Below the pieces are notes generated by a model. That model saw only the letters and a list, made by a program, of their open reading frames with translations, was not told the origin of the DNA and did no database searches. Positions 1 through 37,719 of a stretch of 37,719 nucleotides of DNA are shown here, piece after piece. The number at the start of each line of letters is the position of its first letter. The first letter of the stretch is position 1. The DNA is from Gammaproteobacteria bacterium (GTDB lineage Bacteria; Pseudomonadota; Gammaproteobacteria; Ga0077536). Position numbers and translations under genes: made by a program. The stretch is from positions 1 through 37,719 of the forward strand of contig JALRCR010000009.1 in assembly GCA_023257255.1 (NCBI GenBank). Reading direction: 5' to 3'.

Positions 1-743
1 GAGAGCGAACCGTAATAGGCGCCGTCGTATTCGATAAGCATCGGCACCCGCCTCACGATGCCGTCGGGGTCGGGCTGCGGATTGAAATGCCCACCACTCC
101 GGGCCTGCGTCTGGAGTACCGGCAGATTCGCACCGAATCCGTCAGCGCGACGAAAGTTGATGTTTTTACCGGTAAAGGTGCCTTTGACAAAGGTCGGCGG
201 CGGCAAGGTGCCGATTTTGGCCGCGCCCGCCGGGTCAGCAGAAAAATTGAAGTAATACCCCATCACCACCGGCAACCCGGTGAGGGAATCGGCAAACTGC
301 TGATCGTAGTTAAGGCGCGTGCGCAGGGCGTCGAGCGTGCGCTGGAAACCGGCATCTGCGCGCAGATCGGTGGTGGCCAGTTGTTCCAGCACCTTCAAGC
401 CCGAACTGCTATCGGGTTCTGCAAACACGATGTCGAAGCCCAGCAGCCCGATCTTGTATTGGTCGAAAAGCCGGTGCACCAGGGCGGACAGTTTGTCGCG
501 CCCCCACGGCCAACGACCTTCGGCCGTCAGGCTTTTCTCATCGATGTCGACAATTACGATTCGGCTGTCGACAGTCCCCGGCATGGTCAGCAACAGGCGC
601 TGGTCGTAGAGCAAGTTCTCGGTGCGATCGATGACACCGATACGTAACCAGTTCGCGGCGTGCGCGATGAAAACGAGTAGCACCAGTAAACCCAGCGCAA
701 TCCGTACCCGACCTTCAAACACTCGCCTCAGCAGGTTGTCCAT
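1..743 (-). CDS. CHASE2-domain membrane sensor protein, C-terminus outside window
   Basis: This open frame starts at an ATG at 743 behind a purine-rich GGGGGAGAG and stays open to the window edge, giving about 247 codons. Residues 14-31 form one hydrophobic segment (IALGLLVLLVFIAHAANW), and a periplasmic CHASE2-type region follows, with DQRLLL, VIVDIDEKSL, GRWPWGRD and GLLGFDIVFAE. CHASE2 is an extracellular sensor domain usually coupled to an adenylate/guanylate cyclase, GGDEF, kinase or PP2C phosphatase output. The output lies beyond base 1 and cannot be seen. The gene is the third in a run with an RsbW-like HATPase and an STAS protein, so a PP2C phosphatase output would complete a partner switch, but a cyclase is equally possible. 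The CHASE2 call is fairly sure; the output is unknown. Confidence 0.8.
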   Translation of the reverse strand, partial: MDNLLRRVFEGRVRIALGLLVLLVFIAHAANWLRIGVIDRTENLLYDQRLLLTMPGTVDSRIVIVDIDEKSLTAEGRWPWGRDKLSALVHRLFDQYKIGLLGFDIVFAEPDSSSGLKVLEQLATTDLRADAGFQRTLDALRTRLNYDQQFADSLTGLPVVMGYYFNFSADPAGAAKIGTLPPPTFVKGTFTGKNINFRRADGFGANLPVLQTQARSGGHFNPQPDPDGIVRRVPMLIEYDGAYYGSL

Positions 744-800
744 CTCTCCCCCATCATGCTCAGGTCGTTGTTTTGCGGGCCAGCCTGCCGTTGCCGTGGC

Positions 801-823
801 GAACTGGCGTTTACCACCAGTTC
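801..823. repeat. Small inverted repeat at the end of the STAS gene
   Basis: GAACTGG at 801-807 pairs with CCAGTTC at 817-823 across a 9-nt loop. It overlaps the stop codon of the STAS gene and precedes the CHASE2 gene by about 60 nt. There is no T-tract. It could weakly attenuate read-through or protect the upstream mRNA. Confidence 0.3.
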
Positions 824-1148
824 AGCCTCCCGCGGGGCCCGGCACCGCGTTGTAGAGTGCGAATACCTTGTCCAGTCTGGCCAGCGCCAGAACGCTCAGC
901 ACCGGTTCGCTGATCTGCAACAGACCAAACCGGCTGCCCTTGCGCTTGGCCGCCTGATGCCCTTCCACCAGACAGGCGATGCCGGAACTGTCGATATAGG
1001 TCACCCCCGCCAGCTTGACCAGTGTGGCGGCACCGGCGGTGACCTGTTCGAGAATAAGCCTGCGCACTTCGGGGGCTGCCGACAGGTCAACTTCACCCGA
1101 CAGGCTGACTACGACAAACCCGTCCTGCTGCGTCGTCTCGTGTTGCAT
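822..1148 (-). CDS. STAS-domain anti-sigma factor antagonist (SpoIIAA/RsbV-like)
   Basis: The 108-aa protein is a single STAS domain. The hallmark motif YIDSSGIACL (residues 51-60) holds the serine that is phosphorylated in the SpoIIAA/RsbV family, and SGEVDLSAAPEVRR is the usual first strand-helix unit. Members bind an HATPase anti-sigma kinase and release its target when unphosphorylated. The ATG at 1148 is preferred over a GTG 48 nt upstream because it lies 2 nt after the stop of the HATPase gene and has GGAAA about 8 nt upstream. Its direct neighbour is the expected kinase partner; the CHASE2 gene follows. No sigma factor gene is visible, so the final target is unknown. Some proteobacterial pairs of this kind act on lipid transport or chemosensory targets instead. 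Confidence 0.88.
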   Translation of the reverse strand: MQHETTQQDGFVVVSLSGEVDLSAAPEVRRLILEQVTAGAATLVKLAGVTYIDSSGIACLVEGHQAAKRKGSRFGLLQISEPVLSVLALARLDKVFALYNAVPGPAGG

Positions 1149-1150
1149 AT

Positions 1151-1606
1151 TCAGTTTCCAGTGTTCCCGACGAGTGTGCTCGTGGGCGGCGCGCACAGGC
1201 GTTTTTGCATACGGAGCAGATTACCCGTTCCGCCGGCCAGATTGGCGTACTCGCAACGGTCCATGAGCGTGCGGATAAAATGCGTTCCAAGGCCACCGGG
1301 CCGGATATCTTCCAGCGCCCGCGGCTGGATTTCCTCAATCGCGACGGGCGGTGCGAAATCGAGCAACGCGATCTCGAGGAATACGCCGGCCTGTTTCATC
1401 CTGAGTACGATCTCGCCGGTCGCATTGCCCTGATAGGCGTGCTGAATGACGTTGACGCAGGCCTCGTTGACCGCGAGCACAACATCCGCCACCCAGCGCG
1501 CATCGTGCACCAGCCCCAATGCCGTCGCGCGGACGCGCTCGCGCACCGTTCCCAGCCAGGCTGGATCGGCCTTGAAACGCAAATCGAGGAGTAAGGGTTG
1601 AGTCAT
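1151..1606 (-). CDS. RsbW/SpoIIAB-like HATPase (anti-sigma serine kinase)
   Basis: This 151-aa protein is one GHKL ATP-binding domain of the HATPase_c_2 type. The N-box is VNEACVNVIQHAY (about residues 46-58), the G1-like segment is DFAPP (83-87) and the glycine lid is RPGGLGTHFI (102-111). Such proteins phosphorylate a partner STAS protein on serine and sequester a sigma factor or another regulator. The STAS gene starts 2 nt downstream, which strongly supports a kinase/antagonist pair. The ATG at 1606 was chosen over an upstream TTG at 1642 because the family begins close to this point; no strong ribosome binding site is visible. The C-terminal tail of about 14 residues after the domain is low in recognisable features. 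Confidence 0.85.
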   Translation of the reverse strand: MTQPLLLDLRFKADPAWLGTVRERVRATALGLVHDARWVADVVLAVNEACVNVIQHAYQGNATGEIVLRMKQAGVFLEIALLDFAPPVAIEEIQPRALEDIRPGGLGTHFIRTLMDRCEYANLAGGTGNLLRMQKRLCAPPTSTLVGNTGN

Positions 1607-1710
1607 GGCAAATCGCCGGGCGTCCCTCGCGCAGGCAGCCAAGCGCCCGGGACTGGCGGCTTCGACGCGCGCCGCGTCACCTTAAACTCAGCACAGCCGG
1701 CGCGCCAGCA

Positions 1711-1731
1711 AGCGGCTTTCGTGTGGCCGCT
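1711..1731. repeat. Inverted repeat downstream of the DUF1841 gene
   Basis: AGCGGC at 1711-1716 pairs with GCCGCT at 1726-1731 over a 9-nt loop. It is placed just after the DUF1841 stop on the minus strand. No T-tract follows, so any terminator function is weak. A second short repeat, GACGCG/CGCGTC at 1664-1678, lies further downstream in the same gap. Confidence 0.3.
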
Positions 1732-1744
1732 CAACACCGCGTAT

Positions 1745-2176
1745 TCAGGCCGCACGCAAGGCCCTCAGGGCATCGAGGTAGGCCTGTTCGTCAGGGAGTC
1801 GGCCGGCCGACTGCGCGCGCCAGAGTTCGGTCGCCAGACATTCAATCATCTGGTGTTCTACCGCATGTGCATCGGCCGCGTGCGCAACAAGCCTTTCATA
1901 CTCTGCGGCGATGCCCAGCGGCCGGTCGGCCGCCAGCTGTTCATGTAGCGCGATGTGCAGCCCCATGTGCAGAAAGGGATTGTGCTCAGGGGCATCACGG
2001 CCAAAGTCTCGAGCCACCAGATGCGGCACGTCGCCGAGTGTGGCGTGGTACTCGGGATGCTGCGCAATGACGCTGGCAACTATCTGCTCCACCCCTTCCA
2101 GCGCCGTCTTGTTGCAGGCCTTTTGCCAGACCTCATAGAAAAAGCGGCGAGTTCCTTCACGCGAATCAAACAGCAT
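1745..2176 (-). CDS. DUF1841 family protein
   Basis: The 143-aa protein matches the DUF1841 pattern as I remember it: an N-terminal MLFDSREGTRRFFYEVWQKA, then a central IAQHPEYHATL followed by NPFLHMGLHIALHEQL. Function is unknown. The family is cytosolic and rich in His and acidic residues (HPEYH, HMGLHIALHEQ). The ATG at 2176 begins 5 nt after the nth stop and is preferred over an upstream in-frame start inside nth that would add 44 Arg-rich residues unlike the family. The order rnfB-nth-DUF1841 is common in beta- and gammaproteobacteria, which supports co-transcription but not a function. Confidence 0.78.
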   Translation of the reverse strand: MLFDSREGTRRFFYEVWQKACNKTALEGVEQIVASVIAQHPEYHATLGDVPHLVARDFGRDAPEHNPFLHMGLHIALHEQLAADRPLGIAAEYERLVAHAADAHAVEHQMIECLATELWRAQSAGRLPDEQAYLDALRALRAA

Positions 2177-2181
2177 GGGGT

Positions 2182-2838
2182 TTACGCTCCGGCGTCGGCG
2201 GCGATGCGCGTCGCCTTTTCTGGCCACTCGCAGAACCTCTCGATGGGACAAGTCGAACACTTCGGCGACCTTGCGGTACACACGTAGCGCCCGTGCAAAA
2301 TCAGCCAATGGTGAGCATGCTGCAGATAGCGCCCCGGGATGATGGTCATCAGACCCCGCTCCACCGCCAGCGGGGTACCGCCGGGCGCGAGGCCGATGCG
2401 GTTAGCCACGCGAAAAATATGCGTGTCGACGGCCATCGTGGCGTGGCCGAAAGCGACGTTCAACACCACGTTCGCTGTCTTGCGTCCCACGCCCGGCAGG
2501 GCTTCCAGAGCCGCCCGATCTTGCGGGACCTCGCCCCCGTGTTTTTCCAGTAACGCACGACAAGTCTGCAGGATATTGCGTGCCTTCGAATTGAACAGCC
2601 CGATTGTCTTGATGAAGCCCTTGAGACCGTCCTCACCGAGAGCGAGGATGGCGGCCGGGGTGTTCGCGACCGGAAAAAGCTTCGCCGTCGCCTTGTTCAC
2701 ACCGATGTCCGTCGCCTGCGCGGACAAAATCACCGCGATCAGGAGTTCGAAGGCCGAACTGTATTGGAGTTCGGTCACAGGGTCAGGATTAAGCGCCGCC
2801 AATTGCTTGAACAAAGCGCCAGCCCGGCGCGGCGTCAT
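2182..2838 (-). CDS. nth: Endonuclease III (DNA glycosylase/AP lyase)
   Basis: Nth removes oxidised pyrimidines from DNA and cleaves the abasic site by beta-elimination. The 218-aa protein (E. coli 211) has the helix-hairpin-helix LPGVGRKTANVVL with the catalytic lysine, and VDTHIFRV with the catalytic aspartate. The C-terminal 4Fe-4S loop has the classic C-x6-C-x2-C-x5-C spacing in CTARSPKCSTCPIERFC. Its ATG overlaps the rnfB stop by 4 nt (ATGA), so translational coupling is likely. All catalytic and cluster residues are present. Confidence 0.97.
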   Translation of the reverse strand: MTPRRAGALFKQLAALNPDPVTELQYSSAFELLIAVILSAQATDIGVNKATAKLFPVANTPAAILALGEDGLKGFIKTIGLFNSKARNILQTCRALLEKHGGEVPQDRAALEALPGVGRKTANVVLNVAFGHATMAVDTHIFRVANRIGLAPGGTPLAVERGLMTIIPGRYLQHAHHWLILHGRYVCTARSPKCSTCPIERFCEWPEKATRIAADAGA

Positions 2839-3740
2839 GACTCGGCCCCGGACGCGGGTCGCCGCCCGCGCGCCCTGTTTATTGCGGCAAGAATTTCATG
2901 ACGCGCCTGCCCTGAATCGGCAGGCGGCGCTACATAGGCGGGCACAGCACTGGCAACGGCACGCGTCTCGCGCACCGCCCGTCGCTGCTGGCGGTCCAGG
3001 GCCGTGGACGCCTGCTCAGCCTGCCAGTTCACGGCTTCCGCCATCGCTTTGCCCTGAATGAAGTACGCCGTCAGGGGAATGCGCTCCCCACAAACCTCGG
3101 CACAGCGGCCGCATCCGCTACAGCGCGCCAGTCCCAGCGTCTCCGCCGCTTCGAGATCGGCGTTTGCCAGCGCACGGGCAAGCGGCGCGGGCGCAAGGGC
3201 GCAAGGGCAAGCGCTAGCGCAGTCGCCGCAGGCGGTGCAAGCCGTAATATCCGCGCCTGTACGAATGGCGCTCGCCGCCGCGCTATCCGCACGGGGCCAG
3301 GTTATCCGGGTCTGGGCCGGAACAAGTTCGATGCAATCGACCGGACACGGCGGCAGGCAGAGCCCGCACCCAGTGCAAAGTTCCGTCAAAACGCTGTGCA
3401 ACTGTTTGGGCGCGCCAAGAATCGCGTCGACCGGGCACGGCGCAATGCACTTGGTGCAGCCAATACAATCGCGCTCCCGGATCACGGCCCGTAGCGGCAG
3501 CGGCAAAGCCGTCTGTGTCAGCGCGTTAGCGCTGGCCTCCACCGCCTGCCCGGTGAGCAACTGAAGGCGTCGCTTGAGCGGGAGCCCTCCCGGGCTACAG
3601 CCGTCGACCGGGGCAAGCCCCACGGCCAGCGCGTCGGCGAAAGGGCGGCAGCCCGGATAGCCGCAGGCCGAGCACTGCGTTTGCGGCAAGTGTTGATTGA
3701 TGCTGTCGGCCAGCATCGCGGGCGATGGCGCGGCTGTCAT
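2835..3740 (-). CDS. rnfB: RnfB/RsxB-type ferredoxin subunit with an RnfC-like C-terminal di-cluster extension
   Basis: The 301-aa protein lacks the N-terminal membrane helix of E. coli RsxB and starts almost directly with the RnfB Fe-S domain (Cys 23, 26, 31, 48; TQCSACGYPGCRPFADAL). Two ferredoxin clusters follow (Cys 92/95/98/102 and 122/125/128/132). A spacer then leads to two more C-x2-C-x2-C-x3-C motifs (168/171/174/178 and 207/210/213/217) and the segment GERIPLTAYFIQGKA, which closely resembles the C-terminal part of RnfC/RsxC (its double 4Fe-4S domain ending in PSNIPLVQYFR). Five clusters are predicted. RnfB passes electrons within the Rnf ion-pumping or SoxR-reducing complex; no rnfA, C, D, G or E is in the window. 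metG ends 36 nt upstream. The physiological partner is unknown. Confidence 0.85.
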   Translation of the reverse strand: MTAAPSPAMLADSINQHLPQTQCSACGYPGCRPFADALAVGLAPVDGCSPGGLPLKRRLQLLTGQAVEASANALTQTALPLPLRAVIRERDCIGCTKCIAPCPVDAILGAPKQLHSVLTELCTGCGLCLPPCPVDCIELVPAQTRITWPRADSAAASAIRTGADITACTACGDCASACPCALAPAPLARALANADLEAAETLGLARCSGCGRCAEVCGERIPLTAYFIQGKAMAEAVNWQAEQASTALDRQQRRAVRETRAVASAVPAYVAPPADSGQARHEILAAINRARGRRPASGAES

Positions 3741-3776
3741 CGCGTCGGTTATCGCGGCGCCGATTGGCGGCGTCGC

Positions 3777-5813
3777 CTACTTGACCCGCATGCCCGGGGT
3801 GGCGCCGTCGTCAGCCTTGAGCAGAAACACGCCGCTGTCGGTGCCACTTGCCGCCAGCACCATGCCTTCCGAAAGGCCAAAGCGCATCTTGCGCGGCGCG
3901 AGGTTGGCCACCAGCACCACCAGTCGCCCGGTCAAGGCTTCCGGCGCATAGGCCGCCTTGATGCCCGCAAACACGGTGCGTTGCCCGCACTCGCCCACAT
4001 CAAGCAGCAATTGGACAAGTTTGTCGGCGCCCTCAACCGGGCGCGCCTCAACCACGCGCGCAATCCGCAGGTCGACCTTGGCGAATTCGTCGATGCTGAT
4101 TGTCGGATTCTCGACGGCGGGCGCTGTCGCGGCTGCGGTCGGCGCGCTTGCCGCCTGTACGGCTGTTTCCTGCTGCTTGCTCGCCTCCACCATCGCCTCC
4201 AGTTTTGTTTTCTCGATCCGGTTCATCAGGGGTGTAAAGGGCCCAATTGTGCAATCGCCGAAGGTCTCATCCAGCGACGCCCAATTGAGCGGGCCGCAGC
4301 GGAGAAATTGTTCTGCGGCATCAACCAGCGTAGGGACAACGGGCTTGAGGTAAACCATCAGCAGACGAAACGCGCGCAGACCCGTTCCACACACGGCGGC
4401 CAGTTCGGCTTTCGCCGCAGGATCTTTCGCCAGCACCCAGGGCTTGCGTCTGTCGATGTACTGATTGACCAGATCGGCCAACAGCATGACCTCGCGCATC
4501 GCGCGCGCGAAATCCCGAGCCTCGAAGCTGCGCGCAATCTCGTCGCGGGCCGCTTTAATGCTCTCCAGCACGCTCGAATCGTCGTCTAGCGCGGAGAGGT
4601 GACCGTCGAAATCGCGCGTCACAAAGGCGGCGCAGCGGCTGCCGATGTTGACCACCTTGCCGACCAGATCCGAGTTCACTCGAGCCTGGAAATCGTCCAG
4701 ATTCAGATCGATGTCGTCAATTGCCGGCCCCAGCTTGGCGGCGAAGTAGTAACGCAGGCACTCGGGGTTCAGATGGTCCAGATAGGTCCTGGCCGTGATG
4801 AAGGTGCCGCGCGACTTGGACATCTTCTGCCCGTCGACGGTTAGAAAACCATGCACAAACACGTTGGTCGGCAGCCTGAAATTGGCTCCGTGCAGCATTG
4901 CGGGCCAGAACAGGGTGTGGAAATAGGTGATGTCCTTGCCGATGAAGTGGTACATCTCGGCGGGGCTATCCGGGCGGGTGTAGAGCTCGAAGTCGATCCC
5001 GGTGCGGTCGCAGAGATTGCGGAAGCTCGCCAGATAACCAATCGGCGCGTCCAGCCAAACGTAAAAATACTTGCCCGGGTGGCCCGGGATCTCGAAGCCG
5101 AAATACGGCGCATCGCGGGAGATATCCCAGTCCTGCAAGCCGGCATCAAACCATTCTTGCAGCTTGTTGACGACGCCAGGCTGAAGGTCGTTCTGCGCCA
5201 GCCAATGCCGGAGCACAGTTTCAAAGTGACCGAGTTGAAAGAATACGTGGTCGCTGTCGCGCAGTTCGGGAGCCACGCCGCTCAGGGCCGAGACGGCGTC
5301 GATCAGGTCGGTTGGCGAATAAGTGGCCCCGCAATGCTCGCAGCTATCGCCGTACTGGTCCGGCGTCGCGCAGCGCGGACATTTGCCCCGGATAAAGCGG
5401 TCGGGCAGGAACATCTCCTTGACCGGGTCGTAGGCCTGCCGAATGGTCCGTACCGTGGTATGACCCGCATCGCGCAAGCGCTCGTAAATCAGGGCTGAGA
5501 TAGCCTTGTTCTCCGGCGAATGGGTGCTGTGGTAGTTGTCGAAGCCGATATTGAAGCCGGCAAAATCTGCGCGGTGCTGTTCCCACACCCGGGCGATCAA
5601 GGCCTCGGGCGTCACGCCTTCCTGCTGGGCACGCAGCATGATGGGCGTTCCGTGCGCGTCGTCTGCGCACACATACCAGCACTCGTGGCCGCGCATCTTC
5701 TGGAACCGCACCCAGATGTCGGTTTGGATGTACTCCACCAGATGCCCAATATGGATGGGGCCGTTGGCGTAAGGCAGGGCACTGGTGACGAGAATGCGGC
5801 GCTGGGGAGTCAT
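3777..5813 (-). CDS. metG: Methionyl-tRNA synthetase
   Basis: MetG charges tRNA-Met, including the initiator. The 678-aa protein is the long, dimeric form (E. coli 677). Residues 14-24 hold the HIGH-type motif [11 protein letters not shown], the zinc knuckle uses Cys 145, 148, 158 and 161, and the KMSKS loop is at 330-334. A C-terminal EMAP/tRNA-binding domain begins near residue 575 ([18 protein letters not shown]) after an Ala/Thr-rich linker. The ATG at 5813 follows a divergent intergenic region shared with apbC. That metG is followed by rnfB-nth is a conserved gene order. Confidence 0.98.
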
Positions 5814-5949
5814 AACTGCTGTTGCTGGGAGGGCCGGGTTGGAGACGGACGCGAAGCCTTTTGAAGGCCTACCAAGGGCTGTGATAAGCGGGTCAAAGGT
5901 AGCACCATTCTTGGGACGGTGTCATGGCGGGAACGGCCCGCTGTTACTG

Positions 5950-5955
5950 TACAAT
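5950..5955 (+). promoter_or_regulatory. Candidate -10 element for apbC
   Basis: TACAAT lies 32 nt upstream of the apbC start in the 174-nt metG/apbC divergent region. No good -35 hexamer is found at 16-18 nt spacing, so this is a weak call. Confidence 0.3.
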
Positions 5956-5987
5956 CCGGCCTCCCCCGACCTGAGGACTAACTGACC

Positions 5988-7076
5988 ATGCCGATTACCA
6001 AGGCCGACATCGAAGAGGCGCTGAAGCGCGATCAGGATCCGTATCTCGGCTGCGACGTGGTGTCTGCCGGCATGGTGAAAGGCATCGACATCACGGACGA
6101 GGCAGTGACCGTCCAGCTTGAATCCGGATTTCCGCTCGCCCGCTATGGCAGCGAACTGACCGCCCGCCTCGGCGCCGCGGTGGCAACGCTGGACGGCGCC
6201 CCGCCCGCCCGCTTCGAGATCACCACCCGCATCGTGACCCACGCAGTCCAGAAAGCGGTGAAGCCCCTGCCGGGGGTGCGTAACACCATCGCAGTAGCGT
6301 CCGGCAAAGGCGGGGTAGGCAAATCCACCACCGCCGTCAATCTGGCGCTGGCCTTGCGCGATGAAGGCGCCACCGTGGGGCTGCTTGATGCCGACATCTA
6401 CGGCCCCAGCCAGCCGCGCATGCTGGGCGCGCTTGGTCGTCCCGACTCCCGGGATGGCAAATCGATGGAACCCAAGCTCAGCTACGGCATTCAGTCGATT
6501 TCAATCGGCCATCTGGTGGAAGAAGACACCCCGATGATCTGGCGCGGCCCAATGGCCACCAGCGCGCTGGAGCAACTGCTGCGAGAAACCAACTGGCACG
6601 ATCTGGACTATCTCGTTATTGACCTACCGCCGGGCACCGGCGACATCCAGTTGACCCTCTGCCAGCGCATTCCGGTCAGCGGTGCGGTCATCGTGACCAC
6701 GCCGCAGGACATCGCCCTGTTAGACGCGCGGAAAGGCTTGCGCATGTTCGAGAAAGTTGATGTGCCAGTGCTGGGCATTATTGAGAACATGAGCTTGCAC
6801 ACCTGCTCCAGTTGCGGCCATGTCGAGCACATCTTCGGCGCTGGTGGCGGGGCCTCGATGGCCAAACAGTACGGCGTTGATCTGTTGGGCGAACTACCGC
6901 TCGACATTCGGATCCGCGAAGGCGTGGACAGCGGCAAACCGACGGTTGCCACCATGCCGGACGCACCGTCCACTGAGTTGTATCGCCAAATCGCCCGCCG
7001 CGTTGGTGCCAAGCTGGCGCGACGGGCACGCGATTACTCGAGCCGCTTTCCGAACATCGTTATCCAGAACACCTGA
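5988..7076 (+). CDS. apbC: Iron-sulfur cluster carrier protein ApbC (Mrp/NBP35 family)
   Basis: ApbC is a cytosolic P-loop ATPase that binds a 4Fe-4S cluster and hands it to apo-proteins. The 362-aa sequence has an N-terminal MIP18-like domain (residues 1-85), a deviant Walker A GKGGVGKS (106-113), DADIYGPSQPRML, the switch DLPPGTGD and the cluster-binding pair CSSC (Cys 273 and 276). The ATG at 5988 heads a conserved N-terminus. The gene is divergent from metG and precedes dcd by 18 nt. Many Fe-S proteins are encoded nearby (RnfB, Nth, IspG, CDGSH), but a direct client relation is only inferred. Confidence 0.96.
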   Translation: MPITKADIEEALKRDQDPYLGCDVVSAGMVKGIDITDEAVTVQLESGFPLARYGSELTARLGAAVATLDGAPPARFEITTRIVTHAVQKAVKPLPGVRNTIAVASGKGGVGKSTTAVNLALALRDEGATVGLLDADIYGPSQPRMLGALGRPDSRDGKSMEPKLSYGIQSISIGHLVEEDTPMIWRGPMATSALEQLLRETNWHDLDYLVIDLPPGTGDIQLTLCQRIPVSGAVIVTTPQDIALLDARKGLRMFEKVDVPVLGIIENMSLHTCSSCGHVEHIFGAGGGASMAKQYGVDLLGELPLDIRIREGVDSGKPTVATMPDAPSTELYRQIARRVGAKLARRARDYSSRFPNIVIQNT

Positions 7077-7094
7077 GCGCGGAGCGCAAACACC

Positions 7095-7661
7095 ATGCCC
7101 ATCAAGGCTGACAGCTGGATCAGGCACATGGCCGAGAAGCACGGGCTCATCGATCCTTTCGAGCCCGCGCAAGTACGCGAAGTGGAAGGCCGGCGGGTGA
7201 TTTCCTACGGCACCTCGAGCTATGGCTACGATTTGCGCTGCGCGCCGGAGTTCAAGGTGTTCACCAACGTCTATTCGGCGGTGGTTGACCCAAAGGCGTT
7301 TGACCCGCAGAGCTTCGTCGACATCAATGCCGAAGTTTGCATCATTCCACCCAACTCCTTTGCGCTGGCGCGCACCGTTGAATACTTCCGCATTCCGCGC
7401 AATATCCTGACGATCTGTCTTGGCAAGTCGACCTATGCCCGGTGCGGCATCATTGTGAACGTCACACCGCTGGAACCCGAGTGGGAAGGTCACGTCACGC
7501 TGGAGTTCTCCAATACCACGCCGCTCCCCGCGAAAATCTATGCCAACGAGGGCGTGGCGCAGGTGCTGTTTCTGGAGTCGGATCAACCCTGCGAAGTCTC
7601 TTATCGGGACCGCGGCGGGAAATATCAGGGTCAGCGTGGGGTGACGCTGCCGCGCGCCTGA
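7095..7661 (+). CDS. dcd: dCTP deaminase
   Basis: Dcd deaminates dCTP to dUTP, feeding dTMP synthesis through Dut and ThyA. The 188-aa protein has the GKSTYARCG loop (Ser112, Arg116), [16 protein letters not shown] with the catalytic Glu137, and the C-terminal [14 protein letters not shown] lid that closes over the triphosphate. Length and motifs are typical of the monofunctional trimer (E. coli 193 aa). It follows apbC after 18 nt and converges on the TusA-like gene with a 10-nt gap. Confidence 0.97.
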
Positions 7662-7680
7662 TCGGCGCGGGTCAGGTTTT
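7653..7680 (+). terminator. Candidate terminator of dcd
   Basis: CGCGCC (7653-7658) pairs with GGCGCG (7664-7669) around a 5-nt loop containing the dcd stop codon. A T4 run follows at 7677-7680, offset by about 7 nt. The stem is short and the T-run is displaced, so termination would be inefficient. Confidence 0.4.
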
Positions 7681-7911
7681 ACGGAGTTCGAGACGCCAGA
7701 CGCCAGGTTCATCCTCGCGCGCTGCGCATTCAATCTGCCCCAGTTGGGCAAACGCCCGAATGTCGAGCACGCTGTCAGGGTCAGTCACAAGCACAACGAT
7801 GCGGGCGCCGGGCGGGGCCACCGCCCAGGCCTTCTTCGTTTTCAGTAGCGGAATGGGGCAGTTGAGGCCCCGGACATCGACCAGCAGTTGCCCGTCTGCG
7901 CCGCTCGTCAT
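7672..7911 (-). CDS. TusA/SirA-like sulfurtransferase
   Basis: This 79-aa protein has the TusA fold signature: [18 protein letters not shown] with the active CPxP cysteine (Cys18), then a beta-rich segment with a DPDSVLDI turn. TusA relatives carry persulfide sulfur for tRNA thiolation, molybdenum cofactor or sulfur oxidation; which branch this belongs to cannot be told from sequence alone. Its ATG overlaps the msrB stop by 4 nt, so the two are translationally coupled. A link between sulfur trafficking and methionine sulfoxide repair is possible but inferred only from this coupling. Confidence 0.88.
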
Positions 7912-8306
7912 TCGCCGTGTGGTTTGAGGTCTAACGCCACGGAATTGATGCAGTAGCGCTGCCCGGTGGGCGCCGGCCCGTCGGGGAACAAGTGCCCCAG
8001 ATGCGCGTCACAGCGCGCGCACAGGACTTCTACCCGTACCATGCCGTGGCTGTGGTCGGTGCGGGTGGCGATGTTTTCGACCACGGCGGCATCCCAGAAG
8101 CTCGGCCAGCCCGAACCAGAGTTGTACTTGGTGCTGGAATCAAAAAGCTCCGCGCTACAACACACGCATAGGTATTTTCCCGCGGTCTTGCAGTCGGTGT
8201 AGAGGCCGGTGAACGCCCGCTCGGTGCCATGCTGTCGGCATACAGCGAATTGCTCGGGCGTCAGCTGACTTTGCCACTCGGCGAGGGTTTTTTCGATTTT
8301 CGACAT
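7908..8306 (-). CDS. msrB: Peptide-methionine (R)-S-oxide reductase
   Basis: MsrB reduces the R-epimer of methionine sulfoxide in proteins. The 132-aa protein has the zinc site (Cys 47, 50, 96, 99), [10 protein letters not shown], the [10 protein letters not shown] strand, and the catalytic Cys119 in GQRYCINS. There is no cysteine in the GSGWPSF loop where some MsrB keep the resolving residue, so thioredoxin may act directly or another Cys may resolve. Start ATG 8306 has a strong GGAGGAG 7 nt upstream. It is divergent from ispG. Confidence 0.96.
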
Positions 8307-8458
8307 CAGTGTGCTCCTCCAGAATTTTTCCGCGGGCGCTGCGCTTCAGTCCAATACCCAACGGCCCCGTGCAGTATTCACCGCAAGCCCCGTTCCGGCA
8401 TAGCCCCCGCGCATCGACATGCCTCGCCAAACCACGAGAAACGAGGGGGAAAGCCGCT

Positions 8459-8488
8459 TTGGCAGCCTCAAGGTCGCTGCGTTAAGAT
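8459..8488 (+). promoter_or_regulatory. Candidate sigma-70 promoter of ispG
   Basis: TTGGCA (8459-8464) and TAAGAT (8483-8488) are separated by 18 nt and lie upstream of the ispG ATG at 8534, predicting a leader of about 39 nt. The -35 matches consensus at 5 of 6 and the -10 at 4 of 6 positions. The rest of the 227-nt msrB/ispG gap shows no other clear element. Confidence 0.45.
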
Positions 8489-8533
8489 GGCCCCAATCTC
8501 CCGTCTAACCCGCATCCGGCAGTCAGCAACACC

Positions 8534-9784
8534 ATGATAGAAATTCCCAACTACGCCCGGCGTCGCAGCGTGGGCGTGCGCGTCGGCCCCATCACGATCG
8601 GCGGCGATCATCCGGTGGTGGTCCAGTCGATGACCAATACCGACACGGCCGATGCGGCGGCAACGGTCAAACAGGTTCAACAATTGGCCGCTGCCGGCTC
8701 CGAACTGGTGAGAATCACGGTCAATACGGAGGAGGCCGCGGCGCAGGTCGGGCGGATCCGCCAGATGCTCGATACGCTGGGGTGCCGGGTGCCTTTGATC
8801 GGCGACTTCCACTACAACGGTCACGTCCTGCTGACCAAATACCCGGACTGCGCGGAAGCGCTCGCCAAGTACCGGATAAATCCCGGAAACGTGGGCTTTG
8901 GCCGCAAGCGTGACGGCCAGTTCTCAACCATGATCGAGGTGGCGCTCAAGTACAACAAACCCGTGCGGATCGGCGTGAACTGGGGCAGCCTGGACGAGTC
9001 GCTGGTGGTCTCCATGATGGACGAGAACGCCCGGTCGGCCACCCCGCGCTCGGCCGCTGAAGTCACCCGTGAAGCCCTGATTCAATCCGCGCTGATGAGC
9101 GCGGCGCGGGCTGAAGAACTGGGCATGAAGCGCGACCAGATCGTGCTCAGTTGCAAGGTCAGCGGGGTTCAGGACCTTATCGCCGTGTATGGCGAACTTT
9201 CCCGCCGCTGCGATTACGCGCTGCATCTGGGCCTGACCGAGGCGGGGATGGGGTCCAAGGGCATCGTCGCTTCCACCGCCAGCATGGGTTATCTCCTGCA
9301 ACAGGGGATTGGCGACACCATTCGCGTGTCGCTAACACCCGAGCCTGGCGGCGACCGCAGCAAGGAAGTCATCGTTGCGCAGGAAATCCTTCAGACCATG
9401 GGACTGCGAGCGTTCACGCCGCTGGTCACCGCCTGTCCGGGCTGCGGTCGCACCACCAGCACGGTGTTTCAGGAACTGGCGGAAGACATTCAGGCCTATG
9501 TCCGCACCCAAATGCCGATCTGGAAAAATCAGTACCCGGGCGTCGAAGAAATGACCCTCGCGGTGATGGGTTGCGTGGTGAACGGGCCCGGGGAAAGCAA
9601 GCACGCCAATATCGGCATCAGTTTGCCGGGCACGGGCGAGGCACCGGCCGCGCCGGTCTTCGTCGATGGCGAGAAATTCACCACCCTGCGCGGTGACCGG
9701 ATCGCGGAGGAGTTCAAGGAACTGCTCAACAACTACGTCGTCACCCATTACGGGCAGGCTCAGGCAGCGCAGCAAGATGCTTGA
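8534..9784 (+). CDS. ispG: 4-hydroxy-3-methylbut-2-enyl diphosphate synthase
   Basis: IspG (GcpE) converts MEcPP to HMBPP in the MEP isoprenoid pathway, using a 4Fe-4S cluster fed by flavodoxin or ferredoxin. The 416-aa protein has the TIM-barrel start [23 protein letters not shown], and the cluster ligands Cys301 and Cys304 (ACPGCGRTT) and Cys347 with Glu354 in [18 protein letters not shown]. It has the insert-containing proteobacterial form. mpl follows after 37 nt in the same direction. Confidence 0.97.
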
Positions 9785-9821
9785 GCTGGTCCGCCTGCGC
9801 GCCGGCTGAAGGTTGTTCGGC

Positions 9822-11186
9822 ATGCACCTGCACATTCTGGGCATCTGCGGCACTTTTATGGCCGGTCTGGCCGCGCTGGCCCGGGAACTCGGCCATCGCG
9901 TGACGGGTTCGGACAGTCAGGTCTACCCGCCCATGAGCGATTTCCTGCGCCAAGCAGGCATCGAAATCGACGAGGGCTGGCGAGTGGAGGCCCTGACGCC
10001 GCGGCCCGATCTGGTCGTGATCGGCAATGCGCTGAGCCGGGGGAACCCCTTGGTCGAAGCCGTGCTGGATGCCGGCATGCCTTATACCTCGGGTGCGCAG
10101 TGGGTGGCTGACCATGTGTTGCCAGGACGGCAGGTCATTGCAGTTGCCGGGACACACGGCAAGACCACCACCACCAGCCTGATCGCCTGGTTGCTGGAGG
10201 CCTGTGGCCAATCACCGGGCTATCTGATCGGCGGCATCCCGGCCAACTTCCCGACCCCGGCCCGGTTGGGCAAGGGGTCTTGCTTCGTTATCGAGGCCGA
10301 CGAATACGACACCGCGTTTTTCGACAAACGTTCGAAGTTTGTCCACTACCGCCCGCAGATTGCGGTACTCAACAATCTCGAATTCGACCATGCCGATATC
10401 TTTCCCGATCTTGAGTCGATCAAGCGGCAGTTTCATCACCTGTTGCGTACCGTGCCGCGGTCGGGCTGCATCGTATGGAACAAGGATGAAGCGAGTCTGG
10501 CCGACGTCTTGGCGCGCGGTTGCTGGAGCAGAACGGCCAGCTTCGGCAGCGAGGGGGCGGACTGGACGCTGAGCTTTGAGCAGGGTGCCAGCACTGTCGC
10601 CGGGCCTGCCGGTACACGTCATGAACTGGCCAGCAGTCTGGCCGGCCGGCACAACGCGTTTAACACCGTGGCCGCGCTGGCGGCGGTGACCGAAACTGGG
10701 GTCGCGCTGGGCGACGCGTTGGACGCGCTGAAAAGCTTCCACGGCGTCAAGCGCAGACTGGAACATCTCGGGACGGTCGCGGGCGTCAGCGTGTTTGACG
10801 ACTTCGCGCACCACCCAACTGCTATCGCGGCCACCGTGGACGCTCTGGGGGAACGCTTGCCAGACGCACGGCTCATCGGTGTCCTCGAAATGCGCTCAAA
10901 CAGCATGCGAGCCGGCGCGCACCGCGAGGGCCTGGCTGCGGCCCTGCGCGCGCTTGATCGCTGTCTGGTATTCGTCCCGCCCAGTGTCAACTGGGACGTG
11001 CGTGCCGCGCTCGCCCCACTGGGCAAACAGGCCGACACGTTCAGCGACACCGCGTCACTGCTCGACAGCTTGCTGGCAGAAGCGCGGTCTGGCGACCAGA
11101 TCCTCATCATGAGTAACGGCGGCTTTGAGGGACTGTCCGCGCGATTGCTGGATGCGCTGGGTAACGCCGCGGTCGCCTTGCCATGA
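9822..11186 (+). CDS. mpl: UDP-N-acetylmuramate:L-alanyl-gamma-D-glutamyl-meso-diaminopimelate ligase
   Basis: Mpl reattaches the recycled tripeptide to UDP-MurNAc in murein recycling. The protein shows the Mur ligase order: N-terminal GICGTFMAGLAALARELGH with the UDP-binding GSD, the P-loop GTHGKTTTTS (110-119), the central EADEYDTAFFDKRSKF that marks Mpl rather than MurC, VLNNLEFDHADIF, and the C-terminal DDFAHHPTAI. The ATG at 9822 was chosen over a TTG at 9813 because GAAGG lies about 9 nt upstream; this gives 454 aa (E. coli 457). Confidence 0.96.
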   Translation: MHLHILGICGTFMAGLAALARELGHRVTGSDSQVYPPMSDFLRQAGIEIDEGWRVEALTPRPDLVVIGNALSRGNPLVEAVLDAGMPYTSGAQWVADHVLPGRQVIAVAGTHGKTTTTSLIAWLLEACGQSPGYLIGGIPANFPTPARLGKGSCFVIEADEYDTAFFDKRSKFVHYRPQIAVLNNLEFDHADIFPDLESIKRQFHHLLRTVPRSGCIVWNKDEASLADVLARGCWSRTASFGSEGADWTLSFEQGASTVAGPAGTRHELASSLAGRHNAFNTVAALAAVTETGVALGDALDALKSFHGVKRRLEHLGTVAGVSVFDDFAHHPTAIAATVDALGERLPDARLIGVLEMRSNSMRAGAHREGLAAALRALDRCLVFVPPSVNWDVRAALAPLGKQADTFSDTASLLDSLLAEARSGDQILIMSNGGFEGLSARLLDALGNAAVALP

Positions 11187-11806
11187 GCAACAGCCCAAGC
11201 TCGGCCCCGGACCCGTTGCCGCTTTTCCCCCTGCAGACGGTGCTGTTTCCGGGCAGTGAACTCCGTTTGCGAATCTTCGAGCCACGCTATCTGGAATTGG
11301 TGCGGAACTCGCTCCGGGCGGGCACCTGCTTTGGCATTCCGCCGATACGGCGGGGCAATGAGGCAGGCACACCAGCCACCCCCTACGGGGTGGGCACATT
11401 GGCACGCATCACCGACTGGGATCAGGGCGCGGATGGCCTGCTCGGCATCGTCGTCGAAGGATCTGAGCGCTTCCAGATTATCGACACCAAGGTCAGTAGC
11501 AGCGGTCTGTTAATGGCCGAGGTGTATTGGCTGCCGACACCAAAGCCCGCAGCGGTTCCCCTGACCTTTCAGTATCTTGGAGACCTTTTGCAAAGTCTGC
11601 TTGAGTTCATGCCGATCGCAGCCACAGCTGCAAGCGCGACCCTTGGTGCCGGCGAACTGCTGGCATACCGCCTGGCGGAACGGCTCCCCTTAGACCTCGA
11701 ACAGCGGGCCGACTTGCTCGCCATGGACTCCACTGAGCGCCAGCTCGCGTTCTGCGAAGAGCAGGTCGAACGCCTCATAAAACGCACACCGACCGGGCTG
11801 CACTAG
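11183..11806 (+). CDS. LON peptidase substrate-binding domain protein
   Basis: The 207-aa protein is a stand-alone LON N-terminal (substrate-binding) domain: LPLFPLQTVLFPGSELRLRIFEPRY at the start, then a VGTLARI/GIVVEGSERFQI beta core and an Arg/Glu-rich helical end. It lacks the AAA and protease domains of Lon. Such short proteins are widespread and of unproven role, perhaps in recognising unfolded substrates. Its ATG overlaps the mpl stop by 4 nt, so it is co-translated with mpl. Confidence 0.9.
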   Translation: MSNSPSSAPDPLPLFPLQTVLFPGSELRLRIFEPRYLELVRNSLRAGTCFGIPPIRRGNEAGTPATPYGVGTLARITDWDQGADGLLGIVVEGSERFQIIDTKVSSSGLLMAEVYWLPTPKPAAVPLTFQYLGDLLQSLLEFMPIAATAASATLGAGELLAYRLAERLPLDLEQRADLLAMDSTERQLAFCEEQVERLIKRTPTGLH

Positions 11807-11842
11807 GCCGAATTGTCGGGGACTTCGAACGGCCGCGGCGAG

Positions 11843-11854
11843 GCTACGCGTAGC
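11843..11854. repeat. 12-bp palindrome upstream of lptD
   Basis: GCTACGCGTAGC is a perfect palindrome 70 nt upstream of lptD. It is a possible operator for a dimeric regulator, but no regulator is identified. The surrounding gap (11807-11923) shows no other convincing element. Confidence 0.25.
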
Positions 11855-11923
11855 GGTTGAAGGCCCTGACGGCATGTGCCATTTTAGCCGGACGCTGGGA
11901 AGCCCTCCCTTCTGCTCGGGCCA

Positions 11924-14206
11924 ATGTTCAAAAAAATAATTATCACGGCGGTTGCAACCGTCCTGTGGACCAATGCGTCCGCCTTGTCCTCGCGACGTTC
12001 GAACTCTCCGGGTTCGAACCCGGAGTACTGGTGGCTGTGTCCGGTCGACCGCAGTTTGCCCGGTCGACCGGAATACAGCGCCATTGACGAACTCGCCACC
12101 AACACCGAGATCAGAGCCGGGCAGTCACGGGTCCCGGAGCGCGACATCACCGATTTCGAAGACGATGTCGAACTCGTAAAAGGCGATTTGGCCTTGCGCG
12201 CCGCGCATGTGGCTTACAGCGCAGAGTCTGAACAGGTGCGCGCCTTTGGTGATGTCCGCCTGTGGAATACGGGCATGTTGTGGCGCGGCCAACGCGCCGT
12301 CTTCAATCTGGCCGACGAAAAATACCGTCTTGAGGGCGGCAGCTACTGGCTGCTCGGTTCACCGGGACGGGGCTTCGCCAGAAGCGTGACCAACGATAGT
12401 CGCGCCCAGATGTCGATCATGACCCATGTCGACTACAGCACTTGCCCGGTTAACAACGAGGCCTGGAAGTTTTCGGCCACCCGGATTCGGCTAGACCACG
12501 ACGTGGAACGGGGCTATGCCACCAACGCCCTGCTCAAGGTTCGCGGCGTCCCGGTGTTCTATTTTCCCTACGCCAGTTTCCCGCTGACCGGCAAGCGCAA
12601 GTCAGGCCTCCTGATTCCAACCATCGGCTCTTCCAGCACGCAGGGCTTTGACGCGCGCATTCCTTACTACATCAACATTGCCCCCAATCAGGATGCGACC
12701 GTCACCCCGCGCTGGATTTCACGCCGCGGCCTGATGATGGACGGCGAATATCGGTATCTGAATGAGGGCATCAAGACCAATCTCAACTTCAGCTATTTGC
12801 CGAGCGACCGGTTGGCCCAGGACAGCGATCGCTCCTCGGTACGCTTGCGGCACGAGCAATATTTCGACGACCGACGCGGGAAGATTTATACGCTCTTCCA
12901 GAACGTTTCCGATGCGCAGTACTTCGAGGACTTTGGCGGCAGTCTAAGCGTATCCAGCCAACGCTTTCTCGACCGGCGTCTGGAATCCTTCTATCGCGGC
13001 AGACTGCTTTATTTTCACGGCCTGGTGCAGAGCTTCCAGTCGGTGGACGATTCCTTGCCCGGCGCATCGCAGCCCTATCGGCGGCTGCCACAGTTGGAAC
13101 TCATCACGCGCTTTCCAATTCAACACTTGCGCCCACATGCACAGCTCATTAGCGACTTTACTTACTTCAGCCGTGACGACAGCGTTTCGGGGGGACGGAT
13201 AGCGCTTGACCCCACACTATCCCTGCCCTTCGTGAAGCCATGGCTGTTTGCCAGACCAGCGATCGGGTTGCGCACCGCTAACTATTTTCTCAATGGCGAG
13301 GACGGCTACGCCACTGATCCATCCCGAGTTGCCCCGATATTCAGCACCGACATTCAATTTTTCGCCGAGCGGCGTTTCGCGATTGCTGAAAGCAGATTCC
13401 TGCAGACACTTGAACCGCGAGCCTTCTACCTGCTGGTACCCAAGGTAAATCAGGAAGACCTCCCCATTTTCGATAGTGGTCTGACTGAAATCAGCTTTGC
13501 CAACCTGTTTCGTGAAAATCGATTTGCTGGTCATGACCGAATAGGTGACGCAAATCAACTCGCGCTGGCACTGACTTCCCGCTTACTGAGTCTGGCGAAC
13601 GGGCGCGAATTATTGCGCACCAGCTTCGGGCAGATCAGATATTTCACTCCCCGCACCGTCACCATTCGCAACGCCCCTGAAGACTACGCTGAGTCTTCCG
13701 AACTTGTGGCGGAAGTTGCCAGCAATCCGACTACAGACTGGTCTACCAGATTCACCTTTCAGTGGGATCCCGATACGGATGAAACCCAAAAATCGGCAGT
13801 GGCGCTGAGATACGCCCCCAGCGATGGAACAATCATCAATGCTGCGTATCGCCTCCGGGGTAACATCAGCCGAGTCGTGGTGAACAATGGCGTTATCTCC
13901 CGTCCGCAGGACGTTGAGCAGACCGATGTCTCTTTCCGGGTACCGCTGACCGAAAACCTGAACGTGATTGGGCGCTGGAACTACTCCCTGCAGGGGGAGG
14001 AGTCGCTGGAACTCGTGGGCGGGATCGAACTCGAAACCTGCTGTTGGGGTTTCCGTTTATTCAGTCGGCGCTACATCAGAAACGTGGAGGGCCAGTTCGA
14101 CAATGCGATTTTCATGCAAGCTGAATTCAAAGGCTTGGGCGGGCTGGGCAATTCAGCGAGCTCTTTTCTCAAGCGCAACATCCCCGGCTACGAGCCGCTC
14201 TTCTAG
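11924..14206 (+). CDS. lptD: LPS-assembly protein LptD
   Basis: LptD is the outer-membrane barrel that, with LptE, inserts lipopolysaccharide into the outer leaflet. The 760-aa protein (E. coli 784) has a signal peptide (MFKKIIITAVATVLWTNASA), a periplasmic OstA/LptA-like jellyroll (about 55-200: DITDFEDDVELVKGDLALRA, YRLEGGSYWL) and a long C-terminal barrel. All four disulfide cysteines are present: Cys39, Cys174 and the pair Cys706-Cys707. This supports the non-consecutive disulfide pattern of the E. coli protein. No good Shine-Dalgarno precedes the ATG. It leads the run lptD-surA-pdxA-rsmA. Confidence 0.97.
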   Translation: MFKKIIITAVATVLWTNASALSSRRSNSPGSNPEYWWLCPVDRSLPGRPEYSAIDELATNTEIRAGQSRVPERDITDFEDDVELVKGDLALRAAHVAYSAESEQVRAFGDVRLWNTGMLWRGQRAVFNLADEKYRLEGGSYWLLGSPGRGFARSVTNDSRAQMSIMTHVDYSTCPVNNEAWKFSATRIRLDHDVERGYATNALLKVRGVPVFYFPYASFPLTGKRKSGLLIPTIGSSSTQGFDARIPYYINIAPNQDATVTPRWISRRGLMMDGEYRYLNEGIKTNLNFSYLPSDRLAQDSDRSSVRLRHEQYFDDRRGKIYTLFQNVSDAQYFEDFGGSLSVSSQRFLDRRLESFYRGRLLYFHGLVQSFQSVDDSLPGASQPYRRLPQLELITRFPIQHLRPHAQLISDFTYFSRDDSVSGGRIALDPTLSLPFVKPWLFARPAIGLRTANYFLNGEDGYATDPSRVAPIFSTDIQFFAERRFAIAESRFLQTLEPRAFYLLVPKVNQEDLPIFDSGLTEISFANLFRENRFAGHDRIGDANQLALALTSRLLSLANGRELLRTSFGQIRYFTPRTVTIRNAPEDYAESSELVAEVASNPTTDWSTRFTFQWDPDTDETQKSAVALRYAPSDGTIINAAYRLRGNISRVVVNNGVISRPQDVEQTDVSFRVPLTENLNVIGRWNYSLQGEESLELVGGIELETCCWGFRLFSRRYIRNVEGQFDNAIFMQAEFKGLGGLGNSASSFLKRNIPGYEPLF

Positions 14207-14250
14207 CCGCTCTCGCCCCGGGGCGTATATCCACCGTGCATTAGGCTAGA

Positions 14251-15606
14251 ATGCGTCGCCGTCACATGAAACTTCTCAGGCCAGCAGCCCCAACGCGCCC
14301 CGTAATGCAAAAACTTCTGCCCATCTTCATGCTCCTGTTGGCTCTGGCCACAGGCTCGCTGTGGTTCTCCGCCACCCCCTATGCAGCCGAGTTGGACAAG
14401 ATCATCGCCGTGGTTGATGAAGACATCATCATGCAAAGCGAGCTTGAGCAACTGGTAGATAAAGCACGCTCCGACATCCGTCGTCGAGGTAGCGAGCCGC
14501 CGCCCGATTCGGTCATTCAGCGCCAGGTGATGGAGCGTCTGATCCTCCAAAAGATCCAGCTTCAGCTTGCTGCTCACACCGGAGTAAAGGTCACCGAGGA
14601 CGCGCTGGACAAGGCAATCGAAGACATCGCCCAGAAAAACAACCTGACGAACGAGAAGTTCCGAGAAATTCTGGCTTCTGAAGGCTACGATTTCAAAGTC
14701 TTCAGGGAGGACATCAGGAAGGAAATCCTGCTGTCTCGTTTGCGGCGGGAGGAAGTAGACAAGCGCGTTCAGGTCTCCGACCGCGAGATCGACAACTACA
14801 TCAGCAATCAGAAGAGTTCGAGCGGGGACGACGCGGAATACAACGTGTCGCATATCCTGATTGAAGTGCCGTCCGGCGCCACCGAGCGTGAGCAGCGAGC
14901 GTCCAGGGTCAAGGCTGACGAAGCACTCGCGCGACTCAATAATGGTGAAGACTTTCGACAAGTTGCGGTTTCGATGTCCGATGGCGCGGACGCCATTGAG
15001 GGCGGTGAGCTGGGCTGGCGAAAACTGAGCGAAATCCCTTCGCTGTTCGCCGACACGATCCGCAACTTCCAGGTCGGACAAACCAGCGGCGTTATCACCA
15101 GTTCCAGCGGATTCCACATCGTCCGCCTCGGCGGACGCCGGGACGGCGACACGATCATCGTCGAGCAGACCAAGGTTCGACATATCCTGATCAATACCAG
15201 CGATCTGGTTTCCGATGGCGACGCGCTCACACGCTTGCGCAAGCTGAGGGACCGTATCGAAGGTGGCGACGATTTTGCGACCATCGCCCGTACGCACTCG
15301 GACGACCGAAGCTCGGCCTTGCAAGGTGGCGATCTGGGCTGGGTCAGCAAAGGCCAAATGGTGCCCGAATTTGAGGAGGTCATGCTGGCCAGTGACGTCG
15401 GAACCATCAGTTCGCCTTTTCACAGTCAATTCGGCTGGCACATCCTGCAAGTACTCGACCGTCGCAAATACGATGGCACCGATGAAACCAAACGAGTCAA
15501 GGCACGCGAGGCGCTGACCGAGAGAAAACGCGAGGAAGCCTTTCAGGAATGGCAACGGCGTCTTCGCAACGAGGCCTATGTCGAACTCCGTACCGACAAG
15601 GAATAA
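14251..15606 (+). CDS. surA: Periplasmic peptidyl-prolyl isomerase/chaperone SurA
   Basis: SurA escorts unfolded outer-membrane proteins, LptD among them, across the periplasm. The 451-aa frame has a hydrophobic signal region ending near ATPYAA, an N-terminal chaperone domain (IIAVVDEDIIMQSELEQLV), a first PpiC rotamase near residues 197-295 (VSHILIEVPSG) and a second near 307-410 (KVRHILINTSD, QFGWHILQVLDRR). The start is uncertain: ATGs at 14251, 14266 and 14305 are all in frame; the last gives a shorter signal peptide (433 aa, E. coli 428). It lies 44 nt after lptD and overlaps pdxA by 29 nt. Confidence 0.95.
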   Translation: MRRRHMKLLRPAAPTRPVMQKLLPIFMLLLALATGSLWFSATPYAAELDKIIAVVDEDIIMQSELEQLVDKARSDIRRRGSEPPPDSVIQRQVMERLILQKIQLQLAAHTGVKVTEDALDKAIEDIAQKNNLTNEKFREILASEGYDFKVFREDIRKEILLSRLRREEVDKRVQVSDREIDNYISNQKSSSGDDAEYNVSHILIEVPSGATEREQRASRVKADEALARLNNGEDFRQVAVSMSDGADAIEGGELGWRKLSEIPSLFADTIRNFQVGQTSGVITSSSGFHIVRLGGRRDGDTIIVEQTKVRHILINTSDLVSDGDALTRLRKLRDRIEGGDDFATIARTHSDDRSSALQGGDLGWVSKGQMVPEFEEVMLASDVGTISSPFHSQFGWHILQVLDRRKYDGTDETKRVKAREALTERKREEAFQEWQRRLRNEAYVELRTDKE

Positions 15607-16606
15607 CCACCCCCTTCTCACGCTTGCCGTAACGCCCGGAGAGCCCGCAGGGATTGGCCCCGACCTCGCGCTGATGGTGGGTTCCACGGACTTGCCGATG
15701 CGGCTTGCATGGGTCATCGACCCCACGCTGTTAAAGTCGCGCGCGGCGCTGCTCGGCGTCCCGTGTTCCATTGACGAATTCTCAGCAACGACCGGCCAGC
15801 ATCGTGCGGGTCATTTCTCGGTGCTGCCGGCCCAACTCGCCGCGCCGGTTCGCCCAGGCACGCTCGACCCCTCAAACAGCCCTTACGTCTTGAACTGTCT
15901 GGATCTCGCTATCGCGGGATGTCTCGAGGGGCGCTTTGATGCCATGGTGACAGGGCCAGTCAGTAAAGCGATTATCAATGACGCCGGCGTCGCGTTCTCT
16001 GGCCACACCGAATACCTCGCCGCGGCTGCTGGCGTTCCGCAGACCGTCATGATGCTCGCAACGCCGACACTGAGGGTCGCCTTGGTCACCACTCATGTAC
16101 CGCTCCACGCGGTGCCGAAGCTCGTGACCCAAGCTCAACTTGGTTTCGTTCTGAACACGGTAGACCGCGCCTTGAAAAATGAATTCGGCGTTTTGTCACC
16201 TCGCATCAGCGTTTGCGGCCTCAATCCTCACGCCGGCGAAAGCGGCCACATGGGGCGTGAGGAAATCGAGCAGATAAGCCCTGCCATTGCGGCGGCCAGC
16301 GCCGCGGGACTTGATGTCAGCGGCCCATGGCCTGGCGATACCGCGTTCACGGCCGAAGCGTTACAGCATGCGGACGTCGTGGTCGCCATGTACCACGACC
16401 AAGGTTTAGCGCCCTTGAAGGCGCTCGGCTTCGGCGAAGCCGTGAATATCACGCTGGGCTTGCCATTCATCCGAACCTCGGTAGACCACGGTACGGCACT
16501 CGATTTAGCGGGCACGGGTCGCGCCAGCGCGGGCAGTCTCATCGCGGCAATTGAAACCGCCGCCATGATGGCCCAGTGCCGTCAAAACCTGCAGGCACAG
16601 GGATGA
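15578..16606 (+). CDS. pdxA: 4-hydroxythreonine-4-phosphate dehydrogenase
   Basis: PdxA oxidises 4-phosphohydroxy-L-threonine in pyridoxal phosphate synthesis. The 342-aa protein has VTPGEPAGIGPDL at its N-terminus, the metal-binding histidines His173 (TTHVPLHAVP), His218 (LNPHAGE) and His273 (MYHDQGL), and SVDHGTALDLAGTG near the C-terminus. The spacing of the histidines equals that of the E. coli enzyme. The ATG at 15578 lies inside the end of surA (29-nt overlap), as is common in this operon. It overlaps rsmA by 4 nt. Confidence 0.97.
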   Translation: MSNSVPTRNNHPLLTLAVTPGEPAGIGPDLALMVGSTDLPMRLAWVIDPTLLKSRAALLGVPCSIDEFSATTGQHRAGHFSVLPAQLAAPVRPGTLDPSNSPYVLNCLDLAIAGCLEGRFDAMVTGPVSKAIINDAGVAFSGHTEYLAAAAGVPQTVMMLATPTLRVALVTTHVPLHAVPKLVTQAQLGFVLNTVDRALKNEFGVLSPRISVCGLNPHAGESGHMGREEIEQISPAIAAASAAGLDVSGPWPGDTAFTAEALQHADVVVAMYHDQGLAPLKALGFGEAVNITLGLPFIRTSVDHGTALDLAGTGRASAGSLIAAIETAAMMAQCRQNLQAQG

Positions 16607-17421
16607 ACACAACGCCGCCGGAAGCACGGGCAAAGCGTCGATTCGGGCAAAATTTTCTGATTAACGAAGCAGTGATCGACAGCATCCTGCATAGCATCAG
16701 CGCCGCCCCAAACCAGCAAATTATTGAGATTGGCCCGGGCTTGGGCGCCTTGACCCGTCCGTTGCTGGCTTCCGGCGCGTCCGTCACAGCACTCGAAATT
16801 GACCGCGACCTGGTCGCTAATTTGCGCGGGCGCTTCGCGCAAAACGCCAACCTGACCCTGCTGGAAGCCGACGCGCTGGCCTTTGACTTTGCCACCTTCG
16901 GTGCAGCTCATCACCCGCTCCGGGTGGTGGGTAATCTCCCGTATAACATTTCGACGCCGCTGATCCTGCGGCTTCTGGCGCAGGCCAACGTTATTCAGGA
17001 CATGCATTTCATGTTGCAGAAAGAAGTGGCCTTGCGTCTGGCCGCTGAGCCGGACTGTGCAGATTTCGGCCGTCTATCGATTGCCACGCAGGCCTTATGC
17101 CGCGTCGAACTTTTATTTGACGTCAGCCCGGACAGTTTCAGGCCCGCGCCGTCGGTGTGGTCGAGCATTGTCCGGCTTCAGCCCTTGGACAAACAGCCCG
17201 AACGCGCGGTGCTCGATGCGCTGGAAGACATCGCCCGACTCGCTTTCATGCATCGACGAAAGATGGTCCGCCATACGCTAGGCAAGCTATTTTCAGGGGA
17301 CGAATTGGCTGCGCTGGGGCTAGCGATGAGCATGCGCCCCGAAAACATTCCGGTGGAAGCTTATTTAAAGCTGGCCGGACTCCATGCGAGACGGGGTCCC
17401 AATGCCCAGCCACCTGCTTAG
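16603..17421 (+). CDS. rsmA: 16S rRNA (adenine1518-N6/adenine1519-N6)-dimethyltransferase
   Basis: RsmA (KsgA) dimethylates two adenines in helix 45 of 16S rRNA late in 30S assembly. The 272-aa protein has RRFGQNFLIN, SAM motif I EIGPGLGALT, LEIDRDL, and the catalytic NLPYNIS. The ATG at 16603 forms an ATGA overlap with the pdxA stop and is preferred over an upstream GTG. Its TAG (17419-17421) overlaps the TAA of the convergent aroE, leaving no room for a terminator. In E. coli apaG follows directly; here it lies 6.7 kb away. Confidence 0.97.
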   Translation: MNTTPPEARAKRRFGQNFLINEAVIDSILHSISAAPNQQIIEIGPGLGALTRPLLASGASVTALEIDRDLVANLRGRFAQNANLTLLEADALAFDFATFGAAHHPLRVVGNLPYNISTPLILRLLAQANVIQDMHFMLQKEVALRLAAEPDCADFGRLSIATQALCRVELLFDVSPDSFRPAPSVWSSIVRLQPLDKQPERAVLDALEDIARLAFMHRRKMVRHTLGKLFSGDELAALGLAMSMRPENIPVEAYLKLAGLHARRGPNAQPPA

Positions 17422-18230
17422 CCCAGCAGCCGCTTCCTGACAAAATCGATCACGGGCGGCGTTGCAACGGATAAGCCGTGCCACAAGCGAAACGCTTCAG
17501 CCGCTTGCGCCACCAGCATCCCCAGACCATCGTGTCGCTGGTTCGCGCCGCGAGCAGCTGCCCACTGAAGAAAGGCTGTTTCCCCTCTCCCGTAAACCAT
17601 GTCGTAGCAGGCTGTGCTTGGAGCTACCGCAGATGGGTGCAGGGAAATTTCAGTGTTAGCGCCTAATCCGATCGAGGTAGCGTTAATCACGAGGTCAAAG
17701 GCCTGTGGAAGATGCACGTCGGGTGTGAGGCATTCCAGTTCGTAACGAGCGGCAATCTGCTGAGCGCGCGCCAGCGTTCGGTTCATAACCACCAGTCTGG
17801 CGGGTTGCGCCGCGACCAATTCACCTAGTACGCCGCGAGCCGCTCCACCGGCACCCAGCAGCAACACCGACGCGCCGCGTAGCGTGATCCCAAGGCGCTC
17901 CAGATCGGCCATCAAGCCATATCCGTCGGTGTTATCGGCGTGAATACGCCCCGCATCGTCAAACCAAAGCGTATTGGCAGCTTCAGCGCTCGCCGCGCGC
18001 GGATAGAGGATGTCGGCAAGCTGACAGGCTTCTTCTTTCAGCGGCAGCGTGACGTTTACGCCTCTCACACCTGCAGCGCGAAACTCAGCGAGCGCTTGCG
18101 CCACGCCGTTGGCCGCCACTTCGCGCTTTTCGTAACACAGCGGCATATTGTGCTGCTCGGCAAACAACCGATGAATCAGCGGAGAGCGGCTGTGGGCTAT
18201 CGGTGAGCCGATGACGAAACAGCGGCTCAT
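17418..18230 (-). CDS. aroE: Shikimate dehydrogenase
   Basis: AroE reduces 3-dehydroshikimate to shikimate with NADPH. The 270-aa protein has the N-terminal CFVIGSPIAHSRSPLIH, the catalytic Lys65 (NVTLPLKEEA) and Asp102 (HADNTDGYG), and the nucleotide loop GAGGAARGV, followed by NRT, which favours NADP. The ATG at 18230 was chosen because the preceding 31 codons in frame are an Arg-rich stretch unlike the family. It follows the cNMP/rhodanese gene after 40 nt. Confidence 0.96.
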   Translation of the reverse strand: MSRCFVIGSPIAHSRSPLIHRLFAEQHNMPLCYEKREVAANGVAQALAEFRAAGVRGVNVTLPLKEEACQLADILYPRAASAEAANTLWFDDAGRIHADNTDGYGLMADLERLGITLRGASVLLLGAGGAARGVLGELVAAQPARLVVMNRTLARAQQIAARYELECLTPDVHLPQAFDLVINATSIGLGANTEISLHPSAVAPSTACYDMVYGRGETAFLQWAAARGANQRHDGLGMLVAQAAEAFRLWHGLSVATPPVIDFVRKRLLG

Positions 18231-18270
18231 GGTGCGAAAGCGTCTCTTCGATGGGCGCGTTCGGGAACGT

Positions 18271-19323
18271 TCAACGTTGCTGGGCTTCGATCCCGCCCTG
18301 CAAGACGTAGGTTTGGAACCCACGTTCGCTCAGCAGGAATGCAGCCGCAGAACTGCGTCTCCCCGTATCACAGTAAACAATGTAGGGCACATTAGGATTG
18401 AGCGAATCCACCTTAAGCCGCAGCATGAAGAGCGGAATATTCAGGCTGTCGGGCAGGCCTTTGTTTGCGTGTTCGCTTTCCAGGCGCACATCAAGCCAAC
18501 GCGCACCGGACCTGACCTTCTCCAAGGCCTGATCGGTGGTGAGCCAGTTGATCATGGGTTCCTTCAAGAGGGCGAGAAAGTCCGCCTTGGCCAGGCGCAT
18601 CAGAAAACCGTCCGTCTCCATCGTGATGGTGGCATTCCGTTTTGCTTCGGAGATCAGCGCCTCTTCACCAAACGCATCGCCGTCTTTGAGGGTGGCGAGC
18701 GTCAATTCGGTACCGGTCTTGGAGGTTCGGGTCACCTTGGCGCGGCCCGATTTGATGATGTAGTAGTAGTCGCCCTCATCGCCCTGGTGAATCACGATTT
18801 CGCCGGCGCGCTTCGCGACCTCCTGAATGCGCATGAACATCGCCTGGATGTTCGCGGGAGGAATCTGCAAAAAGGATTTGGACTGGAGAATCTTGGTCAT
18901 CCAGTCGCCGTCTTCATCCAGAGCCGATGACTCGACTTGAATTTCGTTGACCTCGATACCGGACAGCTGGTCCCAGGTCAGCAAGATATCCAGCAGGTCA
19001 GCGTCAAGCCGCGTGATCTTGCAGTCTGTGCGGGCTTTGCCGCTGTGCTTTCGCGGCTGGTTATTCGACAGCGGGTGTTTCGCGGCATCGGTGCCGGCGC
19101 TAATCAGCGTGCTGGTTCCCGCGTCATCGGTCAGCGCAATCTGACCTTCAAGCAGGTAGATGGACTTGCGGTCAGCGTCGCCAATTTTAAAGATGGTTTT
19201 GCCCGCCGCGACCTCTTCCACCAGCGCCTTGCTGGCCAGCTCCTGGAAATTGTCGGCGTTGAGGGCATTGGCGGGAATCAGCGTCCGGAGGAGCGCCCGA
19301 TCAACGAGTTTTGCGTCGGCCAT
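18271..19323 (-). CDS. Double cyclic-nucleotide-binding domain protein fused to rhodanese
   Basis: The 350-aa protein has three parts. A first, degenerate cNMP-binding fold (about 15-130) lacks the phosphate-binding cassette. A second cNMP domain (about 140-255) has GDEGDYYYIIKSGRAKV and a cassette FGEEALISEAKRNATI with the expected Glu and Arg. A C-terminal rhodanese domain (about 258-350) carries LDVRLESEHANKGLPDSLNIP and the active Cys318 in YCDTGRRSS. There is no HTH or membrane segment, so it is probably cytosolic. A model in which nucleotide binding controls sulfur transfer is inference. A CHASE2 protein that may be a cyclase lies elsewhere in the window. It is divergent from the CDGSH gene and followed by aroE. 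Confidence 0.85.
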   Translation of the reverse strand: MADAKLVDRALLRTLIPANALNADNFQELASKALVEEVAAGKTIFKIGDADRKSIYLLEGQIALTDDAGTSTLISAGTDAAKHPLSNNQPRKHSGKARTDCKITRLDADLLDILLTWDQLSGIEVNEIQVESSALDEDGDWMTKILQSKSFLQIPPANIQAMFMRIQEVAKRAGEIVIHQGDEGDYYYIIKSGRAKVTRTSKTGTELTLATLKDGDAFGEEALISEAKRNATITMETDGFLMRLAKADFLALLKEPMINWLTTDQALEKVRSGARWLDVRLESEHANKGLPDSLNIPLFMLRLKVDSLNPNVPYIVYCDTGRRSSAAAFLLSERGFQTYVLQGGIEAQQR

Positions 19324-19402
19324 GATGTTCGCAGTGCGCTCGTGGAGAAATTAGGTGTCTTGAGCTAACGGCAACCGTTGGAAGCGGCAGGGGGTTTCTG
19401 CC

Positions 19403-19431
19403 TTGTTCGCTCTTCGCTGCCCAACTATTGT
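19403..19431 (+). promoter_or_regulatory. Candidate sigma-70 promoter of the CDGSH gene
   Basis: TTGTTC (19403-19408) and TATTGT (19426-19431) are spaced by 17 nt, about 90 nt upstream of the ATG at 19524. Both hexamers are only partial matches. The rest of the 200-nt divergent gap shows nothing further that I can support. Confidence 0.3.
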
Positions 19432-19523
19432 ATGCAGGCATTTGGCGCAATGAAAGTTGCGCCCTTCCGGATGTTAACCGCAGTTATTTCCGCACCACCG
19501 AACCAAGCCCGACAGGAGATGTC

Positions 19524-19760
19524 ATGGATAAGCCCGTTTGCGCACAGAACAGCCCGATTAAAGTCGACTTGGAGCCCGGTCAATACTGGTGGTGCTCCTG
19601 CGGTCTATCCAAGAAGCAGCCCTTCTGTGACGGCGCCCACAAGGGGACCGCCTTCACGCCAGAGATGTTCAAGGTAGAGTCGGCGCAGACCATGTGGCTC
19701 TGCGCCTGCAAACAGACCAAACGCAAGCCTATGTGTGACGGTGCCCACAAAGCCTTGTGA
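19524..19760 (+). CDS. Tandem CDGSH-type iron-sulfur protein
   Basis: This 78-aa protein holds two CDGSH motifs. The first uses Cys24, Cys26, Cys35 and His39 (WCSCGLSKKQPFCDGAHKG); the second uses Cys60, Cys62, Cys71 and His75 (LCACKQTKRKPMCDGAHK). CDGSH proteins bind 2Fe-2S clusters through three Cys and one His and act in redox sensing or cluster transfer; the tandem form resembles the MiNT/CISD3 class. The ATG at 19524 has AGGAG about 7 nt upstream, so an upstream in-frame start at 19428 is rejected. There is no membrane anchor. It is monocistronic, facing amtB. Confidence 0.93.
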   Translation: MDKPVCAQNSPIKVDLEPGQYWWCSCGLSKKQPFCDGAHKGTAFTPEMFKVESAQTMWLCACKQTKRKPMCDGAHKAL

Positions 19761-19772
19761 GCCCGCCGGTCG

Positions 19773-19800
19773 CCCCGAACCCACAAACAGGGGTTCGGGG
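19773..19800. terminator. Stem-loop between CDGSH gene and amtB
   Basis: A perfect 10-bp inverted repeat, CCCCGAACCC (19773-19782) and GGGTTCGGGG (19791-19800), encloses an 8-nt loop. It lies between two convergent genes, so it probably ends transcription from both sides. Neither side has a T-tract directly after the stem, so it may act as a barrier or 3'-end stabiliser instead of a classic terminator. Confidence 0.5.
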
Positions 19801-19815
19801 TGAGTGCAAAAAGCC

Positions 19816-21108
19816 CTAGAGACTGTAGCCGCGCTCGCCGTGATCAGCGAGATCCAGACCTTCGTTCTCTTCCTCGGCACTTACGCGCAGCCCAACCGTG
19901 AGCGCCAAAAGCTTCAGCAGTACAAAGGTGACGAAGCCGCTCCACGCCGCGGTAACGGCAACCGCAAGCGCCTGAACGCCAATCTGGCCGCCCATCGTTT
20001 GGCCGGCCGCCAGACCGGTGCCGCCCAAACTGTCTACCACAAACAGACCGGTAAGGATTGAACCCAGCACCCCGCCGACGCCGTGCACCGGGAAAACATC
20101 AAGCGAGTCGTCAATGTTGAGCACACGCTTCACGTAGTGTGTGGCGAAATAGCAGACACCGCCGGCCAAAAACCCGATGAACACCCCGGCGCCTGGTCCC
20201 ACGAATCCAGAGGCCGGCGTGATCGTACCCAGACCGGCCACCATGCCGGTCACGATGCCGAGCACGCTCGGCTTACCGTAGCGTTTCCATTCGATGACGC
20301 CCCAAGCCAAGGCCCCGGCAGCGGCCGAAAGATGAGTTACTAACATCGCCATGCCCGCGCTGCCATTTGCCGCCAACGCGCTACCCGCATTGAAGCCAAA
20401 CCATCCCACCCACAACATCGAAGCGCCGGTTACCACCAGTGTCATGTTGTGAGGCGGCATTGCGGTATCCGGAAAGCCCCGGCGGCGACCGACGACCAAT
20501 GCGGCGACCAACGCGGCCACCCCGGCGTTCACGTGAACCACAATACCGCCCGCGAAATCGAGCACACCAAGTTTCGCAAGCCAACCGCCACCCCAAACCC
20601 AGTGGCAGACCGGCACATACGCGAGCAGGAACCACCCGGCGCTAAAAAGAATGCTGGTGGCGAACTTAACGCGCTCGACAAACGCCCCGATGATCAGCGC
20701 AGGCGTAATGACCGCGAAGGTCATCTGGAACATTAAGAAGACCGTCTCAGGCACGTCGCCTATCAGGGCGTCACGCGTCAGCCCTTCCAGCCAAATCTTG
20801 CCGCCACCGATATAGTCCTGAAGCGCACCGCCGTTGCCGAACGCCAGTCCATAGCCGCAGGCAAACCACAGGATCGATACCAGGCAGGTAATCGCGAAAC
20901 ATTGCATCAGCACGGAGAGCGCGTTTTTGCTCCTGACCAGTCCACCGTAGAACAGCGCCAAACCGGGCAGCGTCATGAACAACACCAAGGCCGTCGAGAC
21001 CAGCAACCAAGCGGTATTCCCGCTGCTGAGTTCACCGGCCGTCGCGACGCCCGGAAAGCTTAGGGTGAACGCCGACAACAGGCCGGCCTTAACGCACGCG
21101 CGCTTCAT
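19816..21108 (-). CDS. amtB: Ammonium transporter AmtB
   Basis: AmtB is the trimeric inner-membrane ammonium channel blocked by GlnK. The 430-aa protein has a signal peptide (cut near VATA|GELSSG), eleven predicted hydrophobic segments, LPGLALFYGGLVR, CHWVWGGGWL, and the twin conducting histidines His192 (VVHVNAG) and His342 (VHGVGG). The C-terminal tail EENEGLDLADHGERGYSL fits the cytosolic segment that contacts PII. The start has GAGGAG about 9 nt upstream. A sigma-54-like promoter lies at 21184-21199, and an NtrC-like site upstream of it suggests induction under nitrogen limitation. Confidence 0.97.
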   Translation of the reverse strand: MKRACVKAGLLSAFTLSFPGVATAGELSSGNTAWLLVSTALVLFMTLPGLALFYGGLVRSKNALSVLMQCFAITCLVSILWFACGYGLAFGNGGALQDYIGGGKIWLEGLTRDALIGDVPETVFLMFQMTFAVITPALIIGAFVERVKFATSILFSAGWFLLAYVPVCHWVWGGGWLAKLGVLDFAGGIVVHVNAGVAALVAALVVGRRRGFPDTAMPPHNMTLVVTGASMLWVGWFGFNAGSALAANGSAGMAMLVTHLSAAAGALAWGVIEWKRYGKPSVLGIVTGMVAGLGTITPASGFVGPGAGVFIGFLAGGVCYFATHYVKRVLNIDDSLDVFPVHGVGGVLGSILTGLFVVDSLGGTGLAAGQTMGGQIGVQALAVAVTAAWSGFVTFVLLKLLALTVGLRVSAEEENEGLDLADHGERGYSL

Positions 21109-21183
21109 GAATTGTGTCTCCTCGGTGGATGATGTGCGAAGGCAGATGCCGGACGCTCAGAGCAAAACGCCCCAGCAAAGTGC

Positions 21184-21199
21184 AGCACCATCCGTGCCA
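21184..21199 (-). promoter_or_regulatory. Candidate sigma-54 promoter of amtB
   Basis: On the minus strand the sequence reads TGGCACGGATGGTGCT. The GG of the -24 element and the GC of the -12 element are spaced as in the RpoN consensus TGGCACG-N4-TTGCW. Only the first base of the -12 half differs. The predicted start point is about 65 nt upstream of the amtB ATG. Confidence 0.6.
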
Positions 21200-21227
21200 C
21201 AGAGCAGAAGATTCAAAATAGTGCAGG

Positions 21228-21250
21228 AAAAATCCCGGATTGTCCGGGAT
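21228..21250 (-). terminator. Intrinsic terminator of glnK
   Basis: On the minus strand, ATCCCGGA pairs with TCCGGGAT around a 3-nt loop, and a run of five T follows directly. This is a textbook Rho-independent terminator. It lies 180 nt after the glnK stop and just upstream of the amtB promoter, so it separates the two transcripts. Confidence 0.72.
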
Positions 21251-21276
21251 GAGCGCGTCAGACCGCGGCCTCAAAC

Positions 21277-21293
21277 TGAACCACCGCGGTGCG
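21277..21293. promoter_or_regulatory. Candidate NtrC enhancer site for amtB
   Basis: TGAACC-ACCGC-GGTGCG matches the NtrC consensus TGCACC-N5-GGTGCA at 10 of 12 half-site positions. It is centred about 112 bp upstream of the predicted amtB start point, a typical enhancer distance for sigma-54 promoters. Confidence 0.5.
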
Positions 21294-21429
21294 GACGGGG
21301 GTAGGAATGCCTTAAATTGAGGCGCGCGAGGCCGACCGCAAGGCGAAGCTCACGGTATTGAGACCCACCTTGAGATTCACCGCCCGTACGCCCTGAAGCT
21401 TGCTTGCAGGGCGCAGTGCGGTGCTGAGC

Positions 21430-21828
<399 letters not shown>

Positions 21829-22000
21829 TCAATTCGAAGTCGCCTGATTGTCCGCATCGCAGGGCTATGCCTGCCCGCCCCATCCATTGCATGAGGGCTA
21901 CGTCTGTCTCAACCGTACCATACAGCCTCCGCGCACTCACCAATGCGAGCCCGGCGGCTGGTTGGCACGGTCGGAACAACCGACCGGACGGTTCTTCATT

Positions 22001-22016
22001 TGCATCTAGCGTGCCA
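22001..22016 (-). promoter_or_regulatory. Candidate sigma-54 promoter of glnK
   Basis: The minus strand reads TGGCACGCTAGATGCA: a perfect -24 TGGCACG, a 4-nt spacer, and ATGCA in place of TTGCA. Spacing of GG and GC is correct. It predicts a leader of about 220 nt before glnK. A half NtrC motif, TGGTGCA, lies at 22053-22059. The remaining bases of the 447-nt glnK/ubiK gap hold a 14-bp palindrome (22107-22120) and no gene that I can support. Confidence 0.5.
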
Positions 22017-22215
22017 CGGCGGGACAAAACTCTCCTGATGGCTTGAAAGTCGTGGTGCAGATGAAAGACCATGCCCGTAGAGCAATTCACGCGCCTGCCG
22101 AATCTCGCCTGCCGGCAGGCTCAACGCACTAAAATTGAACTCACCGGCCGGCGGTCATCATCTGTCTACCAGCCATAATCTCGGCAACCCATGCGGTGCC
22201 CCGGACTTTAAAAAA

Positions 22216-22458
22216 ATGAATAGCGAGACCCTCGAACGCCTCATGCAACAACTTTCCGATTTATTTGGTCGCGAGCAATCGGGCAATCGGGAGGAAATAA
22301 AAAGCGTGCTTGCCGCGACCCTGACGGCGGGACTGGCGCGCATGAATCTGGTGACCAGGGAGGAGTTTGAAGCGCAAACGGCGTTGCTCGCCCGTACCCG
22401 CGAAAAACTCGAGTCGCTGGAAGCCCAGTTGTCGGCGCTGGAGACAACTTCAGACTAG
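22216..22458 (+). CDS. ubiK: Ubiquinone biosynthesis accessory factor UbiK
   Basis: The 80-aa protein belongs to the UbiK/BMFP (YqiC) family: an N-terminal amphipathic helix (MNSETLERLMQQLSDLF), a middle helix (LAATLTAGLARMNLVTREEFE) and a C-terminal coiled coil (LLARTREKLESLEAQLSALE). UbiK works with UbiJ in the aerobic Ubi complex and binds lipids. The ATG at 22216 fits the family length; an in-frame start 81 nt upstream adds unrelated residues. No clear Shine-Dalgarno is visible. The gene lies between glnK and comM, a neighbourhood also found in pseudomonads. Confidence 0.9.
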   Translation: MNSETLERLMQQLSDLFGREQSGNREEIKSVLAATLTAGLARMNLVTREEFEAQTALLARTREKLESLEAQLSALETTSD

Positions 22459-22528
22459 ACGCCAGCGCCGTCATTTTCTGACCCGATGCAAGGACGCATC
22501 GGTGCAACCACTCACGGAAGGAGTAGCC

Positions 22529-24064
22529 ATGACCATTGCCATTGCCCACTGCCGGGCCCAATTAGGTATCGAAGCCCCGGCAGTCGCCATTGAAACCCAT
22601 CTGTCCAACGGCCTGCCCGCGTTCAACTTAGTGGGCATGGCCGAGACCGCGGTTCGGGAAAGCAAGGAGCGCGTCCGCTCGGCGCTGCTCAATTCGGGCT
22701 TCGAGTTTCCGTCCAACCGCATCACTGTCAGTCTGGCCCCCGGCGACTTGCCAAAGGAAGGCACGCGCTACGATCTGGCCATTGCGCTCAGCATTCTGGC
22801 CGCATCCGGACAGATTCCACTTGCCGCCTTGAGCCGGTTTGAGGCGGTCGCAGAACTTGCCCTGACTGGAGCGCTCCGACCGGTGAGGGGCATCATGCCC
22901 GCCGCGCGGGCCTGTCTGTTGGCCCAGCGTTTCATAGTGCTGGCGCCCGCCGCGCAAACCGAAGCCCAACTTGTCAGGCAACTACGGGTGCTCCCCGCCG
23001 CCGACCTCAGCGCGTTGTGCCAGCATCTCAAAGGCATCACGCCACTTGAATGGGCGGCCGCGCCAGCCCCGGCCACCGACCGCTCCCACGCTGGCGAAGC
23101 CGACCTTAGCGATGTCGCCGGCCAGTTTCTGGCCCGACGCGCGCTGGAAGTCGCCGCGGCGGGCGGCCATAACCTGCTGCTTTCTGGCCCGCCCGGGACT
23201 GGCAAAACCATGCTGGCAAGCCGACTCCCGTCCCTGTTGCCGCCGCTCGAAGACGAGGAAGCCTACGAGGTCGCCGCCATTCACTCGGTTGCCGGTGCGC
23301 CCCGGCAGGAACAGGACTGGCAGCGCGCCCCCTACCGGTCGCCGCACCACACCTGTTCCGCCCCGGCGCTGGTGGGCGGTGGCTCGTTACCGCGTCCGGG
23401 TGAAGTCTCGCTTGCACACCGCGGCGTGCTCTTTCTCGATGAATTACCCGAATTTGGCCGACGCGTTCTCGACGTCTTGCGGGAACCGCTGGAGACCGGG
23501 CGCGTATCGATTGCGCGAGCGGCGCGCAGCGTCGAGTTCCCCGCCCGTTTCCAGCTTGTCGCTGCGATGAACCCCTGCCCCTGCGGCTTCTGGGGCGACC
23601 CCGGTAATGCCTGTCGCTGCACGCCAGAAATGGTCAGGCACTATCGCGCCAAAGTCTCCGGTCCGCTGCTTGACCGGATTGACCTGCAGATTGAGGTCAC
23701 CCGCGAGCGCCACTGGTTACGCGCCGCGAATGGTGAACCGCCCGAAAGCAGCGCGCTGGTGCGCAGCCGGACGATGGCCGCGCGCCAACGGCAACTATCC
23801 CGTCAGGCCAAAAGTAATCACGAGCTCGGCGCCGGCGAACTCAAACATCACGCCCCGATGAATGAGGCTGCTGCCAGCTTCCTGGCCCGTGCTTTCGACC
23901 ACTACCGGCTCAATCCGCGCAGTTATCACCGTGTGGTGAAACTGGCACGAACCATTGCAGATCTGGCGGTGGAAGATGTCCTGCGCGAAGAGCATATCAG
24001 CGAAGCGCTGTCGCTACGCCGGCTGGAAATCAGCGCCGCAGCCACCGTGGGCAACCCACGCTGA
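22529..24064 (+). CDS. comM: Mg chelatase-like AAA+ helicase ComM (YifB)
   Basis: ComM is a hexameric AAA+ branch-migration helicase that helps integrate DNA taken up by natural transformation; in species without competence its role is less clear. The 511-aa protein has an N-terminal Lon-protease-like/ChlI domain (1-170), Walker A GPPGTGKT (220-227), Walker B GVLFLDEL (299-306), a zinc-like NPCPCGFWGDPGNACRC segment and a C-terminal domain with LNPRSYHRVVKLARTIADL. Start ATG 22529 has the strong GGAAGGAG. An in-frame upstream start at 22367 inside ubiK is rejected. Confidence 0.95.
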   Translation: MTIAIAHCRAQLGIEAPAVAIETHLSNGLPAFNLVGMAETAVRESKERVRSALLNSGFEFPSNRITVSLAPGDLPKEGTRYDLAIALSILAASGQIPLAALSRFEAVAELALTGALRPVRGIMPAARACLLAQRFIVLAPAAQTEAQLVRQLRVLPAADLSALCQHLKGITPLEWAAAPAPATDRSHAGEADLSDVAGQFLARRALEVAAAGGHNLLLSGPPGTGKTMLASRLPSLLPPLEDEEAYEVAAIHSVAGAPRQEQDWQRAPYRSPHHTCSAPALVGGGSLPRPGEVSLAHRGVLFLDELPEFGRRVLDVLREPLETGRVSIARAARSVEFPARFQLVAAMNPCPCGFWGDPGNACRCTPEMVRHYRAKVSGPLLDRIDLQIEVTRERHWLRAANGEPPESSALVRSRTMAARQRQLSRQAKSNHELGAGELKHHAPMNEAAASFLARAFDHYRLNPRSYHRVVKLARTIADLAVEDVLREEHISEALSLRRLEISAAATVGNPR

Positions 24065-24132
24065 CTGCTCCTTTACCCTGCTGGCCGGATTCACTACATT
24101 CGGCCTCCCCTACAGTCACAGGCGGTGACATC

Positions 24133-24513
24133 GTGTCTTCAAGTCCTCACGCCATCCGGGTCCTTGCGCAGTCCAGTTTTCTCGCCGAACAGTCGGAGCC
24201 CGGGCGCAACCGCTACGTGTTCTCCTACACGATTAGCATCCAGAACATCGGGAGCCGTACCGCCCAGCTGCTCGCCAGGCATTGGGTCATTACCGACGCC
24301 CTCGGCAAGGTGCAGGAAGTCCGCGGCCAAGGCGTGGTGGGCGAGCAACCCGTACTGGAACCCGGCCAGAGCTTCGAGTACACCAGCGGCGCCGTGATCG
24401 AGACGCCGCTGGGCACGATGACCGGTAGCTATCAGATGGTCGGCATTGACGGCCAGGCCTTCGACGCCGAAATCCCGCCGTTCCGGCTCGCGGTCCCCAA
24501 CGCGCTGCACTGA
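24133..24513 (+). CDS. apaG: ApaG domain protein
   Basis: The 126-aa protein is an ApaG/F-box-A-type immunoglobulin-like fold: RNRYVFSYTISIQNIG, LLARHWVITDALGKVQEVRGQGVVGEQP, and the conserved YTSGAVIETPLGTMTGSYQMV. ApaG is linked to cobalt and magnesium resistance in Salmonella, and its biochemical role is unclear. It starts with GTG at 24133; no in-frame ATG fits the family better. The gene precedes apaH by 16 nt, as in E. coli, but is detached from rsmA. Confidence 0.92.
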   Translation: MSSSPHAIRVLAQSSFLAEQSEPGRNRYVFSYTISIQNIGSRTAQLLARHWVITDALGKVQEVRGQGVVGEQPVLEPGQSFEYTSGAVIETPLGTMTGSYQMVGIDGQAFDAEIPPFRLAVPNALH

Positions 24514-24529
24514 TGCCACGGGTTCGGGC

Positions 24530-25372
24530 GTGAGCACCTACGTCATTGGCGATATTCAGGGCTGCGATCAGGAGTTGCAGGCCCTGCTACAACAGATCGC
24601 GTTCGACCCGGCGCACGACCGGCTGTGGCTCACGGGCGATCTCGTCAATCGCGGACCAGAGTCGCTGGCTGTCCTGCGTCGCCTGAAACAACTTGGATCT
24701 GCCGTGTCCATCGTGCTGGGCAATCACGATCTCCACTTGCTGGCCTGCCGTATGGTGAAGGCCGTCAAGCCTCGCAAGCGCGACACGCTGGACGACGTCC
24801 TTGCCGCGCCCGACTGCGATGAACTGCTGGACTGGCTACGCTGCCAGCCCTTGCTCCATCACGACCAAGCGCTGGGGCTGACCATGGTCCACGCCGGCCT
24901 CGCACCGCAGTGGACGCTGGAAGAGGCGCTGGGCTACGCGGCAGAAATTCACGTGTTGCTCAGTGGCGAGAACTGTCGCGAATTTCTCGCCGCCATGTAC
25001 GGCGACCAGCCCGCGCGCTGGCGCAACTCGCTTACCGGCCTTGAACGCGCCCGGCTGATCACCAACTGCCTTACCCGCATGCGTTTTCTGACGCCTGACG
25101 GTGAACTGAACCTGCGGGCCAAAGGCGCCCCCAGCCCGGAGACCCGCGACCTGCTGCCGTGGTTTGCGGTGCCGGGACGAAAAAACGCCGGGCACCGGGT
25201 GGTGTTCGGCCACTGGTCAACGCTGCGTCTGAGTGCCGACGAAGAGCGGCGCTACGGCGTAATCCCGCTCGATACGGGCGCCGTCTGGGGCGGTGAGCTT
25301 ACCGCCTGGTGCGTGGAGACCGGGCATCGCGTTCAGGTGCAGGGCAGCGGCACCAGCGACACGGCAGACTAG
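24530..25372 (+). CDS. apaH: Symmetrical bis(5'-nucleosyl)-tetraphosphatase
   Basis: ApaH hydrolyses Ap4A to two ADP and, in E. coli, removes Np4 caps from RNA. The 280-aa protein (E. coli also 280) has the metallophosphatase motifs GDIQG (7-11), GDLVNRGP (36-43), GNHD (64-67), VHAGLAP and GHW. The GTG at 24530 is the only start that fits, since upstream in-frame codons lie within apaG. Its stop overlaps that of the convergent folA by 4 nt, so the two mRNAs must overlap at their 3' ends. Confidence 0.95.
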   Translation: MSTYVIGDIQGCDQELQALLQQIAFDPAHDRLWLTGDLVNRGPESLAVLRRLKQLGSAVSIVLGNHDLHLLACRMVKAVKPRKRDTLDDVLAAPDCDELLDWLRCQPLLHHDQALGLTMVHAGLAPQWTLEEALGYAAEIHVLLSGENCREFLAAMYGDQPARWRNSLTGLERARLITNCLTRMRFLTPDGELNLRAKGAPSPETRDLLPWFAVPGRKNAGHRVVFGHWSTLRLSADEERRYGVIPLDTGAVWGGELTAWCVETGHRVQVQGSGTSDTAD

Positions 25373-25866
25373 GTCGCGGCGGTAACGCGCTCCAGCACCA
25401 GAAAATGACAGGGATATTCGTTCTTGTCGTCGGCAGCGACCGACTCCCGGCTGACTTCGCGCCAGTCCTCGCGCCGTAAGGCGGGAAAGCTGACATCGCC
25501 GCTGACCGTCGCATCAACCTCGGTCAAAAACAGCCGTTCGCAGCGCGGCAGCGCCGCTGCGTAGACCCGCGCGCCGCCCACCACCATCACTTCGTCCACC
25601 TCGGCGCACATCGCAAGCGCGCGCTCCAGGTCGGCAACGACCACACAACCATGCGCTCGGAATGCAGGGTCCGTACTCAGCACGATATTGAGCCGGCCGG
25701 GTAGCGGGCGCCCAATCGATTCGTGCGTGCGCCGGCCCATGATTAACGGATGCCCCATGGTGATCTCCCGAAAACGACGCAGGTCGGCCGACAGCCGCCA
25801 GGGCAATCCACCCTCGCGCCCGATCGTGCCCAGCCGATCCATCGCCACCACGACATTCACCCGCAT
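25369..25866 (-). CDS. folA: Dihydrofolate reductase
   Basis: FolA reduces dihydrofolate to tetrahydrofolate with NADPH. The 165-aa protein has VVVAMDRLGTIGREGGLPWRL, catalytic Asp28, MGRRTHESIGRPLPGRLNIVLS for NADPH binding, and VVGGARVYAAALP. It lies 21 nt downstream of thyA, whose reaction makes its substrate, so the pair forms a folate cycling unit. In E. coli folA is next to apaH; here adjacency is kept but the genes are convergent. Confidence 0.96.
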   Translation of the reverse strand: MRVNVVVAMDRLGTIGREGGLPWRLSADLRRFREITMGHPLIMGRRTHESIGRPLPGRLNIVLSTDPAFRAHGCVVVADLERALAMCAEVDEVMVVGGARVYAAALPRCERLFLTEVDATVSGDVSFPALRREDWREVSRESVAADDKNEYPCHFLVLERVTAAT

Positions 25867-25887
25867 TGGCGTTCCTCCGCGTCCCCG

Positions 25888-26682
25888 CTAGACCGCAATG
25901 GGCGCCGGGATGCCCGGCCAGGGGTCGTAGCCTTCCAGCTGGAAATCGTCGTATTTGAAATCGAACAGGGAGGTCACCGCCGGATTCACGCGCATCACGG
26001 GCAGGGCACGCGGCGCGCGCGTCAGCTGCAAATCGGCCTGCTCGAGGTGGTTGAGATACAGGTGCGCATCGCCCAGCGTGTGGACGAAATCGCCAGGCTT
26101 AAGACCGCAGACCTGCGCCACCATCAGCGTCAGCAAGGCATAAGACGCGATATTGAACGGCACCCCGAGAAAAATATCCGCGCTGCGCTGATACATCTGA
26201 CAGGACAGCCGACCGTCGGCTACGTAGAACTGACACATCACGTGACAGGGCGCGAGCGCCATCGCCGGCAGCTCCGCCACGTTCCAGGCGCTAAACACAT
26301 GCCGGCGCGAATCCGGGTCCCGCCGAATGCCGTCGACCAGCGCGCTCAACTGGTCGAACACCGCGCCGTCCGCGCCTCGCCAGCGACGCCACTGCACGCC
26401 GTAAACCGGGCCCAGTTCGCCCTGCTCGTCCGCCCACTCGTCCCAAATGCTCACCCCGTTTTCGCGCAGGTAAGCGATGTTCGACTCCCCGCGGATAAAC
26501 CACAGCAGTTCATGAATGATCGATTTGAGATGCAGCTTCTTGGTCGTCAGCAGCGGAAATCCGGCCGCCAGATCAAAGCGCATCTGATAGCCAAACACGC
26601 TGAGCGTGCCGGTGCCGGTGCGGTCACCTTTGCGAATGCCGTGGTCACGGACATGCCGCATCAACTGAAGATATTGCTGCAT
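25888..26682 (-). CDS. thyA: Thymidylate synthase
   Basis: ThyA methylates dUMP to dTMP with methylene-tetrahydrofolate. The protein is 264 aa, exactly the E. coli length. It has [11 protein letters not shown], the nucleophile Cys146 in [33 protein letters not shown] and the dUMP-binding [12 protein letters not shown]. It lies 6 nt after lgt and 21 nt before folA. The lgt-thyA pair is widely conserved. Confidence 0.98.
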
Positions 26683-26688
26683 ACGCCT

Positions 26689-27489
26689 CTACGCTCCCGC
26701 CGTATTCGCCCTGCGTGACCAAATCAGGATGCCGATCCCCGCCAGCACCATCGGCACACACAGCACTTGCCCCATGGTCAGCCAGCCGCCCCACAGATAG
26801 CCGAGTTGTGCATCGGGCTCGCGCACCAGTTCCACCGCCATCCGGCACGCGGCGTAGCCGATCAAAAAGCTGGCAGACACCACCCCTGCGCGCAGCGCGC
26901 GGCGGCGTACCAGCGCCAGCACCACAAACAGCACCACGCCCTCAAGCAAAGCTTCGTAAAGTTGCGAAGGATGACGCGGCAAGGGCCCGGCACCGGGGGC
27001 GGTGAACAACACTCCCCAGGGCAGCGCAGTCGGCGCGCCCCACAGTTCCTGATTGATAAAATTCGCGATGCGCCCAAAGCCAAGCCCGATGGGCACGACC
27101 GGCACCACAAAATCACTGCATTGGAAAAAACCCCGTCCTGTCCGCCGCCCGTACCACCACAGTGCGGTGACCAGCCCCAGCACCCCGCCATGAAACGACA
27201 TGCCGCCGCGCCACACCGCCAGCAGTTCTGCCGGATGGGCCAGATAGGTTTTGAAATCGTAAAACAGGGCATAGCCAAGGCGCCCGCCCAGCACCGCGCC
27301 GACCGCGGCGTAGAACACCAGATCGCCAACCGCTTCGTCATCCCAGCCCGCCGCCGGATTCGCCCGCGCCCGGCGGTGGAGTAGCACCCAGCCGGCCACA
27401 ATGCCAACCAGATACGCCAGCCCGTACCAGCGAATCGCGACGGGGCCTAGCTGCAGGGCAACGGGATCGATAGGGGGAAAGGGAATCAT
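26689..27489 (-). CDS. lgt: Phosphatidylglycerol:prolipoprotein diacylglyceryl transferase
   Basis: Lgt transfers diacylglycerol to the lipobox cysteine of prolipoproteins in the inner membrane. The 266-aa protein has about seven hydrophobic segments, RWYGLAYLVG, MSFHGGVLG with His100, the signature GFGRIANFINQELWG with Arg140, and PRHPSQLYEALLEG. The ATG at 27489 was chosen because the family starts at the following PFPPIDPVAL; an upstream in-frame start would add 37 unrelated residues. It heads lgt-thyA-folA and is divergent from the acyl-CoA synthetase gene. Confidence 0.96.
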   Translation of the reverse strand: MIPFPPIDPVALQLGPVAIRWYGLAYLVGIVAGWVLLHRRARANPAAGWDDEAVGDLVFYAAVGAVLGGRLGYALFYDFKTYLAHPAELLAVWRGGMSFHGGVLGLVTALWWYGRRTGRGFFQCSDFVVPVVPIGLGFGRIANFINQELWGAPTALPWGVLFTAPGAGPLPRHPSQLYEALLEGVVLFVVLALVRRRALRAGVVSASFLIGYAACRMAVELVREPDAQLGYLWGGWLTMGQVLCVPMVLAGIGILIWSRRANTAGA

Positions 27490-27556
27490 CGCGGGCGATT
27501 CTAGCACGCAGTCCGGGCCTGCCCGGGCGTCAGATCCGGCGCCCGGCGAGACGCGC

Positions 27557-27585
27557 TTGTCGATCGTCCAAGCCCCGTTTATACA
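27557..27585 (+). promoter_or_regulatory. Candidate sigma-70 promoter of the acyl-CoA synthetase/P450 run
   Basis: TTGTCG (27557-27562) and TATACA (27580-27585) are separated by 17 nt and lie about 35 nt before the acyl-CoA synthetase start at 27620. Both match consensus at 4 of 6. It could drive the whole seven-gene run. Confidence 0.42.
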
Positions 27586-27619
27586 TGCCCACGCCCTCAA
27601 CCCTCGGAGACCATGCGTG

Positions 27620-29176
27620 ATGCGAGTGACCCAGGCCCTGATTCGAAACGTTCAGCAACGCGGCGCCAAAACCGCCAGCATTTGTCAGGGCAGAACCCGT
27701 TCCTGGCGTGAATTCACCGGGCGCGTCGCGCGCTATGCCGGCGCCCTGCGGGCCCTCGGCGTCAATGACGGCGAGCGGGTCGCGGTGCTGGCGCTCAACT
27801 CCGACCGCTATCTCGAAACCTTCTACGCCGTGCCCTGGGCGGGTGGCATCATCGTGCCGCTCAATACCCGTTGGGCGGCGGCCGAGATCGCCTATGCCCT
27901 GAGCGACGCGGGGGTCAGCGTGCTGGTGGTCGACCCTGACTTTCTGGCCATGGCGCGTGAAATCCTGCGCGACCTGCCGGCACCACCGGCGCTCATCCTC
28001 CTCGCCGATGATGCCGCCGGGGAAGTCGCCAGCCTTGACGCCCTGATCGAGGCCCACGAGTCCGTCGAGGAATCCACCCGGTCCGGCGACGATGTATCGG
28101 GGATTTTCTATACCGGCGGCACCACCGGCCGCTCCAAGGGCGTCATGCTGACGCATACCAACCACGTCACCAATAGCGTGCAGTTGGCGGCCATGATGAA
28201 CACCCCGGCCGAGCCGAGTTACCTGCACGCCGCGCCCATGTTTCACATCGCCGACGCGCTCTGCGTGTACATGGTCACCCTGCTGGGCGGCACCCACGTG
28301 GTCGTGCCGCGCTTCGAGCCCGCCGACTGCGCGCGGGCGCTGGCCGAGCACGAGATCAGCGACATCCTGCTGGTGCCGACCATGATCCAGATGCTGCTCG
28401 ATCATCTCGACCAAGCGCCGCGCCAGCTGCCGGCCCTGCAGCGGCTGTACTACGGGGCCTCACCCATCCCCGAAGCAACGCTCTACCGGCTGTTCGACGC
28501 CCTGCCCAACACCCAGCCGGTGCAGCTGTACGGCCAGACCGAGGCCGCCCCGATGATTACCTTGCTGGACGGCAAATATCACGTCAAAACCGGGCCGAAC
28601 GCCGGCCGCCTGCGCGCCGCCGGCCGCGCCTTGCCCTGCATTGAAGTGCGCATCGTGGACGAGGCGGATCGAGAACTGCCGCGCGGCGAAATCGGCGAAG
28701 TGGTGGCCCGTGGTCCCAACGTCATGAAAGGCTACTGGCAGATGCCCGAGCAAACCGCTGTCACGCTCCGCGGCGGCTGGCTGCACACCGGGGACGCCGC
28801 GTGGATGGACGAAGAAGGCTTCATCTTCATCACCGACCGGCTGAAGGACATGATCATCAGCGGCGGCGAGAACGTGTATTCGACGGAGGTCGAAAACGCC
28901 CTGTATCAGCACCCATCGGTCGCGCAGTGCGCGGTCATCGGCGTGCCCGACCAGCGCTGGGGCGAACGGGTGCACGCGATCGTGGTTCCTCGTCCGGGCG
29001 TCGAGCGCGACGCAGCGGCCCTGATGGCCCATTGCCGGGGCCTTATCGCCGACTTCAAATGTCCGCGCAGCGTGGAGTTTCGCGATACGCCGCTGCCGGT
29101 ATCCGGCGCCGGCAAAATCCTGAAGACCGAGCTGCGCAAACCGCATTGGGAGGGCGCCAATCGAAGTGTGAACTAG
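27620..29176 (+). CDS. AMP-forming acyl-CoA synthetase (fatty-acid or aryl-acid CoA ligase)
   Basis: The 518-aa enzyme of the ANL superfamily adenylates a carboxylic acid and transfers it to CoA. It has the P-loop FYTGGTTGRSKG (about 163-174), YGQTEAAPM, the hinge region LHTGDAAWMDEEGF with TDRLKDMIISGGENVYSTEVE, and the catalytic C-terminal lysine in GAGKILKTEL. The acid-binding pocket cannot be read from the sequence, so fatty, terpenoid and aromatic acids all remain possible. The ATG at 27620 (or the adjacent GTG at 27617) has GGAG about 10 nt upstream. It leads a run of an outer-membrane protein, two P450s, two flavoproteins and a GST, which suggests catabolism of a hydrophobic acid. Confidence 0.93.
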   Translation: MRVTQALIRNVQQRGAKTASICQGRTRSWREFTGRVARYAGALRALGVNDGERVAVLALNSDRYLETFYAVPWAGGIIVPLNTRWAAAEIAYALSDAGVSVLVVDPDFLAMAREILRDLPAPPALILLADDAAGEVASLDALIEAHESVEESTRSGDDVSGIFYTGGTTGRSKGVMLTHTNHVTNSVQLAAMMNTPAEPSYLHAAPMFHIADALCVYMVTLLGGTHVVVPRFEPADCARALAEHEISDILLVPTMIQMLLDHLDQAPRQLPALQRLYYGASPIPEATLYRLFDALPNTQPVQLYGQTEAAPMITLLDGKYHVKTGPNAGRLRAAGRALPCIEVRIVDEADRELPRGEIGEVVARGPNVMKGYWQMPEQTAVTLRGGWLHTGDAAWMDEEGFIFITDRLKDMIISGGENVYSTEVENALYQHPSVAQCAVIGVPDQRWGERVHAIVVPRPGVERDAAALMAHCRGLIADFKCPRSVEFRDTPLPVSGAGKILKTELRKPHWEGANRSVN

Positions 29177-29246
29177 GGTCCAGCAGGGCCCGCCCGGTGG
29201 CGACGCTGCGTGCCCGGTCTTGCCCGCGGCGGTATAGTGCGGGCCC

Positions 29247-30053
29247 ATGAGCATCTGCTTCCTCAAGCGCGCCGCTACCGCCGCGAGCACCCTCTTCCTG
29301 ATCTGCAGCGTCGCCTGCCTCACCGCCAGCGCGGCCGAAGACTCGACCGCGCTGACCAACGCCCACATCGCCAAGCGCCTCGACCCCACCGACTTCCGCT
29401 CGCGCATCGAATTTCGTAACCGTCTTCAGGAACCGCAGTCGGGCGGCATTCGCAATATTTCCTTTGCCCGCCTGGAATACGCCTTCAGCAAACAGTGGCT
29501 GGTGCGGGTGGAAACCCCGGTCATGGTCTACGACGCCGAGCAGCCCGGCTCGGTGACACAAGGCGGGATGGGCGACCTGCTGGTTCGGGCGAATGTTCGA
29601 CTGCTGCGCACCGAACACGTCGCGCTGGTCGCGGGGGCTGAGTTCCTGCTGGATACGGCCAGCGACCGCGCCCTGGGCTCGGGCCACCACAGCGGGGGCC
29701 CCATCGCATTTCTGTCCATCGAATCGCACGACCTGCACACCACCTTTTTCCCGCTGGTACAGCACATCGAATCGTTCGCCGGTGATTCCACCCGCCGCGA
29801 GGTCAATTACACCCTGACCCGCCTGTTCGCCCTCACCCGTTGGCCCGAGCGTTTCTACACCGGCACCGAGTTGTCCGTTTACTATGACCACGAGCGGGAT
29901 CAGGAAGGGGCCACGCTGGAACTGGAAGTGGGCCGCTTCGTCACGCCGCATATCGCCGTCTGGACTCGCCCCGGCATTGGCAACTGGGGCGACCGGATCC
30001 CGCAGGTCTTCAACTGGGATCTGGAGTTCGGACTTCGTTACCTTTTTGACTAG
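29247..30053 (+). CDS. Predicted outer-membrane beta-barrel protein, unknown function
   Basis: I do not recognise a family with certainty. The 268-aa protein has a signal peptide (hydrophobic to about residue 27, cut near TASA|AED) and then alternating beta-type segments such as ISFARLEYAFSKQWLVRVETPV, LLVRANVRLL and FYTGTELSVYYDH, ending in LEFGLRYLFD. The pattern and aromatic girdle residues fit a small barrel of the kind found beside aromatic or hydrocarbon degradation genes. It has no lipobox. A TATAGT hexamer ends 8 nt before the ATG and no Shine-Dalgarno is seen. It lies 70 nt after the acyl-CoA synthetase and 62 nt before the first P450, so a role in substrate uptake is inferred. Confidence 0.72.
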   Translation: MSICFLKRAATAASTLFLICSVACLTASAAEDSTALTNAHIAKRLDPTDFRSRIEFRNRLQEPQSGGIRNISFARLEYAFSKQWLVRVETPVMVYDAEQPGSVTQGGMGDLLVRANVRLLRTEHVALVAGAEFLLDTASDRALGSGHHSGGPIAFLSIESHDLHTTFFPLVQHIESFAGDSTRREVNYTLTRLFALTRWPERFYTGTELSVYYDHERDQEGATLELEVGRFVTPHIAVWTRPGIGNWGDRIPQVFNWDLEFGLRYLFD

Positions 30054-30115
30054 ACACGCTCGGCGCGGCACGCGCGAGCACGCCACCCCGCCGGGTCAGG
30101 CACAGCGAGGTCCGT

Positions 30116-31486
30116 ATGAACGAGCGCGTTAGTTCCCCCACCCCCACCGAAGCGCCGTCTACCCCGCGGTTCTACGGCCTGCGCACAGCACCCGACGACC
30201 GGCCACGGTTTTTCCAGCACCTGACGGAAAAATGGGGTGACGTGGTGCGCTGGCGCTTCCTGTTTGATGTCTACGTGCTGAACCACCCGGATGACGTCAA
30301 GCGCGTGCTGAGCGCGCCCCCGGAGCGCTTCACCAAGGGCACCACCGACTATCGCATCCTCTCGCTGTCGCTGGGGCGCGGTCTGGTCACCAGCGACGGC
30401 CCGCTGTGGGCGCATCAGCGCAAGCTGATGCAGCCCATGTTTCACAACCGGTCGATCAATCCCTTCGACGAGCCGATCAATCGTCTCACCTCGGCGATGG
30501 CCGCCCGCTGGGCCGGGTTATCTGCCACCGACACGCTGTTCATGGAACGCGAGATGGCGCAGCTGACCTTCGAGGTCGTGGGCACCACGCTGTTCGGTGC
30601 GGACATCAAACAGCATGCCGCGGATATCGCCGAGGTGCTGGAGTCGATCAACGTCTCCACCCAGGAAGTCCGCTCCTTCCTGTTGCTGATGCTGCCGTGG
30701 CTGCCGCTGCCGCACACCCGTAGATTCAACCGTGCCCTCAAAAAACTCGACGACATCGTGTTCGGCCTGATTAACGCCCGCCGGGCGAGCGGCGAGCGGC
30801 ACGACGATATTCTCGACCGCCTGCTAGAGGCCCGCGACGAAGACAGCGGCGAGGGCATGGACGAGCAGCAGATCCGTGACGAAGTGGTCACGCTGCTGCT
30901 GGCCGGTCACGAGACCTCCTCCAACGCGCTGGCCTGGACCTTCTGGCTGTTGAGCCAGCACCGGGACGTCGAGGCCAGGCTCGTGGCCGAACTCAACGCG
31001 GTGCTTGATGGCCGCCCGGCCGCCAGCAGCGATCTGGCACAGTTGCCCTACCTCAAGCAGGTGGTGCAGGAATCCATGCGACTACTCCCGCCGGTGTGGG
31101 CCGTGGCCCGGCTGACACATCAGGACGAAGTGTTTCAGGGCTACCGGGTCCCGGCCGGCGCCTACCTCACCATCCCGATTTTTGCCATTCACCGCCATCC
31201 GGAATACTGGCCGGATCCCGAGCGCTTCGACCCCGAGCGCTTCAGCCCGCATCGCACCGAGCCGCGGCATTCCTATAGCTACATTCCGTTTTCTGCCGGG
31301 CCGCGCACCTGCATCGGGGCGAGCATGGCAATGCTCGAAATTCAGCTCGTCATTGCGAACCTCTTGCCGAAGTTCCGGATGGAGGTCGCCCCGGGCGCCC
31401 GGATCGAGACCGCGGCCAAGGTCACCCTCACGCCGAAATACGGCATGCCGATGCGCCTCACCCCGCGCGCCGCTGCCCAGCCCTGA
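30116..31486 (+). CDS. Cytochrome P450 (copy A)
   Basis: This 456-aa soluble P450 has the I-helix oxygen-activation motif AGHETS (263-268), the ExxR at Glu319-Arg322, a PERF-type segment DPERFDPERFSP, and the heme loop FSAGPRTCIG with Cys399. No membrane anchor or fused reductase is present. The fold resembles the fatty-acid/alkane-type (CYP4/CYP102-like) P450s more than the short bacterial camphor class, but the family cannot be fixed without a search. It likely hydroxylates a hydrophobic substrate using NAD(P)H electrons from a separate ferredoxin system. It shares long stretches with copy B (for example LKQVVQESMRL), so the two are duplicates. An LLM gene follows 11 nt later. Confidence 0.95.
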   Translation: MNERVSSPTPTEAPSTPRFYGLRTAPDDRPRFFQHLTEKWGDVVRWRFLFDVYVLNHPDDVKRVLSAPPERFTKGTTDYRILSLSLGRGLVTSDGPLWAHQRKLMQPMFHNRSINPFDEPINRLTSAMAARWAGLSATDTLFMEREMAQLTFEVVGTTLFGADIKQHAADIAEVLESINVSTQEVRSFLLLMLPWLPLPHTRRFNRALKKLDDIVFGLINARRASGERHDDILDRLLEARDEDSGEGMDEQQIRDEVVTLLLAGHETSSNALAWTFWLLSQHRDVEARLVAELNAVLDGRPAASSDLAQLPYLKQVVQESMRLLPPVWAVARLTHQDEVFQGYRVPAGAYLTIPIFAIHRHPEYWPDPERFDPERFSPHRTEPRHSYSYIPFSAGPRTCIGASMAMLEIQLVIANLLPKFRMEVAPGARIETAAKVTLTPKYGMPMRLTPRAAAQP

Positions 31487-31497
31487 AGGAGCCCAAC

Positions 31498-32508
31498 ATG
31501 AGCACACCCCGCCTTGGTTTTGGCCTGTGGTATTCGCTGCGCAACCCCGCGCAGTGGTCGCGTCCCTATCCCGAGATTTACGCCGAAACCCTGCGCCAGA
31601 TCGCGTGGGCCGAGACCATCGGCTACGACGACGTCTGGCTGACCGAGCATCATTTCTGCGAGGACGGTCACGCGCCGTCCATCCTGCCGCTGTGTGCGGC
31701 GGTCGCCGCGCGCACCACGCGCATCCGCATCGGCACCAGCGTGCTGCTGTTGCCGCTGTATCACCCGGTGCGGGTGGCGGAAGACGCTGCCACCATCGAC
31801 ATCATTTCCAACGGCCGCTTCGAACTGGGCGTGGGCGTCGGCTACCGGCCGCAGGAGTTCAAAGGGCTGGGCCTGCGTCCGCAGGACCGCGGGGCGCGCA
31901 TGGACGAAGGCCTCGAGATCATCCGCGCGCTCTGGCGCGGCGAGACGGTGGACTATCGCGGCAAGCATTTTCAGGTCGAAGGCGCCAAGCTCGCGCCGAT
32001 GCCGGTGCAAAACCCGCCGCCGCTGTGGGTGGGCGGTTTCGCACCGGCGTCGGCCAAGCGCGCGGCGCGCATTGGCGACGGTTACCTTGGCACCGGCGAG
32101 ATGGGTGAACTGCTGAAGGTCTATCGCGAGGAACGCGCGCGGCTCGGCCACAGCGGCCCGGGTCGCGCTATCGGCGGTCATTTCTGGCTGATCGCATCCA
32201 AGGACCCCAAGGCCACGCTGGCCGAGCTCGGCCCCCACGTGATGTACCAGATCGAGATGTACAACAAATGGCTGGGCGAAGCCGGACAGGCGCTGTTCCC
32301 GCCCATCAGTTCGCCGGCGCAACTGGTCGAGATGGGCATCCTGCAAATCCTCACGCCGCAGGCGGCCGTGGATGCCATCGGCGCCTACGTCGAAGCCACC
32401 GGCATCGAGCGCTACTACACCTGGACCGTGCCGCCGGGCTATCCGGAAGCCAAAATGAACGAACACCTGCAGCTGTTCGCCGAAGAAGTCATGCCCGCGT
32501 TTCGCTAG
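31498..32508 (+). CDS. LLM class flavin-dependent oxidoreductase (copy A)
   Basis: The 336-aa protein is a luciferase-like TIM barrel: GFGLWYSL, AETIGYDDVWLTEHHFCEDG, a beta strand TRIRIGTSVLLLPLYHPVRVAEDAA, SNGRFELGVGVGYRPQEF, and PPPLWVGGFAPASAKRAARIGDG. Members use FMN (from a partner reductase) or F420. F420 is rare in gammaproteobacteria, so FMN is more likely. AAGGAG lies 8 nt upstream of the ATG. No flavin reductase is nearby. It may act on the P450 product, for example in a Baeyer-Villiger or oxidative step, but the reaction is not known. Confidence 0.92.
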   Translation: MSTPRLGFGLWYSLRNPAQWSRPYPEIYAETLRQIAWAETIGYDDVWLTEHHFCEDGHAPSILPLCAAVAARTTRIRIGTSVLLLPLYHPVRVAEDAATIDIISNGRFELGVGVGYRPQEFKGLGLRPQDRGARMDEGLEIIRALWRGETVDYRGKHFQVEGAKLAPMPVQNPPPLWVGGFAPASAKRAARIGDGYLGTGEMGELLKVYREERARLGHSGPGRAIGGHFWLIASKDPKATLAELGPHVMYQIEMYNKWLGEAGQALFPPISSPAQLVEMGILQILTPQAAVDAIGAYVEATGIERYYTWTVPPGYPEAKMNEHLQLFAEEVMPAFR

Positions 32509-32527
32509 CCTCCAAAAGGAACTGCCC

Positions 32528-33163
32528 ATGAAGCTCTACGACTGTGCAATGGCCCCCAACCCGCGTCGGCTCCGCATTTTCATGGCCGAAAAGGGCATCG
32601 AGATCCCCAAGGTCGAAATCAACATCCTGGAAGGCGAGAACACCGGCCCGGCGTTTCTGGCGGTCAACCCGCGCGGGCTCTTGCCAACCCTGCAACTCGA
32701 CGACGGCACCTGCTTTGATGAAGTCATGGCCATTTGCCGCTATCTCGAAGCGCTCTATCCCTGGCAGCCGCTGCTGGGCCGCACGCCGCGCGAGCAGGGT
32801 CTGATCGAAAGCTTGCAACGCAAGGCCGAGTTCGACGGCATGATTGCCGGCTCTGAGGTCTTCCGTAACCAGCATCCGGCGTTCCTGTCGCGCAGTATTC
32901 CGGGCGGCGGCGGGCAGACCATCCCGGCCATCCCGGCGCTGATCGAGCGCGGCTCGCAAACCATCGAGCGCTTCTACGGGTGGCTTGAAAGCCTGCTGCA
33001 GCACACGCCGTTTCTGGCCGGCGACAGCTTGAGCATGGCCGACATCACGGCGCTTTGTGCCATCGATTTTCACGGCTGGGTGAAGCTCGGTATTCCGCCC
33101 GGCAACAAGGCGACGGCCGACTGGTACGGGCGCCTCAACGCGCGGCCCAGCGCGCAGGCCTGA
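32528..33163 (+). CDS. Glutathione S-transferase family protein
   Basis: The 211-aa protein has the thioredoxin-like N-terminal domain (MKLYDCAMAPNPRRLRIFMAEKG, then NPRGLLPTLQLDDG with the cis-proline and FDEVMAICRYLEALYP for glutathione binding) and a helical C-terminal domain with PFLAGDSLSMADITALCAI. The N-terminal active site has Ser/Cys replaced by Pro-Asn in APNPRR, as in many bacterial GSTs that open epoxides or cleave ethers. AAGGA lies about 8 nt before the ATG. Its place between the two P450-LLM units suggests it traps a reactive epoxide or quinone made by them, which is inference. Confidence 0.92.
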   Translation: MKLYDCAMAPNPRRLRIFMAEKGIEIPKVEINILEGENTGPAFLAVNPRGLLPTLQLDDGTCFDEVMAICRYLEALYPWQPLLGRTPREQGLIESLQRKAEFDGMIAGSEVFRNQHPAFLSRSIPGGGGQTIPAIPALIERGSQTIERFYGWLESLLQHTPFLAGDSLSMADITALCAIDFHGWVKLGIPPGNKATADWYGRLNARPSAQA

Positions 33164-33164
33164 A

Positions 33165-34544
33165 ATGTCTTCGGACGCCACACGACTGCCGCTGCCGCCC
33201 GGCCCGGGGCCGTTCGCCAGCATGCGCGCCTACGGCCGCAACCCGGCGGTCTATTTCCAGAAGCTCTTCGCCGAGTACGGCCCGGTGGTGCGCTGGCGCG
33301 GCTACATGGACATGTACCTGCTGAACAACCCGGACGACGTGCGCACGGTGCTCACGCAGGCCTGGCCGCGCTATACCAAGCGCAACATCGACTACCGCGT
33401 GCTGCGCCAGACCATGGGCGAGGGTCTGGTGACCAGCGATGGTGAGTTCTGGAGCCGTCAACGGCGGCTGATGCAGCCCATGTTTCATGCGCGAGTCGTG
33501 AACGGCTTCGATGCCGCGATCAATCGCGCCACGGCAGAGCTGGCCGCGCGCTGGCGCACACGGCCCGCGAATCAGGCTTTCGCGCTAGACCGCGAGATGA
33601 GCCGGCTGACCTTCCGCATCGTCGGCGAAACGCTCTTCGGTGCCGGCATCGAAGAACACGCCGAAGCCGTTGCCAGCCTGCTCGACGAAACCAACGTCAA
33701 TCCCAAAACCCTCTCGGCCGTGCTCACGCTCTGGCCCTGGCTGCCGGTGCCGAGCAACCGGCGCTTCAAGCGGCATCTGCAACTGCTGGACGACATCGTC
33801 TACGGGCTTATCGCGCGCCGCCGGGCGAGCGGTGAGCAGCGCGAAGATCTGCTCGGCCTGCTGCTTGCCGCGCGCGATGAACACGAGCGGCCGATGCCGG
33901 ACCGACAGATTCGCGATGAGGCCATCACCCTGCTGCTCGCCGGCCACGAGACCTCGGCCACCGCGCTCGACTGGACCTTCCATCTGCTGGGTCAGCATCC
34001 CGACGTCGAAGCCGAACTGCTGCACGAACTGCAGCAGGTCCTGCGTGGCGCGCCGGCCACGGCGGCCGATCTGGCCCGCCTGCCATTCCTCAAGCAGGTG
34101 GTGCAGGAATCGATGCGGCTTTACCCGCCGGTGTGGGGCCTGTCGCGCCGCGCCGAGCAAGACGCGGAATTTGGCGGCTACCGCATCCCCAAAGACGCCT
34201 ACGTAGTAGTGCTGCCCTACACCCTGCACCGGCATCCGGACTGGTGGGAAGCGCCCGAACGCTTCGACCCCGCGCGCTTCAGCCCGGCGCGCAGCGAAGG
34301 CCGCCACTCCTACGCCTACATCCCGTTTTCGGCCGGCCCGCGCGCCTGCATCGGCATCGGGATGTCGATGCTCGAAGTCCAGCTGGTGCTGGCCCAGCTG
34401 CTGCCGCAGTTCGAGGTTCGCACGGTGCCGGGACATCCGGTCATCCCGCAGCCCTCGGTCACCTACCGACCGCGCTTCGGCGTGCGAGCAACGGCCAGCG
34501 TGCGCGTAATCACCGCCCCCGACCTGCGTAGAGGTGCAGCATGA
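33165..34544 (+). CDS. Cytochrome P450 (copy B)
   Basis: This 459-aa P450 has the proline-rich hinge LPLPPGPGPF at its N-terminus, the I-helix AGHETS (259-264), ExxR at Glu315-Arg318, DPARFSPARSEGRHSYAYIP and the heme loop FSAGPRACIG with Cys395. It is soluble and lacks a fused reductase. It is clearly paralogous to copy A at 30116, sharing GLVTSDG, LMQPMFH, RRASGE and LPFLKQVVQESMRL. It starts 1 nt after the GST stop and overlaps the next LLM gene by 4 nt, so translation is coupled. The C-terminal tail (about 55 residues beyond the heme helix) differs from copy A. Confidence 0.95.
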   Translation: MSSDATRLPLPPGPGPFASMRAYGRNPAVYFQKLFAEYGPVVRWRGYMDMYLLNNPDDVRTVLTQAWPRYTKRNIDYRVLRQTMGEGLVTSDGEFWSRQRRLMQPMFHARVVNGFDAAINRATAELAARWRTRPANQAFALDREMSRLTFRIVGETLFGAGIEEHAEAVASLLDETNVNPKTLSAVLTLWPWLPVPSNRRFKRHLQLLDDIVYGLIARRRASGEQREDLLGLLLAARDEHERPMPDRQIRDEAITLLLAGHETSATALDWTFHLLGQHPDVEAELLHELQQVLRGAPATAADLARLPFLKQVVQESMRLYPPVWGLSRRAEQDAEFGGYRIPKDAYVVVLPYTLHRHPDWWEAPERFDPARFSPARSEGRHSYAYIPFSAGPRACIGIGMSMLEVQLVLAQLLPQFEVRTVPGHPVIPQPSVTYRPRFGVRATASVRVITAPDLRRGAA

Positions 34545-35386
34545 AATTCGGTTTATTCGGCATCAACATGAACGCCTGCGCCGTGCCGGACACCGCGCGG
34601 CGGGTAGCGCAGGCGGCAGAAGCCGCGGGGTTCGAGTCGCTATGGACCGGCGAGCACGTCGTGCTGCCCGATCCGCAGGTCGCGCCCTCACCGCTGCCAC
34701 CGCACTATCCGCTGCTCGACCCCGCCGTCGCGCTGGCCTTCCTCGCCGCCCACACCACGCGCATTCGCCTTGGCACCGGCATCATCATCCTGCCCCAGCG
34801 CAATCCGCTGGTGCTGGCAAAAGAACTGGCGAGTCTCGACGTGGTGTCCAACGGCCGGCTGATTTTTGGGCTGGGGGTGGGCTATCTCAAATCGGAGTTC
34901 GATGCCCTGGGCGTGTCGTTCGCGCACAAGGGCGCCCGCGCCATCGATTACCTGCAAGCCATGCAGGCGGTGTGGACGCAAGCCGAGCCGACGTATGCAG
35001 GGCGCTTCGTGAGTTTCGGCGGCATTCAGGCCAAACCGCAGCCGGTGCAGCAGCCGCTGCCGAGCGTCATCGGCGGTCACACCCAAGCGGCCTTTGAGCG
35101 CGCCGTGCGCCACGCCCACGGCTGGTACGGCTTCGCGCTGGATGTAGCGGCCACCGAGCGTTGTCTCGCCGGCTTGCGCGAGGCAGCGCAAACCGTCGAG
35201 CGGCCGGCCGCGCTCGGCGCGCTCGAAATCAGCATCACACCGGCCGCGAGGCTCACGCCCGAACTCATCGACGGCTACGCCGCTGCCGGCGTGCACCGGC
35301 TGATTCCGTTTCCTCGCCTGAAGACCGGCGACGAGTTGCTCGCCTTTATCGACGAAACGGCAACGCTGCTCACGCCCGACGGCTGA
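34541..35386 (+). CDS. LLM class oxidoreductase (copy B)
   Basis: The 281-aa luciferase-like barrel starts with MKFGLFGINMNACAV and has AEAAGFESLWTGEHVVLPD, TRIRLGTGIIILPQRNPL, SNGRLIFGLGVGYLKSEFDALGV and a C-terminal PFPRLKTGDELLAFIDE. It resembles the short LLM subgroup often labelled F420-dependent (TIGR03619-like). Whether FMN or F420 is used cannot be told. Its ATG overlaps the P450 B stop (ATGA), so the two are likely made in equal amounts. It is more diverged from LLM copy A than the P450s are from each other. A 23-bp inverted repeat follows at 35416. Confidence 0.9.
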   Translation: MKFGLFGINMNACAVPDTARRVAQAAEAAGFESLWTGEHVVLPDPQVAPSPLPPHYPLLDPAVALAFLAAHTTRIRLGTGIIILPQRNPLVLAKELASLDVVSNGRLIFGLGVGYLKSEFDALGVSFAHKGARAIDYLQAMQAVWTQAEPTYAGRFVSFGGIQAKPQPVQQPLPSVIGGHTQAAFERAVRHAHGWYGFALDVAATERCLAGLREAAQTVERPAALGALEISITPAARLTPELIDGYAAAGVHRLIPFPRLKTGDELLAFIDETATLLTPDG

Positions 35387-35415
35387 ACCCGCGCCCCGCA
35401 ACTCGTCTATTCGCC

Positions 35416-35479
35416 AATTTGGGGTCAGAGTAAAAACTAGCCAGAGTCTGCGGTCGAGTTTTTACTCTGACCCCAAATT
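35416..35479. repeat. Perfect 23-bp inverted repeat (REP-like palindromic element)
   Basis: The left arm (35416-35438) and right arm (35457-35479) are perfect reverse complements over 23 nt, separated by 18 nt. The core reads TTTGGGGTCAGAGTAAAAA. From memory, this core is common in many proteobacterial genomes next to Y1/IS200-like (RAYT) transposases, so this may be a non-autonomous REP-type element. It lies between convergent LLM genes, and its RNA hairpin could end transcription from both sides. No transposase is in the window. Confidence 0.8.
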
Positions 35480-35494
35480 CTGAGCAGTCCGGGA

Positions 35495-36418
35495 TCAGGC
35501 GAACTCGCCCCGCACCGCTGCGAGGAAATCGAAGGTCCGGTCGAAGGCGCCCGGGTCGACCTCGGCGATCGAGGCGTTGAAATCGGTCACGCCGGCGTCC
35601 CGCAGGCGCAGCAGCTGTTCGCGAAGCTGGGCCTCATCGCCAACCAGCGCCGCGTCGCCAGGACCGCGATGTCCCTCGCGTTCCAGCATTGCGCGGTAGC
35701 TCGGCAGCTGGCCGTAGATCGCGAGCGAGCGGGCAATCTTCTCGCGCGCGGCGTCAACCTCATGGGTAAGCACAATCGGCAGACCGGCGATAATCCGCGG
35801 CACCGGTCGACCCGCCGCCGCTGCGGCCGCAGCCAGCGTGGGACGAATGTGGGTAGCCAGCGTTTGCGGCCCCGTCATCCAGGTGCTGGTGCCGTCGGCC
35901 ACCCGCCCGGTCAGGCGCAGCATCTGCTCGCCGAGCGCAGCCACCACCACCGGCACATCGACCACGCCCGGCACGTCGATCTGCAGGTTGGCGATGCGAT
36001 ACAACTCGCCTTCAAAGTTGACCATCTCCCCGCGTAGCAGCGGCCGCAGCACCGACAGGTATTCCCGCATGTGTCGCACCGGCTGGGCGTAAGACAGCCC
36101 CAGCATGCCTTCCACGACCCGCTGGTGCGACAGGCCAATGCCCAGCACGAAGCGCTGGCCGCAGAGCTGCGCGGTGGTCAGCGCCTGTTGCGCCATCGCC
36201 ATCGGATGCCGGGGATAGGTCGGCGTGACCGCTGTACCGAGTTCGATGCGGGAGGTCTCGCGGCCGGCCACGCCCAGGGCGGCAATCGCATCGATGCTGC
36301 GGATATGCGCCATCCACAGCGAGGCAAAGCCGGCCGCCTCGGCGCGCTTCGCGAGCGTCACAATGCTGTCGACGGTGACGCCGGTCATACTGGCGCCGCT
36401 CATAAGACCAAATCGCAT
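35495..36418 (-). CDS. LLM class flavin-dependent oxidoreductase (third copy)
   Basis: The 307-aa luciferase-like protein begins MRFGLMSGASMTGVTVDSIV and contains RAEAAGFASLWMAHI, SRIELGTAVTPTYPRHPMAMAQQA, QRFVLGIGLSHQRVVEGMLGLSY and VPVVVAALGEQMLRLTGRVADGTSTW. This pattern is close to LLM enzymes often annotated as F420-dependent in actinobacteria, yet here FMN is more probable. The ATG at 36418 has AGGA about 8 nt upstream and is preferred over a non-ATG start 102 nt further upstream. It faces the P450 run across the inverted repeat, so it is transcribed separately, but shares the gene type. Confidence 0.92.
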   Translation of the reverse strand: MRFGLMSGASMTGVTVDSIVTLAKRAEAAGFASLWMAHIRSIDAIAALGVAGRETSRIELGTAVTPTYPRHPMAMAQQALTTAQLCGQRFVLGIGLSHQRVVEGMLGLSYAQPVRHMREYLSVLRPLLRGEMVNFEGELYRIANLQIDVPGVVDVPVVVAALGEQMLRLTGRVADGTSTWMTGPQTLATHIRPTLAAAAAAAGRPVPRIIAGLPIVLTHEVDAAREKIARSLAIYGQLPSYRAMLEREGHRGPGDAALVGDEAQLREQLLRLRDAGVTDFNASIAEVDPGAFDRTFDFLAAVRGEFA

Positions 36419-36571
36419 GGGTAGATTCCTGTGGCTGATGGGAGCTGGCGCGCGTCGACGAGCGCGCGGACGACCGCAGTGTGGCGAGCCGTGGTGAACG
36501 GTACAAGCAAACCCCGTCACGGCGCGCGCCGCCCCAACAATTCTGCCTGCCTTCCACTACACTCCCGCCCC

Positions 36572-37719
36572 ATGTTGTCCTTCCGTGATGTCGCGCTCCG
36601 CCGCGGCGGCAAAGTGCTGTTTTCCGGCGTGAGCTTCACCGTTCATGCCGGGCAGAAAGTAGGCCTGACCGGCGCCAACGGCGCGGGCAAGTCGAGCCTG
36701 TTCGCGATGATTCGCGGCGAGCTGGGCGCCGACAGCGGCGAAGTCGAGGTGCCCTCGCATCTCACGCTCGCGCACGTTGCGCAGGAAACCCCGCCCGACC
36801 CGCGACCCGCGCTGGAATACGCGCTGGACGGCGATGTTGAATTGCGTCAGATCGAAGCGGCGCTGGCCCGCGAGGAGGCCAGCGGCGGGGCGCGCCTCGG
36901 CGAACTCCACGAGCGCATGGCGACGATCGACGGCTATGCCGCGCCGGCCCGCGCAGCTAAATTGCTAAACGGTCTTGGCTTCGCACCGGGCAGCGAACTG
37001 CAGCCGGTCAACGCCTTCTCCGGCGGCTGGCGGATGCGGCTGAACCTGGCCCGCGCGCTGATGTGCCGCTCCGATCTACTGCTGCTCGACGAACCCACCA
37101 ACCACCTCGACCTCGACGCCGTCATCTGGCTGGAAAGCTGGCTACTGGCCTACCCCGGCACGCTCATCCTGATCTCCCACGACCGGGATTTTCTGGACCG
37201 TGTGGTGGGCGTCATCGCACACATGGAACAGGGTGGTCTGCGGCTTTACACCGGCAACTACACCGCCTTTGAGCGCGCCCGCGCCGAGCAGCTCGCCGGC
37301 CAGCAGGCGGCATTCGAGAAGCAGCAGCGTGAAGTCGCGCATATGCAGTCTTTTGTGGAGCGCTTCCGCTACAAGGCGACCAAGGCGCGGCAGGCGCAGA
37401 GCCGCCTGAAAGCGCTGGAGCGACTCGAGCTGATCGCCCCGGCGCACGTCGATTCGCCCTTCAGCTTTGCCTTCCAGAAACCGCGCAAGCTGCCGCAGCC
37501 GCTGCTGACGCTGGACCGCATCACCGTCGGCTACGGCGAGCGGGTGATTCTCGACAAGGTGAAGCTCTCCATTGCGCCCGGCGATCGGATTGCGCTGCTG
37601 GGTGCCAACGGCGCCGGTAAATCCACGCTCATCAAATTGCTGGCCGGTGAGCTCGCGCCGCAGGGCGGTGAACTCCACGGCGCACAGGATCTGGCGGTCG
37701 GCTATTTCGCCCAGCATCA
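36572..37719 (+). CDS. yheS: ABC-F family ATP-binding protein YheS, C-terminus outside window
   Basis: At least 382 codons are visible and the frame runs off the end. ABC-F proteins bind the ribosomal E-site and rescue or regulate translation. The first ABC domain has Walker A GANGAGKS (34-41), signature FSGGWRMRLNLARAL and Walker B LLLLDEPTNHLDLDAVIWLE. The linker carries VAHMQSFVERFRYKATKARQAQSR, and the second Walker A GANGAGKSTL starts the second domain. The sequence is very close to E. coli YheS as I remember it, including LILISHDRDFLD and LIAPAHVD. No Shine-Dalgarno precedes the ATG; TACACT ends 8 nt upstream, as at 29233. It is divergent from the third LLM gene. Confidence 0.95.
   Translation, partial: MLSFRDVALRRGGKVLFSGVSFTVHAGQKVGLTGANGAGKSSLFAMIRGELGADSGEVEVPSHLTLAHVAQETPPDPRPALEYALDGDVELRQIEAALAREEASGGARLGELHERMATIDGYAAPARAAKLLNGLGFAPGSELQPVNAFSGGWRMRLNLARALMCRSDLLLLDEPTNHLDLDAVIWLESWLLAYPGTLILISHDRDFLDRVVGVIAHMEQGGLRLYTGNYTAFERARAEQLAGQQAAFEKQQREVAHMQSFVERFRYKATKARQAQSRLKALERLELIAPAHVDSPFSFAFQKPRKLPQPLLTLDRITVGYGERVILDKVKLSIAPGDRIALLGANGAGKSTLIKLLAGELAPQGGELHGAQDLAVGYFAQH

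Follow-up and report, generated by a model that had tools for sequence, protein, structure and literature searches.

The inverted repeat at positions 35416-35479 of the window, by which we mean the whole 37,719-nt stretch of DNA analysed here, is very probably a non-autonomous dimer of TIRtron ends, REPIN- or MITE-like in form and presumably moved by a TIRYT, as comparison of its sequence with that of its relatives suggests. A dimer of terminal repeats (TIRs) is the best reading of the feature because its core belongs to a dispersed family, because a TIRYT gene on contig C504 of the same genome is flanked by that core, and because a sister unit is found in the related genome G001. What the data show is the copy number, the ends held in common, the co-variation of these ends with the transposase, the conserved catalytic motifs and, for a small number of orthologous sites, whether a dimer is there or not. 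As a TIR dimer of a TIRtron, the window feature is an element of an already-known kind.

Structure and setting of the inverted repeat

The original prediction described a perfect 23-bp inverted repeat with an 18-nt spacer between convergent genes, and the two 23-nt arms are indeed 100% complementary. The repeat and the genes beside it, both of which match Pfam Bac_luciferase, are arranged as follows.

34541..35386, + strand, luciferase-like monooxygenase gene, 281 aa (PF00296, E 1e-50; stop 29 bp before the repeat)
35416..35438, + strand, left arm of the terminal repeat (35421-35434 being the core GGGGTCAGAGTAAA)
35439..35456, no strand, spacer of 18 nt
35457..35479, - strand, right arm of the terminal repeat (35461-35474 being the core, on the - strand)
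35495..36520, - strand, convergent luciferase-like monooxygenase gene, 341 aa (PF00296, E 7.4e-56; stop 15 bp past the repeat)

Within the window the exact core GGGGTCAGAGTAAA occurs in two places only, which are the two arms. In the fixed register described below, TTT at 35418-35420 of the left arm pairs with AAA at 35434-35436, and beyond these an A.C mismatch (35417/35437) is followed by an A-T pair (35416/35438); the family stem is imperfect in the window, with A.C at position -4 in both arms. GTAG-tagged REPs (subclasses 2.2, 2.4, 2.5, 2.7 and 2.8) were considered and rejected, the arm AATTTGGGGTCAGAGTAAAAACT having neither GTAG nor GTGG at its foot.

The 83-nt segment 35408-35490 is predicted to fold strongly both as DNA (-25 kcal/mol, z -7.67) and as RNA (-40.6 kcal/mol, z -7.04), and in each case 0 of 200 dinucleotide shuffles was as good. 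By eye, neither strand has a T-run directly outside the stem, which makes a classical intrinsic terminator unlikely. A terminator scan of 34500-36600 found none; since the scan admits loops of 3-8 nt, the 18-nt loop of the window repeat lies outside its reach.

The luciferase-like gene pair, together with the repeat, aligns end to end with the related genome G005 at 93%, and in the G005 copy the right arm has decayed. Because the site is common to the two genomes and one arm has changed in G005, the copy is older than the G005 split and has not been strictly kept. In a further relative, G003, the two genes are likewise present in unchanged order, separated by a tandem array (10.3 copies of 40 bp) in place of the repeat. 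This array (L072:1060-1472) is of the CGTTCGCGCTGAGCCTGTCGAAGCGC type, and the same kind of 40-bp array lies beside the G001 copy of the second luciferase-like gene (L071, near the contig end); no tandem repeat of the CGTTCGCGCTGAGCCTGTCGAAGCGC type was found in the window. The window also contains, at 32528-36520, a run of genes for a GST, a cytochrome P450 and the two luciferase-like monooxygenases that is likely to be a catabolic cluster.

A dispersed family of repeats

The draft genome from which the window comes (G000; 3.89 Mb in 549 contigs, 86.93% complete, 6.18% contamination) contains 48 exact copies of the 14-nt core GGGGTCAGAGTAAA, 24 per strand, spread over 21 contigs, where about 0.03 would be expected by chance (arithmetic at uniform base composition) and where the reversed pattern has 0 copies. 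The original prediction had made a genome-wide count of the core one of its checks, and the core is far from single-copy; the outcome that was to count against that prediction, one copy only and no transposase of a related type, is not what the genome shows. Five of the 58 relatives surveyed, counting the draft itself, contain it (G000 48, G001 54, G005 22, G003 10 and G013 2); the first four belong to the same genus and G013 to the same family, and the core is absent from the other 53, including 5 of the 9 genomes of the genus. The reversed core, used as a control over the 58, matched once, in G015.

When up to 3-4 mismatches are allowed, cores in G000 form 23 plus-then-minus pairs within 75 nt with their GGGG sides outward, a count that includes the upstream end of the transposase unit itself. 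The opposite, minus-then-plus arrangement within 75 nt occurs twice, both times between successive dimers on C525. Twelve of the 23 listed dimers have exactly 54 nt between their 16-mer cores; the window dimer, with 38 nt, is of a short type, to which a few others with 30, 35 and 35 nt also belong. The inner sides of the dimers resemble the upstream end of the TIRtron: the better arm agrees at 5.87 of 12 bases over the 23 dimers (shuffled, 3.81), or at 5.59 of 12 over 22 dimers (arithmetic) when the TIRtron itself is left out, and the inner side of the right arm in the window, read on the minus strand (CTCGACCGCAGA), agrees at 8 of 12 bases with the TIRtron end that precedes the transposase gene. 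The 23 inverted pairs within 75 nt, the 48 exact cores and a Y1 gene together make up the arrangement of a REPIN. A literature search with GGGGTCAGAGTAAA matched only papers that, by title, concern mouse studies; GGGGTCAGA returned nothing on bacterial repeats, again by title, among the matches listed, and GGGGACAGA combined with repeat and transposase returned unrelated titles only.

An ORF heuristic places 12 of the 23 clusters in convergent settings and 10 in tandem ones, with no cluster flanked by divergent genes and one in a setting of unknown type, a count that leaves out clusters C503a and C542 and stands without a background rate. Such a distribution and the strong predicted hairpin, in DNA and RNA alike, could also indicate a selected element, that is, a hairpin between convergent genes that is retained because it acts on transcription in both directions or as a signal for mRNA 3' ends, and that mobility only delivered. 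This explanation is rather unlikely, given that the scan for terminators was negative (though its loops of 3-8 nt do not cover an 18-nt loop), that no T-run follows the stem, and that the right arm has decayed in G005 and is replaced, along with the rest of the repeat, by a tandem array in G003. In the explanation that we consider best, a dimer of TIRtron ends, the window copy was already decaying in G005 and needs no function of its own.

The TIRYT gene and its ends

A search with PF01797 (Y1_Tnp) gave one match over the cut-off in the draft, at C504:10041-10367 on the minus strand (E 1.6e-14; 54 bits, cut-off 23), and one further match below it, at C503. The C504 protein is 233 aa long, and this length and its single PF01797 match over the cut-off in the draft agree with subclass 2.1, for which PMC6006769 gives a median length of 238 aa and few intact copies per genome. 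Its motifs NHVH, WE and YIELNP correspond to those given for subclass 2.1 in Table 1 of that paper (HUH motif NHVH, W[EQ], and Y motif YIELNP), which equates the subclass with the TIRYTs of PMC3733652, described there as having ends that share GGGGWSAS. Residues H60, H62, W99, E100, Y120, N124 and P125 are invariant in 25 sequences. Against the NCBIfam model for REP-associated tyrosine transposases the protein scores 76.3 bits, just below the cut-off of 80. Its AlphaFold model (pLDDT 88.9) has E. coli TnpA-REP 4er8 as the best structural match (Foldseek E 4.8e-8), with Z 15.5 and rmsd 2.6 over 157 aligned residues. As to the C-terminal helix-turn-helix domain that characterises TIRYTs, the last 93 residues have no Pfam match at E up to 10, and helices 184-195 and 203-213 are found in the C-terminal part of the model. 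In its motifs, its GGGGWSAS ends and a predicted fold near that of E. coli TnpA-REP, the C504 protein fits a TIRYT (RAYT subclass 2.1).

The gene is flanked by inverted copies of the core, exact upstream and with two mismatches in the 16-mer downstream, and it provides the Y1 transposase with the same flanks for which the original prediction had proposed a search. The whole TIRtron measures about 0.82 kb, contains one TIRYT (Y1 HUH transposase) gene, and ends in GGGGTCAG upstream and AGGGTCAG downstream. Its sister gene in G001, 87% identical, has on each side an exact 19-nt inverted repeat, GGGGTCAG. A seed-based inverted-repeat search at the G000 unit (L039) found no match between the two ends because the downstream end has decayed by its two mismatches.

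Two distant Y1-like genes are also present in G000, at C12:6105-6680 (24%, E 9.4e-10) and C503:7885-8097 (37% over 71 residues, E 6.1e-8), in open frames of 365 and 356 aa. Among the relatives, too, Y1-like matches in frames of close to 350 aa appear repeatedly and are perhaps members of the long subclass 2.3; the C12 and C503 genes could also act in G000.

Terminal repeats beside related TIRYTs

TIRYT loci were collected by a scan of named genomes, in which the best 80 of 292 relatives were kept and one (L206) was dropped, leaving 79 whose flanks were long enough. A flanking inverted repeat with a score of at least 12 was found at 61 of these 79 loci and GGGGWSAS in both arms at 40, while 18 had no flanking repeat at score 12, all counts referring to the best 80 of 292. 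The same score was reached in 2 of 58 far flanks and 10 of 1580 shuffled flanks. Mismatched flank pairs between loci reached it in 575 of 2000 cases, 403 of them with the motif; this null is unhelpful because related TIRYTs share ends, and the far-flank and shuffle nulls were used instead. Among 26 further loci from the first search for relatives, 17 had an inverted repeat with a score of at least 12 and 10 had GGGGWSAS in both arms.

The ends co-vary with the enzyme: across 59 loci, TIR similarity follows protein identity with a Mantel r of 0.69 (0 of 2000 permutations). Relatives at 59-71% identity often have an identical GTCAGAGTAAAAACT tail, several Shewanella loci have GTCAGAGTAAACTT, and several loci of beta- and deltaproteobacteria have GACAGACCACGGTTT. 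The proposal that the repeat is a mobile palindrome associated with IS200/RAYT-like transposases is supported in G000 by the 48 cores and the one Y1 transposase with cores on both sides, and beyond G000 by an identical or similar core that adjoins related transposases in other Gammaproteobacteria.

MITEs mostly derive from DDE elements, and the window repeat resembles them in being short, non-coding and bounded by outward TIRs that come from a larger unit. Long outward-facing TIRs and dimers of constant size (12 of 23 have 54 nt) would suit a MITE derived from a DDE insertion sequence of the ordinary type, with TIRs in the classical sense. The ends enclose, however, a gene for a Y1/HUH protein, with which the ends co-vary across the 59 loci, so that the parent of the window repeat appears to be a Y1/HUH unit rather than a DDE insertion sequence, and we regard a DDE origin as highly improbable.

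A fixed-register palindrome in the terminal repeat

Across TIRYT loci the TIR is an imperfect palindrome in one fixed register, in which the four bases before GGGGWCAG covary with the four bases that start 13 nt after the first G. Arms were anchored at the first G, and the left flanks were dealt anew as the permutation. At offset 13, an average of 3.14 of the 6 possible Watson-Crick pairs was formed over 57 non-redundant arms, and of 2.11 under permutation (0 of 1000). Registers 12 and 14 were weaker shoulders, also above permutation in the larger sets (0 of 1000 and 39 of 1000 in the 57 arms), and no other register showed excess pairing in this set. At positions -1 to -4, pairs were formed in 33, 39, 39 and 31 of the 57 arms (expected 20.6, 20.1, 21.8 and 21.5) and comprised A-T, T-A, G-C and C-G; pairing beyond position -4 was not in excess in these arms. 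A second set of 79 matches gave 2.87 against 1.95 pairs (0 of 1000) and is not wholly independent, as it includes L039 and L040, every NGGGWCRS flank match and near-identical array copies. In a later test, in which each locus and each protein cluster contributed a single arm and L039 and L040 were left out, the 4-bp stem at offset 13 was matched by 5 of 2000 permutations for clusters of less than 50% identity (n=9) and by 0 of 2000 for those of less than 55% (n=13), 60% (n=23) and 65% (n=34). With one arm per cluster of less than 60% identity, the first set (n=11) gave a weak result (61 of 2000). Among the 13 most diverged loci, at least three of the four pairs were present in 6 and one or none in 4.

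Because the bases that flank the GGGG segment belong to the inverted repeat of both ends, they do not represent a target duplication, which would be direct. As far as sequence goes, the palindrome could be a hairpin or a double-stranded dyad site alike.

Comparison of orthologous sites

In G000, a remnant of 303 bp at C504:11218-11520 retains part of the TIRYT (11262-11459; query residues 158-225, 39%). The orthologous site is occupied in G003 by a dimer of about 70-75 bp, in G001 by a three-ended array of about 160 bp (C136:7830-7989), and in G005 by degenerate ends and about 0.8 kb of other DNA. This series fits the origin of bare dimers by internal loss from full units; exchange at the same C504 site may also account for it. 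A 1.7-kb block at L033:2298-4025, also on C504 of G000, contains the TIRYT and a neighbouring 326-aa ORF with core copies at its bounds, and its G003 counterpart consists of about 95 bp with degenerate TIR-like sequence.

For the empty-site search 12 flank pairs were joined, 10 were searched (those other than C503a and C11), and three sites were aligned in detail. Site C8 has a dimer in G000 and none in G005, G001 or G003; at site C127, G004 and G006 lack a dimer and that of G005 is decayed in part; site C78 has no dimer in G005. No target duplication was readable at these three sites because the spaces between the genes differ otherwise in filled and unfilled alleles. Several points count against the TIRtron reading: no excision or insertion event was observed, and cores are found in G005 and G003 without an intact close TIRYT, the orthologous transposase of G005 being reduced to a fragment, yet 22 cores remain there. 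The decayed downstream end of the unit in G000, the unreadable target duplication, the two distant Y1-like genes of G000 and the 18 of 79 TIRYT loci with no repeat at the threshold also weigh on that side.

The suggestion that the repeat marks the boundary of a catabolic island, prompted by the adjoining P450, GST and luciferase-like genes, is contradicted by the collinearity of both sides with G005 at 93%, by the gene pair kept in G003 and by the cores on 21 contigs of the draft, and it is scarcely credible.

Discussion

According to the TIRtron explanation, the window element would consist of two TIRs with their GGGG sides outward and nearly all of the inside lost, and the TIRtron at C504 would be its autonomous counterpart within G000. 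The TIRYT would most likely use its tyrosine to nick single-stranded DNA where the ends are folded, as might happen on the template of the lagging strand. We infer the nicking, the single-strand route and the role of the TIRYT as mover of the window copy, the nicking because the TnpA-REP family cleaves REP hairpins; E. coli and other TnpA-REP proteins do so with single-stranded hairpins in vitro (PMC8266576). The most likely outcome would be that TIR dimers are copied or moved into spaces downstream of genes. Any effect of the window dimer on mRNA ends would be secondary.

REPINs, or BIMEs, are reportedly moved by RAYTs, as Bertels and Rainey are said to have proposed in 2011. With the REPIN/BIME system of Nunvar 2010 (PMC2817692), as far as it is described in the passages used here, the family shares inverted pairs of short repeats in the space between genes, a transposase gene with inverted copies on each side, and the co-evolution of repeat and enzyme. 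It differs in that the TIRs have no GTAG foot and that their conserved motif is located within the palindrome instead of on its 5' side; the usual REP number given there is more than 100 copies per genome, against 48 exact cores in G000. The TIRYT/TIRtron system (Di Nocera 2013, PMC3733652; subclass 2.1 of Quentin 2018, PMC6006769) shares with the family the motifs NHVH, WE and YIELNP in a protein of about 233 aa, inverted ends with GGGGWSAS (PMC3733652), and TIR copies that are moderately abundant and occur singly, in dimers and in clusters. The exact core GGGGTCAGAGTAAA does not occur in the text passages of the TIRYT literature used here.

The difference from the TIRYTs described is that the TIRs here are palindromic in one fixed register, whereas the passages used from PMC6006769 report no REP-like sequences or structures for subclass 2.1, by automatic or manual search. 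Some TIRs are noted as self-complementary in PMC3733652, and the fixed-register palindrome around GGGGWCAG is a new point relative to the parts of these two papers drawn upon. It may be, and we advance this tentatively as a possibility of nearly even weight, that the TIRs of TIRYTs, as single-strand substrates, make up a large REP-like class, the third of its kind, in which a covarying, clade-specific 4-bp stem closes GGGGWCAG(N5) and the enzyme reads GGGG inside the hairpin. RAYTs read GTAG at the foot of the hairpin, whereas a TIRYT would read a conserved 13-nt GGGG segment within it. If this is true, the TIR and GTAG families would both belong, as variants, to a single ssDNA system, and dimers of TIRs, including that of the window, would be the REPINs of the third class.

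TIRYTs occur in 14.9% of strains (PMC6006769), and in the literature searched the name appears in PMC3733652 and PMC6006769 only; the passages found there do not state how TIRYTs recognise their ends. They are known but little-studied single-strand DNA transposases that appear to spread the window repeat family through the genome. In the genus, full units, remnants of them and dimers alone are found at positions that can be compared, which offers a natural series for the origin of a REPIN-like element.

Other arrangements of TIRs were seen beside TIRYT genes. At L051, L167 and L175 the gene is flanked on both sides by full double palindromes, each a TIR dimer with a tiny loop. At L046, L047 and L048 the TIRs form tandem arrays with a unit length of about 20-30 nt; this arrangement suggests that insertion took place repeatedly beside an end already present.
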